Source: Halostagnicola sp. A-GB9-2 (GTDB taxonomy: Archaea > Halobacteriota > Halobacteria > Halobacteriales > Natrialbaceae). From it: a stretch of DNA of 64,000 bases. The position numbers and the translations under genes are program-made. The notes beneath the pieces are model-generated. The model did not search any database and was not told the DNA's origin. It saw only the letters and a program-made list of their open reading frames with translations. Shown here in pieces: positions 1-64,000 of the stretch (the stretch's first letter is position 1; each line of letters begins with the position of its first letter). The stretch is taken from the NCBI RefSeq assembly GCF_030068615.1, contig NZ_JASJOC010000003.1, positions 434,001-498,000 of the forward strand, in the 5' to 3' direction.

Positions 1-2
1 GC

Positions 3-1403
3 GACCTGCTCTACCGTGCCGGAAACATAGAGCGGTTTTACACCGACGACGGGGCCTATCCCCTCGCGGCCTACGAGGGGACCTACGGGCAGGTCATCGA
101 CTTTTCGCTTCATGCGATGTCGGGGGAGCTGTGGGTGCAACAGCTGCTGTTCGGTATCGCAGGGGTGTTCGCCATCGCGTTCGTGCTCGGCTATCGGACG
201 AGGCTGGTCGGCGTCGTCTCGTTGCTTCTCTTGCTCTCGTTGCAGGCGCGAAACCCGACGATTCTCAACGGCGCGGACCGACTGCTCCGGGTCATGTTGC
301 TGGTCGCGCTCCTGACGCCGCTGGGTGAGCGGTGGTCGATCGACGCGCTTCGTCGCGGTTCGGCCCGGTCGACCGCCCTTAGCTTCGGAACCGCCGCGCT
401 CCTCATCCAGCCGCTGATGGTGCTCTCGCAGAACGCGGTGCTCAAGTACGAAGGGGACACCTGGTACGAGGGCGAAGCGGTCCAGATCGCGCTCTCGAAC
501 GACGTGATGACCGTATTTCTGGGCAACTACCTCGTCTCGTATCCCGGACTCCTCGAGGTACTCAACTGGATTTGGGTCGGTTTGCTCGCCGGGTCCGTCG
601 TTTTCCTTCTCCTGACCGACGGGCGGCTCCGGGCGTTTTTCGCGCTCGTCTATATGGGTGCGTTCACGGGGATGGTGACTACGATGTCGGTCGGGCTGTT
701 CCCGTTTGTCCTGTCGGCAACCATGCTCCCGTTTCTCACGGCCCCGTTCTGGGAGACCCTCTCCCGTCTGGCACCTGCCGCGCTGACGGACCGGCGACCG
801 TCCGCGTCACAGCTCGGGCCGCTCGGCCGACCGCCCGTCGAGCGCCGCGTTCTCGACGCGCTCGACCGGCGTGGGTACGAGTCCAAAACGTCGTTCGTCC
901 GCGCGTACAGCGGCGCGTTGCTGACCGTCCTCGGCGTTATCGTTCTCGCGTCGATACTGCTGTACGGGACGACCTACGTGACGGGACACGACGTGCCGGA
1001 CGAACTCGACTCGAGTTACCTCAACGAACAACACTGGGGATTGTACTCGCCGAATCCGTCGGAAGCCTACAGCTGGTACAGCGTCGAAGCGGAACTCGAG
1101 TCCGGCTCGCAGGTCGACGCGTTCGGGGGTGGAAACGTCACCGCCGATCGCCCGCCGGACGCTTCGCAGGAGTACGATACCTTCCGCGATCGGAAGTTCA
1201 TGGAATCAGTTCGCGACTCCGGACAGGGTGATTCGAACGGCGTGATCTCCCGAAGTTATGCCGAGTGGGCGTGCGAAGAGGCCAACGCGAATCACGACGA
1301 GTCGGTCGAAGCGGTGACGGTGTACCGGTTCTATCAGCCCAGTCCGATCGACGGCGAGTACGAGGATACGGGGCAACTCACCGTCATCGAGAGGGAGTGT
1401 TAG
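3..1403 (+). CDS. HTTM domain membrane protein, 5' end outside window
   Basis: The reading frame is open from base 3, so the gene begins upstream of the window. The visible part is about 466 residues. It starts with a DLLYRAGNIERFY stretch typical of the HTTM (horizontally transferred transmembrane) family, which is related to the membrane part of vitamin K-dependent gamma-carboxylase. Several hydrophobic helices follow (for example IAFVLGY, VVSLLLLLSL, VVFLLL and FALVYMGAF). Near the middle is a last helix (LLTVLGVIVLASILLYG), then a roughly 130-residue polar C-terminal domain ending in Cys, which probably lies outside the membrane. The reaction of archaeal HTTM proteins is not established, and carboxylase activity should not be assumed. 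An internal ATG at 117 falls inside the conserved region and is not the start. Confidence 0.8.
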   Translation, partial: DLLYRAGNIERFYTDDGAYPLAAYEGTYGQVIDFSLHAMSGELWVQQLLFGIAGVFAIAFVLGYRTRLVGVVSLLLLLSLQARNPTILNGADRLLRVMLLVALLTPLGERWSIDALRRGSARSTALSFGTAALLIQPLMVLSQNAVLKYEGDTWYEGEAVQIALSNDVMTVFLGNYLVSYPGLLEVLNWIWVGLLAGSVVFLLLTDGRLRAFFALVYMGAFTGMVTTMSVGLFPFVLSATMLPFLTAPFWETLSRLAPAALTDRRPSASQLGPLGRPPVERRVLDALDRRGYESKTSFVRAYSGALLTVLGVIVLASILLYGTTYVTGHDVPDELDSSYLNEQHWGLYSPNPSEAYSWYSVEAELESGSQVDAFGGGNVTADRPPDASQEYDTFRDRKFMESVRDSGQGDSNGVISRSYAEWACEEANANHDESVEAVTVYRFYQPSPIDGEYEDTGQLTVIEREC

Positions 1404-1449
1404 TCGGGTTCCACGACCGGTTGGCTCGAAAATCCGTTGGTCCGATCGG

Positions 1450-2604
1450 TCACTGCTCGAGCGCTAATCGAACCGCGTCCGCGAGCGTGCTCACTCGAGT
1501 GATGTGTTCGTAGGTTTCCTCTCGGACGCCGTTTGTCACGTATGAGAAGGCGACGTTTCGCTCCGGGTCGGCCCAGCCGACGCTACTGCCAAGCCCCGCG
1601 TGGCCGAACACGCGCGACGGCGTGAGCGACCCGAACGGATCCGCACTGGTTCCGCCCTTCCAGACGCCGAGGCCGTACCGCGATGGCCGGTGAAGCGTGC
1701 CGTCCTCGTCCGTCGCGGCCCAGAGTGTCGTCATCGCCTCGACGCTGTCTGGCTCGAGGACGCGTGTTCCGTCGAGTTCGCCGCCGTTCGCGAGGCAGGC
1801 GTAGAAACGAGCCATGTCCCGAGCCGTGCCGATCCCGTTCGCGGCGGGGATCACGGATCGATGGATCGCCTCGTCGTTGAACGACTCCGCGACTTCGGCG
1901 TGGTTGCCCAGTCCTTCCTCGAGTTCGCGACAGCTATCGAACGGCGCGAATCCGGTGAGCGTCGCGACTGGATCGTCCTCGTCGTCCCGGAGCCCGATCC
2001 CGGTGTCGTCCATCTCGAGCGGTTCGAAGACCCGATCGGCAGCGACGGCCTCGATCGGCCGACCAGAGACTCTCCTGACGAGTTCGCCGACGAGCCAGCC
2101 GAAGGTTAGCGAGTGGTAAGCCGGCTGTGTTCCGGGAGTGAAGATCGGTTCCATCTCCTCGAGCATTTCGATGACGGCGTCCCAGTCGCCCCAGAGGTCG
2201 GGACGCTGATCGATTTCGCCGTAGGGGAGCCCCGCCGTATGGCTGAGGATCTGCCGGACGGTTATCGTCGCCTTCGCCGAACCCTCCTCGGCGAACGACG
2301 GCCAGTGATCGACGACGGGGTCGTCGTACTCGAGTTCGCCGTCGTCGACGAGGGCGTGCAACGCCGTCGCCGCGTACGGTTTCGTACACGAGAACAGGAC
2401 GTGGCGCGTTTCCGGCGTCGTCGGCTCGACGTCTACGTCGCAGGCGTCGTCCTTGTTCAGTCCCATCACTCCGCCTGCGAGGTCGATCTCGAGTCGGCCG
2501 TCGACGTACACCGCACACTGTGCGCCGTGGTGAAGGCCGACCTCGAGCTGTCTGTCGAAGAGTTCCCCGATCCGCTGTCGATCCCCCTCGCTCAATCGAG
2601 ACAT
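1450..2604 (-). CDS. Serine hydrolase, beta-lactamase/esterase (class C fold) family
   Basis: This is a 384-residue cytoplasmic protein with no signal peptide. It carries the class C beta-lactamase/esterase signature: SCTK with nucleophile Ser72 and general base Lys75, a Tyr163-His-Ser motif in the place of YxN, and a C-terminal HAG (GHAGLGSS) in the place of KTG. ILSHTAGLPYG after the SxxK motif is also characteristic of the family. Family members include esterases, D-aminopeptidases and transesterases. The substrate cannot be read from the sequence, and antibiotic hydrolysis is unlikely in an archaeon. The gene is convergent with the HTTM gene and divergent from the alpha/beta hydrolase at 2669, sharing a 64-base promoter gap with it. 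Confidence 0.85.
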   Translation of the reverse strand: MSRLSEGDRQRIGELFDRQLEVGLHHGAQCAVYVDGRLEIDLAGGVMGLNKDDACDVDVEPTTPETRHVLFSCTKPYAATALHALVDDGELEYDDPVVDHWPSFAEEGSAKATITVRQILSHTAGLPYGEIDQRPDLWGDWDAVIEMLEEMEPIFTPGTQPAYHSLTFGWLVGELVRRVSGRPIEAVAADRVFEPLEMDDTGIGLRDDEDDPVATLTGFAPFDSCRELEEGLGNHAEVAESFNDEAIHRSVIPAANGIGTARDMARFYACLANGGELDGTRVLEPDSVEAMTTLWAATDEDGTLHRPSRYGLGVWKGGTSADPFGSLTPSRVFGHAGLGSSVGWADPERNVAFSYVTNGVREETYEHITRVSTLADAVRLALEQ

Positions 2605-2668
2605 ATCATCGACTCAACTGGCAATTTCATAACTATTCCTATCCAAGATATCCGGTACCGACTCGCCT

Positions 2669-3553
2669 ATGCACACTGACGCCTCACTTCTGTCCGCTCC
2701 GACCGCCGAATCGACGTATCGCGACGTAAACGGCGTTCGACTACACGTCGTCGCCGCAGGCGACGAATCCGATCCACTGGTCGTCTTGCTCCACGGCTTC
2801 CCCGAGTTCTTCTACAGCTGGCGCGAGCAGATCGAGCCGCTGGTCGAGGCGGGGTATCGCGTGCTCGTTCCGGACCAGCGCGGCTACAACCTGAGCGAGA
2901 AACCCGACGGGGTCCGGGCGTACAGAAAGAGCGAACTCGCCCGCGACGTCGTGGAACTGATCCACAGCGAGGGCCGCGACTCGGCCCACGTCGTCGGCCA
3001 CGACTGGGGCGCGTCGGTCGCCTGGGAACTCGCGCTTCGCTACCCGTCAACCGTGGATCGCCTCGGGATCGTCAACGTTCCCCATCCGTCCGTCCTCCGG
3101 CATCACATCCTGCGAAACCCCTCCCAGCTACGGAAGAGTTGGTACGTCTTTTACTTCCAGCTCCCGCGGATTCCCGAGTGGTCCAGTAGCCGGAACAACT
3201 TCGAATACTTCGTGCGAGCGTTGCGCTCGAACGCGTCGCCGGGAACGTTCACCGACGAAGATCTCGAGCGCTATCGCGCCGCGTGGAGCCAACCGGGCGC
3301 GCTGACGGCGACGATCAACTGGTACCGCGCCGCGGTCCGTCACGCCGCCTCGCCGCCTCGCGAGATCGTCTCCGCTCCGACGCTTATCGTGTGGGGAGAA
3401 CAGGACTTCGCACTCGAGCCCGAGATGGCTCCCGAGAGCATCGCCTACTGCGACGACGGCCGTCTCGAGCGGTTCCCCGATATCGGCCACTGGGTTCCTC
3501 ACGAGGAGCCGGAGGCGGTGACGGCGTTGCTCCTCGAGCATTTTGACCGGTGA
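2669..3553 (+). CDS. Alpha/beta hydrolase, epoxide hydrolase-like
   Basis: The 294-residue protein has the alpha/beta hydrolase fold. The oxyanion motif HGFPEFFYSW begins at residue 42. The nucleophile elbow GHDWGAS has Asp112, as in soluble epoxide hydrolases and haloalkane dehalogenases. GHWVPHEEPE near the C-terminus supplies the catalytic His. A cap region of about residues 140-220 lies between the two core halves. The HGFP motif and the sequence after the elbow favour epoxide hydrolase over dehalogenase, but the substrate is unknown. The ATG at 2669 follows a short intergenic gap with the divergent serine hydrolase, consistent with a short-leader haloarchaeal transcript. Confidence 0.85.
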   Translation: MHTDASLLSAPTAESTYRDVNGVRLHVVAAGDESDPLVVLLHGFPEFFYSWREQIEPLVEAGYRVLVPDQRGYNLSEKPDGVRAYRKSELARDVVELIHSEGRDSAHVVGHDWGASVAWELALRYPSTVDRLGIVNVPHPSVLRHHILRNPSQLRKSWYVFYFQLPRIPEWSSSRNNFEYFVRALRSNASPGTFTDEDLERYRAAWSQPGALTATINWYRAAVRHAASPPREIVSAPTLIVWGEQDFALEPEMAPESIAYCDDGRLERFPDIGHWVPHEEPEAVTALLLEHFDR

Positions 3554-3619
3554 GTGAGATACTCCAGACAGGAGCTGCAATCGACCGACGTTTTTAGCCC
3601 CCGAGACCAAACACCCGCT

Positions 3620-5557
3620 ATGGACCGCAAGGAATTTCGCGACCTCGCGTCGCCAGCAGCGGCGCGCGAGGCCATCGATTCGCTATCGCTCGAGGGCGGC
3701 GTCGAACGGGTACCGCTCGAGGAGGCTCGCGGCCGCGTGCTCCTCGCACGGATCGACGCCGAACTCGACGTTCCAGGCTTCGATCGGTCGAACATGGACG
3801 GCTACGCGCTTCGGGCGAGGGACACGTTCGGCGCGGATGAGGCCGATCCGGCACGTCTGGATCTCGTCGGGACGGTACACGCGGGCGAGGAACCCGACGT
3901 GACGGTCGGTGAGGGCGAAGCCGTCGAAATCTCGACCGGTGCGGTGATGCCCGAGGGTGCCGACACGATGGTTCCCGTCGAGCGGACGGACGAGGCGGGT
4001 GCGGGGGTTGGCGGCGACGACGGCGATACTGCGGATACCGCTTCCGAGGTACTCGTCCGAACGAGCGTCGCACCCGGCGATAACGTGATGTTCGCCGGCG
4101 CGGACGTCGCCGCGGGCGAACGGGCGCTCGGGCCCAGAACGCGACTGACGCCGCGGGATATCGGCCTCCTCTCCGCGCTCGGTCGCGAGGAAGTCCCGGT
4201 TCGGGCGAAGCCTCGAGTCGGCATCGTCTCGACCGGCGACGAACTCGTCAGGCCGGGCGAAAGCGTCGAGAGCGCTCGTGGAGAGATCTACGACGTGAAC
4301 AGCTACACCGTCGCCGCGGGTGTCGAAGACGCCGGTGGGGAACCCGTTCTCTACCCCCACGCCGGCGACGACCAAAAGGAGATGGAGCGCGTGCTTCGCG
4401 AGGCCGCTGCCGAGTGCGACCTCGTCCTCTCCTCCGGCTCGACGAGCGCGAGCGCCGTCGACGTCATCTACCGCGTCATCGAAGAACAGGGCGAACTTCT
4501 CTTGCACGGCGTCGGCGTCAAACCCGGCAAACCGATGCTCGTGGGCCGACTCGCGGACGCCGGACCGCGCTCTGGCGACTCGGAAGGTGGGTCGAACCCG
4601 TCCGAAGGTGAATCGGCCTACGTCGGCCTCCCCGGTTATCCCGTCTCCGCGATGATGGTCTTTCGAACGTTCGTCGCGCCGGCGATCCGGGAGGCAGCGG
4701 GCGTTCCGGAGCCCGCGAGCGCAACCGTCTCGGGAGCCATGGCAACGGAAGAGCGCTCCGAACAGGGTCGACTCCGACTCATGCCCGTCGGCGTCACGAC
4801 CAACGGTGACGGCGAGCGCCTCGTCTATCCAGTCGACAAGGGAAGCGGCGCGACGACGAGCCTCTCCGAAGCCGACGGCGTCGTCGAGGTCCCGGCGGAC
4901 ATGGATTACCTCGAGGCCGGCGAATCCGTCACGGTCCAGCTCTTTTCGCCGGACGTTCAACCGCCGACGCTGTTGGGCGTCGGCGAAGACGACCCGTCGC
5001 TCAATCGCCTGCTCGACGACCTCGAGAATCCCCGATATCTCCCAGTCGGGACGCGACCGGGCCTCAGGCGGCTTCGAAACGGCGTTCCGGATTTCGCCGT
5101 CGTCGCCGGACCGCTTGAGCGAGACGTCGACGCGTCCGAACTCGGCCGCTGGACTCGCGAGTGGGGCCTGATCGTCGAACCGGGCAATCCGCGAGAGATC
5201 GAGGGACTGGCGGATCTCGTCGATCGCGATCTCAGTTTCGTCAATCGGACGACTGACTCGGGGCTTCGGACGAGTCTCGAGCGCGCGATCGACGACCTCG
5301 CCGACGAACGCGACGCGTCGCGAGGCGAACTCACCGAGGCGATCGACGGATTCGATCTCGGACTCCGAGCACACGAGAGTCCGGCTCGACGCGTCATCGC
5401 CGGTTCGGCGGACGCCGCCGTCGGCCTTCGCGAGACGGCCGAGCACCTCGATCTCGAGTTCGTCTCCCTCGGCGACCAACCCGTTCGCGTGCTGGGCGAT
5501 CCGGATCGGCTCGAAAAACCCGGCGTCCGCGCACTCGTCGAGCGCCTCGAGGAGTGA
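3620..5557 (+). CDS. moeA: Molybdopterin molybdenumtransferase MoeA fused to a substrate-binding-like C-terminal domain
   Basis: MoeA inserts molybdate into adenylylated molybdopterin in cofactor biosynthesis. Residues 1 to about 420 form the MoeA core, with SNMDGYALR, EISTGAVMPEGAD, GIVSTGDELV, SSGSTSAS, HGVGVKPGKPM and GLPGYPVSAM. Residues about 455-640 match the periplasmic-binding (LysR substrate-domain/PBP) fold that follows MoeA in many archaea, for example YLPVGTRPGL and FAVVAGPLE. That part may bind an oxyanion, which is an inference. Two acidic inserts (about residues 133-143 and 315-335) look like halophilic loops. I chose the ATG at 3620 because the open frame's upstream GTG at 3554 overlaps the preceding stop and adds a non-conserved, non-acidic extension. 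The total of 645 residues is long because of the fusion. Confidence 0.9.
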   Translation: MDRKEFRDLASPAAAREAIDSLSLEGGVERVPLEEARGRVLLARIDAELDVPGFDRSNMDGYALRARDTFGADEADPARLDLVGTVHAGEEPDVTVGEGEAVEISTGAVMPEGADTMVPVERTDEAGAGVGGDDGDTADTASEVLVRTSVAPGDNVMFAGADVAAGERALGPRTRLTPRDIGLLSALGREEVPVRAKPRVGIVSTGDELVRPGESVESARGEIYDVNSYTVAAGVEDAGGEPVLYPHAGDDQKEMERVLREAAAECDLVLSSGSTSASAVDVIYRVIEEQGELLLHGVGVKPGKPMLVGRLADAGPRSGDSEGGSNPSEGESAYVGLPGYPVSAMMVFRTFVAPAIREAAGVPEPASATVSGAMATEERSEQGRLRLMPVGVTTNGDGERLVYPVDKGSGATTSLSEADGVVEVPADMDYLEAGESVTVQLFSPDVQPPTLLGVGEDDPSLNRLLDDLENPRYLPVGTRPGLRRLRNGVPDFAVVAGPLERDVDASELGRWTREWGLIVEPGNPREIEGLADLVDRDLSFVNRTTDSGLRTSLERAIDDLADERDASRGELTEAIDGFDLGLRAHESPARRVIAGSADAAVGLRETAEHLDLEFVSLGDQPVRVLGDPDRLEKPGVRALVERLEE

Positions 5558-5584
5558 AGTTGATTTGAACTGCTTGATTACGGA

Positions 5585-5600
5585 TTCGACAGCTGTCGAA
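5585..5600. promoter_or_regulatory. 16-bp perfect palindrome, possible operator
   Basis: TTCGACAGCTGTCGAA reads identically on both strands. It lies between moeA and the HTH gene at 5723, about 120 bases upstream of the latter. A perfect 16-mer palindrome is expected about once by chance in a window of this size, so operator function is only a suggestion. Confidence 0.3.
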
Positions 5601-5722
5601 CGACACCTCTCGTCTGAACAGTCCGCGTTCGCTGTCGTTCACGGCATCGTTGGAAACCACTCGGGAAGACTGTCAGTCAGTTCGGAATAGGAGTTTTACC
5701 GCTCTCTGCTGTACCAGTAGTG

Positions 5723-6379
5723 ATGTCGACGATTGCCGAGTTCCGTTTCCCAGCGACGGAGACGATGCTCGCAACCACGTTCGAACGAGTCCCCGACGTT
5801 CGCTTCGAACTCGAGTCATCCGTCTCGCAGAATCGTCCCTGTTTGTGGGTTATCGGGGCCGATCCCGAGAATATCGAAGCGTCGTTCGACACCGATCCGG
5901 CGGTCGAACGGTTCGAGCACCTCGTCGCGGCGGGGGACCGACTCCTCTACGACGTCACCTTCGCCGGGACGACACCTATCCTCTCCGACGAGTTCCTCGA
6001 GGCGAGTTGCTCGCTACTGGCAGTCTGGGGGGTCGACGGGTGGTGGCAAGCCAGGGTCCGCGTGCAGGATCGGGACGAGCTCTGGACGATCAGGGATCGA
6101 CTCCTCGAGGAGGACGTTTCCGCCGATTTGCGCCGGGTATCCGACGTCACCTCCGAAACGACCCGGGACACGCGACTCACGCCCGAACAACAGGAGGCGC
6201 TCGAGGCCGCACTCGAGGAGGGCTACTTCGAGATCCCTCGCCAGATCTCAATGGAAGAACTCGCCGCGACGCTGGATATCTCTCATCAGGCGCTCTCCGA
6301 ACGACTGCGGCGAGCCTACGAGACGCTGGTCAACGAGGAGCTTCAGCCCGCGGGCGAACCCCCGACCTCGAACCAGTAA
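5723..6379 (+). CDS. Bacterioopsin-activator (Bat)-type helix-turn-helix regulator
   Basis: This is a 218-residue regulator. The N-terminal ~150 residues match the bacterioopsin-activator GAF/HTH-associated domain. The C-terminal ~55 residues are an HTH_10 domain: LTPEQQEALEAALEEGYFE, then a helix-turn-helix beginning SMEELAATLDISHQALSERL. The family is one of the largest groups of haloarchaeal transcription factors, and no target can be assigned. A GTG at 5720 directly precedes the ATG at 5723, so either could be used. A T-rich TTTTAC box lies about 30 bases upstream, consistent with a leaderless transcript. The 16-bp palindrome at 5585 is a possible autoregulatory site. Confidence 0.85.
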   Translation: MSTIAEFRFPATETMLATTFERVPDVRFELESSVSQNRPCLWVIGADPENIEASFDTDPAVERFEHLVAAGDRLLYDVTFAGTTPILSDEFLEASCSLLAVWGVDGWWQARVRVQDRDELWTIRDRLLEEDVSADLRRVSDVTSETTRDTRLTPEQQEALEAALEEGYFEIPRQISMEELAATLDISHQALSERLRRAYETLVNEELQPAGEPPTSNQ

Positions 6380-6427
6380 CCGGGGGGATTCGACGGCGGA
6401 TCCCGACCACGAACACCGCTTGAGTGA

Positions 6428-7057
6428 TCAAAACAGTTCGTCGAACGACTGGACTCGGTAATCGCCCAGCACGCACCGCCCGCGCCGATCGTGACCGACG
6501 CGCTCGACGTGGATGGCGTCGAGGCCGGCGTTCCAGGCCGCGCCCACGTCGTTCGCTCCGTCGCCCGCGAGAACGCCCGCATGTCCGTTTTTCGCGACGC
6601 CGAGATCGTTCATCACCCGCTCGACCGGCGTCGGGTCCGGCTTCCATCCCGTCTGTTCTGTACAACAGAGCGTCGTATCGAACCAGTCCGCGATCCCCAC
6701 GTGCTCAAGGACCGGTTCGGCGAGAAACTCCTGACAGTGCGTGACCAGTCCCACCGGCTCCTCGAGTTCGGCGACGAACTCGGCATCCTCGTGGAGGTAA
6801 GTTTGTTCGGCTCGGACGAGCGGATCTTCCTCGGCGTGGAACGCCTTCCAGAACGCCGTCGGTTCGATCCCCCACTCCAGCAGCTGTCGATCGCGCGAGC
6901 CGGTGAGCCCGCTCCAGATAATGTCCGCCTCTTTGTCCGAAAACTCGCGGCCGATGCTATCGCCGACGCGATCGAAAACGTCGCGGGTGTAAGACCACTC
7001 CACGTCGACCAGCGTCCCATCGAGATCGAGGAGCCAGAAATCGTATTCGGAGACCAT
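6428..7057 (-). CDS. HAD family hydrolase, phosphoglycolate phosphatase-like
   Basis: The 209-residue haloacid dehalogenase superfamily phosphatase has motif I DLDGT (nucleophile Asp11, acid/base Asp13), motif II as a V-T-H near residue 106, Lys in GWKPDPTP (motif III) and motif IV GDGANDVGAAWNAGLDAIHV. A helical cap lies between motifs I and II (residues about 15-85). The GWKPDP and GDG.ND arrangement is that of the phosphoglycolate phosphatase-like group. The physiological substrate is not evident. It stands alone on the minus strand, convergent with the HTH gene. Confidence 0.85.
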   Translation of the reverse strand: MVSEYDFWLLDLDGTLVDVEWSYTRDVFDRVGDSIGREFSDKEADIIWSGLTGSRDRQLLEWGIEPTAFWKAFHAEEDPLVRAEQTYLHEDAEFVAELEEPVGLVTHCQEFLAEPVLEHVGIADWFDTTLCCTEQTGWKPDPTPVERVMNDLGVAKNGHAGVLAGDGANDVGAAWNAGLDAIHVERVGHDRRGRCVLGDYRVQSFDELF

Positions 7058-7171
7058 CTGGACGGTGTCTTACGAGACTCTCGAGTAAGAGTTTGTCGCC
7101 CGCACGGACTGGTCGGGAAACTCACGTGACCGTTCGATAGCAGTGAACTAGTGTACCCGCATCTCGCGCGG

Positions 7172-7558
7172 CTACGAACCGTTTCCTACGACGCGGATGC
7201 TCGAGCCGAGGTACTTCGAAAGGACTTCCGAGACGTTCTCGGCGTTGAACGCTTCGAGATCGGTCGCGATTTCCTCTTTTAGCGCCTCGAAGTACGCCTC
7301 GTCGGTCTGCAGTTCGCGAAAGTCGACCTCCTCGACGTCGACCGGTTGCTCGAGCCACTCCTCGGCGAGTTGGCGTCCGTACTGCTGGTCCGACAGTTCG
7401 CCGCGCCAGAGCGTGTCTCGAAAAAAGCGCCAGCCGTCGGTTCCCGGTTCGGGTGCCTCAAGCGAAAGCACGGTCTCGACCGTCGCCGGCTCGAGGGAAA
7501 CGTCGGGCCGGTCGGGCTCGAGGCGGAGTCGAACGCGGAAGACGTAGCGGGCGTTCAT
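7172..7558 (-). CDS. LWR-salt family protein
   Basis: This 128-residue protein has the family-defining TLWRGELSDQQYG stretch. The family is known only from haloarchaea and has no assigned function. The N-terminus (MNARYVFRVRLRLEPD) begins a predicted beta-strand, and the C-terminus is helical and acidic. I chose the ATG at 7558. A TTG at 7603 in the same frame would add 15 residues and nearly abut the upstream pterin dehydratase stop at 7605, but is less likely. The close spacing downstream of the pterin dehydratase gene suggests one transcript. Confidence 0.8.
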   Translation of the reverse strand: MNARYVFRVRLRLEPDRPDVSLEPATVETVLSLEAPEPGTDGWRFFRDTLWRGELSDQQYGRQLAEEWLEQPVDVEEVDFRELQTDEAYFEALKEEIATDLEAFNAENVSEVLSKYLGSSIRVVGNGS

Positions 7559-7604
7559 CTGTGGATTCTCGGTCCGAATTGCAGTGGCCGTCTCCTCGAC
7601 CAAC

Positions 7605-7886
7605 TCACGCCGATTGCTCGGATTCGATCAGCTCGGCCATCTCGATGTCCGCGTCCGTGATTCCGCCCTCCTCGTGGCTCGTCAGCCGCACCTCGAGCTC
7701 TTCGTACCTGATGATGATCTCGGGGTGGTGAAACTGCGACTCGGCGATTTCGCCGACCATCTGGGCGGCGTTGACGCCGTCGAGGTAGTCGTCGAACTCG
7801 TAGACGCGGACGATTTCGTCGCCCTCGCGATCCCACTCCTCGGGAAGTTCCTCGTTGATTTCGTCGTCGGACAAGAGATCTGCCAT
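7605..7886 (-). CDS. 4a-hydroxytetrahydrobiopterin dehydratase (PCD/DCoH)
   Basis: The 93-residue protein has the usual length for pterin-4a-carbinolamine dehydratase. The active-site region is SQFHHPEIIIRYEELEVRL, with paired His53 and His54 and the following H-P, then the C-terminal GITDADIEMAELIE helix. The enzyme regenerates pterin cofactor for aromatic amino acid hydroxylases; in organisms lacking those it may serve molybdopterin metabolism. The ATG at 7886 gives the conserved N-terminus MADLLSDDEI. The frame stays open further upstream but without family similarity. It sits between hemA and the LWR-salt gene on the same strand. Confidence 0.9.
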   Translation of the reverse strand: MADLLSDDEINEELPEEWDREGDEIVRVYEFDDYLDGVNAAQMVGEIAESQFHHPEIIIRYEELEVRLTSHEEGGITDADIEMAELIESEQSA

Positions 7887-7950
7887 ATTGGTCGAACGGA
7901 ACGCAGTAAAATAATGATTGTGCCAACCCGGCGACCGGCAGAGAAACCGC

Positions 7951-9282
7951 TTAGTCGTCGTCCGTTGCACCGATCGCTTTGGGGGATGCGTTCCCGAACA
8001 GCGAATCCGGTGTCTCACCGCGTTCTCGCTCGTCCGATCCAAAGTCCGGATCGAACAGCTCTAATGCGGTGTTGATCGTGCGCCAGTCGTCCTCCTCGGC
8101 GGCTGCTCGTAGGCTCTTGGTCGGCGGCGCGAGCAGTTGACTCACCAGCGAGTCGGCCATCGACTCGACGACTTCGCGCTGATCGTCGCTCAACCCCTCT
8201 CCGCGGTCGTCCTCGAGCCTCGAGATGGCCGTCTCGAGTTCGCGGGCCTTGATCCGCTCTGCGGACTCGTACATCGTCCCGATGACGTCGTCCGCCCGCG
8301 CTCGCTTGTACTGACTCCGAAGGTGGTCGAACTCTCGCTCGATCATCGCTTCGACCTTCGAGGCGGCCTCGGCGCGCTGGCCGCGGGTTCGTTCGGTAAC
8401 GGTCTCGAGGTCGTCGAGATCGAAGACCGTCACCGACTCGAGTGCGCCCGCGTTCGGGCGGACGTCGCGTGGCTGTCCGAGGTCGACGACGATCTGCTCT
8501 CGATCACCGAGATGCCGTTGCTCGAGTAGTGGATCGTCGCTACTGGTTGCGGTGACGATGACGGTCGCCTGTTCGGTGACCGTCTCGAGCGAATGGAGGG
8601 GGACGGCACGTCCGTCGATGTCGAACTCCTCGACCAGATGCTCTGCGTGGGAAACGGTTCGGTTCGCGACGACGAGCTCCTCGATGCCGGTTTCTGCGAG
8701 ACTTCGGGCGGCGAGTTGCCCCATCTCGCCGGCACCGATGACGAGCCCCGTCGTTCCCTCCAGCGACCGTTCTCTGGTCGCGAGTCTGGCCGCCGCCGAC
8801 CCCATCGAGACGACGCCTTCGTTGATCTTCGTCTCCGTCCTTGCGCGTTCGCCGACGTGGATCGCCTTCGTGACGGCCATCTCGAGCAGGGGACCGATGC
8901 CGCCGGCGGTCCGGGCGTCCTCGTAGGCCGTTCGAACCTGTCCGATGATCTGATCCTCGCCGAGGACGACCGACTCGAGCCCCGTCGCGACTCGAAGCAG
9001 GTGTTTGAGACTGTCCTCGTGGTCCGTTCTGACGAGTGCGTCCTCGTCGGTCTCGTTGAAGAATTCCTCGAGTACCGCCTGGCCGACCGCGCTGTCTCCC
9101 GTGACGACGTAGGCCTCGACGCGGTTACACGTCGAGAGGACGATCGCCTCTTCGACCTCCGGTATCGAGAGAAACTCGGCGACACTGGAGCGTTGGCTCT
9201 CGGGACTTGCCGTTGCGAGATCGTCAACGGTCCCGCTTTCGTGGGTTACTCGCGCGCCGGTGACGACACCTGCTGGCATCAT
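7951..9282 (-). CDS. hemA: Glutamyl-tRNA reductase
   Basis: HemA reduces glutamyl-tRNA to glutamate-1-semialdehyde, the first step of C5 tetrapyrrole synthesis. Visible motifs are the catalytic Cys in LSTCNRVEAY (about residue 52), HLLRVATGLESVVLGEDQI for the substrate domain, and the NADPH fold GLVIGAGEMGQLAARSL (about residues 180-197). A C-terminal dimerisation helix follows. Length (about 443) is normal. Three adjacent start codons (GTG 9285, ATG 9282, ATG 9279) overlap the stop of the upstream precorrin-2 dehydrogenase, so translation is probably coupled. The context with siroheme and heme genes supports the assignment. Confidence 0.97.
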   Translation of the reverse strand: MMPAGVVTGARVTHESGTVDDLATASPESQRSSVAEFLSIPEVEEAIVLSTCNRVEAYVVTGDSAVGQAVLEEFFNETDEDALVRTDHEDSLKHLLRVATGLESVVLGEDQIIGQVRTAYEDARTAGGIGPLLEMAVTKAIHVGERARTETKINEGVVSMGSAAARLATRERSLEGTTGLVIGAGEMGQLAARSLAETGIEELVVANRTVSHAEHLVEEFDIDGRAVPLHSLETVTEQATVIVTATSSDDPLLEQRHLGDREQIVVDLGQPRDVRPNAGALESVTVFDLDDLETVTERTRGQRAEAASKVEAMIEREFDHLRSQYKRARADDVIGTMYESAERIKARELETAISRLEDDRGEGLSDDQREVVESMADSLVSQLLAPPTKSLRAAAEEDDWRTINTALELFDPDFGSDERERGETPDSLFGNASPKAIGATDDD

Positions 9283-9995
9283 CACGGCTCACCTTCTGTC
9301 GCATATTCCTCGTCCAGCACGTCCTCAATCACTTGCCCATAGTTCGAAGTGCCAGTACGTAAAGCTGTCCAAGTGGACGAAGAATTGACGACGTTCGAGA
9401 CGATGGTTCGTCGTCGGTCGGCTGGAACCTCCCGATCTTTGAGTTCCGTTCGCAACTCGCCGAGGACGGTCGCCATCTCGCTTGCGCCCTCGAGCGTCCC
9501 TTCGAGTTCTTGCCGGAGATACTTGCTCAGGACGGGTGCGGTTCCACCCGTCGAAATCGAGACGACGACCTGATCGTCTCGAACCGTCGCGGGGACAACC
9601 ACGCTTCCGGGTGCTCGCTCGCCGGACCGATCCGCGCGGTTGACGAGGACGCCTCGGTCGCGAGCCGCCTCGACGGCGGCTTCGTTGACCGCCTCGTCAT
9701 CGGTCGCGGCGACGACCAGCGCCGGATCGACTCGCTTGATCCACTCCTCGACCGCTTCGGGTTCCGGTGCGGCGCGGACCAGTTCGACGCTTCCCACGGT
9801 TTCCGCATCGCTGAGGTTCGCTGTTTCGTCGTCGCCCTCTTCGTCCGAGCTACCGAACGATTCGTCGACGAATTCGGGACTCACGACGGTAACGTCTGCT
9901 TCTCTGGCGAACCGGCGTGATTTGCGCGCTCCGACGGGTCCACCGCCGAAGACGAGCACGGGAGCGTTCGTAAAGTCGTGTAGCAGTGGAATCAT
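9282..9995 (-). CDS. Precorrin-2 dehydrogenase (siroheme synthase N-terminal type)
   Basis: The 237-residue enzyme matches the NAD-dependent precorrin-2 dehydrogenase domain of CysG/Met8/SirC. It has the Rossmann motif VLVFGGGPVGARKSRRF (GGGPVG at 17-22), VVAATDDEAVN, and SGERAPGSVVVPATV followed by ISTGGTAPVLSKYLR. It oxidises precorrin-2 to sirohydrochlorin and may also insert the metal. There is no methyltransferase domain. The stop overlaps the start of hemA. With the downstream hemA and the adjacent fused siroheme decarboxylase it forms a siroheme-to-heme block. An acidic insert at about residues 47-60 is typical of halophiles. Confidence 0.93.
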   Translation of the reverse strand: MIPLLHDFTNAPVLVFGGGPVGARKSRRFAREADVTVVSPEFVDESFGSSDEEGDDETANLSDAETVGSVELVRAAPEPEAVEEWIKRVDPALVVAATDDEAVNEAAVEAARDRGVLVNRADRSGERAPGSVVVPATVRDDQVVVSISTGGTAPVLSKYLRQELEGTLEGASEMATVLGELRTELKDREVPADRRRTIVSNVVNSSSTWTALRTGTSNYGQVIEDVLDEEYATEGEP

Positions 9996-10029
9996 CGATA
10001 TGTGAGTTGAAACTGTCTTCGCGCCTTCC

Positions 10030-11142
10030 CTACTGAGTCGTCGTGTTCGCGTCGGCGCGTTCGGCCAACCGAATGCCGGTCTTCTTGAGGATCTCCGTCG
10101 AGAACAGGGAATCCCAGTCGTCTTCCTCGACCGCCCAGTGTTCGTTCATCGTCTCCCTGACCTGTTCGATCCGTCGCTGGCTCTCCGCTTCGCTTCGACC
10201 GTGGGTCATCGCGAAGAAGTTGTACGGCCAGACGTCGTCGTGGCGCGGCCGTTCGTAACAGTGAGTGACGAACGACAGGCCGGCGACTTCGGGACCGACG
10301 GTCGAAACGAGATCGTCGGGAACGTCCCAGACAGTCATCCCGTTTTCCGTGTAACCCAGTTTGTAGTGGTTCGGAACCACGCCGATTCGGCGTATCTTCC
10401 CCTCGAGATCGAACCGTTTGACGGTCTCGAGGACCCAGCCCGTCTCCTGACCGATGGTTTCGGCCACATCCGCGTAGGGCGTCTCCGTAAGCGGCAGGCC
10501 GTCTTGCACCTCGAGGAGCAGATCCCGTTCGTCCGGCGAGAGCGTGTCCCGGTCGGCTGGCGTAACGTCCGGGCCGAGATCGGAACAGTCGACGCCGGCG
10601 GATGCGGTGTTTGCGGCTGTCTCGCCCGAGCCGTCTGCACTCGAGCCGAACGGCCCGTCGACGTAGAACTTCGCTTCGACGCGGAACTCCTGTTGTTTCG
10701 GGAGGTTGTAGGTCTCCTGCTCGGTTTCGGCTTCGATTTCGGAGAGCACCTCCTCCACACGGTCCTCGTCAGCGACGCTGACGACGAACCACACGTTGAG
10801 ATGCGGATGCTCGCGTCGGTAGTTGTGGGCGACTTCGCGGTGATCGTTGACGGCCTCGACGACCTCTTCGAACCGATCTTCTGGGGCGTGCATGGCGACC
10901 AGCGTCGCCGCGCCGCCAATCTCTTGGGCGTTGACCAACGGTCCGAACCGCGAGAGCACGCCGCGCTCGTCGAGATCCGCGATCGTCTCGAGAAGTTCGC
11001 CCGCGGTGATATCGACGCCTCGTTCACCCATCGCGCTCGCGGCCGGTTCGAACGGTCGTTCCATGACCGGAAACCCGCCCTGAAAGGCGTTGACGACCGC
11101 TCGCTCGCGTTCCGACAGATCGACGCCCGAAGCCGCGTTCAT
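10030..11142 (-). CDS. ahbAB: Fused siroheme decarboxylase AhbA-AhbB
   Basis: The 370-residue protein is made of two Lrp/AsnC-like halves joined by a Ser/Gly/Asp-rich linker (about residues 170-195). Each half begins with a winged-helix segment (ERERAVVNAFQGGFPVMERP and PDERDLLLEVQDGLPLTETP). Each also carries the siroheme-decarboxylase signature: HNYRREHPHLNVW (residues 106-118) and HCYERPRHDDVWPYNFFAMT (near 290-310). In the archaeal alternative heme pathway AhbA/AhbB decarboxylate siroheme to didecarboxysiroheme, usually as two separate subunits. Such proteins are often mislabelled Lrp/AsnC regulators, and the catalytic-type His/Tyr/Arg motifs here argue for the enzyme. The gene is directly upstream of the siroheme dehydrogenase and hemA. 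Confidence 0.9.
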   Translation of the reverse strand: MNAASGVDLSERERAVVNAFQGGFPVMERPFEPAASAMGERGVDITAGELLETIADLDERGVLSRFGPLVNAQEIGGAATLVAMHAPEDRFEEVVEAVNDHREVAHNYRREHPHLNVWFVVSVADEDRVEEVLSEIEAETEQETYNLPKQQEFRVEAKFYVDGPFGSSADGSGETAANTASAGVDCSDLGPDVTPADRDTLSPDERDLLLEVQDGLPLTETPYADVAETIGQETGWVLETVKRFDLEGKIRRIGVVPNHYKLGYTENGMTVWDVPDDLVSTVGPEVAGLSFVTHCYERPRHDDVWPYNFFAMTHGRSEAESQRRIEQVRETMNEHWAVEEDDWDSLFSTEILKKTGIRLAERADANTTTQ

Positions 11143-11286
11143 ACTGGTTCGTCAGGAGTCGCGTCACATAAGCGAATCGGGACCGCGTGTTCGGCTACGA
11201 GCCACACATGAAAACGGACCGAACGGTCGAAAACGACGAAATCTGGCGTTGAAGTCGAGTCGCTACTGGTGTTTTATGCCCGGTAG

Positions 11287-11691
11287 CTACTCGCCTTCGA
11301 CGCCGGTCGCGTCGAAGCCGAGCTCGCGCACGTCCTCGAGGATCGCCTCGTGATCCGCGCTCGCTTCGTAGTAGATGACGATATCGAAGCTCCCGTTTCG
11401 GAGGAGTTGCTGGCACTCCCAGACGAACTCCTCGTCCTCGAGGGTCAGTCCCTGATGCTGGTTCGAGGAGAAGTCGGTGTCGTCGTTCCCCGAGTAGACG
11501 TAGCAGTCGGTCGGGTCGTGGCCCGCGCGCTCGGCGATGATGTCACCGACGTCGATCGTCGCTTGCATCATCTTTACGTCTTCTTGCCCGTCGTACTCGG
11601 TATGGACGACAGTCGCGTTGAGTTCGATGTCGCCGGGCTCGATCAGTGCCTTCGTCCGCTGGTAGAGGTCGTCGTCGATCGCATCTGGCAT
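11287..11691 (-). CDS. DUF5778 family protein
   Basis: The 134-residue acidic soluble protein appears restricted to haloarchaea. I recognise it as DUF5778 from its overall sequence (starting MPDAIDDDLYQRTKALIEPG). It has no signal peptide, membrane segment or catalytic motif I can name. The centre (residues 60-80) is rich in Asp/Asn, with a single Cys in CYVYSGNDD and another in WECQQLL. It is divergent from the cis-prenyltransferase gene at 11843. Function is unknown. Confidence 0.7.
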   Translation of the reverse strand: MPDAIDDDLYQRTKALIEPGDIELNATVVHTEYDGQEDVKMMQATIDVGDIIAERAGHDPTDCYVYSGNDDTDFSSNQHQGLTLEDEEFVWECQQLLRNGSFDIVIYYEASADHEAILEDVRELGFDATGVEGE

Positions 11692-11762
11692 TGACGGAGA
11701 CGAGCCTCCGGGGACTCATAGCCGTCACGGTTCAACGATCGGAGACGTCGCAACCGCCCGCC

Positions 11763-11770
11763 TTATATAA
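11763..11770 (+). promoter_or_regulatory. TATA box upstream of the cis-prenyltransferase gene
   Basis: TTATATAA stands in an AT-rich pocket 73-80 bases before the ATG at 11843, between two divergent genes. The predicted transcript would have a leader of about 50 bases. The site is inferred from sequence only. Confidence 0.45.
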
Positions 11771-11842
11771 TTGTTTCCACACATATCATTGGTTCCAACT
11801 ACCACACAAGACACATAGTGATCGGACCCGTTACGATAGGTG

Positions 11843-12784
11843 ATGAAGCGGTGGCTTCGCCGACGCGTCGACTGGGCCTACGAGCAGCTTCTTTCTCGAG
11901 AAATCTCCGGTGCGCCGACTCACGTCGCCGTTATTCAAGACGGCAATAGACGCTACGCGCGACGCCATGGCGGCGACGCACCCGACGGGCACCGTGCTGG
12001 CGCGGAAACGACCGAACAGGTCCTTGAGTGGTGTCAGGATATCGGCGTCGAGGAGCTCACCCTCTATACGTTTTCGACGGAGAACTTCAACCGTCCCGAC
12101 GAGGAAAACGAGGAGCTGTTCAATCTCCTTTGTGAGAAACTCCACGAGTTCGCCGACGCCGACCGCGTTCACGAAAACGAGGTTTGCATCCGTGTTATCG
12201 GCGACGTCGACCGGCTCCCGGGTCGGGTTCGGGAGGCCATCGACTATGCCGAGGATCGGACCCGCGGTTACGACTCGTTTGTTCTCAACATCGCGCTGGC
12301 GTATGGCGGCCGTTCGGAACTGCTCTGTGCCGCCCGGAGCGTCGCTCGAGACGTCGACGAAGGAGACCTCGAGCCCGAATCGATCGACGTCGAGACGATC
12401 GAATCGCGACTCTACGATAGCTCCGTCAGGGACGTCGACCTGATTATCAGAACCGGCGGCGACGAGCGGACCTCGAACTTCCTGCCGTGGCACGCCAACG
12501 GCAACGAAGCCGCGGTTTTCTTCTGTACGCCCTACTGGCCGGAGTTCTCGAAACCCGATTTCCTTCGAGGGATCCGCACCTACGAACACCGCGAGGCTTC
12601 CTGGCGTCGCACCCGTGCCCGTCGTGCGCTGGCACTGCTGGGCGCGGTCAGCGAACCCGAACTCTCGGAAGCGAAATCGGTCGTCGACCGCTTCCGAGAT
12701 TCGCTTCCGACCGGCGAACAGCCCGAGGAGGGAGACGATGAGGATCTCGAGGGCCTCGAGACGGGACGACAGGCAGCGGACTAG
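11843..12784 (+). CDS. uppS: Cis-prenyltransferase (polyprenyl diphosphate synthase), catalytic subunit
   Basis: The 313-residue UppS/DHDDS-type enzyme makes long-chain Z-polyprenyl diphosphate for the glycosyl carrier lipid (dolichol type in haloarchaea). The diphosphate-binding loop VAVIQDGNRRYARR has catalytic Asp33. Further motifs are TLYTFSTENFNRP, LNIALAYGGRSEL and IIRTGGDERTSNFLPW. The C-terminal region after FLRGIRTYEHR lacks the RxG motif that homodimeric bacterial enzymes carry and ends in an acidic tail. That suits a subunit that needs a partner, and such a candidate lies about 500 bases downstream (13249-13881). A GTG at 11840 abuts the ATG at 11843, and I prefer the ATG. Confidence 0.95.
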   Translation: MKRWLRRRVDWAYEQLLSREISGAPTHVAVIQDGNRRYARRHGGDAPDGHRAGAETTEQVLEWCQDIGVEELTLYTFSTENFNRPDEENEELFNLLCEKLHEFADADRVHENEVCIRVIGDVDRLPGRVREAIDYAEDRTRGYDSFVLNIALAYGGRSELLCAARSVARDVDEGDLEPESIDVETIESRLYDSSVRDVDLIIRTGGDERTSNFLPWHANGNEAAVFFCTPYWPEFSKPDFLRGIRTYEHREASWRRTRARRALALLGAVSEPELSEAKSVVDRFRDSLPTGEQPEEGDDEDLEGLETGRQAAD

Positions 12785-12926
12785 CAGAACGTGAATCGAA
12801 GCGCACCGATTTGCATCGTCGCGTGTTTGGTTTCGAAGAATACTGTTTTCGGTTCGTCCGGAAGATCGGTTTTTGGTGCGACGATTCGAAACGTTGAATC
12901 ACCAACACCCGAAATGGTCTGGTAGG

Positions 12927-13157
12927 ATGGATCGCCGACTATTCGCGATCGGACTCGCGGCAATTTTTCTCGGCGTCGCCGGGCTGGGATACCTCCTCGC
13001 AACCGGCGTCTTACAGCACCCGAGTGACGCCGCCGATCAGTACGAAACCGCCGACTTCGTCTTGATCGCGGGATCGTTCACGTCGGTAACTATCGGCGTC
13101 GTGTTGACGTTTCGCTCGTACGTTGATCTCGACCCTGACTCGAGGTCGAGGAACTGA
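12927..13157 (+). CDS. Small two-helix membrane protein
   Basis: The 76-residue protein starts MDRRLFAIGLAAIFLGVAG, giving one membrane helix (residues 4-27). A second helix lies at about residues 43-62 (FVLIAGSFTSVTIGVVLTF). A short acidic loop with two Asp joins them and a polar tail follows. The ATG at 12927 removes a charged non-conserved extension that would start at 12873. It lies between the two cis-prenyltransferase homologues, but its function is unknown. The positional link to lipid carrier synthesis is only suggestive. Confidence 0.65.
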   Translation: MDRRLFAIGLAAIFLGVAGLGYLLATGVLQHPSDAADQYETADFVLIAGSFTSVTIGVVLTFRSYVDLDPDSRSRN

Positions 13158-13248
13158 ACGCCTGCTACTGCGTTTCGAACCCACGGGCTCGATAGTAACT
13201 CTCGAATCGACGTGTTTCACGAGGATCGACGACGGACGATTCGAGCGC

Positions 13249-13881
13249 CTACTCCCCGAACCGGCGCGACCGATTGCAAAACTCTCGGACAGCACGAAGG
13301 AAGTCCCGTTTTCGGAAATCTCGCCAGTTGACATCAGTAAAGTACAGTTCCGAGTAGACCGACTGCCAGATCATGAAATCCGAGAGCCGTTCGGCTCCGG
13401 TCTTGATGACGAGGTCGGGTTCGGAAGGGAAGATTAGGTGTTCTTCAACCGCCTCGTCGTCGATCTCTTCGGGCTCGAGGTCTCCTTCGTCGACGCTGGT
13501 CGCGAGGGTCCGAATGGCGCTGGTAAACTCGTGTTTGCCGCCGAGCCCGATCCCGATCTGAATCGGCGCGTCCGCCGGCGTCTCGTCGTCCGGCCCGCGA
13601 ACTGCGCTTTCGCGGGGTGTCTCGACCGTCTCGAGATCGCTGCGAAGCGTTGGCACTGCCGCCGCGTCGAGGACGCTGACGTAGACCGTCACGCGCTCGG
13701 CGTACTCGAACGCCCACCCGAAGAAGTCGGTGAGCGTCTCGTAGGCACCCTCCTCGAGGAGGTCGCGCTCCGTGATGACGAGCGCGACGTGGTCGGGGCC
13801 GTCGGCCTCGTAGCGACCGATCCTGTGCGTCAGGTACCGTTCGTACAGTCCCACGGCCGTTGGTTTTTCTGCGAGACCCAT
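13249..13881 (-). CDS. Non-catalytic cis-prenyltransferase homologue, probable NgBR/Nus1-like partner subunit
   Basis: The 210-residue protein aligns along its length with the UppS at 11843: HVALVITERD against HVAVIQDGNR, IGIGLGGKHEF against NIALAYGGRSEL, and VIKTGAERLSDFMIW against IIRTGGDERTSNFLPW. The catalytic Asp is replaced (Thr37) and the N and RR of the DGNRR loop are lost. It ends in RRFGE, an RxG motif (207-209) at the C-terminus, as in the non-catalytic subunits NgBR and Nus1, where RxG completes the partner's active site. Heteromeric cis-prenyltransferases are known in eukaryotes and Methanosarcina. Pairing here is an inference. The start at 13881 is an ATG (MGLAEKPTAV) at the head of the conserved part. 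Confidence 0.85.
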   Translation of the reverse strand: MGLAEKPTAVGLYERYLTHRIGRYEADGPDHVALVITERDLLEEGAYETLTDFFGWAFEYAERVTVYVSVLDAAAVPTLRSDLETVETPRESAVRGPDDETPADAPIQIGIGLGGKHEFTSAIRTLATSVDEGDLEPEEIDDEAVEEHLIFPSEPDLVIKTGAERLSDFMIWQSVYSELYFTDVNWRDFRKRDFLRAVREFCNRSRRFGE

Positions 13882-13967
13882 ACCCGTTTCGGGATCCTTC
13901 ACGTCTCGACTCGCGCTTGGCCCCCGTTGACGGACGAGACACTGCGTTCGGACCTGTACTTGTATTT

Positions 13968-14046
13968 TCCGACAAGACCGCGTCAATTCGGGTAGAACTG
14001 CGTTCACTCGGAGAGAACGCGTCCGTTCGGATAGAATTCCGTCCGC
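13968..14046. repeat. Four degenerate ~20-bp tandem repeats
   Basis: Units start at 13968, 13988, 14008 and 14027, with period 19-20. Each begins TC(C/G)G and has an AGA core followed by a CGT. The second unit is TCGGGTAGAACTGCGTTCAC and the fourth TCGGATAGAATTCCGTCCGC. They fill the gap between the divergent cis-prenyltransferase homologue (start 13881) and the membrane protein gene (start 14084), so a protein-binding array is possible. Confidence 0.5.
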
Positions 14047-14083
14047 TCGAAACCATTATGTCATTCGAGCATCCTGTCCCGGT

Positions 14084-14404
14084 ATGGTCCTTTCGTACAT
14101 CCTCCTCGTGACAGTTGCAATCGGCGGGTACATCGCCTTCCTTTCGTATTACAACCGTGAAAGTGAGACCCTGATCGGGACGGTGTTCCGAGCCGTCGTC
14201 GTAGTCGCCGTTTTGCTCGTTTCACTGCCACTCGGGGTCTTTCTCGGTTCGAGTATCGTCTCCGCGTTCACCGAGAGTCTCCTCGCCGGCTCACTTGTTT
14301 TCACCGGCTCGCTTGCCCTGTTGACCGTACTCGGTTTCGGGCTCTATCTTGTCGCCGAGGGGGAGTTCCCGACATCCCTTCGGCGACATGTGTCGGCCGA
14401 ATAG
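14084..14404 (+). CDS. Hypothetical three-helix membrane protein
   Basis: The 106-residue protein is mostly hydrophobic, with predicted helices at about residues 4-22, 34-55 and 66-91. A short Arg/Lys-poor N-terminus is followed by SYYNRESE after the first helix. The tail is short and polar. I recognise no family. It starts 38 bases after the tandem repeats at 13968-14046. It lies upstream of the DUF92 gene on the same strand, but a 174-base gap separates them. Confidence 0.65.
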   Translation: MVLSYILLVTVAIGGYIAFLSYYNRESETLIGTVFRAVVVVAVLLVSLPLGVFLGSSIVSAFTESLLAGSLVFTGSLALLTVLGFGLYLVAEGEFPTSLRRHVSAE

Positions 14405-14578
14405 TCCGTACTCGCCCGTTTGCCGGAGCGCAGATACGGATTCTCTGCGGTACCACACCCGAAAACCGTTTCGTGATATTCCTCGGAAAGTCGAAGCACA
14501 GCTCCTCTACTAGTTTATTTCACCGTCTGTATCGGTTCGGGAAGCTTAAAGTAAACCCCACAGAAAGGATCGGGTACC

Positions 14579-15904
14579 GTGACAGCACCCGTCTGGCGAG
14601 CTGGCGCATTCGCAGTGCTCTCGACGCTTTCGCTCGTCCTTCCACTCTTCGGGCCGGAATCCGCGCTCCTTCTCGCGTCAGTACTGATTCTGGGCGCGCT
14701 CATCGTCACCGACGGCCGGCTCTTCGATCTCCTCGCGTACCCTGACGACTACGAAGATGGCCGCCTCTACGGCGTCATCGCGTTCGTCTTCGGCGCCGGC
14801 ATTCTCGGCTTCTTTACCACGGCGTTCTCGATGCCCGTTTCCGTGCTTGTGGGAACGATCTTCCTCGTCGGCTACGGGAACCTCGCGGAGCGACTCGCTC
14901 GCCGCAGGCTCGATCACGGGGTCCGCTCCGTCGCCGCGTTCTGCGTCGGCGGCGCCGTCGCAGGCGTGGTCGGCCAGATCGCCACGCTTTCGATCATCGA
15001 TAACTCGCTGGAGTCCGCACTGCCGGCTGTCCTCTTTCTGGCCGCCAGCGGCGCCCTGCTCGCCGCCCTCTTGCGAGACGTCCTCCTGTTGTACGACGAC
15101 CCGGTTATCATGCTCTCGGTAGGGTTGCTCCTCTGGTTGCTCGCCGAACTCGAGACGACGATCGGACCGGTCGAGATCCTCGCCGCGCTCGCGGTGACGA
15201 TCGCACTCGGGTACGTTTCGTATGCGCTCGAGACGGCCTCGATCGCAGGAATGCTGACCGGCGTCTTGCTCGGCCTGCTGACGATCGTTCTCGGTGGGTA
15301 CGGCTGGTTCGTCGTCCTCATTTCCTTCTTTGCGATCGGCGGGCTTTCGACGAAGTTCCGCTACGACGAGAAAGAAACTCGCGGCGTCGCCGAAGAGAAC
15401 GACGGTGCGCGAGGGAGCGGGAACGTGCTCGGTAACGCCGCCGTGGGACTGGTCGCAGTTCTCGCCTACGCGGCGAGCTCGGCCGGCATGATACCCCGCG
15501 AACCCGAATTGTTTCTCTTCGCCTTCGCGGGATCGGTCGCGGCCGCGATGAGCGATACGCTCTCGAGCGAGGTCGGGAGCGTGTTCGATAAACCGTTGTT
15601 AATCACGACGCTCGAGCCGGTCGACCCCGGAACCGATGGCGGTCTCACTTGGCAGGGAACTGTGGCCGGGTTCGGTGGTGCGACCATCGTCGCAATACTG
15701 TCTTATGCCTTTTTCGCCGAAGTGGGCCTCGCCGGTGCGGCGATCATCGCGACTGCGGGATTCGTCGGCATGATCGTCGACAGTATTCTGGGTGCGACGC
15801 TCGAGGGGTCGTCGCTGGGCAATCAAGGCGTGAATTTCCTGGCGACGCTCTCCGGAGCGATCCTCTGTGCGCTGCTCGTATTGTCGTTGGCGATCCTCGG
15901 CTGA
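14579..15904 (+). CDS. Long DUF92 family membrane protein, possible prenyl-lipid kinase
   Basis: The 441-residue protein has many membrane helices. The C-terminal half (about residues 225-441) is a DUF92 domain, with FFAIGGLSTKFRY, AMSDTLSSEVGSV and GNQGVNFLATLSGA. DUF92 includes plant VTE6, the CTP-dependent phytyl-phosphate kinase. The N-terminal ~200 residues add further helices and a GYGNLAERLARRRL stretch that loosely recalls the CTP-transferase/dolichol kinase family. Proximity to the cis-prenyltransferase pair suggests a role in phosphorylating a prenyl alcohol or phosphate, which is an inference. The start is a GTG at 14579 with no better ATG near the conserved N-terminus. Confidence 0.85.
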   Translation: MTAPVWRAGAFAVLSTLSLVLPLFGPESALLLASVLILGALIVTDGRLFDLLAYPDDYEDGRLYGVIAFVFGAGILGFFTTAFSMPVSVLVGTIFLVGYGNLAERLARRRLDHGVRSVAAFCVGGAVAGVVGQIATLSIIDNSLESALPAVLFLAASGALLAALLRDVLLLYDDPVIMLSVGLLLWLLAELETTIGPVEILAALAVTIALGYVSYALETASIAGMLTGVLLGLLTIVLGGYGWFVVLISFFAIGGLSTKFRYDEKETRGVAEENDGARGSGNVLGNAAVGLVAVLAYAASSAGMIPREPELFLFAFAGSVAAAMSDTLSSEVGSVFDKPLLITTLEPVDPGTDGGLTWQGTVAGFGGATIVAILSYAFFAEVGLAGAAIIATAGFVGMIVDSILGATLEGSSLGNQGVNFLATLSGAILCALLVLSLAILG

Positions 15905-15940
15905 AAACGAGACTCGATTCCGTTCGAACGGACTGCTTGT

Positions 15941-17377
15941 CTACGCTTGCTCCGGCGGTTCGTCGGCGATTTCGTCGATCGCGTGGATACGGACTGCGGT
16001 CGGTCGCTTCGTGAACTGTCCGAGTGAGCGAGCGACGATTCGATCGACTCCTGCGTCGGTTGCGATATCGAGGAGCCGTTGTCCGAGAATCCCGTCGAGA
16101 ACGATCGTCGCAGGGTCGTCCTCGAGGCGTTCCAGCGCTTCGTCGGCCTCGCTCGCGGCCTCGTCCTCGAGAATCGTTCCGTCTTCGCCGAGGAACCGAA
16201 CGCCGTCAGTCCCTTCGCGAATAACCTCGTTTGCGTGCTCGTAGACGGTTCTCGGGTCGCCAGCCGGTTTCGTCTCACTCGAGTGATCCGGACCAACGGA
16301 CGCGTCTCCCGTTACCGTCTCGGGATCCTCCGCTGTGGCGTCTCCTGTGACCGATCCGTCGTTTGCTGTTGGGTCGGTGTGTCTGGGTGCTGGCGAAGCC
16401 GTCTCGATTCCGCTCTTGGATTCGACACCGCTGGAAGAGCCGGCTTGTCGACTCGAGTTCTTCGCTCGCTCGACGGTGTCCTCGAGCGGTGCCGTCTCGG
16501 TCGTGCTCGTCACCGGCGGTGACGGCTTCGCGCTGCCGTCGGTCGCGGCGACGGCCTCCTGCGGTTCGTTCAGTTCCGAGATGGTTTCGTAGGGGACCTT
16601 GTTCCGCAGCGCCGCGAACAGCTGGTGGTGGTCGAGATCCTCAACCGATTTCTCGGCCGGTGCGAAGGTGACGAAGTCGACTTCCCCGACCTGTGCGAGT
16701 TCCTCGAGGATGAGGTCGCCGCCGCGGTCGCCGTCAAGAAAGGCTGTGACGGTCCGGTGGTGCGTGAGTTCCGCAATCGGGTCCGGGATGTTCGTTCCTT
16801 CGACTGCGATCGCGTTTTTGATGCCGTATTTGAGGAGTGTGAGGACGTCAGAACGGCCCTCGACGACGATAATCGCGTCGCTGTCCGTTACTCTCGGGCC
16901 GGCTGGCAATCCCTCGTATTCGGTGACGTCCTCGACGCGGACGTGCTGGCGGACCTCCGTGAGGATTTCGTCGGAGGTCATCACGGAGTCGTCGAAGCCC
17001 GTTCTCAGCAGTTCTTTCGCCCGGTCGACGACCTCGTTTCGCTTGGCCGCCCGAACGTCTTCGATCCCGGTGATCTCGAGTGAGGCTCGACACGGGCCGA
17101 TTCGGGTGATCGTCTCGAGCGACGCGGCGAGCGTCGCGGTTTCGACCTTATCGAGGCTGGTCGCGATCGTCAGCGTCCCGTGTGATTGGCCGTTCGTGCT
17201 CGCGATTTCGACGTCTATGCGACCGACCTTCTGCGATTGCCTGAGGTCGCGGAGGTCGAGTTCGTCGCCGAGAAGTCCTTCGGTTTGTCCGAAGATCGCA
17301 CCGACGACATCGCTGCGCTCGACGACTCCTTCGGCCGTGACGTCCGCGTGGATGAGATATTTCGACGTGTCTTCCAT
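15941..17377 (-). CDS. dnaG: Archaeal DnaG primase
   Basis: The 478-residue archaeal DnaG has an N-terminal domain beginning MEDTSKYLIHADV. Its TOPRIM core carries Glu173 in VVEGRSDVLTLL and the metal-binding DGD of FLDGDRGGD (Asp215, Asp217). An Asp/Ser/Thr-rich, probably disordered linker (about residues 280-385) leads to a conserved C-terminal domain (FLGEDGTILEDE to GQFTKRPTAVRIH). Archaeal DnaG makes RNA primers in vitro and also associates with the exosome, and either role is possible. The ATG at 17377 is chosen over an upstream extension to 17452, which lacks family similarity. Confidence 0.95.
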   Translation of the reverse strand: MEDTSKYLIHADVTAEGVVERSDVVGAIFGQTEGLLGDELDLRDLRQSQKVGRIDVEIASTNGQSHGTLTIATSLDKVETATLAASLETITRIGPCRASLEITGIEDVRAAKRNEVVDRAKELLRTGFDDSVMTSDEILTEVRQHVRVEDVTEYEGLPAGPRVTDSDAIIVVEGRSDVLTLLKYGIKNAIAVEGTNIPDPIAELTHHRTVTAFLDGDRGGDLILEELAQVGEVDFVTFAPAEKSVEDLDHHQLFAALRNKVPYETISELNEPQEAVAATDGSAKPSPPVTSTTETAPLEDTVERAKNSSRQAGSSSGVESKSGIETASPAPRHTDPTANDGSVTGDATAEDPETVTGDASVGPDHSSETKPAGDPRTVYEHANEVIREGTDGVRFLGEDGTILEDEAASEADEALERLEDDPATIVLDGILGQRLLDIATDAGVDRIVARSLGQFTKRPTAVRIHAIDEIADEPPEQA

Positions 17378-17537
17378 TGGAGATCCGCCCCGCGAGAGAC
17401 CTGTTCGGAGACTCGGAGACTCGTTACCTGAAATTATGTCCGACAATGGCAAATAGTTGTTGACCTCGAGTCACAGCCTACGTCTGGTCGCCTATCCGTG
17501 TTATTCTCCCACAAACTTTCCGTTCCGTTAGAATTTG

Positions 17538-17552
17538 GTACACGTTGTGTAC
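17538..17552. other. Short inverted repeat at the 3' end of the HTH membrane gene
   Basis: GTACAC-GTT-GTGTAC is a 6-bp perfect stem with a 3-base loop, directly after the stop of the gene ending at 17554 (minus strand). A similar GTGTAC...GTACAC pair lies at 26280-26299. It could be a 3' hairpin or an operator, and neither is shown. Confidence 0.3.
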
Positions 17553-17553
17553 T

Positions 17554-18498
17554 TCAGTAAGCCGACCAGTACCAGTACGCCGTCACGACCGTCAGCACGG
17601 AGACGCCGCCGAGGAAAAAGAGCAGTCCCGGCGGAACGCTCGAGAGTATCGCTTCCGTCGTCTCGGCGGGGTTTTCTCCGAACACGTCCGCCAGTATACC
17701 GCCGTCGTCGGAACCGTTGATGTCCTCGCCGCCGTACTTGTCGGCATCGCTGTCTTCCGAGGGAGCCGCGTCGTCTCCCTCATCCGCTGTTGTCGCGTTG
17801 TCGTCATCAGTTCGGTCGTCGGTTTCGTCCGGGTCGTCGGATTCGTCCTGTTGAATGGCGATATCCTCGGATTCCGCGTCGTCGGTTCCGCCCTCGTCCT
17901 GTTCCTCGTCGTCTCCGACAGCATCGTCAGTCGACCCGTCGTCCCCGTCGCCGGCTCCACCGTCACTTCCGTCGTCGGTTTCTCCATCGTCTCCGGCCCC
18001 AACGCCGTCGCCGGTATCTCCGGTAGCGGGTGCCGCCTCGTCCTGTTGGAGTCCCGATCCGACGTACTGCTGGAGGCCGTACTGGACGAGCAAACTGCCG
18101 GCGGCGAGCGCGCCGACGCCGCCGAGAAACCTCGAGAGGGCGGTTCGTAACTTCGACGCCGTCGACTCGTCGCTCGTGACGATTAGTGGTCCGTCGGCCG
18201 TCGCGTAGACGCTCATTTCGTTGCCGCGAGAGGAGTACCAGGTGTCGACGACTTCGACGAGGCCCGCGTCTTCGAGCTTCTCGAGGTGGTAGCGAACGTT
18301 CTGAATCGAGGAGTCGACCGCCTCGGCGATGTCGCTCGGCGTTCCCGGTTCGTTGGCCAGCGTCGAGTAAATCTCCCGGGCCGTCGAGGAAGAGAGCGCC
18401 CCGAAGACGGCGTCGGCGTCCTCGTCCTCGAGGTCGACGACTCGCGGTTCCCCCTCGCTCGAAGGCGTGTCGGATCGAAGGGGGAACAGCCGGGCCAT
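17554..18498 (-). CDS. Membrane-tethered winged-helix (ArsR-like) regulator with Asp-rich extracellular loop
   Basis: Of the 314 residues, about 25-110 form a winged helix-turn-helix (ALSSSTAREIYSTLANEP, then DIAEAVDSSIQNVRYHLEKL and a wing). A weakly hydrophobic helix follows (about 122-145). Next comes a very Asp/Gly/Glu-rich low-complexity stretch (about 150-280), then a clear C-terminal helix (PGLLFFLGGVSVLTVVTAYW) ending WYWSAY. The likely topology is cytoplasmic DNA-binding head, acidic loop outside, short tail inside. This resembles a one-component membrane regulator, but the ligand and target are unknown. The minus-strand start at 18498 is an ATG. Confidence 0.8.
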   Translation of the reverse strand: MARLFPLRSDTPSSEGEPRVVDLEDEDADAVFGALSSSTAREIYSTLANEPGTPSDIAEAVDSSIQNVRYHLEKLEDAGLVEVVDTWYSSRGNEMSVYATADGPLIVTSDESTASKLRTALSRFLGGVGALAAGSLLVQYGLQQYVGSGLQQDEAAPATGDTGDGVGAGDDGETDDGSDGGAGDGDDGSTDDAVGDDEEQDEGGTDDAESEDIAIQQDESDDPDETDDRTDDDNATTADEGDDAAPSEDSDADKYGGEDINGSDDGGILADVFGENPAETTEAILSSVPPGLLFFLGGVSVLTVVTAYWYWSAY

Positions 18499-18676
18499 AG
18501 TGGGTTCAGATTAGGTTCTCTCGCCGACAGTTATACTCCTTTTCCTACGTGAAAACGCGATTTCACCTTGGAAAATCACCCGACGGAATCGCGTCGGGAT
18601 ATTGAACGAAAATATCTCTTCGATCCCCGAAATCGAATAGAAACTATTACCAACGCCGCTGCTCGAGGGAGCACAA

Positions 18677-18946
18677 ATGAGTCGCGCTGAGTTTGTCGGG
18701 TGGGGAATCGTGGGGCTCGTTCTCTGCATGTTCGCGATTCCGTGGTTTCTCTGGGGGACGGAGACACTCGTCGCCGGGCTTCCGCTGTGGATCTGGTGGC
18801 ATGTTGGGTGGATGCTACTCGCCTCGCTCGTCTTCTGGGTTTTCACGAAGCGCGCGTGGGGAATCGGGATCGAAACCGACGCTGGGGGGATACAGACCGC
18901 CAACGGGACCGAATCGGGCCTCGAGGAGCGCGGTGATTCGCCGTGA
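18677..18946 (+). CDS. DUF3311 small membrane protein, symporter partner
   Basis: The 89-residue protein has two hydrophobic helices (about residues 8-25 and 37-58) joined by PWFLWGTETLVAGLPLWIWW, matching DUF3311. These proteins are usually encoded just before a sodium:solute symporter. Here the stop overlaps the GTG start of the symporter by 4 bases, so the two are translationally coupled. A role as a small accessory subunit is an inference from this conserved pairing. The C-terminal 25 residues are polar and acidic. Confidence 0.85.
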   Translation: MSRAEFVGWGIVGLVLCMFAIPWFLWGTETLVAGLPLWIWWHVGWMLLASLVFWVFTKRAWGIGIETDAGGIQTANGTESGLEERGDSP

Positions 18947-20418
18947 CGCTTTCGATTCAACTGGGGATCATCGTCGGCTATCTGCTTTTCGCGCTCGTGA
19001 TCGGGCTCGTCGCCTACCGGATGACCGAGCGGACGGCGGAGGATTTCTATCTGGCGAGTCGGACGGTCGGAACGGTCGTCCTCCTGTTTACGACATTCGC
19101 GACGTTGCTCTCGGCATTTACCTTCTTCGCCGGTCCCAACATGGCCTACGCGTGGGGGCCCGAATGGATCCTCGTCATGGGGCTGATGGACGGGATCATC
19201 TTCGCGATTCTCTGGTACGTCATCGGCTACAAACAGTGGTTGCTCGGCCAGCGCTATGACTACGTTACCCTCGGAGAGATGCTCGGCGATCGGTTCGCTT
19301 CGAGAGAGCTTCGGGGACTCGTCGCCGGCGTCAGTCTAATCTGGCTCTTTCCGTACGTCATGCTCCAGCAGGTTGGCGCGGGAACGGCCCTCGAGGCCCT
19401 GACCGAGGGCGCGGTCTCCTACGCGGCGGGGGCCGGGCTCATCACCCTGTTTATGATCCTCTACGTCGTCGTCGCGGGCTTTCGCGGCATCGCCTGGACC
19501 GACACGCTCCAGGGCGCGTTCATGCTTGTCACGACCTGGATCGCGTTCATCTGGGTGCTCGTCGCCGTCGGCGGCCTCGAGACCGCGACGGGAACGCTCC
19601 AGAACTCGCCGGCGACGAGTGAATTCCTCGCGCTTGGAAGCGCTAATTACACGCCACAGTGGATGCTCTCGACGGCGATCACGATCGGTTTCGGCGTCGC
19701 GATGTTCCCGCAGGTGAACCAGCGCTTTTTCGTCGCGGGATCCAAGCGGGTCATCAAACGCTCGTTCGCGCTCTGGCCGATCCTCTGTGTTCTGCTGTTC
19801 GTTCCCTCGTTCTTGCTCGGCGTCTGGGCGCAGGGGCTGGGCCTCGAGATGGGCGAGAGCGGGAACATTCTTCCCGTCATTTTGAGCGAGTACACCGCGG
19901 TCTGGTTCGCCGCCTTGGTCATCGCGGGCGCGATGGCTGCGATGATGTCCTCCTCCGATTCGATGTTGCTCTCCGGCTCATCGTACTTCACTCGAGACCT
20001 CTATCGACCGTTCGTCGAGGCCGACCTCTCCGAGCGGCGCGAAGATCTGATCGCCCGCGTGGGCGTCGTCTGTTTCGCCGTCGCAACCTTCTTCGCGAGT
20101 CTTTACAACCCCGCGACGCTGTTCGAACTCGGCGACGCGGCCTTCGGCGGGTTCGCCCAGCTCGCCCTTCCAGTTATCGTGGCACTCTACTGGCGCGGGA
20201 CGACTCGGACAGGACTTATCGCCGGAATCGTCGGGAGTCAGGTGTTTTACCTCTCGAGTCTGTTCGTTCCGGTCATTCCCGGTGCCTACGCCGGTTGGAC
20301 GGCTGGCGTGGTCGGCATGCTCCTCGGCCTCGCGCTAACCGTCACCGTTTCGTGGGCGACCACCTCGGTCGTCGAGGAGCGACGATCGCGGTATTTCGAG
20401 GGACTGTCAGGGGACTGA
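18943..20418 (+). CDS. Sodium:solute symporter (SSS family)
   Basis: The 491-residue protein has about 13 membrane helices of the solute:Na+ symporter (SSS, LeuT-fold) family. Family-typical stretches are AYRMTERTAEDFYLASRTVG near the N-terminus, TFFAGPNMAYAWG, WTDTLQGAFMLVTTW and AAMMSSSDSMLLSGSSYFTRDLY. The transported solute cannot be named; acetate, proline and pantothenate are all found in the family. It starts with a GTG overlapping the DUF3311 gene. The terminal A of its TGA stop is also the first base of an 82-bp MITE-like repeat, so the element abuts the gene exactly. Confidence 0.92.
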   Translation: MTLSIQLGIIVGYLLFALVIGLVAYRMTERTAEDFYLASRTVGTVVLLFTTFATLLSAFTFFAGPNMAYAWGPEWILVMGLMDGIIFAILWYVIGYKQWLLGQRYDYVTLGEMLGDRFASRELRGLVAGVSLIWLFPYVMLQQVGAGTALEALTEGAVSYAAGAGLITLFMILYVVVAGFRGIAWTDTLQGAFMLVTTWIAFIWVLVAVGGLETATGTLQNSPATSEFLALGSANYTPQWMLSTAITIGFGVAMFPQVNQRFFVAGSKRVIKRSFALWPILCVLLFVPSFLLGVWAQGLGLEMGESGNILPVILSEYTAVWFAALVIAGAMAAMMSSSDSMLLSGSSYFTRDLYRPFVEADLSERREDLIARVGVVCFAVATFFASLYNPATLFELGDAAFGGFAQLALPVIVALYWRGTTRTGLIAGIVGSQVFYLSSLFVPVIPGAYAGWTAGVVGMLLGLALTVTVSWATTSVVEERRSRYFEGLSGD

Positions 20419-20499
20419 TAGGGTTGGTTGTGCCTGTTTACCGGTTTGTCGCCAGAGCGGGGTGGTGAATGGCCGGAAATGACTAATAACCGACCCTAT
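20418..20499 (+). mobile_element. 82-bp MITE-like element, copy 1
   Basis: The element runs from ATAGGGTTGGTTGT to ACCGACCCTAT, with imperfect 14-bp terminal inverted repeats (12 of 14 match). The reverse complement of 58395-58476 is the same length and matches 71 of 82 positions. It lies directly behind the symporter stop. No target-site duplication or transposase is visible. It is probably a non-autonomous palindromic repeat. Confidence 0.7.
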
Positions 20500-20674
20500 G
20501 AAGGATATGTCGAGAGCGATTTCTCGAGTACTGTTCTCCTCGTCCAACCCAAGAGTGACCCTTCGAGAATACTCGAGAAACTGGGACGATACTGGGCGGG
20601 AACCACCGGTGTCGTTTCTCGATGGAATCGCTCCAGTTGCTGGGATTCATAAAGACCCCGACGAACTGTATCGT

Positions 20675-21652
20675 ATGCAAACCCACATCGTTCCGGTCGG
20701 CTTCGACTACGACCGGCTGATCGCGCCCTTGGTTCGCGATCAGATCGACGTCGATCGCGTTATCTTACTCGAGGGGGCGGTCGGGAGCGAGGCCAACGTC
20801 GAGTACTCGAGACACCTCTCGGGAAAGCTCGAGGCCGATTTCGAGAACTTGCTCGGCGCGAGCACGAACCGGTTCGTGCTCGAAAACGTCTACGACTACG
20901 ACGAGGCGTTCGAGCAGGCCTACGACCTGATCACGAACGAACTGGATCGGGACAACGAGGTCTGGGTGAACATCGCGGCGATGCCCCGAACCGTGAGTTT
21001 CGCCTTCGCCAACGCCGCCCACTCGCTGATGGTCGAGCGCCAGGAGGAACGCGAACAGATCCACACCTACTACACGGCCCCCGAGAAGTACCTCGAGACC
21101 GAACTCGCCGAGGAGCTTCGGCGGCAGTCGTCGCTCCTCGAGAAACTACTGGAGGGGGGCGATGCCGATAACGAAGCACCCGTCGACCAGCAGGCCGGCA
21201 GCGGGACGGGCGTCGAGGCCGACCGAATCGCGGATCGCCTCGAGAGCGCTCGAGATCTGCTTTCGGAGTTCGACGAGCGCGGAACGACGATCGGTGCGAA
21301 GGAGATCGACGGCTCGCACATCGTTGAACTGCCGGTCGCGTCGTTCTCGAATGTCAAGCCCTTCGAGGAGTTCATCCTGTACAAACTCGGCGAGGAAGGC
21401 GAGTTCGACTCCGTCTCGGAACTGGCCGAATCACTGGCTCGAGAGCTCAACGAGGAGTACACCGACAGTTTCCGCTCGAAAGTGATCTACAACGTTGACA
21501 GGCTCGGTCCCGGCGGAAAGGGGTACATCGAGCGCGAGGAGCACGGCAAATCGTACCGGACGAGGCTCTCCCGAATCGGGGAGCTGTGGGTGCGGTCACA
21601 CTCCGACGAGGTGCTTTCGGACGGCAACGACCCCGTGTCCACGTCCGACTGA
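20675..21652 (+). CDS. HFX_2341-type (DUF6293) regulator, CARF-like plus winged helix
   Basis: The 325-residue protein begins MQTHIVPVGFDYDRLIAPL, the N-terminus of the haloarchaeal HFX_2341/DUF6293 family. The first ~160 residues look like a Rossmann-type sensor. VWVNIAAMPRTVSFAFANAA (97-116) resembles the NxxGGTKxM loop of CARF domains, with the glycines replaced. An acidic linker follows (about 170-225). The last ~95 residues form a winged helix with a KVIYNVDRLGPGGKGYI wing, suited to DNA binding. Cyclic-oligonucleotide sensing is an inference only. The ATG at 20675 removes a 59-residue non-conserved extension that would begin inside the MITE. Confidence 0.82.
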   Translation: MQTHIVPVGFDYDRLIAPLVRDQIDVDRVILLEGAVGSEANVEYSRHLSGKLEADFENLLGASTNRFVLENVYDYDEAFEQAYDLITNELDRDNEVWVNIAAMPRTVSFAFANAAHSLMVERQEEREQIHTYYTAPEKYLETELAEELRRQSSLLEKLLEGGDADNEAPVDQQAGSGTGVEADRIADRLESARDLLSEFDERGTTIGAKEIDGSHIVELPVASFSNVKPFEEFILYKLGEEGEFDSVSELAESLARELNEEYTDSFRSKVIYNVDRLGPGGKGYIEREEHGKSYRTRLSRIGELWVRSHSDEVLSDGNDPVSTSD

Positions 21653-21677
21653 ACCGACCGATCAACCCACACCAGTT

Positions 21678-22031
21678 TCACCCGCTCGCGGTCGCGAAGA
21701 ACAGATCTTGATCCGCTCGAAACGGAAATCGTTCTCGAGCGGTGTTCTCGAGGGTAACCGTATTCGTCTCTCGATCGTACTCGACGAGACTGTGATCGAC
21801 GAGCCGCGGGATGTGACAGTGGACTAACGACGTGACGACTCGAGTGTGCGTTTCCTCCTCAATGTCGCGTTGGTGCTTCCCACATTCCATTGCAGCGACT
21901 TTGCGTCCGAGCGTCTCAACGGATTCGTGTTTCTCTTCGAAAAGGACCGTAAGTAAGCACCGTCGTCGTGATTTCGAGAGGAGTTGGAACGCTGTTTCTC
22001 GACTGATCGGCTGAAGGTTAGTGGAAGGCAT
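21678..22031 (-). CDS. DUF7344 winged-helix protein
   Basis: The 117-residue protein belongs to the haloarchaeal DUF7344 group of small winged-helix proteins. It has a helical N-terminus (FQLLSKSRRRCLLTVLFEE), a recognition helix region (VVTSLVHCHIPRLVDHSLVEYD) and a short wing. The LVHCHIPRLVDH motif parallels LHHNHLPKLVDAN in the related protein at 26728. It is probably a transcription regulator with unknown target. A TTTATA box on the minus strand (22078-22083) lies about 47 bases before the ATG, which suits haloarchaeal promoter spacing. Confidence 0.8.
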   Translation of the reverse strand: MPSTNLQPISRETAFQLLSKSRRRCLLTVLFEEKHESVETLGRKVAAMECGKHQRDIEEETHTRVVTSLVHCHIPRLVDHSLVEYDRETNTVTLENTARERFPFRADQDLFFATASG

Positions 22032-22382
22032 ACAAATTACTTATGGCTATCTCCTATACAATACTTCCCCCTAATAGTATAAATAATTGAACCTGAGCGT
22101 CGGGGTTCGAACGAGGGACGAAACACATAACACGCTTGCTCGAGGATTGTACTGCATGTCCGACGTCGGAACGAGGGGCTTCACCAGCTTCGAAGACCCA
22201 CCCGAATCGGTTTTCGTAGGGCCGTCCTAGGCCCCATTCTCTACCCCGTTTCGACGGATGTATTGTTCGCGACTGGATTCAGGCGAGTAACGACCGGTAT
22301 TACCGATGTTCGAACACCAACTGCGATTTCGACGACAGCGCCACCGACAGTATCGACGACGCCCATTGCGGGCGGTGAGAGC
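22032..22382. promoter_or_regulatory. Divergent promoter region and long valS leader
   Basis: This is 351 bases without a confirmed gene. An AT-rich core TAGTATAAATAATT (22075-22088) can serve as TTTATA for the minus-strand DUF7344 gene and as TATAAA for valS. If valS uses it, its leader would be about 275 bases. Inside is a possible 24-codon reading frame (22156-22230, starting MSDVGTRGF and ending FVGPS with TAG). No tRNA-like or T-box-like fold was recognised. Confidence 0.45.
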
Positions 22383-25091
22383 ATGAGTACGGAGACGCCG
22401 GATGACGACCCCGGGAGCGATTCCGGGCAGTCGCTCGAAGATCCCGACCTCGAGGGCGGGTACGACCCCGAAACGGTCGAATCGCGCTGGCAGGATCAGT
22501 GGATCGACAAGGATGTCTATGCCTATGACGGCGACCCGAAGCGCGATCCCAACACCGTTTACGCCATCGATACCCCACCGCCGACGGTCTCGGGAAGCCT
22601 GCACATGGGACACCTCTACGGCTCGACGCTGCAGGACTTCGCCGCTCGATTCCGTCGAATGTACGACGGCGAGGTACTGTTCCCGTTCGGATACGACGAC
22701 AACGGGATCGCGAGCGAACGCCTGACCGAGTCGGATCTGGACATCCGACACCAGGACTACGAGCGTCGGGAGTTTCAGGAACTCTGCCGGGAAGTCTGTC
22801 AGAAGTACGAGGCCGAGTTCACGGAGCAGATGCAGTCGCTGGGCTGTTCGATCGACTGGAATCACACCTACAAGACGATCGAACCGCGCGTCCAGCGGAT
22901 CTCTCAGCTTTCCTTTATCGACCTCTACGAGAAGGATCGGGAGTACCGCAAGAAAGCGCCCGCGATCTGGTGTCCCGAGTGCGAGACGGCGATCTCGCAG
23001 GTCGAAACCGAAGACGACGAGCGCCACGCACACTTCAACGACATTGCCTTCGAACTCGTGGGCTCGGATGCGCCGCGCGAGGAGTTCGTCATCTCGACGA
23101 CGCGGCCCGAACTCCTCCCGGCCTGCGTCTCGGTGTTCGTCCACCCCGACGACGAGGAGAACGAGGACCTCGTCGGCGAGACGGCTCGCGTTCCGCTCTT
23201 CGGCCACGAAGTGCCGATCATCGCCGACGAGCGCGTCGACATGGAGAAAGGAAGCGGCGTCGTCATGTGCTGTACGTTCGGCGACCAGAACGACATCGAG
23301 TGGTACCAGGCCCACGACCTACCCCTGCGGGTCGCGATCGACGAAACCGCGACGATGACCGATCTGGCGGGCGACTACGAGGGGCTGTCCACGGAAGAGG
23401 CTCGAGAAGCCATCGTCGAGGACATCGAAGCCGCCGGGCACCTCCGTGACCGCCGCGATATCGTCCACGACATCGGCGTCCACGAACGCTGTGACACGCC
23501 GGTCGAGTACCGCGTCTCCAAACAGTGGTACGTCGAGATTCTCGATCACAAAGAGGAGTACCTCGAAGCCGGTCAGGAGATGGACTGGTACCCAGAGAAG
23601 ATGTTTACCCGGTACCGCCACTGGATCGAGGGCCTCGAGTGGGACTGGCTGATCTCCCGCCAGCGCGACTCGGGGATCCCGTTCCCGGTCTGGTACTGTA
23701 CGGAGTGTGACCACGAGGTCGTCGCGGAGAAAGACGACCTTCCGGTGGATCCACTCTCGGACGAGCCACCCGTCGACAGCTGTCCTGAATGTGGCAACGA
23801 CGAGTTCGAGCCCGAAGAGGACGTCTTCGACACGTGGGCGACCTCCTCGCTGACCCCGCTGATCAACGCCGGCTGGGACTGGGACGAGGGAAGCGAGTCC
23901 TTCGAGATGGACAACCCCGAACTGTATCCGTTCGATCTGCGTCCGCAGGGCCACGACATCATCTCGTTCTGGCTGTTCCACACCATCGTCAAGTGCTACG
24001 AGCACACGGGCGAGGTGCCCTTCGACGCGACGATGATCAACGGCCACGTCCTGGACGAGAACCGCGAGAAGATGTCCAAATCCCGCGGCAACGTTGTCGA
24101 TCCCGACGACGTGCTCGCGGAGTATCCCGTCGACGCGATCCGCTTTTGGGCGGCTAACGCCGCGGTTGGCGACGACTTCCCGTATCAGGAAAAAGACCTC
24201 CGGGCGGGCGAGAAGCTCCTCCGGAAGCTCTGGAACGCCTCCAAGCTCGTCGACACCCTCGCACCCGCCGAGCCCGAGGAACCCGCCGAACTCGAGGCGA
24301 TCGACCGCTGGATGCTCGCGGAACTCGACGACGCCGTCGTAGAGTTGACTGGTTACCTTGAGGAGTACGAGTTTGCGAAGGCTCGCGACCGCCTGCGGAC
24401 GTTCTTCTGGAACACGTTCTGTGACGACTACCTCGAGATTGCGAAGACTCGGGAAGACAGTCCGTCGACTCAGTACGCACTACGAACGGCTCACCGAACG
24501 TTCCTCGAACTCTGGGCACCGATCCTTCCTCACGTAACCGAGGAGATCTGGCAAGCGATCTACGCCGGCGAAACGAGCGGTGCAGACGCTGGCGACTTCG
24601 AGAGCATACACACCCGCAACTGGCCCGAACCGCGCGGCTACGACGCCGACCTCGAGGCCGGAGAGACGGCCATGGAGGCCATCTCTGCACTCCGGCGGTA
24701 CAAGAGCGAGCGCCAGTTGCCGCTCAACGAAGAACTCGATTCGGTCGCCGTCTACGGCTCGATTTCCGGGTTCGAAAACGCAGTTCAGAACGTGATGCAC
24801 GTCGCCGATCTCGAGGTGCTCGACGATCAGCCCGAGATCACGACCGAGGTCGCCTCGATCGATCTGGATTACTCGACGCTCGGACCCAAATACGGTTCGA
24901 CGGTCGGTGACATCGACTCGGGTATCGAGAGCGGAGAGTACGAGATTGACGACGATGCGGGCGTGCTACGTGTTGCTGGCGAGGAACTTGAGGACGACCT
25001 GTTCGAGGTCTCCCTCGAGCGGACCTATTCGGGTGACGGCGAGATGCTCGAGACGGAGTCGGCGGTCATCATCGTCGATCACGACGAATAA
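22383..25091 (+). CDS. valS: Valyl-tRNA synthetase
   Basis: The 902-residue class I synthetase charges tRNA-Val. The HIGH-type motif is HMGH at residues 74-77 and KMSKS lies at 563-567. The editing (CP1) domain lies between about 200 and 400 (STTRPELLPACVSVFVH), and a WCPECETAISQ zinc-like knot precedes it. A second pair of CxxC (WYCTECD, DSCPECGN) suits archaeal ValRS. An anticodon-binding domain follows KMSKS. The ATG at 22383 gives MSTETPDDDPG, an acidic haloarchaeal start. The open frame continues to 22263 but without conservation. It is monocistronic by spacing. Confidence 0.97.
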   Translation: MSTETPDDDPGSDSGQSLEDPDLEGGYDPETVESRWQDQWIDKDVYAYDGDPKRDPNTVYAIDTPPPTVSGSLHMGHLYGSTLQDFAARFRRMYDGEVLFPFGYDDNGIASERLTESDLDIRHQDYERREFQELCREVCQKYEAEFTEQMQSLGCSIDWNHTYKTIEPRVQRISQLSFIDLYEKDREYRKKAPAIWCPECETAISQVETEDDERHAHFNDIAFELVGSDAPREEFVISTTRPELLPACVSVFVHPDDEENEDLVGETARVPLFGHEVPIIADERVDMEKGSGVVMCCTFGDQNDIEWYQAHDLPLRVAIDETATMTDLAGDYEGLSTEEAREAIVEDIEAAGHLRDRRDIVHDIGVHERCDTPVEYRVSKQWYVEILDHKEEYLEAGQEMDWYPEKMFTRYRHWIEGLEWDWLISRQRDSGIPFPVWYCTECDHEVVAEKDDLPVDPLSDEPPVDSCPECGNDEFEPEEDVFDTWATSSLTPLINAGWDWDEGSESFEMDNPELYPFDLRPQGHDIISFWLFHTIVKCYEHTGEVPFDATMINGHVLDENREKMSKSRGNVVDPDDVLAEYPVDAIRFWAANAAVGDDFPYQEKDLRAGEKLLRKLWNASKLVDTLAPAEPEEPAELEAIDRWMLAELDDAVVELTGYLEEYEFAKARDRLRTFFWNTFCDDYLEIAKTREDSPSTQYALRTAHRTFLELWAPILPHVTEEIWQAIYAGETSGADAGDFESIHTRNWPEPRGYDADLEAGETAMEAISALRRYKSERQLPLNEELDSVAVYGSISGFENAVQNVMHVADLEVLDDQPEITTEVASIDLDYSTLGPKYGSTVGDIDSGIESGEYEIDDDAGVLRVAGEELEDDLFEVSLERTYSGDGEMLETESAVIIVDHDE

Positions 25092-25185
25092 CGCAGAGAC
25101 AACGAAGATGCGGTGGTAGCAACGAAGGTGCGACGCTCGTTTCACCTTGGGATATCGTTTTTTATTGTCGGACTGAACTGTCGCT

Positions 25186-26175
25186 ATGGAACGATTCAAC
25201 CGCCGACACGTACTCGGCGTTATTGGAGCCGGGACACTCGCCGGATGTCTAGATACTGGTGGATTGACGGGCTCGTCGAACGGCCCCGGTGAATCCCCCG
25301 GAAACGGCGATGACCCGCTCGAGTCGTCCGATCCACCGAACGACCTGCCATCGTCCTGTCCGGATTACGGCGACAGCGTTGATCGGGTCGTTTGTTACGA
25401 CGATCTCGATTCCGAAGCGGACGACGCGTATCTCGAGCCCTCGGTTCGGACTGTCGATGAAGGGGAGGAGATCGAGTTCACGCTGGTCAACGATAGCGCC
25501 GTCGGACTGGAAACGAACTTTTACAATTGGCGAATCGACAAGTACGTCGACGACGAGTGGCACCGCGTCGCCCCGCGGGCGGTCAACCAACCGTTGATGC
25601 GACTCGAACCCCGAGAGACGCACACCTGGACGGTGACGATCGACAACGACGGGATCGAGGACGGCGAGGCGGTCGGATTGGTCGGCGGAACGTCCGATAT
25701 CGACCTCGCGGGGCTCGGTGCCGGCGCGTACGCGTTTCGGGGTCGCGGCTGGTTCGAAGACGAAGGCCACGACGAGGCAATCGCGTTTGCGGCGACGTTC
25801 GAACTCGAGGGTCAAACCCTCGGATTGACCGCCATGGACGCCGTTGTCGACACCGAATGGGAGGGAGAGACGCTCGTCGCTCACTCGGATCGGGGCGACC
25901 CGGACGACGAGTATACCACCCTCGGCGCGTACGAACTCGAGGTAATCAACAACGACGTGCTCGAGGGTGTCGAACCCGAACCGGTGATCACCGAACAGCT
26001 GCTTCGACAGCCCCAGCTCCGGGACACCATCGCGCTCGCACACGAATACGAGAGTTCGATCGTTCGTCTCGAGGAGTACCACGGGACGATGCCGATTTTC
26101 GGCCGCGACAGCGATGGTGTCTACGAGTATCAGGGGACGTATTATCGGGTTCGTACCGAGGAACTCGAGGAATGA
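25186..26175 (+). CDS. Secreted lipoprotein of unknown function
   Basis: The 329-residue protein has a twin-arginine N-terminus (NRRHVLGVIGAGTL) with lipobox LAGC, so Cys21 would be the lipidated residue. A Gly/Ser/Asp-rich linker follows. The body is acidic and probably beta-rich. It contains repeated E.L.N segments such as EFTLVNDSAVGLETNFYNW and HTWTVTIDNDGIEDGE, which resemble immunoglobulin-like domains for exported haloarchaeal proteins. I find no catalytic motif. It is likely anchored outside the cell, and its function is unknown. Confidence 0.75.
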   Translation: MERFNRRHVLGVIGAGTLAGCLDTGGLTGSSNGPGESPGNGDDPLESSDPPNDLPSSCPDYGDSVDRVVCYDDLDSEADDAYLEPSVRTVDEGEEIEFTLVNDSAVGLETNFYNWRIDKYVDDEWHRVAPRAVNQPLMRLEPRETHTWTVTIDNDGIEDGEAVGLVGGTSDIDLAGLGAGAYAFRGRGWFEDEGHDEAIAFAATFELEGQTLGLTAMDAVVDTEWEGETLVAHSDRGDPDDEYTTLGAYELEVINNDVLEGVEPEPVITEQLLRQPQLRDTIALAHEYESSIVRLEEYHGTMPIFGRDSDGVYEYQGTYYRVRTEELEE

Positions 26176-26279
26176 GTACGAAGCGGTCGTCGCCGTTCGG
26201 CCGGCTATTCGTCAACCAACCTGTCTGTCAGTTGATCGTGACGGGGAGTTTACAGCCTTCAGATGACTAGCCCACTGAA

Positions 26280-26299
26280 GTGTACGCCACGTTGTACAC
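26280..26299. other. Inverted repeat upstream of small gene
   Basis: GTGTAC (26280-26285) and GTACAC (26294-26299) form a perfect 6-bp inverted repeat with an 8-base spacer, 10 bases before the ATG at 26310. This could be an operator or part of a short leader. It resembles the repeat at 17538-17552. Confidence 0.25.
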
Positions 26300-26309
26300 C
26301 GTCGGCGCT

Positions 26310-26495
26310 ATGGAAGCAAATTACCACGACGAAGACACCGTGGCGGCGATCACCCAGTTCGAGCGGGATATCGAGGCGCTTATTCTCGAGGCCTTCGCCA
26401 ACGGTGTCCCTATCGAAGGAGACTGGGTGTTCGTTTCCGAGCCGCCCACCGTTCCCGATTGGACCGTTCTGATCGAGCAGCGCTCGAGACAATGA
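26310..26495 (+). CDS. Small acidic hypothetical protein
   Basis: The 61-residue protein (MEANYHDEDTVAAITQFERD to IEQRSRQ) has no signal or membrane segment. Its composition is acidic and codon use resembles the neighbours, which supports a real gene. I recognise no family. The ATG at 26310 is preferred to a GTG at 26280 that lies inside the inverted repeat. It lies between the lipoprotein gene and a DUF7344 gene. Function is unknown. Confidence 0.5.
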   Translation: MEANYHDEDTVAAITQFERDIEALILEAFANGVPIEGDWVFVSEPPTVPDWTVLIEQRSRQ

Positions 26496-26727
26496 CGAAG
26501 TAATTGGACACCACTGAGCCGAAACTCGAACGCACACTCACTGTTTTGTGAAACTTCGAGATGGAGTAATAAATTCAACTTTGATGGGTGAGTTCGACAT
26601 ACTTTCAACCGAATTGGGCAGTGGGGGAAAGGTTATAAAATTGTCCGCCAACCTCATATCGTGCTCAGCTGAAGTCGGTTCGAGACGATCACTCGCCAGC
26701 CGCCGTGTAGGCCGAGTATAGGACACC

Positions 26728-27102
26728 ATGAAGACAGATACCACGGACGTCGAGCACCGAAGTGGCGATGTACCTCTTCCGACGAACACGATTTTCGACC
26801 TATTACTCGACCAGCGGAGACGGTATGTGCTTTATTATCTCTCTCGACGGCTCGGGGCGGTGTCGATCGAAGAACTCACAGAAGCGATCGAGCTTCGCGA
26901 GGGAACCCAGCGCTCGGACAGCCTCGAGCGTATCAGTACGGGCCTTCACCACAATCATTTGCCGAAACTGGTCGATGCGAACGTCGTCAAATATGACCCG
27001 ACCACCGAACGAGTCGAGCGACTACCGGCGGCGAGCAAACTCGACCCGTATCTCGAGCTCGCCGCGATCGACGATCTCTCCCAGAGAGCCCGTTGCAGTT
27101 GA
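26728..27102 (+). CDS. DUF7344 winged-helix protein
   Basis: The 124-residue DUF7344 protein has FDLLLDQRRRYVLYYLSRR (typical N-terminal helix), then EELTEAIELREG, STGLHHNHLPKLVDANVVKYD and a short wing. It is paralogous to the protein at 21678. It probably binds DNA as a small regulator. It is convergent with the DUF1405 gene, only 18 bases apart. Upstream (26496-26727) is an AT-rich stretch with GGTTATAAAATTG (about 26632-26644) and no gene, which may hold the promoter. Confidence 0.8.
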   Translation: MKTDTTDVEHRSGDVPLPTNTIFDLLLDQRRRYVLYYLSRRLGAVSIEELTEAIELREGTQRSDSLERISTGLHHNHLPKLVDANVVKYDPTTERVERLPAASKLDPYLELAAIDDLSQRARCS

Positions 27103-27120
27103 CGGTCGAACCGGGTGCGG

Positions 27121-27822
27121 TCAGGTCGATGGATCTCGTTTGAGATGCCCCGACTCACACAGTTTGATCCGAATAGCGAGCGCGAAAAAGAGCGCGATGA
27201 GCGTGAACGTCACCTCCCCGGCGGCGATGACACCGAGTGCGTCGGCCTCGAGGAACATCTCGGTGTCTCGAGCGACGGGAATCGTCGTGTGGTGGGGCTC
27301 GCCGGTGATCGGAACGAAGTAGTCGACGATGAGGTTACTGCCGTACCAGAGGAGTGCAATAGCGACCGCGTAGACCGGGAAATCGGTGATGCGGTGCAGG
27401 ACGAACGCCTGGACGACCATCGCCAGGTGGCTCCAGAAGAGGAACTGGTACATCGCCCAGTGCAGGCCCGCGTACGCGTCGGCGAAGACGATCAGTGTGA
27501 AGGGCGTCCAGAGCCCGAGGATGATGTTTCCGAAAAAGGCCAGCGCGGTGAGCCACGGGATTTCGTGACCGAGTTTCCAGCAGGCGATCGCCAGCGCGAT
27601 AAACAGCGTCGCGAGCGGGCTGTCGGGGATCCACGGCCACATGACCGCCGCGGTGTCGGCGAACTGGCCGCTGTAGTACCAGAACCCGAAAACGGTTCCC
27701 AGGAGATTGATCGCGACGACGACCCATGCGAACCGCAATCCGAGATCCTCGAGTACCCGCGGAACAGGAGCGAAGTACCTTGGCAACGGCGCTCGATCGG
27801 GCAACCGGGTCGGTGTGGACAT
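27121..27822 (-). CDS. DUF1405 family membrane protein
   Basis: The 233-residue protein has about six hydrophobic helices. It contains FGFWYYSGQFADTAAVMWPW, then IPDSPLATLFIALAIACW, the hallmark stretch of DUF1405. The rest covers GNIILGLWTPFTLIVFAD, WSHLAMVVQAFVLH and a final helix. The family is found in Bacillus and haloarchaea and has no assigned function. The ATG at 27822 (MSTPTRLPDRAPLP) removes 57 poorly conserved residues that would otherwise be read from 27993. Confidence 0.85.
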   Translation of the reverse strand: MSTPTRLPDRAPLPRYFAPVPRVLEDLGLRFAWVVVAINLLGTVFGFWYYSGQFADTAAVMWPWIPDSPLATLFIALAIACWKLGHEIPWLTALAFFGNIILGLWTPFTLIVFADAYAGLHWAMYQFLFWSHLAMVVQAFVLHRITDFPVYAVAIALLWYGSNLIVDYFVPITGEPHHTTIPVARDTEMFLEADALGVIAAGEVTFTLIALFFALAIRIKLCESGHLKRDPST

Positions 27823-28172
27823 CGTCTCGTACGGCGCGACGAACGGACGGGGCAAAACGATAGCGGTTGACGACTGTCTCTCGTGGCGTGAATTTCGTGC
27901 GCAAAGGTCGTTTTTCAGGGTAGGGTCGAGCGGTAGGCCTGACGCAACAGTTCTCCGGTGGAAGTATGGTCGGGGGTCGTCCGGAATACGCACTACCTGT
28001 GCATCAGATCACGCTGTGTCTGTCGTTGAACCGCAGACGAAACACGTACTATGATGGAATATAACCGTCTGCACCGTGTCGTTCGCTATGAGATCGGACA
28101 GTGGCTTTATAGAACATCCTGGCAGCAACATCGAGGAGGCGAACCGGACGTTGGTACGAGAGAAGAATTCCC
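27823..28172. other. Gene-poor junction before the AT-rich islet
   Basis: This is 350 bases without a convincing gene. The left part has normal GC content, and composition falls sharply at about 28190. A small plus-strand frame (28088-28207, 39 codons, starting MRSDSGFIEHPG and ending SALEE) looks protein-like but overlaps the end of the minus-strand membrane gene. It may be the tail of a gene cut by insertion of the islet. I see no repeat marking the junction. Confidence 0.35.
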
Positions 28173-28478
28173 TCATGGCGCTCGTCGTTTCTGCCCTTGA
28201 AGAATAAGCCAGGCAAGCACAGATACTAGTAAAATCATCACTGGCATACCTGTTGTGGAAAGAACACCAAATATCATTCCTCCAGCAAGTAGATGAACAA
28301 CTATAGCGAGTAATAGTCTAACAAAGTCAATTGTTAAAATACCACTGCGAATCTTATTTCGGATAGAATTTATGAAGATATATAATATGCCAACCCATAG
28401 AATTCCAATTATTCCTAACACAACTGTTTCCATCGATGGGATAATGACAAAACCATCCATCTGTATTATGCTATTCAA
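28173..28478 (-). CDS. Small three-helix membrane protein next to the halocin gene
   Basis: The 101-residue protein is rich in Ile, Leu and Val, with predicted helices at about residues 15-38, 49-69 and 75-93 and a short basic tail (QGQKRRAP). The bases are AT-rich, unlike normal genes in this window. The gene is on the same strand as, and 182 bases downstream of, the halocin C8-like precursor. A role in immunity or export of the archaeocin is an inference from position and size only. I recognise no family. Confidence 0.6.
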   Translation of the reverse strand: MNSIIQMDGFVIIPSMETVVLGIIGILWVGILYIFINSIRNKIRSGILTIDFVRLLLAIVVHLLAGGMIFGVLSTTGMPVMILLVSVLAWLILQGQKRRAP

Positions 28479-28660
28479 TCTAAAATAATAAAAACTTTAT
28501 TAATAGAGACGAGCACCGAATTTTTCACTCGTTTAATCTCATCAAAGTCTATATCCAAGGTATTTTTGAGCAGGTTGGCGGACTTTACGGACAGCACTTG
28601 ATATGACCTGCCCGCATTTCAACTTTCTTGAACTAGACCATGTCAATTACAACCGAACTG

Positions 28661-29590
28661 TCAGAGCATTGTGTCAGCAAGTGCGAAGAGAGAGTTGCAG
28701 AGCGCTTGACCAGAAGCATTACAACCATATCTACTAACTACCTCTGCAGCGACGAGACAAAATCCACCACAAGCAGCCGTGAGTTGCGGATTCAATCTTC
28801 CTTGTCTCACACAGGTACTAACACATTGTCTTCTAGTCAATGAATCTCCATATTCGTCACAAGCCTCTGTGACAATAACTAAACATGTTGGCGGTCCAAT
28901 CGGGCCGATACTTTGGTTCGTGCTAACCTCGTTGTCTGATGCATTCTGCGGTGCAACCGTTTTATTTGTTGAACTAATTGTTTGGACAGCGCGGCCTTCT
29001 GATTGAGATGTACTTGCTGGACGGAGCGATGAAGTCTCTGCAGTATCTTTCGCTTCAAAGGCTACAGTATCCACTTTCATCTCTGAAGGTTGTTCTGAAT
29101 CGGATGACGACTGAACTTCTTCGCTAACTGTTGCAAATGCATTAATGGGAGCTGCTTCGTCTCCATCTTCAGTATTTGCCACAGTTGTAACTATCAGTCC
29201 AAATTCTGTTTCCGACTTCGCACAAGGAATGAACAGAACACGTGGATTAATATCATTAAATTCACTTGCAGTCACCTCATTCTCTTCGAATTCTGATGGA
29301 AGGCTGTCAATTGCCTCCACATCCGCTGCTTGTGCATGTTCGAAGCCAACAGTGAAGCCTCGGTCAGTAATCGATTCCAACAGGTTGCTCGTATCTGGGT
29401 GTTGTTCCAAATTCTCGTAATCTTTCGTAGTTGCTTCCCTGGATGTAATATCGAACACTTCGGACTGCTCCGAAGCCGAGACAGTATTCGTTGCGCCAAG
29501 GCCTGTGACACCCATAACCCCTGCTGTACCTACTGCTTGAAGGAGATTTCTTCGATTTATTCGACTTGAATTACTGTTTTTCTGCGACAT
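28661..29590 (-). CDS. Halocin C8-like archaeocin precursor, Tat-exported
   Basis: The 309-residue precursor has a twin-arginine signal (INRRNLLQAVGTAGVMG, Arg13-Arg14, cleavage probably near SAS/EQ at 38-41). A polar N-terminal pro-region follows to about residue 205, then a Ser/Thr/Asn-rich linker. The last ~76 residues (from 234) hold eight cysteines (236, 244, 256, 260, 274, 278, 290, 298) in hydrophobic, Gly-rich sequence. FCLVAAEVVSRYGC and ALCN recall the tail of halocin C8, a 76-residue peptide made from a 283-residue precursor whose N-terminal part acts as immunity protein. Halocin C8 has ten cysteines, so this is a divergent relative. AT-rich codons and low acidity in the peptide suggest recent transfer. 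Confidence 0.82.
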   Translation of the reverse strand: MSQKNSNSSRINRRNLLQAVGTAGVMGVTGLGATNTVSASEQSEVFDITSREATTKDYENLEQHPDTSNLLESITDRGFTVGFEHAQAADVEAIDSLPSEFEENEVTASEFNDINPRVLFIPCAKSETEFGLIVTTVANTEDGDEAAPINAFATVSEEVQSSSDSEQPSEMKVDTVAFEAKDTAETSSLRPASTSQSEGRAVQTISSTNKTVAPQNASDNEVSTNQSIGPIGPPTCLVIVTEACDEYGDSLTRRQCVSTCVRQGRLNPQLTAACGGFCLVAAEVVSRYGCNASGQALCNSLFALADTML

Positions 29591-29768
29591 TCATGTAGGA
29601 TACTATGGTAATTACCATTAAATGTTTCTATTGAGGTACACTATGTAAGTTATTATTAGGGGAAACACCAAGGTAATATATGGGTTAGTAATAATAACAT
29701 GGTGTCGGACAGTTGATCTTCGTTGGTCAAAGGACACGCGTAAGTGCGGTGCGTTCAAACGCCATACT

Positions 29769-30677
29769 ATGACCGAGAAGACCGACCTCGAGGAACTGCG
29801 ACGTGGCACGGACCTGATCAAGCGAGGGTTCGCCCGGATGCAAAAGGGCGGCGTCATCATGGACGTCGTCAATCCCGAACAGGCCCGGATCGCCGAGGAA
29901 GCCGGTGCGGTGGCCGTGATGTCGCTCGAGGCCGTCCCCGCGGATATCCGAAAGCGCGGCGGCGTCGCCCGGATGGCGGACCCAGCCGACGTCGAGGAGA
30001 TCGTGAACGAAGTTTCGATCCCCGTCATGGGCAAATCCCGCATCGGGCACACGAAAGAAGCGCAGATTCTCGAGACCGTCGGCGTCGACATGATTGACGA
30101 GAGCGAGGTGCTCACCCCTGCCGACAATGACTACCACATCGACAAGCGCGACTTTACGGCTCCGTTCGTCTGTGGCGCGCGCAACCTCGGCGAAGCCCTC
30201 CGACGGATCGGCGAGGGAGCGGCGATGATTCGGACCAAAGGCGAAGCCGGAACCGGCGACGTCAACCAGGCGGTCTACCACCAGCGGACGATCAAAGGCG
30301 AGATTCGCAAGATCGAGGGGATGACCCACGAGGAACGCGAAGCCTTCGCTCGAGAGATCGAAGCGCCCGCCGAACTCGTCCACGAAACCGCTGAGATGGG
30401 TCGCCTGCCGGTCGTCAACTTCGCCGCAGGCGGCATCGCGACGCCCGCCGACGCCGCGCTTATGATGCACCACGAGTGCGACGGCATCTTCGTCGGCAGC
30501 GGCATTTTCGGCGCGGAGAACCCGCCCGAGATGGCCGAAGCGATCGTCGAAGCGACGAACAACTGGGATGACCCGGAAACGCTCACGGAAATCTCGAAGA
30601 ACCTGGGCAAGAGCATGAAAGGCGACGCGAACGTCGACCTCCCCGAGGACGAGCAGATGCAGGGTCGGGGCGTCTAA
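29769..30677 (+). CDS. pdxS: Pyridoxal 5'-phosphate synthase lyase subunit
   Basis: The 302-residue TIM-barrel enzyme makes PLP from ribose 5-phosphate, glyceraldehyde 3-phosphate and ammonia from PdxT. It has [28 protein letters not shown], the catalytic lysine loop [26 protein letters not shown], and the second lysine in [12 protein letters not shown]-terminal [16 protein letters not shown] is conserved. Length is normal. The partner glutaminase PdxT is not in the window. The gene lies just outside the AT-rich islet and has normal composition. Confidence 0.97.
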
Positions 30678-30838
30678 GCGGATCGATCGACCCGAGGGGT
30701 TCGAAGCGACGGTACGTCACGACCTGCCCTCGACTAACTGATTCTGATTGCCGAGTGAACAGCCGACCGAGGTCGCCCTCCGCGATGTCGTCGTCTCGAG
30801 AACCGGTCGTACAAACTTTCAGCCGTGAAGCGTTCGTG

Positions 30839-31219
30839 TCAGTCAGCTGAGTCGCGGACGGCTTCGATCCGGTTTCCGTCCGGGTCGACGACGTACGCGG
30901 CGTAGTAGTGTTCTCCGTACTCGGGTCGAAGCCCCGGCGCTCCGTCGCTCTCGCCGCCTTGCTCGAGCGCTTGTTCGTGGAATTCGTCGACGGCGTCCCG
31001 CGTCGGGGCGGCGAAGGCCACGTGTTGTCGAGACGACGGTGGTCGCGCGTCGTCGTCCGCTCGAATCCAGAAACTCTCCGCGTTCTGCGACCGGTAGCCG
31101 CTCCCGCCCTCCCAGTCCCACTCCTCGAATCGCGGATAGTCCAGCGGATCGAGAACGGCGTCGTAGAACGACCGCGCCCGTTCAACGTCTCTTACGGCGA
31201 GTGACACGTGTGAGTACAT
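30839..31219 (-). CDS. VOC (glyoxalase/dioxygenase fold) protein
   Basis: The 126-residue single-domain member of the vicinal oxygen chelate superfamily starts MYSHVSLAVRDVERARSFYD (His4 a likely metal ligand). It has QHVAFAAPTRDAVDEFH in the middle and ends YVVDPDGNRIEAV with a Glu ligand. Pairing of two such domains would form the active site. The substrate cannot be inferred: glyoxalase I, dioxygenase and drug-binding activities all occur in the family. It is convergent with pdxS. Confidence 0.87.
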   Translation of the reverse strand: MYSHVSLAVRDVERARSFYDAVLDPLDYPRFEEWDWEGGSGYRSQNAESFWIRADDDARPPSSRQHVAFAAPTRDAVDEFHEQALEQGGESDGAPGLRPEYGEHYYAAYVVDPDGNRIEAVRDSAD

Positions 31220-31341
31220 TGGCGTTCGGTAAGACGTGATACGCTATCGCTGTTGCTATTATTATCACCCGAGCGAAATGGTGCTCGAAATCTCGACGTC
31301 ACCGCTTCTCGACGTCACCGCTCTCTGCGTTGACGATGGGT

Positions 31342-31689
31342 TTAGCGGACGTTGCGGACGATAACGACGGTGCCAAGCAACAGTAGATACATCACCAGGG
31401 CTCCGATCCCGGCGGAGAGGACCCTCGAGGGAGCGACTACCGCTCCAACCCCGGCAACCCCGATTGCTCCCGCGAGCGACACGGAACGGACCCACGGGCG
31501 TTCCCAGTAGCGTCGGACCGCTTCGGGATCTCGAGTCGCCACCAGTTCGAACGCGACGGTGGCGGCGCTTCCGAGGGCGAAAAACAGGATCGAAAACGAC
31601 GCCTCCACGAAGACGAACGCGAGCCCGAACGCCGCGAGCGAAACGCCGGCGAGAAGGGCGTCGATTTGGGTCTGCGTCCGAAAACTCAT
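31342..31689 (-). CDS. Hypothetical membrane protein downstream of homoserine kinase
   Basis: The 115-residue protein has four hydrophobic segments (about residues 11-29, 30-49, 69-86 and 92-111) and a polar loop with RDPEAVRRYWERPWVRS between helices 2 and 3. No family is recognised. It starts only 12 bases after the homoserine kinase stop on the same strand, so it is probably in one transcript with it. The link to threonine synthesis is positional only. Confidence 0.7.
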   Translation of the reverse strand: MSFRTQTQIDALLAGVSLAAFGLAFVFVEASFSILFFALGSAATVAFELVATRDPEAVRRYWERPWVRSVSLAGAIGVAGVGAVVAPSRVLSAGIGALVMYLLLLGTVVIVRNVR

Positions 31690-31701
31690 TTCCCGGACTG
31701 G

Positions 31702-32583
31702 TCAATCGCGATACAGCGTCGCGCCCGAGCCGACCTGCGTCTGGTAGGCTCGGCTTTCGATGTCGTTGTCGTCGAACGCGTCGATCATCGCGCCGGCGAC
31801 GTTGCGTCGATTATTTCGACCGCAGACGGCGAGGATTCCCGGCCCGGCTCCGCTGACGGTGACGCCGGTCGCACCCGTCTCGAGGGCGGCTTCGCGAACG
31901 TCGTCGTAGCCGTCGATGAGCGCGGCGCGTTCGGGGGTGACGATTCCATCGTCCATGCCGCGACCGACGAGTTCGGGGTCGTTACGCGTCATTCCGACGG
32001 CCAGCGTCGCGGCGTTGCCGACAGTCGAGACGACGTTCTCGAGGGCGGCGTCGTCGGGAACGACCCCGCGCGCGTCTCGCGTCGAGACGGCAGTTTCGGG
32101 GAGGCAGGCGACCAGTGGGACCGAGGTGTCGACCTGCGTGACGCCGCTGTCGGTGACGATGGTAAAGCCGCCCAAAAGCGATGGGGCGACGTTGTCCGAA
32201 TGCGCTTCGCCTGAGACCAGCGCTTCGCCTTCTGCGGCGATCGGGACGAGTTCCTCGCGCGAGTATCCTCTGTCGTAGAGGGCGTTCAACGCGACGGCGG
32301 CCGCCGCGGCGCTCGAGGCCGAAGAGCCCAGACCCGAGGCCGGGCGAACCCCCTTGTCGATTTTGATGTGTGCCGGTGCGTCGAGTGCCTTTGCGACCGC
32401 ACCGACGGTGTTCCCTTCGGGATCTTCGGGAATGAAATCGCTTCCCGCACCCGTCACTGTGATCGTCGTTTCCTGGGCCCGTTCGACGCGGACGATGTCG
32501 GCGGGCGTCTCGAGAGCGACGCCGAAGACATCGAAGCCACTCCCGAGATTCGCGCTCGTCGCAGGTGCCCGCACGGTGAGCAT
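31702..32583 (-). CDS. thrB: Homoserine kinase
   Basis: The 293-residue GHMP kinase phosphorylates homoserine in threonine synthesis. It begins MLTVRAPATSANLGSGFDVF (homoserine kinase N-terminus). The ATP-binding loop is RPASGLGSSASSAAAAAVAL (about 80-100), AHSDNVAPSLLGGFTIV is characteristic, and VTGVTVSGAGPGILAVC closes the C-terminal motif 3. No other threonine genes are in the window. The divergent spacing to the MFS gene at 32695 is 111 bases, on the same strand, so cotranscription with it is possible but unproven. Confidence 0.95.
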   Translation of the reverse strand: MLTVRAPATSANLGSGFDVFGVALETPADIVRVERAQETTITVTGAGSDFIPEDPEGNTVGAVAKALDAPAHIKIDKGVRPASGLGSSASSAAAAAVALNALYDRGYSREELVPIAAEGEALVSGEAHSDNVAPSLLGGFTIVTDSGVTQVDTSVPLVACLPETAVSTRDARGVVPDDAALENVVSTVGNAATLAVGMTRNDPELVGRGMDDGIVTPERAALIDGYDDVREAALETGATGVTVSGAGPGILAVCGRNNRRNVAGAMIDAFDDNDIESRAYQTQVGSGATLYRD

Positions 32584-32694
32584 GTCGATTCATTCCCAGA
32601 GTGCGGCCAAAAAGGTAGCGAACGAAGCCGAAGCGAAACTCGCGTTCAAAGCCGGACCCGAGGGCGGGTTCGAGCCTCGAGATTGGTCTCGCGC

Positions 32695-33981
32695 TCAGTC
32701 GTCCGTTCCCTGTCCGGAGACCGCTGATTCGCCGGTATAGAGTCGATCGAGCCCGAACAGCAGTCCGGTGGCGAGTCCTGCGCCGACGAGCGAGAACGTT
32801 GCGATCATGGCGAAGAAGGTCGCGTTCGAAACGCCGAGGAAGAACCCGCCGAGCGCGATGCTCGCCGAGCCGAGGCCGAACTCGCCGAGGTACGTGTAGC
32901 CGTAGGACAATCCGCGGCTATCGGCGTCCGTGTAGACGGCGACGGCGTTCTGGTAGAACGGCTGAATCGCGAAGAGGAAAAACCCGAAGACGCCACAGAG
33001 GACGACGATGGCACCCAGCCCCATTTCCGTCACCGGAACGAACGCGAGCGCTAGCGCGGTGAGGATCGCGAAGATGCCAGCCAATCCCCGCGCCGGCGAG
33101 ACGCGACTGATGAGCTTTCCAGCGACGTACTGGCCGGCCATCCCGACGACCAGCAGGCCGACGTAGATATAGAACTCCGGATCGATATCGTACTGCTCCA
33201 ACGCCGGCACGATTTCGATCCCTTCGATCGCTGGCAATCCGTGGAGGATTTCTGGCAGGTAGGTAAGCATTCCGCGGTAGTACAGCCCTTCGAAGGTGAC
33301 GATGACGAAGATGATCGCGAACGCGCTCGCGAAGAGGGCTCGAGAACTCGAGACCAGTTCCGGAAGCGAGAGCGCTTCGTTCGGCCCGGCATCGACGTCC
33401 TCGTCGACGGCGGCGACGGGATCGAAGTTCGCTTGCAGCCCGTATGCGGTCGCGAAGAAGCCGGGGACGGCGAGTATCGCGGCGACGACGTGCCAGTCGA
33501 GGAAGATCAGGAGCGTGGCGGCGACGAACGGACCGAGCGCGATGCCGACGTTGCCGGCGATGCCGTGCCAGGCGAAGACGGTTCCGCGATCCTCGACGCC
33601 GGTGCTGATGAGCGCCAGGCCGGCGGGGTGGTAGATGCTCGCGGCGATCCCCCAGAGGACTAATCCGACTGCGATTGCGTAGATCGAGTCGACGAACGTC
33701 GCGCCGGCAAGCACGACGAAGGAGAGACTCATCCCGAGCAGACAGAGCAAAATGAGTCGCTTCGTTCCGTACTTGTCCGCCAAAATACCGCCCGGGAGCG
33801 CGCCGATACCGAACGGCGCGTAGCCGAGCGCGACGATGATGCCGATCAGTGCAACGCTCACGTCGAACTCGGCGAGCCAGACCACGAGAAAGATCGGGAT
33901 CGACGTCTCGAACCAGTGGACCAGCGCGTGGCCGGCCATCGTGAAGTTCGCGATCGATTTATCGTTCGCATTGAGAGCCAT
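32695..33981 (-). CDS. MFS transporter
   Basis: The 428-residue protein has about 12 helices of the major facilitator superfamily. A loop motif after helix 2 reads GILADKYGTKRLILLC (G-x-L-aD-x-x-G-x-K/R). The middle loop (about residues 200-230) is acidic and starts the second half. Substrate is unknown. The ATG at 33981 (MALNANDKSIAN) is chosen because the frame's upstream part to 34152 is non-conserved, and it runs through the palindrome at 34139-34206. Confidence 0.88.
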   Translation of the reverse strand: MALNANDKSIANFTMAGHALVHWFETSIPIFLVVWLAEFDVSVALIGIIVALGYAPFGIGALPGGILADKYGTKRLILLCLLGMSLSFVVLAGATFVDSIYAIAVGLVLWGIAASIYHPAGLALISTGVEDRGTVFAWHGIAGNVGIALGPFVAATLLIFLDWHVVAAILAVPGFFATAYGLQANFDPVAAVDEDVDAGPNEALSLPELVSSSRALFASAFAIIFVIVTFEGLYYRGMLTYLPEILHGLPAIEGIEIVPALEQYDIDPEFYIYVGLLVVGMAGQYVAGKLISRVSPARGLAGIFAILTALALAFVPVTEMGLGAIVVLCGVFGFFLFAIQPFYQNAVAVYTDADSRGLSYGYTYLGEFGLGSASIALGGFFLGVSNATFFAMIATFSLVGAGLATGLLFGLDRLYTGESAVSGQGTDD

Positions 33982-34138
33982 AGCGACAGTAGTGAGTACC
34001 GAAAACGCATCGTCGGGTGTACTTATCCCCTTGGAAAGCCCGCCGACCAGCCGGCACATCTCGCCGGTTGTTTGCCGACTCACCTCGCTCGACCCCTTCG
34101 GAGCAAGCCGATCCCCGAACGGTACCGTCTCAGACGAA

Positions 34139-34206
34139 CTGCTGTAAGTCATTGCCGGCGCAACCGCAAGCTGGCCTGCGGTTGCTCCGGTAAATCGTTA
34201 CAGCAG
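34139..34206. repeat. 68-bp imperfect palindromic element
   Basis: Two 30-bp arms, CTGCTGTAA...CCGG.GCAACCGCA and its reverse complement, flank an 8-base centre AGCTGGCC (34169-34176). Both the outer 9 bases and the inner 9 bases match perfectly, and the middle is looser. It lies between the stop of the polysaccharide deacetylase gene (34213) and the MFS gene, so it may act as a 3' hairpin or be a small palindromic repeat. Confidence 0.6.
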
Positions 34207-34212
34207 ACCGTA

Positions 34213-35463
34213 TCAGAACAGCAGTTCCTGCTCGAGATCCTGCGGGAGGATCACGTCGATCTCGCCGGCAGATTCGTACTCGTGGAGGACCTCGAGCATG
34301 TCCTCGAAGTCGGTGAGCAACTCGTCTTCGAGTTCGTGATAGAAGACGCTCGTAATCCCCGGCATTCGTGCGGTTCGTTCGAACTCGAGTTCCGCGCGTT
34401 CCCTGCCCGGCTCGCTGATGCGGGAGGCCAGCGCGGTGTTCGAGGTGTATCCCTGCACGGGGTGTCCCCCGCCGAACCCGATTTTGTGATACTCGTCGAC
34501 GAGTTTGACCGTGGTCGCGTCGAAGTCGCCGAAGGGGTACGCGAAGTATCTGGCACCCTCGTCGTAGCCTCGTTCCTCGAGCCACTCCTTTCCCTCGCGG
34601 ATCTCGACTTCCTGTTCGTCGCGGTCCAGATCCGGCAGGTTCGCGTGGGTCACCGTGTGATTGCTCAGACACCACCCGGCGTCGTGGAGGTCCGCGAGTT
34701 GCGATTCGCTGAGGCGGGGATAGTCGGTCCCGTTCCGGCCGACATAGTCGGGATTGATGAACGTGACCGCCTCGTAGCCGTAGTCCTCGAGCAGCGGCAG
34801 GGCCTCGGTGTGGTCGGTGACGTGGGTGTCGTCGAACTGGATCATCACCTTCCCGGTTTCGGGTCGCGGAACGAAGTGGAGGTCGTCGAACCAGACCGTC
34901 CGGGCGGTCTCGTCCGGCGTCCAGAGCTGTAGTTGGATCTCCGTCACCGCGGTTTCGTCGAACTCGTCGTCGAGTTCGTTGATACCGAAATTGTACCGCA
35001 TGAACGGAATATCGCCGCTTACCGCCCGTCGGTAGTCGATCCGATTCCCGTCTTCGTCCAGCAGCCTGATCCAGGGCGAAACGATCGACTCGGCGGTGAC
35101 CGCGACACCCGGAACGACGTTCGAGACGTCGATCGGTTCGTCGAACGCCTTCGAAACTCGTCCGGTCGAGGTCGACGACCCAACCTCGAGTCGAGCGCTC
35201 TGGGTGCCGATGAGCGACCGATCGCCGTCCGCAGAAAGTGACCCCGCGCCTTCGTTCCAGTTCGAGAGGTCCTCGAAGTCGTCTTCGGACCCGGGTTCGA
35301 CGACGCCCGAAGCGGGGACCACTTCGCCGTCGTCTTCATATGATTCGTCTTCAGAAGGACTACTCGAGCCGTTCGATTCGCTGGGTGTGGAGCCCGAACA
35401 GCCCGCGAGACACATCGTCGTCGCCGCAGTCGCCGTCATTGCCAGATATGCGCGCCTGTCCAT
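34213..35463 (-). CDS. Exported polysaccharide deacetylase-like lipoprotein
   Basis: The 416-residue protein has an N-terminal signal with lipobox CLAGCSGS (Cys22 predicted lipidated), then a Ser/Glu/Asp-rich linker and a beta-rich domain (about 50-195). The C-terminal NodB domain starts VMIQFDDTHV (metal Asp pair near 209), continues with the SNHTVTH zinc-ligand pair (about 268-274) and includes YFAYPFGDFDATT. It is expected to remove N-acetyl groups from an exported glycan. The substrate in haloarchaea is unknown. Its stop precedes the palindrome at 34139. Confidence 0.9.
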   Translation of the reverse strand: MDRRAYLAMTATAATTMCLAGCSGSTPSESNGSSSPSEDESYEDDGEVVPASGVVEPGSEDDFEDLSNWNEGAGSLSADGDRSLIGTQSARLEVGSSTSTGRVSKAFDEPIDVSNVVPGVAVTAESIVSPWIRLLDEDGNRIDYRRAVSGDIPFMRYNFGINELDDEFDETAVTEIQLQLWTPDETARTVWFDDLHFVPRPETGKVMIQFDDTHVTDHTEALPLLEDYGYEAVTFINPDYVGRNGTDYPRLSESQLADLHDAGWCLSNHTVTHANLPDLDRDEQEVEIREGKEWLEERGYDEGARYFAYPFGDFDATTVKLVDEYHKIGFGGGHPVQGYTSNTALASRISEPGRERAELEFERTARMPGITSVFYHELEDELLTDFEDMLEVLHEYESAGEIDVILPQDLEQELLF

Positions 35464-35576
35464 GCCGTCGAAACTATCAACGGACGCTATTGTTATGGCT
35501 CGGTTAGCGTCATCGTCTCTGAAGTAGGCGGCGACAACCGCGGGACGGAAGCGGTTTCGAGAACGAAACGGTCCGT

Positions 35577-36206
35577 TCAGGACCGATCGACTGATTCGTC
35601 TTCGGCGGTCTCATCTGGTGTGGATGCGGCGTCAACGCCGACCGCGCTCGAGACGTCGATTTCGTCGTCGGGTTCGTCTTGCCCGCCGATGATCAGTTCG
35701 CCGTCCTCGGTTTCGACGTAGACGTCGTCGGCGAACCCACCTTCTGCATGCGGGTGATCGGGATCCTCGAGTCGCTCCGGCGTCGAGGCCGCTTCAGGGA
35801 GGCCGCCGGAGGGTGCAAACTCGCCGAGCGGGTCGTCGATGGTAATCCCCCACGTCTCGAAGAAGTCGGCGTATCGATCGTAGTGGTCCTCGAGTTCGTC
35901 GCCGGGAAATTCCATCATCTCCGTCCAGCCGTGGTTGTAGAAGTCAAAATTCGACTGAATGTGTGTTATTTCGCGCGCCTCGGCTTCCGAGAACCCCTCC
36001 TGAAGCGCCGCAAGGTAGGTATCCATCGTCGCGTCGAAGAAGGCGTCGAGTCGCGGCTTGCGCTCCTCAGCGTGTGCGGGATCGGCTTTCTTCGTGAATA
36101 TTTTCGTGTGCATTCGGACGAGGCCCGATTTGGCGACCGATCGGACGACGGGCGTCTCGAGGGCTTTTCTCGAGGCGAAGTGACGGGCGTTCTGGCGGAT
36201 CTTCAT
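35577..36206 (-). CDS. DUF6149 family protein
   Basis: The 209-residue soluble protein begins MKIRQNARHFASRKALETP, which matches my memory of the haloarchaeal DUF6149 family. The central part has HIQSNFDFYNHGWTEMMEFP. The last ~70 residues are very acidic and probably disordered (ETEDGELIIGGQDEPDDE). There is no membrane segment or known catalytic motif. The ATG at 36206 removes a 29-residue arginine-rich extension. It is divergent from the oxidoreductase at 36327 across a 120-base AT-rich gap. Confidence 0.65.
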   Translation of the reverse strand: MKIRQNARHFASRKALETPVVRSVAKSGLVRMHTKIFTKKADPAHAEERKPRLDAFFDATMDTYLAALQEGFSEAEAREITHIQSNFDFYNHGWTEMMEFPGDELEDHYDRYADFFETWGITIDDPLGEFAPSGGLPEAASTPERLEDPDHPHAEGGFADDVYVETEDGELIIGGQDEPDDEIDVSSAVGVDAASTPDETAEDESVDRS

Positions 36207-36326
36207 ACCGATACGTGTGAACCCGAGGATAAAGAGGCGTTTGGATAGCGAAAAACTGCATAATCGAACACGGAAACGTCGCCGAGATAGCAATCCACTT
36301 TAACCCTCGTTACGAACGATCCGAAT

Positions 36327-37565
36327 ATGACCGAGTACGTAATCATCGGTGACGGGATCTCGGGTAGCTCGGCCGCTGAGACCCTCCGGGAGGAAGACCC
36401 GGACGCGAATATCACGATCATCACCGATGAGGGGGAGCCACTGTACAATCGCATTCTCATCAAAGAACACGCGAAAGGCAAACTTCCGGAGGCTCCGATT
36501 TCGATCCACGACGAGGACTGGTACGCCGAACGAGAGATCGAACTCTCGTTGAACACCCACGTGACGACGATCGACTCTGAGGAAAAGATCGTCCGGATTC
36601 ACGAGGGCGAGGACATCCCCTACGACAAACTCCTGATCGCGACAGGCGGGACACCGACACAGCTTCCGGTTCCCAACAGCGACGCCGAGGGGATCCACCA
36701 CTTCTGGACGTTCCAGGATGCACGCGCGATCCGCGAGAGCGCTGAAGCCGCAGACGATGCAGTCGTCGTCGGTGCCGGTCTGCTCGGAATCGACTTCGCG
36801 GCCGTCTGTGGCGCACAGGGCGTCGAGGGCAAATACCTGATGCGCGGTGACCGCTGGTGGCGCTACGCACTGTCGGCCGACGGTGCCGAGATCATGCACA
36901 ATGGTATGCGCGACGTCGGCGTCGAACCGGTGTTCGACAGCGGTGTCGATCATTTCGAGACGGACGACGACGGACAGGTCGCCGCGGCGGTCGATCCGAA
37001 CGGCGAGCGCTATGAGTGTGACTTCGCCGGCGTCGCCATCGGGCTCACGTTCAACACCGAATTCCTCTACGGAACCGACCTCGAGATGGAGAACGGGATC
37101 GTCGTCGACGAGTACATGGAGACGAACCTCGAGGACGTCTACGCCGCCGGCGACATCACGCGGTTTTACGACGTGTTGCTGGGCGAGCAGGCCCAGAACG
37201 GATCGTGGGGCTCGGCCAAGGAACAGGGCCGTGTCGCCGCGACCAATATGGCGGCTGACGCCCAGTCAGAGGAGTTTCAGTGGGTTTCCTCCTATTCGAT
37301 CACGCACTTTGACTTCCCGTTCCTCTCGTTCGGTCACCCGACCCTCGGCGACGAGCACGCGGAACGTCGCTACAGCGACACCGAGTGGCGACGGGTCGCG
37401 TTCAAAGACGGCAAGATCGTCGGCGGCGTCCTGATCGGGGATCTCTCCCCGCAGAGTACGTTCAAGAAGCTCATGCGCCAACAGCGCGACGTCGCGGATC
37501 AGGCGGAGCTTCTCCTCGAGCAGTCCGTCGACATGGATAAGCTCGCACCGGCACAAGAGCAGTAA
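36327..37565 (+). CDS. NAD(P)/FAD-dependent oxidoreductase
   Basis: The 412-residue flavoprotein has an N-terminal FAD Rossmann fold MTEYVIIGDGISGSSAAETL (GDGISG in place of the usual GxGxxG), PLYNRILIKEHAKGK, and LLIATGGTP. A second nucleotide fold carries AVVVGAGLLGIDFAAVCGAQ (about 150-170). The FAD-binding C-terminal motif VYAAGDITRF (about 270) and a thioredoxin-reductase-like end follow. This resembles the ferredoxin/rubredoxin reductase type with C-terminal domain. The electron partner is unknown. No disulfide CxxC is present, so it is not a thioredoxin reductase. Confidence 0.88.
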   Translation: MTEYVIIGDGISGSSAAETLREEDPDANITIITDEGEPLYNRILIKEHAKGKLPEAPISIHDEDWYAEREIELSLNTHVTTIDSEEKIVRIHEGEDIPYDKLLIATGGTPTQLPVPNSDAEGIHHFWTFQDARAIRESAEAADDAVVVGAGLLGIDFAAVCGAQGVEGKYLMRGDRWWRYALSADGAEIMHNGMRDVGVEPVFDSGVDHFETDDDGQVAAAVDPNGERYECDFAGVAIGLTFNTEFLYGTDLEMENGIVVDEYMETNLEDVYAAGDITRFYDVLLGEQAQNGSWGSAKEQGRVAATNMAADAQSEEFQWVSSYSITHFDFPFLSFGHPTLGDEHAERRYSDTEWRRVAFKDGKIVGGVLIGDLSPQSTFKKLMRQQRDVADQAELLLEQSVDMDKLAPAQEQ

Positions 37566-37743
37566 TTCGTTCGCGGTTCGTTCCCGTCTTTCCCCTCGAA
37601 CAGACTGACTGACAGCTCGTTCGGCGAGTGCCGGAATCGGCTGGTTCTCACGGATCGAACCGGGTCATGGCCCACCTCGGACCGGTTGATGGCTCCTCGA
37701 GGCAAACGTTTATGGTCGACCATGTTATTTGATATCAATAGAC

Positions 37744-37965
37744 ATGGCAACCAGTGAAACCATCGATCGATCACCGACGCTTCGGCGCGTCGAGTCAGTT
37801 CCTCCGGACGCGACCGTACGCCACATCGATCAACTCGAGGAGCCGACATTGGCGTGGTTTCTCGAGACCCTCGAGTCCGGTGCGACCCCGACCGTCGACG
37901 CTCCGGGACTCGAAGACGGGGAGATCATCGTTTTCACTGCGTGCTATCGGTTCGAACTGTCCTGA
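37744..37965 (+). CDS. Small hypothetical haloarchaeal protein
   Basis: The 73-residue acidic protein (MATSETIDRSPTLRR to TACYRFELS) has no signal or membrane segment and one Cys near the end. A TTTATG box lies about 35 bases upstream of the ATG at 37744, suiting a leaderless transcript. I do not recognise the family. It stands alone between two transcription units. Confidence 0.55.
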   Translation: MATSETIDRSPTLRRVESVPPDATVRHIDQLEEPTLAWFLETLESGATPTVDAPGLEDGEIIVFTACYRFELS

Positions 37966-38059
37966 GGACGTTCGCGCTCACGCGCGTTCTCTCGTCTGGG
38001 AGTACAGTCTGTGAGTAACTGGGAGCAAAGCGACTACTGGAATGGCCGAGATTAACCGG

Positions 38060-39235
38060 CTACTCCTCCCCGAGCGCGGTAATCAGACCGCCCGATCCAC
38101 TCATCATGATTACTTCCGGCAACGTTACGACGTCACCGCGTCCATCGGTCTCGACGCTCCACCTCGTCGTCCCGTCCGACCGATCCAGCGCCCGCAGTTG
38201 GCCGTCCTCGGTGACGAGCACCGCTTCGCCGCTAATCGTGGGGGGTCCGGCGTCATTGGTTGCCAGTTCGGTGGTCCAGGCCGCTTCCCCGTCTCGAGTG
38301 ATCGCGTAGAGCGCCTCACGCATCGGAACGTACACGTAATTCTCGTCGAGTGCGAGCGGGGATTCGAACCTGTCGCCGGGCACGTTGAACGTCCAGCGTT
38401 CGGTCCCGTCGGTGTCGAAGGCGTGAACGAGACTGTCACCCTGCACGACCACCAGTCCGTCATCGACGACCGGCCCCGCGGAGACGCCAGCAGTCGATCG
38501 GAACCACCGCAGGTCGCCGGTCTCGGCGTCGACGGCGACCAGGCCGGTCTCTCCCGCCATCGAACCGAGATACAGCGTCCCGTCGTGGACGGCGATCGAA
38601 CCGGCGAAGGTATAACTCGAGTCGTCTGGGTCGATCTCGTGAGCCCACTGGAGTGAGCCGCTGAACGCTGAAAGCGCGTGGACGCTCCCGCCCCAATCGG
38701 GGACGTAGATCGCAGCGCCGTCGACCGTCGGCGGCGCGGTTACTCGTGCGTCGATATCGTAGAGCCACTCCTCGGCGCCGTCGCGTTCGTCGAACCCGAC
38801 GAGACGGCCCTGCTCGGTGGCTGTCTGGACGCTGAGGACGATGCGAGAGCCGTGTACCACGGGAGGCGAGTTTGCCCCCGACCGAAGCGGAATTCGCCAT
38901 CGCTCCTCGCCGGATCCGGCTTCGAGGGCGTACAAGTGGTGTCGGTGTGGGTCTCGATCGGACACGGCGTCGACCGGCACGTATATCCGGCTGTCGGCCA
39001 CTGACGGCGTGCCGGCCGCTCGAGCGTCCTCGAGTTCGGTCGTCCAGACGGTCTCCGGCTCGATGGGTCCCTCGGGGCTCCATCGGGTTTGGCCCGGCTC
39101 TCGGCCGACCATCGGCCACTCGCCGTCGACGACTCCGAGGTCGCCGGACGGATTGGCTTGAGAGGCACACCCGGCGAGACCAGCGCTGATAGCGCCAAGC
39201 GCTGCGAGGGCCTGGCGACGCGTGAGGGAAGGCAT
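38060..39235 (-). CDS. PQQ-like beta-propeller lipoprotein
   Basis: The 391-residue protein has a Tat/lipobox N-terminus (TRRQALAALGAISAGLAGCASQ, written here in parts: TRRQALAALG and LAGC). The body holds repeated propeller blades with a W motif, for example GEWPMVGREPGQTRWSPEG, EERWRIPLRSG, GSLQWAHEIDP, GDLRWFRSTAG, ERWTFNVPG and TTRWSVETDG, typical of PQQ-like repeats as in BamB. It is probably an exported, lipid-anchored beta-propeller. The start ATG at 39235 (MPSLTRRQ) places the Tat motif near the N-terminus; ATGs at 39256 and 39307 are less likely. Role unknown. Confidence 0.85.
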   Translation of the reverse strand: MPSLTRRQALAALGAISAGLAGCASQANPSGDLGVVDGEWPMVGREPGQTRWSPEGPIEPETVWTTELEDARAAGTPSVADSRIYVPVDAVSDRDPHRHHLYALEAGSGEERWRIPLRSGANSPPVVHGSRIVLSVQTATEQGRLVGFDERDGAEEWLYDIDARVTAPPTVDGAAIYVPDWGGSVHALSAFSGSLQWAHEIDPDDSSYTFAGSIAVHDGTLYLGSMAGETGLVAVDAETGDLRWFRSTAGVSAGPVVDDGLVVVQGDSLVHAFDTDGTERWTFNVPGDRFESPLALDENYVYVPMREALYAITRDGEAAWTTELATNDAGPPTISGEAVLVTEDGQLRALDRSDGTTRWSVETDGRGDVVTLPEVIMMSGSGGLITALGEE

Positions 39236-39565
39236 TTCGTGAAAATTGACAGACATTCCAAGTAAGCGTTTGGTTGTTCGAGTGAACGCCGTCGAATCGT
39301 TCCTCACGGATCAGGTGTACGAAAATTCCGCCTTGAGCAGGTTCCCGCATCTCGCGTTTGCTTTCAGGTGAGCGTGAGACGTTACGTGGAGCGAGTAACG
39401 TACTGATTCGCGAATGCCGAAGAACGAGGGTGTTCGCCAAGAGTCGTGGGATCCGCCAAGAGTCGGCTCGAGTCGGCGAACTCGTCCCCGGTAACTAGCC
39501 GATTCGGTTCCGGCTCGAGTGCCGGAACAACAACGATTTAGTGAGTTATCCGACCATAGCCGTTC
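39236..39565. other. Divergent intergenic region
   Basis: This is 330 bases between divergent genes. It holds a direct repeat CGCCAAGAGTCG (about 39434 and 39452) followed by GGCTCGAGTCGGCGAA, but no gene that I can support. The direct repeat may be an operator for one of the neighbouring promoters. Confidence 0.35.
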
Positions 39566-40882
39566 ATGGCACGACAACAGGCCGAAGTCTCCGGGCCCTA
39601 CGACGCGTTTCGGCAATTTTTCTCCCTCCGACGGGACGTGTTGGTTCTCTCGGTCGCGATGTTCGCGTTCAGCCTGGGCTTTCAGATGACAAACCGGTTT
39701 ATTCCGGACTATCTCGTCTACCTCGGCGCGGGCGGCTTCGTCGTCGGCCTGTTCGCCACGCTCGGAAATGTCATCGGCGCGGTCTACCCCTACTACGGCG
39801 GGATCGTCTCGGATCGCGTTGGTTCTCGGTACGCCCTGACCGTTTTCGGCTTTCTCTCGACGTTCGGATTCGTGATCTGGCTGGCTTCGGCCTACATTCC
39901 GACTATCGATCTCGGTGCGATCGTCCTCGAGCCGTGGGTCTGGGTCTTCGTCGGCCTGCTGTTGGCCCAGTGTTGGAAGTCCTTCGGGATCGGCGGCCAC
40001 TACGCGATCGTCAAGCAGGCGACCGAGCCCAGTCGGTTGGCCCGCGGCTTTGCCAGCACGGAAACGTTCCGGCGGACGGCGTTCCTGATCGCCCCGCTGA
40101 TCGTAGCCGTTCTGGTGGTCGACGATCTGATGCCCGGGTTCCTGTGGGTGCTCGTCATCGGGATCGTCTTCGCGCTGTTGGGCACGATTGCACAGCACCT
40201 CCTGTACGACGCCGACGCGGACACCGTCGGCAAGGAGTTTCAGGGCGTCGGACAGGTGGTCGACGACTTGCGTTCGCTTCCCGACCCGTTAGGTCCGCTG
40301 TTAGTCGGCGACGCGCTGGTTCGATTCGCGAACGGGATGGTGTACGCGTTTTTCATCCTGGTCATCACCCTCGAGATGGGAATCGGGCTGGCGCTGTCTC
40401 TCCCCGCGGTCGGCACGGTCGAGCTCTCGCCAGCCGCGTTCTTCGGCGTGCTCCTGAGCGTCGAGATGTTCGTCGCGTTGCTGACGATGGCCCCGGCCGC
40501 CAAAATAGCGGAGTACACCGGTCTCAAGGCGGTCGTCGGGCTCGGATTTTTCGTCTACGCGATCTTCCCGATCATGCTGATATTCGCGCCGGAGAACGTC
40601 TGGATTCTGATCGCCCTCTTTGCTTTTTCGGGCCTTCGATTCGCCGGACTGCCGGCCCATAAGGCCCTGATCGTCGGCCCGGCCGAGCGGGGCGCGGGCG
40701 GGCGGGTTACGGGCTCGTACTACCTCGTTCGCGGTGCGATCGTGATTCCGAGCGGCGCGCTCGGCGGGTTCCTGTGGCAGTACGCCACCCCGGAACTCTC
40801 GTTCGTGATCGCCTCGATCATCGGGATGGTCGGCGTCGTCTACTTCCTGGTCTTCGGCGAGGAGTTCGAGGCCTACAAGTAG
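39566..40882 (+). CDS. MFS transporter
   Basis: The 438-residue major facilitator protein has about 12 helices. The N-terminus reads SLRRDVLVLSVAMFAFSLGF. The loop after helix 2 is GGIVSDRVGSRYALTVFGF (typical G-x-x-SDRxGxR). A cytoplasmic middle loop (about 210-240) is acidic. A second set of six helices ends with VVYFLVFGEEFEAYK. The substrate is unknown. The gene ends 95 bases before a convergent SHOCT gene. Confidence 0.9.
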   Translation: MARQQAEVSGPYDAFRQFFSLRRDVLVLSVAMFAFSLGFQMTNRFIPDYLVYLGAGGFVVGLFATLGNVIGAVYPYYGGIVSDRVGSRYALTVFGFLSTFGFVIWLASAYIPTIDLGAIVLEPWVWVFVGLLLAQCWKSFGIGGHYAIVKQATEPSRLARGFASTETFRRTAFLIAPLIVAVLVVDDLMPGFLWVLVIGIVFALLGTIAQHLLYDADADTVGKEFQGVGQVVDDLRSLPDPLGPLLVGDALVRFANGMVYAFFILVITLEMGIGLALSLPAVGTVELSPAAFFGVLLSVEMFVALLTMAPAAKIAEYTGLKAVVGLGFFVYAIFPIMLIFAPENVWILIALFAFSGLRFAGLPAHKALIVGPAERGAGGRVTGSYYLVRGAIVIPSGALGGFLWQYATPELSFVIASIIGMVGVVYFLVFGEEFEAYK

Positions 40883-40976
40883 CACTGCGCGGCGATTCCC
40901 GCCTCGAGCGGTTCACCACCGATACCTGCTTGCGCAGTTTCCCCCGATACTCGCCTGGAGTGAGTCAGCCCGGTGC

Positions 40977-41441
40977 TCACGCCAACTCCCGTTCGTCCGG
41001 TTCGGCGTCGCGCCGATCGAAGTCGGAATCGGCGGCGTTCTCGTTGCGGGCAGACCACTCTTTCGAACCGGTCGCGCGATCGCTATCGCTCGCTCGAGCC
41101 AGTTCGTCGACCTCGAGAAGTTGCTGGGTCTTGTGCTCCAATTCCGCTTCGGAAAGTTCCCCGCGGGCGTACCGACCCTTGAGTTCCTCGAGCGGATCCG
41201 TCTCTTTCTCGCTGGCGTCGATCCGTTCCGCTTTTTCCTCGCCCCACCACTCCTCGACGGCCTCGCGGTCACCGAACAGGAGCGCGACGAGTGCCGATCC
41301 GAAGAAGACGCCGAACGCTCCCGCGACGATGAGCCAGATCGTTCCGGTCGCGAACCCGACGGCGGCGACCCCGGCCATCAGAATCGCGAACACCCCGGTA
41401 ACGTTCCGTCGAAGGCGCTCGAGCGGACCGGCTTCGCTCAT
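40977..41441 (-). CDS. SHOCT domain membrane protein
   Basis: The 154-residue protein has two N-terminal membrane helices (about residues 17-33 and 37-56). A SHOCT motif follows at about 80-112 (DPLEELKGRYARGELSEAEL). The tail is Asp/Glu/Arg-rich. SHOCT is a short two-helix motif at the ends of many bacterial and archaeal membrane proteins, often linked to oligomerisation. Function unknown. It is convergent with the MFS gene and divergent from the DUF7124 gene. Confidence 0.85.
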   Translation of the reverse strand: MSEAGPLERLRRNVTGVFAILMAGVAAVGFATGTIWLIVAGAFGVFFGSALVALLFGDREAVEEWWGEEKAERIDASEKETDPLEELKGRYARGELSEAELEHKTQQLLEVDELARASDSDRATGSKEWSARNENAADSDFDRRDAEPDERELA

Positions 41442-41594
41442 GACAATTGCGCACGACTTTCAAGTTGAAAAACGTTGCCAGTCGACCCGCTGGGACCGCC
41501 GGGCGGTTTCGGTATCAATCACGTTGGTTTGAACCCCGGCCACGTCGGTTTCGGTATCGAAGCCGTTTTGCCTCGGCCACGCCTTTGTCCGTGC

Positions 41595-42005
41595 ATGAAC
41601 GGCGATAGCGACATGACCCTGGCGTTCGAACTCGAGGCGCTCAAGGAGGTCGCCTCCCCCGAAGAAGTCTTCGAGGACGCCAGAAGCTGGACCACCTACA
41701 TCGGTGTCGTCTCCGAGAAACCGACCTACGTCGTGACGAACTTCACGCGAAAGAACCGCGTTCGTCAGGACTTTTTCTCGGGACCGCGCGGCGTCGACGA
41801 GAGTCTCAGCGGCGTCAAAGGGCAGTTCGACACGGATCGTTACGTCTTCATCGGAGCGAGCGACGACGACGAGGTGCGAGCCGAGAAACTCGACTGGGAG
41901 TACCTCGACATCGAAGACGCCGCCGAGGCCGCCGACTGGACGATGGCGGCCGAAACGGAACCCGAGGAGATCGAAACGGACTCGTCTCGAGACGACTGGC
42001 CCTGA
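41595..42005 (+). CDS. DUF7124 family protein
   Basis: The 136-residue acidic protein (MNGDSDMTLAFELEAL start) contains VFEDARSWTTYIGVVSEKP and GPRGVDESLSGVKGQFDTD, which I recognise as the haloarchaeal DUF7124 domain. It has no membrane segment. The end is a poorly conserved acidic tail. The ATG at 41595 removes a 40-residue Gly/Pro-rich extension running back to 41475. Function unknown. Confidence 0.7.
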   Translation: MNGDSDMTLAFELEALKEVASPEEVFEDARSWTTYIGVVSEKPTYVVTNFTRKNRVRQDFFSGPRGVDESLSGVKGQFDTDRYVFIGASDDDEVRAEKLDWEYLDIEDAAEAADWTMAAETEPEEIETDSSRDDWP

Positions 42006-42206
42006 GCACATTACTCGATTTTTCTTTCGTCGCTCGATCCCACAGTGAATTGACACTATACCCCATCCAGATAGCTACGCGTTTCTATAAGTCCGTGGTC
42101 GTTCCAGCGGGTAATCTTGTGATAATCGACGGTTCCAGCCAACAGCATCGGACTGTCGGTGTAACGGTCGGGGGTACCCTTTGAGTGTCTCGGGAAGATT
42201 TAGACG

Positions 42207-44372
42207 ATGGCGCACAACAACGATCGGACGAGAGACGCATCGGAAGCGGGCGACGGGCGAGCAGGGGAACGCCCCGACGGGCGACGGGACGAAGCTGGCG
42301 GCGGGCGACGGGATGGCGCGGACGGAGGGCGACCGAACGAGGGCGACGGACGATCCGCTGGGGAAGGACGGTCTCCCGTTCGACCGTCTCGACGGCGATT
42401 CTTGCAGACAGCGGCAGCAACCACGGCTGTTGCCGGACTTGGCAGCGTCGGCGCTGCCCAACTCGAGGAATCCGAAATCGAACTCGAGGGCGTAAGCGAC
42501 GGTTGGGTCGGCGTCTCACCCGAGGAGATTGCAGACGAGACGAACCCGACGCTGGTTCTGGAGGAGGGCGAAACCTACGAGCTCACGTGGGAGAACATCG
42601 ACGGCATCGGCCACAACTTCGTCATCATCGACGACGACGGCGAGCAGTTGGTCGAGACGGAGATTATCGAAGGGGAAGGCGAGACCCAGACGGTGGAGTT
42701 CGAAGCCGAAGACGCGATGTCGGAGTACTACTGCGAGCCCCACCCCCAGACGATGCGCGGGGACATCACCACGGACGAGGAGGAAGAAGCGGACCCCGAC
42801 GAGGAAGCCGAGCCGTATTTCCCCGAGGGACCGACCGTCGGCGTCGAGCCCGTCGCGGAGGGACTCGTCGCGCCGACCGACTTCCACGATCCCGAGGGAA
42901 CCGACTATCAGTACGTTAGCGATCAGATGGGGGAAGTTTACCGCATCGGCGACGACGGAATCGAGGACGACCCGTTCCTCGACATCAGCGATCGAATGGT
43001 CGCTGTCGGCGAGGAGTTCGAAGGCGGCTACGCGGATCCCGAAGGCGACTACGACGAGCGTGGACTGCTCGGCCTCGAGTTCCACCCGGAGGACGATTCC
43101 CGTGTGTTCGTCAGCTACAGCGCACCGCCGGACGACGAGACGCCCGACGGCTGGTCACACGTCCAGGTCCTCGCGGAGTTCGAGGCCGACGAGGACGGCG
43201 AAACCGCTGATCCGGACTCCGAACGGTCGATCCTCGAGATACAGCACCCGCAGTTCAACCACGACAGCGGTCCGATGGCGTTCGGACCCGACGGCTACCT
43301 CTACGTCCCGATGGGCGACGGTGGCGGCGGAAACGACTCGGACTACGGTCACGTCGAGGACTGGTACGACGAGAACGAGGGCGGCAACGGCCAGGACACC
43401 GAGGAGAACCTCCTCGGGGGCGTCCTTCGAATCGATGTCGACGAGGAGGAAGACCAGGAGTTCGGCGAGTACGGCATCCCCGACGACAACCCCTTCGCGG
43501 AAGGAGGGGACCTCGAGGGCGAGGGCTTAGAAGAATACTACGCGTGGGGACTGCGCAACCCCTTCGGCATCACGTTCAGCGAGGACGATCGGTGCATCGT
43601 CGCCGACGCCGGACAGGTGCTCTACGAGGCGGCCTACGAGATCGAGGCGGGGAACAACTACGGCTGGAACGTCAGGGAAGGATCGCACTGTTTCAGCACG
43701 GATACGCCGGCGACGCCGCCGGAAGAGTGTCCAATGGAGACGCCCGATGATGTCCGCGGCGGCGAACCGCTCGTCGATCCTGTCGTCGAGTATCCGCAAG
43801 TGTACGAGGGCCAGGGCGTCGGCATCGTCATCATTGGCGGCCACACCTACGAGGATGATACGGTCGAGGAACTCGAGGGGCAGTACATCTTCGGCGACTG
43901 GACGGTTGATCAGGGTCGTCAAATGCCACAAGGCCGTGTCTTCGCGGCCACGCCGGAGGATATCGACACGAATCCCGACTCCGTCGAGCGCGACGAGTAC
44001 GGCGGTCGGCCGCGAGACGACCTCTGGGAGATGGAGGAGGTTCTCTTCGACGGCGGCGAGGACGGCGAACTCCACCACTTCGTCCGCCAGTTCGGCCGCG
44101 GAGCCGACGGCGAGGTGTACATCCTCGCGAACCAGATCGGCGTCCCCGAGGGCGACACCGGCGTCGTCCTCGAGATCGTTCCCGAGGGCGAGGGCATCGA
44201 ACTCGAGGCACCCGAGGATGTCGAAGAAGAGCCGGACGACGACGAGGATGTCGAAGACGAAGAAGAGCATCCGGGTGACATAGACGAAGAAGACGAGGAA
44301 GAAGCGGATGAAGATGAAGCGGACGACGAAGAGGCGGACGACGAGAACAACGAGTCTACAAACGACGACTGA
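42207..44372 (+). CDS. Exported cupredoxin-PQQ sugar dehydrogenase fusion
   Basis: The 721-residue protein has a long disordered start (about 60 residues of GDGR/GRRD repeats) before a Tat motif (SRRRFLQTAAATTAVAG, residues 61-77). The first domain (about 88-185) is a plastocyanin-like cupredoxin with all four type-1 copper ligands: His136 (GHNF), Cys176, His179 and Met183 (YYCEPHPQTM). The second (about 200-650) is a GDH/sorbosone dehydrogenase six-blade propeller that oxidises sugars with PQQ, with RGLLGLEFHPEDD, YYAWGLRNPFGITF and NNYGWNVREG. A tail of about 60 acidic residues ends it. Electrons from PQQ probably pass to the copper domain. The N-terminal extension before Tat is unusual. 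Confidence 0.9.
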   Translation: MAHNNDRTRDASEAGDGRAGERPDGRRDEAGGGRRDGADGGRPNEGDGRSAGEGRSPVRPSRRRFLQTAAATTAVAGLGSVGAAQLEESEIELEGVSDGWVGVSPEEIADETNPTLVLEEGETYELTWENIDGIGHNFVIIDDDGEQLVETEIIEGEGETQTVEFEAEDAMSEYYCEPHPQTMRGDITTDEEEEADPDEEAEPYFPEGPTVGVEPVAEGLVAPTDFHDPEGTDYQYVSDQMGEVYRIGDDGIEDDPFLDISDRMVAVGEEFEGGYADPEGDYDERGLLGLEFHPEDDSRVFVSYSAPPDDETPDGWSHVQVLAEFEADEDGETADPDSERSILEIQHPQFNHDSGPMAFGPDGYLYVPMGDGGGGNDSDYGHVEDWYDENEGGNGQDTEENLLGGVLRIDVDEEEDQEFGEYGIPDDNPFAEGGDLEGEGLEEYYAWGLRNPFGITFSEDDRCIVADAGQVLYEAAYEIEAGNNYGWNVREGSHCFSTDTPATPPEECPMETPDDVRGGEPLVDPVVEYPQVYEGQGVGIVIIGGHTYEDDTVEELEGQYIFGDWTVDQGRQMPQGRVFAATPEDIDTNPDSVERDEYGGRPRDDLWEMEEVLFDGGEDGELHHFVRQFGRGADGEVYILANQIGVPEGDTGVVLEIVPEGEGIELEAPEDVEEEPDDDEDVEDEEEHPGDIDEEDEEEADEDEADDEEADDENNESTNDD

Positions 44373-44761
44373 ACAGGCGTCCCGCTCGGTTCATTCGATT
44401 CCTTGTTTTTGCTTTATTCGCTATCTTGTATTTTCGAGCGTACGTGCGCGACGCTGTCGCTCTCGATTCAGTGTCTACACGAGTGCGGGCGCAGTCGCTC
44501 GTGGTTTGTAGAAAGACGGGGTAGGTCAGTCAGCGTGACCACACGTGGAAACCACGCGGGTCGAAAGGTAACTGCCAGACCGTGCCGTCTACCTGCAACT
44601 CTTTTCTCGCACTACAAAACCCCTCCGATATGGAGACCCGAGAACGTGGATTCTCGAGAGCACTCCCGTATCGGGATTCGACTCTTTGTTTCGCCTCGAG
44701 ATATCATCCAGCTCCGTCGCGAGGCGTCGCGCTTATCCCCTCACCGGCCGAACGTGGCACA
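44373..44761. other. Intergenic region
   Basis: This is 389 bases between two plus-strand genes. The left part is T-rich (TTGTTTTTGCTTTATTCGC), a likely termination region for the sugar dehydrogenase gene. A short inverted repeat CGAGAA...TTCTCG lies near 44640. GCGCTTATCC about 30 bases before the ATG at 44762 may be a TATA element. No gene recognised. Confidence 0.35.
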
Positions 44762-45295
44762 ATGGCAACACCTCGCGTTCCGGGTGACGATATCGGCACC
44801 TTCGAGCTTCCCTGCGGGACCGAGATCGACCCTCGAGACATCGACCTGGGGATGCGTGAGTACGACTGCTCGTGCGGCGAGACTCACGCCGTAGTCACCG
44901 ACGTGCACCCGCCCTCGAGATTCTTCCCCGAGTCGTTCGTCGCGGTCCTCGAGGAGACCATCGAGGTCGAAGACGAGTTCGAGAGCTTCGGTACGCCGCA
45001 CTTGCTGGGGGTCACTCTGGAGGAGTTCCCCGAAGAGGTCGCGTCCTACGACGCGGCCGACGATGGCAGCGTCGGCTACACGCTGGTCTGGGTGACTGAT
45101 TTCGACTCGAGGCGGCTCCACGAGATCGTCGTCGAACTCGTGATCGAACTCATGGACCACGCGATGAGCCACGCGGGCGACGACCAGGCGATCTCGCAGT
45201 TCGAACGGCAGATGCTCGAGTTCGACGTCGAGGCGTTCGTCGAGGAGTATCGCCGGGAGCGGGAGTTCGAAACGGAGCACGATCAGGCGCTATGA
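44762..45295 (+). CDS. DUF5815 family protein
   Basis: The 177-residue soluble acidic protein starts MATPRVPGDDIGTFELPCG. It has the CSCGETHAVVTDVHPPSRF motif, then LVWVTDFDSRRLHEIVVEL and a long helical C-terminus (MLEFDVEAFVEEYRRERE). The match is to haloarchaeal DUF5815. The CxC-type pair could bind metal, but this is only a suggestion. The ATG at 44762 is at the conserved start, not the frame's earlier ATGs. Function unknown. Confidence 0.75.
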   Translation: MATPRVPGDDIGTFELPCGTEIDPRDIDLGMREYDCSCGETHAVVTDVHPPSRFFPESFVAVLEETIEVEDEFESFGTPHLLGVTLEEFPEEVASYDAADDGSVGYTLVWVTDFDSRRLHEIVVELVIELMDHAMSHAGDDQAISQFERQMLEFDVEAFVEEYRREREFETEHDQAL

Positions 45296-45874
45296 TTCAG
45301 ATCGTGGTTTGATATTTACTACCGCAAATATCTCCCCGTTTTTCAACGGATAGATACGAACACGAGTCTGCACCTCAGATTGGCAACTAGAATTTCCACG
45401 TCATTCACGGGTCACTCCGTTCCGCTCACGGTTCGTTTCACTCACCATTCGCTATCGAGACCCGGCTTCGCCGCGTCTCGCGCTCCCCGTTCATGTTCCG
45501 AGATCCTCACTTCGTTCGGATCTCGCGCTCCCCAACCGATTCGTTCACTCTCGAGTTCGTTCGCTCATCCACTGGAAGACGCTTCGCGACTTCCAAGCCA
45601 TTTGGTCACTTCGTGACCGAAGACCTCGCGCGCGGGTGTCGCACCTCGCAGTAGCTTACGGTTCCTGACAGTCACCGTTCGCTTCTCGAGGCCTTCACTC
45701 CGTTTACGCCTCGCGTAGCTCACCGTGCCACAGCGCGCGCCACCGCTGAATGGTGGTCCGGTCGTTTCGACACGATAACAGTTCAACGCAATTCGAAATT
45801 CGAAATTGGATTTCGAGAATCGTACTATTTCGTGGGGCTTATTACGATGTACGAACTCCGGACGAACAAGACCA
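45296..45874. other. Long non-coding hairpin-rich tract upstream of carB
   Basis: This 579-base gap has no supported gene. Near 45300-45360 it is AT-rich. From about 45396 to 45715 it is full of TTCG-centred inverted repeats. Three clear ones are CGAGAC...GTCTCG (45456-45480), CGAGATCC...GGATCTCG (45499-45525) and GGTCAC-TTC-GTGACC (45604-45618). The first two are each followed by CGCTCCCC, so the unit looks tandemly repeated. It ends with an AT-rich promoter-like stretch before carB. Confidence 0.6.
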
Positions 45875-48800
45875 ATGAGTACGGACCACCAGAGCGAGGG
45901 GGATGTCACGGGCGAGGAGCGCACAATCTTGCTGATCGGTAGCGGCCCGATCCAGATCGGGCAGGCGGCGGAGTTCGACTACTCCGGCGCGCAGGCCTGC
46001 CGAGCCCTGCAGGAAGAAGGCGCTCGAGTCGTCCTCGTGAACTCGAACCCGGCGACGATCATGACCGATCCGGAGATGGCCGACCGGGTCTACATCGAGC
46101 CGATCACGACCGAGGCAATTTCCGAAATTATTGCCGAGGAGAATCCTGACGGCGTTATCGCCGGTCTGGGCGGCCAGACGGGCCTCAACGTAACTGCTGA
46201 ACTCGCAGAGGAGGGCGTCCTCGAGGAGTACGATGTCGAAATCATGGGCACGCCGCTGGAGACGATCTACGCGACCGAGGATCGGGATCTGTTCCGCCAG
46301 CGCATGGAGAAGATCGGTCAGCCGGTTCCGGCCTCGACAACGATTTCGCTCGACGAGGACGAGGCCGTCTCGGAGATGACCGAGGCGGACCTCGAGGACC
46401 GCGTACAGGCGGCCGTCGACGAGGTCGGTGGCCTTCCCGTTATCGCACGCACCACTTACACGCTCGGGGGCTCGGGATCGGGCGTCGTCCACGAGTTCGA
46501 CGAACTTCTCCGTCGCGTGCGTAAGGGACTGCGTCTCTCGAGAAACAGCGAGGTCCTGATCACCGAGTCCATCGCGGGCTGGGTCGAGTACGAGTACGAA
46601 GTCATGCGCGACGCCGACGACTCCTGTATCATCATCTGTAATATGGAGAACATCGACCCGATGGGCATCCATACGGGAGAGTCGACGGTCGTCACGCCCT
46701 CTCAGATCGTCCCCGACGAGGGTCACCAGGAGATGCGTACCGCCGCGCTCGACGTGATCCGCGAACTGGGCATTCAGGGCGGTTGTAACATCCAGTTCGC
46801 CTGGCACGACGACGGCACGCCCGGCGGCGAGTATCGTGTCGTCGAGGTCAATCCCCGCGTCTCCCGTTCCTCCGCGCTGGCCTCGAAGGCGACCGGATAC
46901 CCGATCGCCCGCGTCACTGCGAAGGTCGCACTGGGCAAGCGCCTCCACGAGATTGACAACGAAATCACAGGAGAGACGACCGCCGCGTTCGAGCCCGCGA
47001 TCGACTACGTCGTCACGAAGGTGCCCCGGTGGCCCAAGGACAAGTTCGACGACGTCGATTTCGAGCTGACGACTGCGATGAAATCGACCGGCGAGGCGAT
47101 GGCCATCGGACGAACCTTCGAGGAGAGTCTGTTGAAATCCCTGCGCTCGACCGAGTACGACCCTGATGTCGACTGGGACGACGTGACCGACGAGGAACTC
47201 GAGGACCACTACCTTGAGCGCCCGTCGCCGGACCGTCCGTACGCGATGTTCGAGGCCTACGAGCGCGGTTACACCACCGAGGAGGTCGTCGAACTCACGG
47301 GTATCTTCGAGTGGTACGCAGAGCGATACCACCGCGTCGCCAAGTCGATGCGCGCCGCACAGGACGGTGACTTTACCGAGGCCGCAATAGCGGGACACAC
47401 CAACACCTCAATTGCCGCGACGACGGGCTCGACGGTCGATACGGTCGAGACGGACGTCCCCGGGCGCACGTACAAGCAGGTCGACACCTGCGCCGGCGAG
47501 TTCGAAGCGGAGACGCCGTACTACTACTCCGCGCGTAAGTCGGAGTTCGACAAGGGGCCGCTCGTCGGCGACGCCGCCGCGGGCGAACTCGAGGTCGACC
47601 GCGACGTCGAGAGCATCATCGTCGTCGGCGGCGGCCCGATCCGCATCGGGCAGGGTGTCGAGTTCGACTACTGTTCGGTCCACGCGGTTCGCGCCCTCAG
47701 AGAGCTGGGAATCGACGCTCACGTGGTGAACAATAATCCCGAAACGGTCTCGACGGACTACGACACCTCCGACGGGCTGTTCTTCGAGCCGATCACGGCA
47801 GAAGAGGTTGCAGACGTCGCCGAGGCCGCGGACGCCGACGGCGTGATGATCCAGTTCGGCGGCCAGACCTCGGTCAACATCGGCGAACCGCTCCACGACG
47901 AGATCGAGCGCCGCGGGCTGGACTGTGACGTAATGGGAACCAGCGTCGAAGCGATGGACCTGGCCGAGGACCGCGACCGGTTCAACGCGCTGATGGACGA
48001 ACTCGATATCGCCCAGCCAGACGGCGGCACGGCGACCTCGAAAGAGGAGGCTCTCGAGCTGGCCCACGACATCGGCTACCCCGTGCTCGTCCGCCCGAGC
48101 TACGTGCTTGGCGGCCGCGCGATGGAGGTCGTCCACGACGACGAGGAACTCGAGCGCTACATCGAGGAAGCGGTTCGCGTCGCGCCGGACAAACCGATCC
48201 TCGTCGACGAGTTCCTCGCGGACGCCGTCGAACTCGACGTCGACGCCGTCGCCGACGGCCGCTCGGTGCTCATCGGCGGCATCATGGAACACGTCGAGAG
48301 CGCGGGGGTTCACTCGGGCGACTCCGCCTGTATGATCCCACCGCGCTCGCTCGACGAGGAGACGCTCGAGCGCGTTCGCGAAGTGACCGAAGACATCGCG
48401 TCGGCGCTCAAGACGAGGGGGCTGATGAACGTTCAGCTGGCCGTCAAAGACGGAGAGGTGTACGTGCTCGAGGCCAACCCGCGTTCCTCACGTACCGTCC
48501 CGTTCGTCTCGAAGGCGACGGGCGTTCCGATCGCGAAGCTGGCCGCGAAGGTGATGGCCGGGGAAACCTTAGAGAGCCTCGGCGTCGACGAGCAGATCCC
48601 CGAACACACCTCGATCAAGGAAGTCGTCCTCCCGTTCGACCGACTGCCGGGCTCGGACCCGCGCCTCGGACCGGAGATGAAATCGACCGGCGAAGTGATG
48701 GGAACGGCGAGTGAGTTCGGAACGGCCTACTGGAAGGCCCAGCAGGCGTCTTCGAACGCCGTTAGCGACGGAACGGCCGTCGTCGACTTCGACATCGACG

Positions 48801-49054
48801 GCTTCGAGGACCACTTCGAGGTCGCTACGTTCGACGACGTTCCGCAGGCGATCCGCGAGGGAAAAGTCGACTTCGTCGTCAGCCGCGACCGCGACTCCCT
48901 CGAGATGGCCGTCGAGGAGGAGATCCCGTATCTCTCGACGGAAGCCAGCGCGAAGGCGTACGTCGAGGGACTCGAGGCGGCAGACGGCAACCTTGAGGTC
49001 GAGACGATCTCCGACCGTCCGAAGCGAACGGCTCGCTGGGGCACCGGCGAGTAA
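45875..49054 (+). CDS. carB: Carbamoyl phosphate synthase large subunit
   Basis: The 1059-residue synthetase makes carbamoyl phosphate for arginine and pyrimidine synthesis. It has two homologous ATP-grasp halves: the first begins LLIGSGPIQIGQAAEFDYSG (about residue 19), the second VVGGGPIRIGQGVEFDYCS (about 584). ATP loops include RTTYTLGGSGSG and RPSYVLGGRAME, and an MGS-like C-terminal domain ends it. The small glutaminase subunit CarA is not in the window. The ATG at 45875 gives the conserved start. The hairpin tract at 45396-45715 lies upstream. Confidence 0.97.
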   Translation: MSTDHQSEGDVTGEERTILLIGSGPIQIGQAAEFDYSGAQACRALQEEGARVVLVNSNPATIMTDPEMADRVYIEPITTEAISEIIAEENPDGVIAGLGGQTGLNVTAELAEEGVLEEYDVEIMGTPLETIYATEDRDLFRQRMEKIGQPVPASTTISLDEDEAVSEMTEADLEDRVQAAVDEVGGLPVIARTTYTLGGSGSGVVHEFDELLRRVRKGLRLSRNSEVLITESIAGWVEYEYEVMRDADDSCIIICNMENIDPMGIHTGESTVVTPSQIVPDEGHQEMRTAALDVIRELGIQGGCNIQFAWHDDGTPGGEYRVVEVNPRVSRSSALASKATGYPIARVTAKVALGKRLHEIDNEITGETTAAFEPAIDYVVTKVPRWPKDKFDDVDFELTTAMKSTGEAMAIGRTFEESLLKSLRSTEYDPDVDWDDVTDEELEDHYLERPSPDRPYAMFEAYERGYTTEEVVELTGIFEWYAERYHRVAKSMRAAQDGDFTEAAIAGHTNTSIAATTGSTVDTVETDVPGRTYKQVDTCAGEFEAETPYYYSARKSEFDKGPLVGDAAAGELEVDRDVESIIVVGGGPIRIGQGVEFDYCSVHAVRALRELGIDAHVVNNNPETVSTDYDTSDGLFFEPITAEEVADVAEAADADGVMIQFGGQTSVNIGEPLHDEIERRGLDCDVMGTSVEAMDLAEDRDRFNALMDELDIAQPDGGTATSKEEALELAHDIGYPVLVRPSYVLGGRAMEVVHDDEELERYIEEAVRVAPDKPILVDEFLADAVELDVDAVADGRSVLIGGIMEHVESAGVHSGDSACMIPPRSLDEETLERVREVTEDIASALKTRGLMNVQLAVKDGEVYVLEANPRSSRTVPFVSKATGVPIAKLAAKVMAGETLESLGVDEQIPEHTSIKEVVLPFDRLPGSDPRLGPEMKSTGEVMGTASEFGTAYWKAQQASSNAVSDGTAVVDFDIDGFEDHFEVATFDDVPQAIREGKVDFVVSRDRDSLEMAVEEEIPYLSTEASAKAYVEGLEAADGNLEVETISDRPKRTARWGTGE

Positions 49055-49144
49055 TTTCCCCGACCCGCCGCTAATTTCACGAACCGCCGCGTCGGATCTT
49101 CTGCAGGGAATACACTATTTTATCGAGAGCGCGGAGCGACGCTC

Positions 49145-50722
49145 ATGCCGACAGCATCCGATCTGCTCGTCGACTGTCTCGAGGCTGAGGAGGTCGACCG
49201 CGTTTTCGGGGTCCCGGGCGAGGAAATCGAGGATCTACTGTTCTCGCTTCGAGATTCCGAAATCACGTTCGTTCCGACGCGCCACGAACAGGGGGCGGCG
49301 TTCATGGCCGACGTGTTCGGCCGGTTGACCGGCGAGGCGGGCGTCTGTCTGTCGACGCTTGGCCCCGGCGCGACGAACCTCGTCACCGGTGTCGCGGACG
49401 CCCAGTTCGATAAGAGTCCGGTCGTCGCGATCACCGGACAGAGCGACCGAGAGCGGTTGCACAAAGAGAGCCACCAGACGCTCGACGTGCTCGACGTGTT
49501 CGACCCGATCGTCACGTGGAACGCGCAGATCGCGGACCCCGAAATCGTCCCCGAGTCGGTGCGCAAAGCGTTCAAGCTCGCGGAGTACGAAAAGCCCGGT
49601 GCGACCCACCTCGAGTTTCCCGAGGACGTGGCGCGGGAGGAAATCGACGCCGCGCCGATTCCGATCCGCGAGCAGGTTCGGCGTCCGGATCCCGACGACG
49701 AGTCGGTCGACCGCGCTGCGACGCTCATCGAGTCGGCTGAGCGTCCGATTATTTTGGCCGGTAACGGTGCCGTTCGGACGCGCGCCGCCGACAGTATTCG
49801 TGCGCTCGTCGACCGGCTCGAGATACCGGTCGTCGCGACGTACATGGGCAAGGGAGCGATCTCGGATCGAAACGCCGCCTCGTTGATGACGCTCGATTCG
49901 GGACCGGCTGGCGAAGCCGCCGAAGCGATCGACCGGGCTGATTGCGTCGTCGCGGTCGGCTACGACATCGCCGAGCACGATCCGGAGGGCTGGAATCCTG
50001 ATCTCGAGAAATCGATCGTCCACGTCGACCTCGAGCCAGCGGAGGTGTATCGCCACTATCCCCCCGATGTCGAAATCGTGGCCGATATCGGCGCGTCGCT
50101 CGCCGCGATCGACGATCGGATCTCGGCCGACGCGTGTTCGCTGTGGTGTAAAAATCTCCACGATCGGATTCTCGAGGGAGCGACGACGAAGCCGAACGAG
50201 GACGATCCGATCACCGTCGAAAACACCCTTCCGTTGTTGCGCGAGTCGATGGCCGACGAGGACGTGCTCGTCTCGGACGTCGGCACGCACAAGATGAAAA
50301 TCGCGCAGTCGTTTCCGACGTACGAGCCCAACACCTGCATCATCTCGAACGGGCTGGCGAGCATGGGGATCGCCGTGCCGGGCGCGCTCGCTGCCGATCT
50401 CGCGACCGACGCGAACGTCGTCGCGGGGACCGGCGACGGCGGGTTCTTGATGAACGCCGCGGAGCTCGAGACCGCGACCCGACTCGACTGTGGGTTTACG
50501 GTCGTCGTGTTCAACGACGAGGACTACGGACTGATCTCCGAACAACAGCGCGAGCACCGCGGGGAGCAGTTCGGAACCGAGTTGACGAACCCGGATTTCG
50601 TCACGTTTGCTGAGTCCTTCGGCATCGAGTCGTTCCGCCCCGAGACCTGGAGCGAGGTCGAACGGGCGTTGGCGACCGCAGTCCCGTCCGACGAACTCGC
50701 TCTGATTGAGATTCGACTGTAG
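49145..50722 (+). CDS. Acetolactate synthase-like ThDP enzyme
   Basis: The 525-residue thiamine diphosphate enzyme starts DLLVDCLEAEEVDRVFGVPG. It has the catalytic Glu48 in TRHEQGAAFMAD, LGPGATNLVTGVADA, and the ThDP motif GDGGFLMNAAELETATRLD with VVVFNDEDYG. The overall similarity is to acetolactate synthase/AlsS-type enzymes. No regulatory small subunit or other branched-chain genes are nearby, so it may be a catabolic or orphan decarboxylase. Thus the name is a family call and the actual substrate is unproven. Upstream spacing to carB is 90 bases. Confidence 0.88.
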   Translation: MPTASDLLVDCLEAEEVDRVFGVPGEEIEDLLFSLRDSEITFVPTRHEQGAAFMADVFGRLTGEAGVCLSTLGPGATNLVTGVADAQFDKSPVVAITGQSDRERLHKESHQTLDVLDVFDPIVTWNAQIADPEIVPESVRKAFKLAEYEKPGATHLEFPEDVAREEIDAAPIPIREQVRRPDPDDESVDRAATLIESAERPIILAGNGAVRTRAADSIRALVDRLEIPVVATYMGKGAISDRNAASLMTLDSGPAGEAAEAIDRADCVVAVGYDIAEHDPEGWNPDLEKSIVHVDLEPAEVYRHYPPDVEIVADIGASLAAIDDRISADACSLWCKNLHDRILEGATTKPNEDDPITVENTLPLLRESMADEDVLVSDVGTHKMKIAQSFPTYEPNTCIISNGLASMGIAVPGALAADLATDANVVAGTGDGGFLMNAAELETATRLDCGFTVVVFNDEDYGLISEQQREHRGEQFGTELTNPDFVTFAESFGIESFRPETWSEVERALATAVPSDELALIEIRL

Positions 50723-50781
50723 ATTCGGCTGTCGAGTCGTCCGCAGAAAACCGACAGTCCCTGTTCGTCCCTTCTACGCGA

Positions 50782-51042
50782 TTACGCGACGTACTCGGCC
50801 GGGTCGACCGCTTCCCCGTCGATTTCGACGTCCGTTTTGCCGCCGGTGACGGTGATGTCCGTAACCTCGCCCGAAAACTGGAACTCAAGGTGATCCGAGT
50901 CGACGGCTCCTTCGACGGTGGTCCCCGAGGCGATGATTGCGTCTTCGAATGGGTCCTCGGAAATCGGTTTGATGGTTCCATCGACGGTAATTTCGAAGTT
51001 CGACGGCGTTTCGCATCCTCCTATCGTCAGTAGCTGTGTCAT
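50782..51042 (-). CDS. Free-standing haloarchaeal beta-rich module
   Basis: The 86-residue protein (MTQLLTIGGCETPSNFEITV start) has FEITVDGTIKPISEDPFED, then ASGTTVEGAVDSDHLEFQF and SGEVTDITVTGGKTDVEIDG. This pattern is common as a C-terminal module of large haloarchaeal exported proteins (for example VTGELE...SGEVTDF). Here it stands alone without a signal peptide. It may be a remnant of a longer gene or a small soluble protein. Starts further upstream (51051, 51072) are possible. Function unknown. Confidence 0.55.
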   Translation of the reverse strand: MTQLLTIGGCETPSNFEITVDGTIKPISEDPFEDAIIASGTTVEGAVDSDHLEFQFSGEVTDITVTGGKTDVEIDGEAVDPAEYVA

Positions 51043-51221
51043 ACACTGCATCAAATTCGAACACCACCTCATAAGTTTTCTCTCTCATAGAACAGTAAGA
51101 AAGTCCGAACGTCGAGAATCCCTGACAATCAGCGGCGCGTATACGGGCCGTTTGCTCACAGTATAACCGACACTCCGGGCCGTTGCGCAACCCTAAAGCG
51201 GACGGACTCTGTGCAGCAGAT

Positions 51222-53738
51222 ATGGAGTATCACGAGGCGGCGGATTTCCTCTTTGGTCTGCGACGATTCCGCCCGAAACCGGGGACGGAATCGACGGCTG
51301 CGCTCCTCGCCCACCTCGAGAACCCGCACGAAGACATCGATTTCGTTCAGGTAGCGGGCTCGAACGGAAAGGGGTCGACGGCACGGATGCTCGAGCGAAC
51401 GCTTCGCGAAACCGGCCTCTCTGTCGGGATCTACACCTCACCACACCTCGAGGATCTGCGCGAGCGCGTTCGTGTCGACGGGCGCAAGATTCCTCGATCG
51501 GCGGTCTGTTCGTTCGTCGAGTCGAGTCGAGACTATATCACCGAACGCGGTGCGGACGGCGAGTCGCCGACCTTTTTTGAGACGATGACCGGCCTCGCAC
51601 TGTGGTATTTCGGTCGTGAGGACGTCGATGTCGCGATTCTCGAGGTCGGTATCGGCGGCAAGTTCGACGCGACGAGCGTGGTCGACCCGATAGCGAGCGC
51701 TGTGACGAGCGTCAGCCTCGAACACACCGGAATTATCGGCGAAACAAAGGCGGAAATCGCGCGAGATAAAGCACACGTCGCCCCCGCGAACACACCGCTC
51801 GTCACCGGCGTTACCGACGAGACGCTCGAGCCGATCCGCGACGTTGCGGGCGATGTCGTGACGGTCGGAAGGGACGGCAAAGCGCTCGGGAACGAGTCGA
51901 CTGATCTGGAATCGAGCGATCGCCGACCGGACGTTCGCGTCGCGTACGGCGGCCGGGTGAACCACATCGAGGCCGAAATCGAGATCGACGGCGGTGATTG
52001 GGGGCTCGAGACGCAAATTCCGCTACCGGGCGAGCATCAGGCCGAAAACGCGGGAATCGCGGCGACGCTCGCTCGACAGGTGACCGACGTTACCGACGCC
52101 GAACTCGCCCGCGGACTGCGAAACGCCCACTGGCCGGGCCGGTTCGAGGTGCTCGACACCGAGCCGCTGGTCGTTCTCGACGGAGCGCACAATCCCGCCG
52201 CCTGCGAGCGAGTCGCCGAAACGCTCTCGACCTACGAGTACGACGACCTCCACCTCGTCTTCGGCGCGATGCACGACAAGGACCATCGGGGGATGGCGGC
52301 GGCGCTGCCGACGCCCGACTCGCTCATCGCTTGCGAGCCGACGCTCGACCGGGCCGAGGACCGGGCCGTCCTCGCCGAGGTGTTCGACGACGCCGGCCTC
52401 GAGACCGACAACGTACACACCGAATCGGCCGTTCAGGACGCCCTCTCGAGTGCGCTCGAGGCCGCGGGAGAGAACGACGCGGTGCTCGTAACGGGCTCGC
52501 TCTTTGCCGTCGCCGAGGCTCGGTCTCGGTGGACCGCGGCGGACGTGCTAAAGCGGATCCGCTCGCTCGAGGACGCCCGCGAAACGCTCGAGGGCGCACA
52601 GGTCACGGAGAAGGGCGTCTACCGAATGCGCGGGAAGGCCGTCCACCGCGTCGTCAAGACGAACTTACAGTACAGGCAGGCCTCGTATCTGAAACAGGAA
52701 CTGTTGAGCCTCGGCGGCGAGTGCGCCCTTTCGGGACTCCAGCGCGAGGACGAACGGACCGACGCCGTCCTGATGGGGACGCTCTCGCAGTTCAAGCGAT
52801 TGACCGACAAGCTCGAGGCCCAGCCCTACGGACTGGCCGACGTCGCTCGCGAACTGCGCGAGACGCTCGAGATCGGCGTCTCGGGACCCGACCATCAGTA
52901 CCCGTGGCGGGATCGAACGGCGGTGATGGGCATCCTGAACGTCACGCCCGACAGCTTCCACGACGGCGGCGAGTACGGCGACCTCGAGGACGCCGTCTCC
53001 CGCGCCGAGGCGATGATCGACGCCGGCGTGGACGTGATCGACATCGGCGGGGAGTCTACCCGCCCGGGTGCCGATCCCGTCTCGCTCGAGGAAGAGATCG
53101 ACCGCGTCGTTCCTGTCGTCGAGCGGCTCAGGGAGGGTTCGTTGGCGGACGACGTGCTCATCTCCATCGACACGCGCAAGGCGGCCGTCGCCAAGGCGGC
53201 ACTCGAGGCTGGCGCGGACATCCTGAACGACGTGTCGGGTCTTGAGGATCCGGAGATGCGCTTTGTCGCCGCGGAGTACGACGCGCCGCTGATCGTGATG
53301 CACAGCATCGACGCGCCCGTCGTTCCGGATCGGGACGTCGAGTACGACGACGTCGTCGAGGACGTAATCGACGAGTTGACCGAACGGGTGTTGCTCGCCG
53401 AGAAAGCGGGGCTCGACCGCGAGCAGATCATCGTCGATCCGGGGCTCGGATTCGGAAAGTCGCCCCGCGAAGGGTTCGAACTCCTGGGCCGGACGGAGGA
53501 ACTCCGGGCACTCGACTCGCCGATCCTCATCGGTCACTCCCACAAATCGATGTTCGATCCCGTTACCGACGAGTCGGACGACCGACTCGTCCCGACCGTC
53601 GCGGCCAGCGCCCTCGCTGCCGATCGCGGAGCCGATATCGTCCGCGTTCACGACGTGCCCGAGAACGTCGCCGCCGTGAAGACAGCCCTCGCCATCGGAA
53701 ATCCGGATCTGGTGGCCGACGATGAACTCGAGTGGTAG
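51222..53738 (+). CDS. folCP: FolC-FolP fusion: folylpolyglutamate synthase and dihydropteroate synthase
   Basis: The 838-residue bifunctional folate enzyme has FolC first: AGSNGKGSTARMLERTLRE is the P-loop (about 42-60), with YTSPHLEDLRERVR and DGAHNPAACERVAET. A middle region (about 440-560) joins it to FolP. The dihydropteroate synthase domain (about 565-838) carries MGILNVTPDSFHDGGEY, DVIDIGGESTRPGAD and LIGHSHKSMFD. It joins pABA to pterin and then adds glutamate. The fusion is known from Haloferax volcanii. The ATG at 51222 gives MEYHEAADFL; an upstream GTG-type extension to 51183 lacks conservation. Confidence 0.93.
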   Translation: MEYHEAADFLFGLRRFRPKPGTESTAALLAHLENPHEDIDFVQVAGSNGKGSTARMLERTLRETGLSVGIYTSPHLEDLRERVRVDGRKIPRSAVCSFVESSRDYITERGADGESPTFFETMTGLALWYFGREDVDVAILEVGIGGKFDATSVVDPIASAVTSVSLEHTGIIGETKAEIARDKAHVAPANTPLVTGVTDETLEPIRDVAGDVVTVGRDGKALGNESTDLESSDRRPDVRVAYGGRVNHIEAEIEIDGGDWGLETQIPLPGEHQAENAGIAATLARQVTDVTDAELARGLRNAHWPGRFEVLDTEPLVVLDGAHNPAACERVAETLSTYEYDDLHLVFGAMHDKDHRGMAAALPTPDSLIACEPTLDRAEDRAVLAEVFDDAGLETDNVHTESAVQDALSSALEAAGENDAVLVTGSLFAVAEARSRWTAADVLKRIRSLEDARETLEGAQVTEKGVYRMRGKAVHRVVKTNLQYRQASYLKQELLSLGGECALSGLQREDERTDAVLMGTLSQFKRLTDKLEAQPYGLADVARELRETLEIGVSGPDHQYPWRDRTAVMGILNVTPDSFHDGGEYGDLEDAVSRAEAMIDAGVDVIDIGGESTRPGADPVSLEEEIDRVVPVVERLREGSLADDVLISIDTRKAAVAKAALEAGADILNDVSGLEDPEMRFVAAEYDAPLIVMHSIDAPVVPDRDVEYDDVVEDVIDELTERVLLAEKAGLDREQIIVDPGLGFGKSPREGFELLGRTEELRALDSPILIGHSHKSMFDPVTDESDDRLVPTVAASALAADRGADIVRVHDVPENVAAVKTALAIGNPDLVADDELEW

Positions 53739-53805
53739 GCTTCGTTTGATCGCGGCGCGGATTGGTTAGGAAACGCTCACGTCTCTCCACTCTCTGCGTC
53801 GAACC

Positions 53806-54012
53806 ATGGCTTCGTCCACCGACGATACACCGCTCGACTCTCTTTTCGAATCGATCGCGTTGATTATCGGCTTTACGGCGATTCTGTTCGTTTTGATTCA
53901 GGCCTGGACGTTGGACGCGCTTTTGTTCGTCGTCGTCGGGCTGAATCTGGTCGTAATCTATCTTCTCTACAGGATATTGGTTGCCGTCGAACACGTCGCT
54001 CAGGAAATTTGA
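53806..54012 (+). CDS. Small two-helix membrane protein
   Basis: The 68-residue protein has two hydrophobic helices (about residues 15-33 and 37-57, FTAILFVLIQAW and LLFVVVGLNLVVIYLLY) and a short amphipathic tail. It starts 68 bases after the FolCP stop on the same strand. No family recognised. Function unknown. Confidence 0.6.
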   Translation: MASSTDDTPLDSLFESIALIIGFTAILFVLIQAWTLDALLFVVVGLNLVVIYLLYRILVAVEHVAQEI

Positions 54013-54100
54013 TCGCTCGTGTAGTCACCTGCCGGCCCACGTTTCAACCGTCTCGAGTACGTATCCTCTCCGAATGCGGGCCTCGCCCGCGACTACTACA

Positions 54101-54853
54101 ATGACTGAGGACGCTCTTTCCGACGCCGCGGACGAACCGGGACTCGAGACGACGAAGTCGCTTCTCTGGACGGGCGCGAGCGACGGCTCGCTGGCGCTCG
54201 CGGGGGGCGGCGCGTTCGTCCTGGCGGGCGTTCGCTCGGTCGCCCGAGGCAGGTTTCGAGCGATCGGACAACTCGCGCTTGGTGGCGGACTCCTCAAACT
54301 CGGCCAGTATCAGCGACGGAACCGCGACGGAACGGCGGTAGAACGGGCGCTCGCCGGTCGAGGTGCCCTCGACGGCGGAGGAGAAGACGAAACAGCAACA
54401 GACCAAACGGATGGGAAGGCACCCTCCGACGAGGCACACGCGGCGACCGAGCGCCACGACCTCGGCCGCGTTTCCCAGACCGACGAGGACGGCGACGTCA
54501 GCTCCGACGCCGAGTTCGGAACATCTCGAGACGACGACTCCGAGTCGGAGATCGAGTTTACCGAGGAAACCGACGCCGAGCCTCGAGACAGACCAGGGAT
54601 CGATGCCGAGGATGACGATCCGAGACGGAACACGGGCGACGAGCGGGTCGAAATCGACGTTTCGGATTCGGCGCTCGCGGACGAACCGGCCGAGGCGACC
54701 GGTCCGGATCCGGAACAGGCCCAGCCGTCCCAGACGGAGGGAACAGAGCCCGAGGGAACCATCGAAGAGGATGCGTCCCACATGCGGGCCGACACCCCGG
54801 ACGAGCGCGGGGGTGACGAGGAAAACGAGAGGGGCGAGGAAAGCGAAGAGTGA
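54101..54853 (+). CDS. Membrane-anchored protein with acidic, disordered tail
   Basis: The 250-residue protein (MTEDALSDAADEPG start) has a hydrophobic glycine-rich segment (about 20-70, SLALAGGGAFVLAGVRS and IGQLALGGGLLKLG). A long tail rich in Asp, Glu, Thr and Ser follows (about 80-250), predicted to be disordered and on one side of the membrane. The segment pattern GGG...VLAGV...GG is of the kind in haloarchaeal membrane-associated proteins. No enzyme motif found. The ATG at 54101 is favoured over 54074, an upstream ATG in a non-acidic stretch. Confidence 0.6.
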   Translation: MTEDALSDAADEPGLETTKSLLWTGASDGSLALAGGGAFVLAGVRSVARGRFRAIGQLALGGGLLKLGQYQRRNRDGTAVERALAGRGALDGGGEDETATDQTDGKAPSDEAHAATERHDLGRVSQTDEDGDVSSDAEFGTSRDDDSESEIEFTEETDAEPRDRPGIDAEDDDPRRNTGDERVEIDVSDSALADEPAEATGPDPEQAQPSQTEGTEPEGTIEEDASHMRADTPDERGGDEENERGEESEE

Positions 54854-55002
54854 GGTGTTTGTCGAGTCTCTGTCTGCAAGGAAAACCAGTGGTGGCAACT
54901 TTGATCGAAACGCTGTTTCGACGGTTCGATACTACGATCAGAGACTTCGCCGATGACTTTCACAAACATACATTATGATGAAGGCGTAACTGCACCCAGA
55001 CT

Positions 55003-56157
55003 ATGTCTCATGGAAACTTCGAGGGGTACGGCGGTCGACACGTGCCGGACCCGCTCCAAGAGCCGCTCGAGCAACTGGCGACCGCGTACGACGAAATCGG
55101 GACCAGCGACGAGTTTCAGGCCGATCTTCGGGATCTGCTCGAGGAGTTCGCCGGCCGACCGACGCCGCTGTATTACGCCGGAAACCTGAGCGAGCGCTAC
55201 GGAGCCGAAATCTACCTCAAGCGCGAGGATCTGCTCCACGGCGGCGCTCACAAGATCAACAACGCGCTCGGTCAGGCCCTGCTCGCGAAACGAGCGGGTC
55301 GGGATCGGCTGATCGCCGAGACGGGTGCGGGCCAGCACGGCACCGCAACGGCGATGGTCGGTGCCTTGCTCGGCCTCGAGACGGAGATCTACATGGGAAA
55401 AAAGGATGTCCAACGACAGGAGATGAACGTTTTCCGGATGCGATTGATGGGTGCCGAGGTCAACGAAGTGACCCGCGGCGGCGAGGGGCTGGCCGACGCC
55501 GTCGACGCCGCGCTCGAGGATTTTGCCGAAAACGTCGAGGACACCCACTACCTCGTCGGGAGCGTCGTCGGGCCTGACCCGTTCCCGCGGATGGTCCGGG
55601 ACTTCCAGAGCGTCATCGGGACGGAGGCTCGAGAGCAGTTCCTCGATCGGACGGGCGAACTGCCTGACGCCGCGGTCGCCTGCGTCGGCGGCGGTTCGAA
55701 CGCGATCGGATTGTTTCACGCCTTCCGAGACGATGATGACGTCGCGTTCTACGGTGCCGAAGGCGGCGGTGAGGGTTCGGACTCGAGTCGCCACGCGGCG
55801 CCGCTCTCGAGCGGTAAAGACGACGTTATCCACGGGATGAAAACCCGCGTCATCGACGAGGACGTCGACGTCCACTCCGTTTCGGCGGGACTGGACTACC
55901 CCGGTGTCGGCCCCGAACACGCCATGTTTCGCGCCGTCGGTCGGTGCGAGTACAGCGGCGTCACCGACGACGCGGCGCTGGCCGCGTTCAGAGAACTCAG
56001 CGAAACGGAGGGGATTATCCCGGCCCTCGAGTCCAGCCACGGACTCGCTCGAGCGATTCAACTGGCCGAAGAGACGGATCACGAGCGGATCCTGGTCAAT
56101 CTCTCGGGGCGAGGTGACAAGGATATGGAGACTGCCGCCGAGAAATTCGACCTGTAG
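55003..56157 (+). CDS. trpB: Tryptophan synthase beta subunit
   Basis: The 384-residue PLP enzyme converts indole and serine to tryptophan. The PLP lysine is Lys84 in GGAHKINNALGQALL. Further motifs are AETGAGQHGTATAMVGAL, CVGGGSNAIGLFHAF (phosphate loop), EGGGEGSDSSRHAA and SAGLDYPGVGPEHA. It lacks a neighbouring trpA or other trp genes, so it may be a salvage or second TrpB. An AT-rich ACATACATTATGATG stretch precedes the ATG by about 40 bases and may hold the promoter. Confidence 0.95.
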   Translation: MSHGNFEGYGGRHVPDPLQEPLEQLATAYDEIGTSDEFQADLRDLLEEFAGRPTPLYYAGNLSERYGAEIYLKREDLLHGGAHKINNALGQALLAKRAGRDRLIAETGAGQHGTATAMVGALLGLETEIYMGKKDVQRQEMNVFRMRLMGAEVNEVTRGGEGLADAVDAALEDFAENVEDTHYLVGSVVGPDPFPRMVRDFQSVIGTEAREQFLDRTGELPDAAVACVGGGSNAIGLFHAFRDDDDVAFYGAEGGGEGSDSSRHAAPLSSGKDDVIHGMKTRVIDEDVDVHSVSAGLDYPGVGPEHAMFRAVGRCEYSGVTDDAALAAFRELSETEGIIPALESSHGLARAIQLAEETDHERILVNLSGRGDKDMETAAEKFDL

Positions 56158-56230
56158 TCGTTCGGACGCCCCTTCGGAGATAACGGTTGTTACCAAACCT
56201 ATTTATTAGAAGAGAATCATTTTCAGAGTG

Positions 56231-56401
56231 ATGCCCGAAGACGTGATCGTTCATCGCCTCAACGTCATCATCGTCTTGATCGTCGCCGTCCTGGCCGTCC
56301 TGCTGTGGCCTGTTTTCTCCCAACTTCTCGTCTACGCCGTCGTCCTGTTGTTTCTCGCCGTCGCCGGGGCAATCGGTTGGTCGCTCGCACAGTCGATCTG
56401 A
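56231..56401 (+). CDS. Very small two-helix membrane protein
   Basis: The 56-residue protein is MPEDVIVHRLNV followed by two helices (about residues 12-29 and 32-52, IIVLIVAVLAVLLWPV and VVLLFLAVAGAIGW). It lies 73 bases after trpB on the same strand. The acidic N-terminus, hydrophobic core and codon use are like those of haloarchaeal small membrane proteins. No family recognised. Confidence 0.5.
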   Translation: MPEDVIVHRLNVIIVLIVAVLAVLLWPVFSQLLVYAVVLLFLAVAGAIGWSLAQSI

Positions 56402-56459
56402 ATCTTCCCTCGATTGCCCGATTCACCTTCCCTGATCACTGCTCTCTTGTACGCCCTGC

Positions 56460-57521
56460 TCACAGTATGCCAGCGTCTTCTCGAAGCGTTCGATATGTAT
56501 CGAGATATCGCTCCCGAATCGAACGCTCGTCGTAGGCGGCGAACCGGTCGTCGTAGTCGCGGTACTCGAGGTCGCCGGCGCTGACGATAGCGTTCGTCAG
56601 TTCTTCCTCACTGGTGGTTCGAAAGCCTCGATCCCAGCCCTCGACGAGTTCGTGAGCGCTCGAGTCTGCGTGGTACTCGACGATGCCGACACAGCCCGCG
56701 GCGAGCGCCCAGAGCATCTCCGTCGGAAAGACGCAGTGTTCGGCCGTCTGGGCGAAGACGTGTGCCCCGCGGTAGACGGCGATTCGGTCCTCGCGGGGGA
56801 GCTCGCCAGCGAACGTGATTCGATCCTCGATCCGAAGATCGCTGGCCAGCCCCTCGTAGTACTCGCGCTCGGGGCCGTCGCCGATGATGACTGCGTTCCA
56901 GCTTCGGCGTCGCATTTCGGCCAGCGCGAGCAACAGGCTCTCGAGGTTCGCTCCCTCGTCGAGGCGGCGGGCGTAAACTACTTCCACGCGCTCTCCGGGG
57001 GCAACTCCTCGTATCCGTTCGGTATCGATCTGATTCGGGATCGGCGTCACCTGTTCGCTGTCGGCTCCGATTTCTCGGACCCAGGTTCCTACGAGCTCCG
57101 AGGGAGCCACGATCCGGTCGGGCTGGCTCGTTGCCCACCGGGTGACTCTGTCGTCGCCGACGCCGCCGTCGCCGTACCACTCGACGACGAGCGGGACGCG
57201 AGCGAGTCTCGAGCCCCAGTTGGCCGCGATACCCTGTTTCGGCGGCTGTGCGTTCGCATGGATGATGTCGGGCCCGAACCTGGCGAGGACGAACGGGAGC
57301 CGAAGCAGAAACGACGTTTGGGCGTCAAGGCCGGTCGACACGCCGTGGTAGGTAATTCCGTCGCGTTCGAAGACCGATTCCTCGCTGGGCCAGAACTGGG
57401 CACAGAAGACGTGGACGTCGTGGCCGCCGTCTCGGAGCAACTCGAGGACCGCCTGAAACCGCTGGTTCGTCTCGGTATCGCGGTGATCGACCGTTTCGAA
57501 CGAGACGAACGCGATGTGCAT
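56460..57521 (-). CDS. Glycosyltransferase family 4 protein
   Basis: The 353-residue GT-B enzyme has an N-terminal MHIAFVSFETVDHRD and a Gly-rich HVFCAQFWPSEES. Its middle is HANAQPPKQGIAAN. The C-terminal domain carries VVYARRLDEGANLESLLLAL, the nucleotide-sugar region AVIIGDGPEREYYEGLASDL and an EMLWALAAGCVGIVEYHADS near the E(x7)E position. It transfers a sugar to an unknown acceptor, perhaps a lipid-linked or surface glycan. The start at 57521 is an ATG. Confidence 0.88.
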   Translation of the reverse strand: MHIAFVSFETVDHRDTETNQRFQAVLELLRDGGHDVHVFCAQFWPSEESVFERDGITYHGVSTGLDAQTSFLLRLPFVLARFGPDIIHANAQPPKQGIAANWGSRLARVPLVVEWYGDGGVGDDRVTRWATSQPDRIVAPSELVGTWVREIGADSEQVTPIPNQIDTERIRGVAPGERVEVVYARRLDEGANLESLLLALAEMRRRSWNAVIIGDGPEREYYEGLASDLRIEDRITFAGELPREDRIAVYRGAHVFAQTAEHCVFPTEMLWALAAGCVGIVEYHADSSAHELVEGWDRGFRTTSEEELTNAIVSAGDLEYRDYDDRFAAYDERSIRERYLDTYRTLREDAGIL

Positions 57522-57596
57522 ATGCCGTCGGGACGTAGCCCCGGATTAAAAAATCACCTAAGTTATCGAAGCGCCCGATCGAGTCGAATCAGAGAC

Positions 57597-58304
57597 TCAG
57601 TCTTCGTCACCGCCGGGCATCGCATCTTCTACCGTGTCGCTGATGTAATCGCCGAGTCCATCCAACGGCCCGCTATCGTCGTCGTCCGAGTCGTCACTGT
57701 CCGATTCATCGTTGCTATCCGATTCGTCTGCTTCGCTTTCATCCTCGTTATCGGATTCCTCCTCGTCCGTTTCGTCGTCAGCGTCGTCCGCAGATTCGTC
57801 CGTCTCGTCATCGGCCTCGCTACTTTCCTCGGAGTCGTCCGTCTCGTCAGTGTCGTCGTTGCTTTCGTTTGTGTCGTCGTCTGACTCGTTCTGGTCGTTA
57901 CTCTCGCCGTCGGACCCGTCCTCGCCGTCCACCGACACGTTCACGTCGCTATCGGATTCATTTTCTATAGCGTCTACCGATTCATTTATCGCTCCATCCA
58001 CTGATTCGTTGTCCGCATCGTCGGTCGATCCGTTATCGCCTTCAGCCGACGAATTCTCGTCGATTTCGGTCTCTCCGCCGAGAATATCTTCGGAGTCGGT
58101 ATCCGACGTGCCGTCGGAGATACCGTCGAGGACGCCGATCGACTCTGGAACCCCGTCGCCGCTGGACGCTTCGCCGTCTAGAAACTCGGGGCCGACCACT
58201 GCGATTGTCAACCCGAACGCGACGAGGACGACCAGCACCGTGACGAGGACTGTCGTGACTGGCGCGGCCTGTTCTTCGTCGGTGGACTCGTCCTCGTCTG
58301 CCAT
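57597..58304 (-). CDS. Membrane-anchored acidic repeat protein
   Basis: The 235-residue protein has one N-terminal helix (about residues 17-38, VTTVLVTVLVVLVAFG) after a short acidic start (MADEDESTDEEQAAP). The remainder is a low-complexity Asp/Glu/Ser/Asn region (for example SDVNVSVDGEDGSD), ending GGDED. It is probably anchored by its N-terminal helix and disordered outside. The start ATG at 58304 is chosen over 58466, which lies inside the MITE. No domain family recognised. Its repetitive DNA is made of GAC/TCC/GTC codons. Confidence 0.6.
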   Translation of the reverse strand: MADEDESTDEEQAAPVTTVLVTVLVVLVAFGLTIAVVGPEFLDGEASSGDGVPESIGVLDGISDGTSDTDSEDILGGETEIDENSSAEGDNGSTDDADNESVDGAINESVDAIENESDSDVNVSVDGEDGSDGESNDQNESDDDTNESNDDTDETDDSEESSEADDETDESADDADDETDEEESDNEDESEADESDSNDESDSDDSDDDDSGPLDGLGDYISDTVEDAMPGGDED

Positions 58305-58706
58305 CGTCCTGTTTCGTTCCGGATTCGGTCGTTTTGTTATGCACACCGAACAGCGCCGCGGCGTTGTCCCGTTTCGATTCGAACGGTGTGTGTGATAGGG
58401 TCGGTTGTACATCATTTTCGGCCAGTCGCCACCCCGCTCTGGCGACAAACAGGTACACAGGGACAACCGACCCTATGAGAGAACGCAAGGAGGGCAGTGG
58501 CGCCACGAGTTCTCCGCGGACAACCGCTCGACGAGAACCGACAGACCGCGATGACCGGCAGACGGACGACGACTAACCGCCAGGAAGAACAGTTGCACCC
58601 GCTGGAACGGAGACTAGGCCGGACCTACAGGCGGAACGGTTTTCACTCACGATCGAAATCGAGGGGAAACGGTTACCGGGTTGTCCCGACATGTTCTACG
58701 CACCCG
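58305..58706. other. Divergent intergenic region containing MITE copy 2
   Basis: This is 402 bases between the acidic membrane protein and the S9 peptidase. The 82-bp element occupies 58395-58476. The remaining bases (58477-58706) show no gene or strong promoter that I can support. Confidence 0.4.
58395..58476 (-). mobile_element. 82-bp MITE-like element, copy 2
   Basis: ATAGGGTCGGTTGT at the left and ACAACCGACCCTAT at the right form perfect 14-bp terminal inverted repeats. The reverse complement matches 20418-20499 at 71 of 82 positions. No target duplication is visible. It lies in the divergent region upstream of the S9 peptidase. Confidence 0.7.
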
Positions 58707-60599
58707 ATGTACGATATCGAACGCTATCTCAACATCCGCAGCGCCTACGGCGCGTCGTTCGGTCCCGAAGGCGAGCGCCTCTCCATTCTGATGAATACGA
58801 CCGGCGTCTCGCAGGTCTGGACGCTCGAGGAGCCGGTATCCTGGCCCGAACAGCGAACGTTTACCGACGAACAGGTGAGTTTCGCGTCATGGTCGCCCGA
58901 ACGCCCCGAACTGATCTTCGGGATGGACGAGGGCGGCGACGAGCGCGCGCAGTTGTTCCGACTCGATGCCGAGACCGGCGTCATCGAGAACCTGACACGG
59001 AAACCCGAGTCCAAGCACCGCTGGGGCGGCTGGAGTCACGACGGCGAGCGGTTCGCGTTCACGTCGAATCGCCGGGACGAATCCGTCTTCGACATCTACG
59101 TTCAGAACCGAGACGAGACTGGCGACGGAGCAACGCTCGTCGCCGAGGGCGACGGCTGGCTCACCCTCTCGGGGTGGAGTCCGGACGATTCGAAGCTCCT
59201 GGTCTCGAAGGCCTACTCGAATTTCGATCAGGACCTCTACGTGCTTGACCTCGAGGCGGCCACAGACGATACCGGCGACCTCGAGTCCATCGATCCGAAA
59301 TCGGTCGAACTCGAGAACCTCACGCCCCACGAGGGCGACGTTCGGTACCAGAGCGCGAGTTGGGCCTCGATTCCCGACGGAGCCGACGAGAGTCCGGGAC
59401 TCTACCTGGTTACTGACAGGGATTCCGACACGCTCGAGCTGGCGTATCTGGATCTCGAGACGAACACGCTCGAGACGGTTGCCGAGGGCGGCGAGTGGAA
59501 CGTCGACGGAATCGCCGTGGACGACGAGACAGGACGGTTCGTCTACTCGCGGAACGTCGAGGGCTATACCGATCTCACCGTCGGCGAGTTCGACGCCGCG
59601 GAGCCGACCGCCTTCGAGACGTTCCCGGAACCGGACCTTCCGGGCGGAATCGCTGGCGGCGTGAGCTTCGGGCCCGACGCCGACCGATTCGCCCTCTCGA
59701 CCTCAGGCGATACGATCAACACGAATGTCTTCGTCGTCGAGGTCGAAACCGGCGAGACCGAGCAGTGGACCGCGGCACCGACAGCGGGTATCCCCCGCGA
59801 AAGCTTCCGCGAGTCGAGCGTCGAACACGTCGAGAGCTTCGGCGTCGACGGGGAAACGCCGCCCGACGGTCTCGAGGTACCCGGCTTCCTCACCCTTCCC
59901 GAGACGACCGAGAACGGAGAAACGCCCGTCATCGTCGATATCCACGGCGGTCCCGAGAGTCAGCGTCGACCCTCGTTCTCGAGCGTCAAGCAGTACTTCC
60001 TGAATCGGGGCTACGCCTACTTCGAACCGAACGTGCGGGGCTCCTCGGGCTACGGAAGCGAGTACGCGAGCCTCGACGACGTCGAAAAGCGCATGGACTC
60101 GGTTGCGGATATCCGCGCCTGCGTCGAGTGGCTTCGGGATCATCCCGCGATCGACCCCGACAGAATCGCGTGCAAGGGTGGCTCCTACGGCGGCTTCATG
60201 GTGTTAGCCTCGCTCACCGAGTACCCGGATCTCTGGGCTGCGGGTATCGACGTGGTCGGCATCGCCAACTTCGTCACCTTCCTCGAGAACACCGGCGACT
60301 GGCGTCGCGAACTCCGGGAGGCCGAGTACGGCTCGCTCGCCGAGGATCGCGAGTTCCTCGAGGAAATATCACCGATCAATAACGTTTCGTCGCTCGAGGC
60401 TCCCCTGTTCGTCCTCCACGGCGAGAACGACCCTCGCGTTCCGGTCGGCGAAGCCGAACAAATCGTCAAAATGGCCCGAGAGCAGGGTGTTCCGGTTCGG
60501 AAGCTGATATTCGCCGACGAGGGTCACGGGTTCTCAAAACTCGACAACCGCATCGAAGCCTACGCCGAAATCGCCGACTTCCTCGACGAACATGTTTAA
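58707..60599 (+). CDS. S9 family prolyl oligopeptidase-like peptidase
   Basis: The 630-residue enzyme has an N-terminal beta-propeller (about 1-370) with repeated W.P..G/DG..L.F blades, for example FASWSPERPELIFG and WGGWSHDGERFAFTS. The C-terminal alpha/beta hydrolase domain includes VDIHGGPESQRRP, and nucleophile Ser493 in CKGGSYGGFMVLAS. A catalytic Asp lies in HGENDPRVPV and the His in DEGHGFSKLDN. It probably acts on short peptides (acylaminoacyl or oligopeptidase type). The ATG at 58707 (MYDIERYLNIRSAYG) is the conserved start; the frame's earlier ATG at 58497 is not. Confidence 0.92.
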   Translation: MYDIERYLNIRSAYGASFGPEGERLSILMNTTGVSQVWTLEEPVSWPEQRTFTDEQVSFASWSPERPELIFGMDEGGDERAQLFRLDAETGVIENLTRKPESKHRWGGWSHDGERFAFTSNRRDESVFDIYVQNRDETGDGATLVAEGDGWLTLSGWSPDDSKLLVSKAYSNFDQDLYVLDLEAATDDTGDLESIDPKSVELENLTPHEGDVRYQSASWASIPDGADESPGLYLVTDRDSDTLELAYLDLETNTLETVAEGGEWNVDGIAVDDETGRFVYSRNVEGYTDLTVGEFDAAEPTAFETFPEPDLPGGIAGGVSFGPDADRFALSTSGDTINTNVFVVEVETGETEQWTAAPTAGIPRESFRESSVEHVESFGVDGETPPDGLEVPGFLTLPETTENGETPVIVDIHGGPESQRRPSFSSVKQYFLNRGYAYFEPNVRGSSGYGSEYASLDDVEKRMDSVADIRACVEWLRDHPAIDPDRIACKGGSYGGFMVLASLTEYPDLWAAGIDVVGIANFVTFLENTGDWRRELREAEYGSLAEDREFLEEISPINNVSSLEAPLFVLHGENDPRVPVGEAEQIVKMAREQGVPVRKLIFADEGHGFSKLDNRIEAYAEIADFLDEHV

Positions 60600-60665
60600 T
60601 CGGCAACAATAGGAGAACGTCGCCGATGCACGATAGTTAACCGTCCGTGTTCCCGAAAGAGTCGT

Positions 60666-61682
60666 ATGCGCTGGCGACGCGCGGCCGGCGGCCTCGGTGT
60701 CGCGATAGCGCTCGTTGGGCTTCTCGTTTACGGCGTCGGCTGGGAGAACGTCCTCGAGAACGTTCAGCAAGCTCATCCGGCCACACTCATCGCGGCGCTC
60801 GCCGCCGGAATCGGAATGCTCGCGCTCCGTGGATTGGTCGTCAAACGACTGCTCGTCCCGATTGGAGACGGCGCTCGAGGCGTCTCGTTCGTCACCGCGT
60901 TTCTGTCGGGGTATTTCGCCCGGAGCGCGCTACCCTGGGGCCGTTCGACCGGGACGCCGATCACGGCCTATCTACTGGCGGCGAACTCCGACTCGAAGTT
61001 CGAGGATAACCTCGCGGTGGTGGCCACCGCCGAGGTGTTCAACTTCGTCGCCAGCCTCCTCGTCGTAGTTCTGGGCTTTGCGGTGTTCGCAACAACGGGC
61101 GGATCGACGGAAGAGGTGTTTACGAACGTCCTCATCCTCGGGAGCGGCGGTGCGATCGTTGCCGGTGCACTCATCGTCGCCGTCAACCGCGGCTGGGCGA
61201 AAACGCTGGTGTACGAAGGCGCTTCGCGGTGTGAAACCCTCATCAAAAAGCTCCCTCGAGTGCCGGCTGACCAGGGGATCCTCACCGATCGCGTCGAGGG
61301 ATTTTTTACGGCACTCGAGCGGATTCAGGCCTCTCGCCGAACGCTCGTCGCCGCGTTTTCGATCGCGATTGTCGGCTGGATCGTCAACGCCTTACCGCTT
61401 TACTTCGCCTTGCTCGCCCTCGGCGTCGACGTCTCCCTGGCGCTGGTGTTCGTCTGTGCGCCGTTGGCCTCCTTCGGCGGAATTCTCCCCGTTCCCGGCG
61501 GAACGGGCGGCATCGAAGTCGTGCTCGCGAGTCTCCTCATTGCGACGGCGGGCGTTTCGGGAGATGTGGCGACCGCCGCGGCTATCCTCTACCGGCTGAC
61601 GACCTACTGGACGCACCTCGTGGTCGGCGGGTTCGGGGCGGTATATCTCTCCGTTAGCGGTACGCACCGGGTTCGCGTTTAA
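60666..61682 (+). CDS. Lysylphosphatidylglycerol synthase-type flippase-like membrane protein
   Basis: The 338-residue protein is a member of the LPG synthase transmembrane (UPF0104) family with about 8 helices. It has FLSGYFARSALPWGRSTGTP and PGGTGGIEVVLASLLI, the family's conserved RxxxPxG.xG- and PGGxGxxE-type motifs. Haloarchaeal relatives are proposed flippases for lipid-linked glycans. A lysyl-transferase activity is unlikely because the catalytic domain is absent. It starts 66 bases after the peptidase on the same strand. Confidence 0.85.
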   Translation: MRWRRAAGGLGVAIALVGLLVYGVGWENVLENVQQAHPATLIAALAAGIGMLALRGLVVKRLLVPIGDGARGVSFVTAFLSGYFARSALPWGRSTGTPITAYLLAANSDSKFEDNLAVVATAEVFNFVASLLVVVLGFAVFATTGGSTEEVFTNVLILGSGGAIVAGALIVAVNRGWAKTLVYEGASRCETLIKKLPRVPADQGILTDRVEGFFTALERIQASRRTLVAAFSIAIVGWIVNALPLYFALLALGVDVSLALVFVCAPLASFGGILPVPGGTGGIEVVLASLLIATAGVSGDVATAAAILYRLTTYWTHLVVGGFGAVYLSVSGTHRVRV

Positions 61683-61800
61683 CTCCAGTATATCTCTAGC
61701 AGGACGCTGTTGACACTCCTTCTCGAAAAATGCAATTCGTGCGTTCTTCGTAGTCGCCAATCACTTCTCACATCCTTTACCCGCTCGAGCGGGCGAACAA

Positions 61801-62862
61801 TCAGGAGATGACGCCGGTCTTTCTCGCAACCTCTCGAGCGGCCCGTTCGTTCATCCCGTCGCCCAGAATCGTGTACCGATCGCGGATCGCGTGACACGTC
61901 GTCAGCGATTCGATGACCGTCTCGTCGTCGATACCGAGTTCGTCGGCGGTCGTCGGCGCGTCGATGCTGTCGAGGGCGTTCCTAATGTCCTGCCAGATGC
62001 CGCGTTCGCCATCGTGGAGGTAGGCGGTCATGATCGAGCCGACGCCGACCTGATGGCCATGCAGCGCCGCCTCGGGCGCGAGCCGGTCGAGCTGGTGGGA
62101 AAAGAGGTGCTCGGCACCGCTGGCGGGCCTCGAGGAGCCCGCGATGGACATCGCGACGCCCGAGGAGACCAGCGCCTTGGTGACGATCCAGGACGACTCC
62201 TCGAGTCCGGGACGGACGTGATCGGCGTTGTCGACCAGAATTTCGGCGGTCATCTCCGCGAGTGCGGCGGCGAAGCCGGAGTATTCAACGTCCTTGAGCC
62301 GGTGGGCGAGTCGCCAGTCCATCACGGCGGTGTAGTTCGAGATAATGTCCGCGCAGCCGGCAGTCGTGAGTTCCCACGGCGCGTTCGCGAGTATTTCGGT
62401 GTCCGCGACGACCGCAAGCGGCGGCTCCGCGGCGACGCTGTGGCGCGTGTCGCCGTCCGGAACCGAGCCACGGTTGCTGACGATGCCATCGTGGCTCGCC
62501 GCCGTCGGAACCGAACAAAAGCCCATGTTCAGGTGGTGGCTGGCCATCTTCGCGATATCGATCGCTTTCCCGCCGCCGATGCCGACGAGGTAGGAGACGT
62601 CCTCGGTCTCGGCGGTCTCGATGACTTCCTCGACGGCTTCGAACGTCGCCCGCTCGATGGTTACGGTCGCCGGGTCGATTCCGGCCGCCTCGAAGTCGGC
62701 CGCGATCGGATCAGCCGCGACCTCTCGGGGCGTCGGACTCGTGACGAACAGCGGCCGTCCCTGGAGGTGAAGGTCCTCGACGACCTCGAGGAACTGCGAG
62801 CGAACGCCCTTGCCCACGACGACGTTTCGTGGCAAGCGGATCCACGTCGACTTATCGAACAT
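61801..62862 (-). CDS. egsA: Glycerol-1-phosphate dehydrogenase
   Basis: The 353-residue NAD(P)-dependent enzyme makes sn-glycerol-1-phosphate, the archaeal lipid backbone. It has LPRNVVVGKGV at the start, the NAD-binding GIGGGKAIDIAK (about 93-104), TAASHDGIVSNRGS, a metal Asp in AGCADIISNYTAVMDW, and zinc His residues in GAEHLFSHQLDRL and ALHGHQVGVG. Family: EgsA, iron-dependent alcohol dehydrogenase-like. Monocistronic by spacing; divergent from nothing nearby except the FkbM gene on the same strand (84 bases). Confidence 0.97.
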   Translation of the reverse strand: MFDKSTWIRLPRNVVVGKGVRSQFLEVVEDLHLQGRPLFVTSPTPREVAADPIAADFEAAGIDPATVTIERATFEAVEEVIETAETEDVSYLVGIGGGKAIDIAKMASHHLNMGFCSVPTAASHDGIVSNRGSVPDGDTRHSVAAEPPLAVVADTEILANAPWELTTAGCADIISNYTAVMDWRLAHRLKDVEYSGFAAALAEMTAEILVDNADHVRPGLEESSWIVTKALVSSGVAMSIAGSSRPASGAEHLFSHQLDRLAPEAALHGHQVGVGSIMTAYLHDGERGIWQDIRNALDSIDAPTTADELGIDDETVIESLTTCHAIRDRYTILGDGMNERAAREVARKTGVIS

Positions 62863-62946
62863 ATCTCTGTGGAGGGCGGCCGCGATATAAAGGCGTTCTC
62901 GTCGTGAGCCGTCTCCGGACTCTCGCGGTTGGGGGTAGCGTCGTCC

Positions 62947-63765
62947 TCACTCCCGCCGTTCCGATTGGGTCGCCTTGATGTGAATGTCGAGTCCTCGATC
63001 CTCGATCGTCTGGACCGAAAAGCCGAGGTCTCGAATCGACTCCAGAAACGCCGAAACCGACGATCCGTGGTCCTCGATCGACGGGCGGGTATCGGCCTCG
63101 GTGTCGCCGACGGCCGGTCGGTGTACTTCGCAGTAAACCGTTCGACAGCGCTCGTCGCGGAGCGTATCGGACATTCCGTCGACGACGCGCGGTTCGGCTC
63201 CCTCGACATCTATCTTTACGACGTTCGGCTGCGGGAACCCGTCATCGACGAGGCTATCGCCCCGATAGGCGGGAACCGTCACCGAGCCGTTCCCGCTGGT
63301 CGCGGCGCTTTCGTGGTCCAACGTGAGTTGTTCGTCGGCGTCCCACAGCGCGTACTCGTGGACGGTCGAGTCGACGCCGTTTCGCTCGAGGTGCGTTCGA
63401 GCCTGCCCCGCAGTGTCCGGCGTGGGTTCGAACGCCTCGACGCGGTCCGCGCGCTGTCCGGCGAGACTCGAGTGAAAGCCGATGTGCGCGCCGATATCCC
63501 AGAGGACGTCCTCTGACTCGACCTCCGAGAGCAGGTCTCGCACCATTTTACGTTCTCCGCTATCGAATATCTGGAGCGAGCGTGCGGCGCGGCCTCGAGT
63601 GTCGAACGTCGCCGCCGTATCGCCGAATTCGAACGTTCGCGATCCTCGAAGTCGCCAGTATGCAAGCGTCGCGCGTCTTCGTAGGCTCCGGACCGTTTTC
63701 GCCGAAAGCGTCGTTATGCCGTCGTCGCGATAAATATCAACGGCCCGGTGAATGGGAGTTGCCAT
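62947..63765 (-). CDS. FkbM family methyltransferase
   Basis: The 272-residue SAM-dependent methyltransferase has the SAM loop VLWDIGAHIGFHSSLAGQRA with VEAFEPTPDTA. VVKIDVEGAEPRVVDG is the FkbM hallmark. The N-terminal ~60 residues are a basic extension. FkbM enzymes methylate sugars or other hydroxyls, often in glycan clusters. The ATG at 63765 gives MATPIHRAVDIYRDDGI. An upstream ATG at 63813 is less likely. Confidence 0.87.
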   Translation of the reverse strand: MATPIHRAVDIYRDDGITTLSAKTVRSLRRRATLAYWRLRGSRTFEFGDTAATFDTRGRAARSLQIFDSGERKMVRDLLSEVESEDVLWDIGAHIGFHSSLAGQRADRVEAFEPTPDTAGQARTHLERNGVDSTVHEYALWDADEQLTLDHESAATSGNGSVTVPAYRGDSLVDDGFPQPNVVKIDVEGAEPRVVDGMSDTLRDERCRTVYCEVHRPAVGDTEADTRPSIEDHGSSVSAFLESIRDLGFSVQTIEDRGLDIHIKATQSERRE

Positions 63766-64000
63766 GTAGAGGACACTTCGAAATGAGATAATAAGCTTTG
63801 TTGTATCTGCCAATTGAGAGTACCTATGTAACGGTGAAACTGCCGTTAATTGCCTCTGATGGCGATGAAGGTAGTTCTCTCTCGATTTTTAATTGTTTTC
63901 ACACACTTTCTCGTTCCTGTGGGATGCGGCTGAAGTCTTTACTTAGAAGAATTATTACATAAACTTACTTAGCGCTATTACCAATGATTTGTCTGTGATT
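63766..64000. other. AT-rich end of window
   Basis: These 235 bases are AT-rich (for example TTTTTAATTGTTTTCACACAC) compared with the GC-rich window. No gene is recognised. It may be a promoter region or the edge of another low-GC segment that continues outside. Confidence 0.4.

Follow-up and report, generated by a model that had tools for sequence, protein, structure and literature searches.

Introduction

The closest described relatives of the gene pair reported here are the human cis-prenyltransferase (cPT) made of DHDDS and NgBR, the cPTs of Methanosarcina mazei, and the homodimeric UPPS of E. coli (1jp3) and its relatives. In the human cPT, according to PMC7573591, NgBR reaches across the interface with its C terminus; its RxG is part of both substrate sites, and its terminal carboxylate touches the catalytic Arg37 and Arg85 of DHDDS. 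By the same account, NgBR shortened or lengthened by one terminal residue gives lower activity, and the helix-turn-helix of DHDDS past the core is incompatible with the tail interaction in DHDDS homodimers (PMC7573591). For M. mazei, PMC8131916 describes MM_0618 and MM_1083 as a heteromeric cPT with C45-50 products, and also MM_0014, which lacks the RxG yet is an active homodimer; the MM_0014/MA1831 type gives shorter products.

In this study, a stretch of 64,000 nucleotides from Halostagnicola sp. A-GB9-2 (the window) was investigated, in which two neighbouring genes, here called A and B, encode a catalytic cPT candidate and a homologue without the catalytic motif. The initial annotation of the window had suggested a two-subunit enzyme, and this is supported by comparison, namely by co-occurrence, residue sets, fold, clades and homology to the M. 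mazei pair. What was observed comprises the sequences, their distribution, the residue partition, the predicted single-chain folds and the clades, and from these it is very probable that A and B are the subunits of one heteromeric cPT, whose product would be the polyprenyl diphosphate from which the dolichol-type glycan carrier is made. This kind of heteromer is already known from M. mazei; what is new is its fixation across the phylum, the Glu213 signature, the tail-to-tail gene order and the single-copy cPTs of the Asgard archaea.

Sequences and alignment

A total of 320 cPT sequences were aligned with mafft and scored at E. coli UPPS residue positions, the E. coli residue numbers being assigned via PDB alignment and the residues to score being chosen from the literature on this enzyme. 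The sequences were grouped into class A (DGN only, 122), class B (RxG only, 102) and class H (DGN and RxG, 71), the last consisting of single-copy enzymes from outside the Halobacteriota. Sixteen loci were left out, namely the MM_0014 type, the Thermoplasmatota second copies, the G544 pair, the Lokiarchaeia genes with an insert and three isolated odd loci, as well as nine unclassed sequences, mainly A genes truncated by the locus end. Since the classes are defined by DGN and RxG, independent tests come only from the remaining alignment columns and from how the genes are spread over the genomes.

The two candidate subunits

Table 1. Features of the A-B locus in the window
Feature	Coordinates	Strand	Basis
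A, catalytic cPT subunit candidate, DHDDS-like role, 313 aa	11843..12784	+	Pfam/NCBIfam full-length match, AF2 model, residue table
Membrane-like ORF of 75 codons between A and B, outside the proposed enzyme	12930..13157	+	no Pfam/NCBIfam match; tblastn
B, non-catalytic cPT subunit candidate, NgBR/Nus1-like role, 210 aa	13249..13881	-	PF01255 C-terminal half, 145/145 Halobacteria, AF2 model
R-F-G-E tail codons and stop of B, predicted to enter the A active site	13249..13263	-	sequence, one-residue-after-RxG rule, NgBR precedent (PMC7573591)
Membrane protein of the DUF92/TIGR00297 family, encoded upstream of B and conserved there	14579..15904	+	Pfam PF01940

The initial annotation had placed A correctly and had read its motifs correctly: Asp33 lies in the catalytic motif IQDGNRRYA, and no RxG at the family position occurs within the final 60 residues. 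A starts with ATG, a GTG lying immediately 5' at 11840, and matches PF01255 over profile positions 1-216 of 219 with 231.9 bits (cut-off 27). The AF2 model (pLDDT 88.0) shows the cPT (zeta) fold, with a VIA Z of 30.8 to E. coli UPPS 1x06 (226 residues, 1.7 A) and of 30.3 to DHDDS 7pb1_A. All residues of the catalytic half of the active site are retained, so that A has the full half-site and the fold of the homodimeric UPPS; unlike these enzymes, it lacks both the RxG and the Glu213-equivalent (now Ala224), and the RxG and DGNR that mark a homodimeric UPPS when they stand on one chain are not found together in A. In the model, helices 237-268 and 272-287 extend past the core, and A thus resembles DHDDS in being the catalytic type, in its C-terminal helical extension and in having no RxG. 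Short tails are common among the A proteins of other lineages. An R-x-G of some sort was detected near the C terminus in 7 of the 122 A sequences, and only one of these (L069, RRFGG) is RxG-like.

B reads 'HVALVITERDLLE' where A reads 'HVAVIQDGNRRYA', TERDL replacing DGNRR with Thr37 at the Asp site, and its C-terminal end is NRSRRFGE, that is, RRFG and then one residue; the lost DGNRR, Thr37 and the RRFGE end had all been noted in the initial annotation and are borne out by the sequence. With A carrying DGNR but no RxG and B carrying RxG but no DGNR, the pair shows the arrangement expected of archaeal heteromeric cPTs of the MM_0618/MM_1083 kind. The match of B to PF01255 covers positions 115-219 only, with 92.2 bits, far above the cut-off of 27. 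Its AF2 model (pLDDT 85.8) has the cPT (zeta) fold as well, with a VIA Z of 14.3 to NgBR 6z1n_B and of 14-15 to cPT chains, and shows one short helix where the A model has the tunnel helices. T-E-R-D-L-L and R-R-F-G are invariant in an alignment of ten Halobacteria B proteins. A set of 68 sequences from all parts of the phylum shows 16 columns without variation, and across the phylum the TERDL site also reads SEKDM, AEDDL, TGEDI and NESDL. The invariant motifs in the ten aligned proteins, together with the presence of B in 145 of 145 Halobacteria genomes, indicate that the sequence pattern of B is not due to chance.

The description of B as NgBR/Nus1-like holds for its role: B shares with NgBR an RxG followed by exactly one residue, and both have Lys where E. 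coli UPPS has Arg194. It should be taken in this sense only. B has kept far more cPT sequence than NgBR, and it matches the C-terminal half of UPPS strongly (1e-29) and NgBR weakly (1e-3). No membrane anchor of the NgBR kind was seen, there being no hydrophobic segment by eye in the 210 residues of B or in the 42 codons upstream. An independent origin is likely, as the sampled Asgard archaea have a single complete cPT.

Partition of the active-site residues

The comparison with DHDDS/NgBR and Methanosarcina drawn in the initial annotation, that of complementary losses, agrees with the residue table, which adds the Glu213 site. The sites of Arg30, Ser71, Asn74, Arg77, Arg194, Arg200 and Ser202 are retained in all 122 sequences of class A. 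In class B, those of Arg30, Ser71 and Asn74 are substituted and those of His43 and Arg77 are almost entirely gaps. Class B does retain Trp207, Phe216 and the tail. Glu stands at the Glu213 site in 71 of 71 H sequences, in 102 of 102 B sequences (101 of 101 from the Halobacteriota when L375, an Asgard row with a cut N terminus, is set aside) and in none of the 122 A sequences, which have Ala (86), Val (15), Ile (7), Thr (5) or other residues (9). In B of the window, this site is Glu178. Among the 204 DGN sequences, RxG and Glu are both present in 71 and both missing in 131; two have Glu without RxG, with N-x-G instead, and none has RxG without Glu. The Glu213 site is thus a second complementary loss, a third signature besides DGNRR and RxG. 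The human pair is alike, the counterpart being kept in the partner as NgBR Glu262 (numbered back from Lys293) and lost in the catalytic subunit, with Cys in DHDDS. Exactly one residue follows the RxG in all 177 aligned RxG sequences.

Distribution across archaeal genomes

A and B are the sole cPTs of the host genome (4.68 Mb, 38 contigs), in which no third cPT was detected. Failure of the homologue to co-occur with UppS in other haloarchaea, which the initial annotation had named as evidence against the pair, is not what the genomes contain: a PF01255 match and B are present in all 145 Halobacteria genomes and at least two cPT matches in 144, the exception (G072, 120 contigs) having a B-type match only. 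In the Halobacteriota as a whole, 190 of 196 genomes have a cPT match, with at least two in 186, one in four and none in six. Named members of the phylum, located by means of 16S anchors, agree with this: one match that stops short of the profile end and one that covers about 108-219 were observed in Haloferax gibbonsii, Methanoculleus and Methanothrix as well as in Methanoperedenaceae, ANME-1 and Archaeoglobaceae, and Methanosarcina displays the same pattern plus a third, MM_0014-like match. Five of the six genomes without any cPT are all five members of one family (G151, G160, G169, G178 and G185 of f17; f12, f17 and the like are family codes, not taxon names). These genomes have lost A and B jointly, which raises the question of the carrier lipid used there.

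The other archaeal phyla mostly have one match, extending to profile position 219. A cPT match was found in 61 of 69 Asgard genomes, mostly as a single complete cPT and with a second place in two genomes; in 34 of 36 genomes of the phylum of Methanocaldococcus, with one gene split across contigs; in 55 of 60 Thermoplasmatota genomes, with a second place in seven; and in all 61 Thermoproteota genomes, four of which have more than one place.

Gene order and neighbours

In the window, A and B converge tail to tail with 464 bases between them. The small ORF in this gap has no match in Pfam or NCBIfam, and was recovered by tblastn in only 10 of the searched loci, being present near some relatives only. 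A and B lie within 10 kb of each other in 113 of the 145 Halobacteria genomes and converge in every one of these 113. Outside the Halobacteria, both positions were available, among the matches listed, for 87 of 163 genomes; within this set the two genes lie within 10 kb in 34 genomes (32 convergent, one divergent, one tandem), and they are widely separated in many lineages. In contrast to the window, the pair is far apart or on separate contigs in the Methanosarcina family (f12). The gap of convergent pairs ranges from a 54-base overlap to 3.2 kb in 63 loci, gene ends being those of the open frames. At five loci (L276, L289, L274, L280 and L277), the two genes, on opposite strands, share 13-54 bases at their 3' ends, and the tail codons of B there face the end of A. 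No shared operon of A and B was found among the near pairs in Halobacteria. These counts describe an old tail-to-tail neighbourhood rather than an operon, and, since A and B are convergent and often far apart, co-expression is not evident.

The DUF92 gene is transcribed opposite to B on the side away from A. In 29 of the 30 loci L033-L062 and in 23 of the 30 loci L092-L121, two sets which overlap in genomes, a gene of this family is found no more than 1.5 kb from B. The plant phytyl-phosphate kinase VTE6 belongs to the DUF92/TIGR00297 family, and a role of the protein in polyprenol or polyprenyl-phosphate metabolism is possible, for example as a polyprenol or polyprenyl-phosphate kinase.

Phylogeny and origin

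The A rows of the Halobacteriota form one clade (SH-aLRT 96) and the B rows another (SH-aLRT 100), each including a Methanosarcina member. A Methanosarcina genome (G320) harbors exactly an A-clade cPT, a B-clade cPT and the MM_0014 orthologue, so that by elimination the reported MM_0618/MM_1083 pair corresponds to A plus B. The two pairs thus belong to the same phylum and the same clades; they differ in that the M. mazei pair has reported activity, whereas the haloarchaeal one is known here from sequence and predicted folds. The MM_0014/MA1831 type is like A in having no RxG, and is co-resident with A and B in Methanosarcina genomes, but it forms a clade of its own and works as a homodimer.

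In the free tree, the A and B clades stand apart and the deep forks are weakly supported. Forcing the two as sisters costs 5.2 log units and is not rejected (p-AU 0.425), and a single duplication in the Halobacteriota stem giving both is possible. The eukaryotic split into DHDDS and NgBR most likely took place independently of the archaeal one, as suggested by the sampled Asgard genomes, which hold one complete cPT, in a tree without eukaryotic rows.

The proposed enzyme and other explanations

The association of the two chains, the geometry of the complex, its activity, its product and its role in N-glycosylation are what we infer from the observations above. A would contribute a hydrophobic tunnel together with the catalytic half-site, made up of Asp33, Asn35, Arg36/37, His50, Ser78, Asn81, Arg84, Arg203, Arg209 and Ser211, and B, with the same fold and its own active site lost, would pair with A via the conserved W-Q-x-x-Y-x-E-L-Y-F-T-D region. 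The C-terminal Arg-x-Gly of B and the one terminal residue are predicted to insert into the active site of A, where the tail may bind isopentenyl diphosphate and order loop 78-84, as NgBR does on DHDDS, and Glu178, the glutamate of ELYF, would belong to the donated half-site. The tunnel helices of A, the short helix of B and the human tail precedent suggest that A holds the substrate and the chain, and that B completes the site from outside.

One may suppose instead that A is a self-sufficient homodimer in which its own altered C terminus closes the site, as in MM_0014, and that B has a separate function, for example as a regulator binding prenyl diphosphates. Such a homodimer without RxG does exist in MM_0014 (PMC8131916), which means that the absence of RxG does not by itself prove the need for a partner and that A alone might have activity; moreover, the two genes are not transcribed together and, outside the Halobacteria, are often unlinked among the matches listed. 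We nevertheless consider this explanation unlikely. MM_0014 belongs to a different clade and has retained T-L-G-G as well as an acidic residue at the position of Glu213, neither of which A has; the residues missing from A are exactly those retained in B; and the two genes co-occur nearly universally and are absent together in f17. The C45-50 carrier precursor of M. mazei, too, comes from the pair, as reported in PMC8131916.

It could also be that B itself catalyses a different reaction, TERDL serving in place of DGNRR, and that the two proteins work as separate enzymes. The invariance of T-E-R-D-L-L in the ten Halobacteria proteins does point to a constrained replacement and not to decay, and Lys160, Arg165 and Ser167 of B preserve much of the isopentenyl diphosphate site. 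Across the phylum, however, the motif at this site is variable, B has nearly all gaps at the His43 and Arg77 sites, and its predicted fold has a short helix in place of the tunnel helices of A, which makes this explanation very improbable. That B is a decaying, functionless paralogue is scarcely credible even with its catalytic motif lost, as its match is kept in 145 of 145 genomes and its 16 columns are invariant phylum-wide.

If A and B form the heteromer proposed here, the pair would offer a counterpart of human DHDDS/NgBR that is genetically tractable and apparently has no membrane anchor. Haloarchaeal S-layer N-glycosylation, for which Haloferax volcanii serves as the standard model, needs the carrier lipid; open-access text searches returned no paper testing a two-subunit cPT in this species.

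Beyond the window, we lean slightly towards the reading that the active site of cPTs is built from two half-sites which have come apart more than once, in the Halobacteriota stem, in eukaryotes, apparently in genome G544 of the Thermoproteota and, part of the way, in some Thermoplasmatota, the same residues parting each time. The cis set may comprise Asp26, Asn28, Arg30, Ser71, Asn74, Arg77, Arg194, Arg200 and Ser202, and the trans set may comprise the RxG, Glu213 and a chain that always ends one residue past the RxG. Were this so, Glu213 of homodimeric UPPS would act, together with the RxG, on the active site of the neighbour, and the residue partition would amount to an evolutionary map of the residues in a cPT dimer that work on the neighbouring site. 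Literature searches on Glu213 in UPPS and on NgBR S249 gave no match.

Further cPT variants in other archaea

In G544 (L384 and L385), one cPT is of the A type, having no RxG and carrying Tyr in place of Glu213, and a second is of the B type, in which DGNRR is lost and RxG and Glu are retained. Both fall outside the Halobacteriota clades, and an independent split is possible; since the pair occurs in one of the 41 genomes of its order, with the genes on separate contigs, it may also be a contamination or a lone case. In five of the 60 Thermoplasmatota genomes and in G335 (L322 and L378-L382), a complete copy is accompanied by a second cPT that lacks RxG and has another residue in place of Glu213, and this A-like copy perhaps represents a half-way stage of subunit specialisation.

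Three Lokiarchaeia sequences with NVNRR or TVNRR were considered as a second non-catalytic subunit and rejected, because their genes carry a 30-base insert without which DGNRR is in frame. This insert lies between the DG and NRRWA codons in 10 of the 29 readable Lokiarchaeia genomes (L418-L424, L432, L433 and L435), has equal length in all ten, and contains an in-frame TAA or TAG in nine. It displays a conserved hairpin with paired changes, and it looks like either a very short mRNA intron of BHB type or a case of obligatory readthrough.

Follow-up and report, generated by a model that had tools for sequence, protein, structure and literature searches.

Does the AT-rich stretch at positions 28173-29590 of the window, the 64,000 nucleotides of Halostagnicola sp. 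A-GB9-2 DNA analysed here, encode an antimicrobial peptide of the halocin C8 type, and if so, what distinguishes this peptide from halocin C8 itself? The stretch covers two ORFs on the minus strand, the smaller of which (28173-28478) lies downstream of the putative precursor gene and has its stop end at 28173.

The precursor gene and its halocin C8 domain

As proposed in the initial annotation, the larger ORF, read from an ATG (28661-29590, minus strand), encodes a 309-residue precursor composed of a Tat signal, a pro-region and a C-terminal domain with eight Cys. The Tat signal region SRINRRNLLQAVG comprises residues 1-40 (29471-29590, minus strand), and the Tat model TIGR01409 matches residues 11-39 with 19.8 bits (cut-off 16.7). 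It is followed by an acidic pro-region at approximately residues 41-231 (28898-29470, minus strand), assigned by counting D/E versus K/R (38 versus 10 over residues 36-231), and by the eight-Cys domain of about 75-78 residues (approximately residues 232-309; 28664-28897, minus strand), assigned from its TIGR04449 match and a four-helix model. We exclude that this ORF is a chance reading frame, as it has a relative of nearly full length on the Haloterrigena turkmenica plasmid pHTUR02 (WP_012945653.1; 29% identity over query residues 2-302, E 2.5e-28) and the last 77 residues used as query retrieved seven relatives within the family (E 4e-15 to 2e-6).

A putative TATA box, TTTAAT, was identified 27-32 bp upstream of the ATG (29617-29622, minus strand), a spacing that fits a leaderless haloarchaeal mRNA, and similar boxes precede several relatives of the gene. 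Between this box and the start codon lies a perfect 14-bp palindrome, ATGGTAATTACCAT (29605-29618), which occurs once in the genome and was not found in those relatives inspected; it could be an operator.

The suspected likeness to halocin C8 was borne out by profile search. The isolated domain scored 25.8 bits against the NCBIfam model TIGR04449 (halocin_C8_dom), above the curated cut-off of 24, and is therefore a member of the halocin C8 family; a whole-genome scan with the same model found the precursor gene independently (24.6 bits). Since the full-length precursor scored below the cut-off (20.7 bits), the domain scan and the homologues are the basis for family membership. Concordantly, all seven members of the clade that contains the query matched TIGR04449, with a best value of 2.9e-9, and this model also accepts other members with 6-8 Cys and does not require ten. 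Assignment of the C-terminal domain to Pfam DSL was rejected, both matches (E 0.047 and 0.0055) being weak and below the cut-off.

Besides the query, the clade comprises proteins from G031 (pHTUR02), G335, G376 (Natrialba aegyptia), G051, G155 and G416, which are 32-42% identical to the query. Among 391 genomes of the class, strong matches to the clade profile were confined to the window's own family, Natrialbaceae, under which H. turkmenica is also listed, and the gene is rare even there. WP_012945653.1, named 'halocin C8-like domain-containing protein' at NCBI, carries the same eight Cys as the query and is homologous to it along almost the entire length. When genome contigs were searched, the precursor protein as query gave no match, and an alignment of three clade members matched N. 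aegyptia only; the same alignment had no match in viral contigs. The seven-member alignment was too diverged for use in scans. Among plasmids, one, pHTUR02, carried a relative.

The insertion site

The AT-richness noted from about 28190 to 29700 was confirmed, with a GC content of 0.37-0.45 over approximately 28.0-29.75 kb compared to about 0.62 on either flank, and finer steps placed the drop at about 28.2-29.7 kb. Transfer had been suggested on account of this composition. Taken alone, AT-richness is weak evidence of acquisition, because GC contents between 0.41 and 0.70 occur among halocin C8 family genes. The better evidence is the empty site: blastn homology with four genomes of the same genus stops at 27865-27870 and restarts at 29725-29728 in the three of them that have pdxS near the DUF1405 gene, which delimits an insert at 27868-29724 without counterpart in the four genomes. 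At the same place, only 72 bp separate the two homology blocks in G002, and different, GC-normal DNA is found in G001 and G003. The locus is a variable site that carries strain-specific cargo. No repeats were detected at the insert ends, no tRNA within the window and no Rfam family near the insert. The DNA next to the DUF1405 gene (27867-29725 in the window; L113, L114 and L116, with pdxS adjoining in three congeners) varies between species of the genus.

The precursor gene was absent from all four same-genus genomes searched. Since it is also rare in its family, the precursor is not a conserved cell-surface protein, the reading that the initial annotation had set against its own.

Cysteine pattern and predicted fold

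Alignment of 53 non-redundant domains defined 12 Cys columns, labelled a to l; the degenerate row L045 was left out of all counts. Halocin C8 type domains possess Cys a b c d e g i j k l, a second ten-Cys type a b c e f g h j k l, the seven proteins of the query clade b c e f g h j k, and a fourth group a b c e h j k l. Two six-Cys members (L050:8017-8241 and L053:8054-8278) retain a b e g k l, corresponding to the order of the three nested disulfides of saposins. Presence of a and l matched in 52 of the 52 rows counted, as did that of c and j, while d and i matched in 51 of 52, with four register-shifted Cys (a in L044, l in L078, f in L032 and L073) assigned by eye in a manner that favours pairing. 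A domain tree built without the labelled Cys columns, which has few columns and many open forks, supported the query clade with an SH-aLRT of 98 and implied one change for a/l, two for c/j, 6 for d and 5 for i.

Gain and loss of Cys in the matched pairs a-l, c-j and d-i suggests nested disulfides. The simplest reading comprises the pairs a-l, b-k and c-j, followed either by d-i with e-g or by e-h with f-g. The b-k pair falls outside the presence test because b and k occur in every row counted, and the evidence for a-l derives from one event and that for f-g from one group. According to this scheme, the query clade apparently lacks the outermost a-l bond and has one disulfide fewer, and its form would be better described as the ten-Cys form minus the a/l pair, with a second pair having moved earlier in the family.

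Halocin C8 (HalC8/ProC8) and the query have in common a Tat-signalled precursor and a pro-region, and both end in a Cys-rich domain, similar in length and matching TIGR04449. However, ten Cys in halocin C8 spacing are not present in the query domain, which has eight; it lacks a, d, i and l and possesses f and h. As Cys number and spacing differ, the query is not halocin C8 itself. The precursor represents a distinct structural subclass; the family is known and has been annotated before, and it is the subclass that is new. The earlier proposal of a new archaeocin subfamily with different disulfides thus stands in substance, the a/l Cys pair being missing, but the form is shared by a clade of seven and is not unique to this genome.

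AlphaFold, run on a 52-sequence alignment, predicted four helices for the query domain (pLDDT 86.1, pTM 0.71). In Foldseek searches, saposin-like proteins accounted for four of the eight top PDB matches (NK-lysin at rank 1, Na-SLP-1 at ranks 3 and 8, caenopore-5 at rank 4), all statistically weak, with query-normalised TM scores of 0.42-0.56, E values of 1.1-3.5 and probabilities of at most 0.51. The model of halocin C8 itself was of low confidence (pLDDT 73) and had no saposin match. A search of viral structures gave no significant match. Pfam saposin models did not detect SapB in any of the 52 domains. A PDB profile search with one alignment placed two saposins on top (E 0.6); this was not reproduced with other alignments, which gave either no match or AIRE PHD fingers (E 0.03), and a reversed-sequence decoy had no PDB matches. 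We do not count the saposin matches at E 0.6 as proof, because a subset of the true sequences matched the AIRE PHD fingers at E 0.03. The query resembles saposin-like pore-forming peptides such as NK-lysin and caenopore-5 in its predicted four helices and nested order of Cys pairs, but differs in disulfide number, and neither sequence nor fold scores are significant. A saposin-like fold is a lead from shape and Cys order, and homology with saposins is putative.

Neighbouring genes, possible immunity and proposed mode of action

The smaller ORF, located 182 bp past the precursor stop, has 101 codons when read from TTG and 95 when read from an internal ATG, with three predicted transmembrane segments; by hydropathy and position, it is a candidate immunity protein. 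It has no convincing homologue and no Pfam or NCBIfam match above cut-off. The only other match in the class (32%, in G141) was discarded, there being no halocin-domain gene nearby. A small ORF with at least two transmembrane segments starting at most 300 bp downstream was found for 23 of 51 family genes and for 28 of 540 control ORFs, and the resulting p of 7e-14 is optimistic, since the call relied on hydropathy only, the choice of controls was mechanical and some loci depend on one another.

A second type of neighbour is a YdbS/YdbT-type pair of bPH_2 genes, which adjoins four of the six clade genes with both sides visible (L059, L060, L095 and L096) and also two ten-Cys relatives (L038/L058 and L097). 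The pair is located downstream in L059 (10118-12012), L060 (7321-9221), L097 (8114-10029) and L038/L058, and is divergent in L095 (8417-10330) and L096 (4653-6427). With several bPH_2 matches per genome, adjacency at six loci is therefore judged unlikely by chance. Convergent bPH_2 pairs were also observed beside halocin-C8-domain genes in L062 and L067. In bacteria, YdbST shields Bacillus subtilis from amylocyclicin (PMC8144471), and PH-domain genes lie beside geobacillin 6 (PMC10311245) and enterocin DD14 (PMC7332713). The related archaeal loci are like these bacteriocin loci in having a two-gene bPH_2 pair by the peptide gene. Their peptides, however, are Cys-rich and form part of a Tat precursor, in contrast to the leaderless or circular peptides of the bacteria. 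No bPH_2 pair is present in the window: the gene for WP_012945653.1 is plasmid-borne and followed by such a pair, while the query is followed by the three-segment ORF.

Unlike the pro-region of halocin C8, that of the query is not demonstrably HalI. A 97% match to HalI was obtained with the signal included and fell to 1.7% without it, so that the link between this pro-region and HalI was lost with the Tat signal; the pooled clade profile without signals reached 64%. On pHTUR02, an S8 serine peptidase gene (L079:14991-16753) is located about 6 kb from the halocin-like gene and may encode a processing protease.

Taking these data together, we assign a probability of about 0.6 to the reading of the gene product as a secreted archaeocin precursor belonging to the halocin C8 family, which would give rise to a membrane-active four-helix peptide with four nested disulfides. 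The precursor is judged to be real and probably functional, with antimicrobial activity of the mature peptide inferred.

The strongest competitor, which we regard as unlikely though deserving serious attention, is a secreted, disulfide-rich protein that has kept the fold for lipid-binding, envelope or signalling purposes and is not antimicrobial. Saposin-like folds are often used for lipid binding, the halocin C8 domain is widespread (47 of 391 genomes of the class) and few family members have tested activity. However, a patchy, strain-specific distribution at a variable site and strong divergence argue against this reading, and frequent membrane-protein or bPH_2 neighbours fit antagonism and immunity better than housekeeping. 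Considerably less probable is a decaying halocin that has lost two Cys, its bPH_2 partner and its function. Eight Cys compared to ten and the missing bPH_2 pair are compatible with decay, and signs of degeneration are indeed seen in L045, a distant relative, but the same eight Cys are retained in seven proteins despite their divergence, both Cys of the putative a/l pair are jointly missing in all of them, and in the query itself the reading frame, the Tat motif and the promoter-like box are all intact. That an unrelated Cys-rich protein resembles halocin C8 by chance is refuted by the TIGR04449 matches of every clade member and the independent whole-genome hit, although Cys-rich profiles do give chance matches, as with the AIRE PHD fingers, and the domain score is barely above the cut-off.

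For the archaeocin precursor we propose the following mode of action. Halocin C8 is exported through Tat and processed to HalI and a peptide of 76 residues (PMC11509114); by analogy, the precursor would be exported through Tat, and a protease cut near residues 225-232 would set free a peptide about 75-85 residues in length. The cutter may be a halolysin-type protease, an enzyme that frees active fragments from other precursors (PMC12893001). The mature peptide is predicted to form a four-helix bundle with disulfides b-k, c-j, e-h and f-g, without a-l, and would most likely harm related haloarchaea, whose membranes it would disturb in a saposin-like manner. The producer could be protected by the pro-region, as by HalI in the case of halocin C8, by the downstream three-segment protein, or by both.

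More tentatively, and with somewhat less than even odds, the halocin C8 family as a whole may constitute an archaeal branch of saposin-like bacteriocins, characterized by a nested-disulfide four-helix fold, disulfides that are gained, moved or lost pairwise, and immunity of the bPH_2 YdbS/YdbT type. The window gene would then belong to a subclass without the outermost bond, in which a small membrane protein replaces the bPH_2 pair. If this is true, the interest of the locus becomes more general. The natural six-, eight- and ten-Cys variants yield a concrete scheme of disulfide pairing that can be put to the test, a hypothesis about the fold and candidates for the immunity genes, and if the bPH_2 link holds, archaea and bacteria may counter similarly shaped peptides with related proteins.
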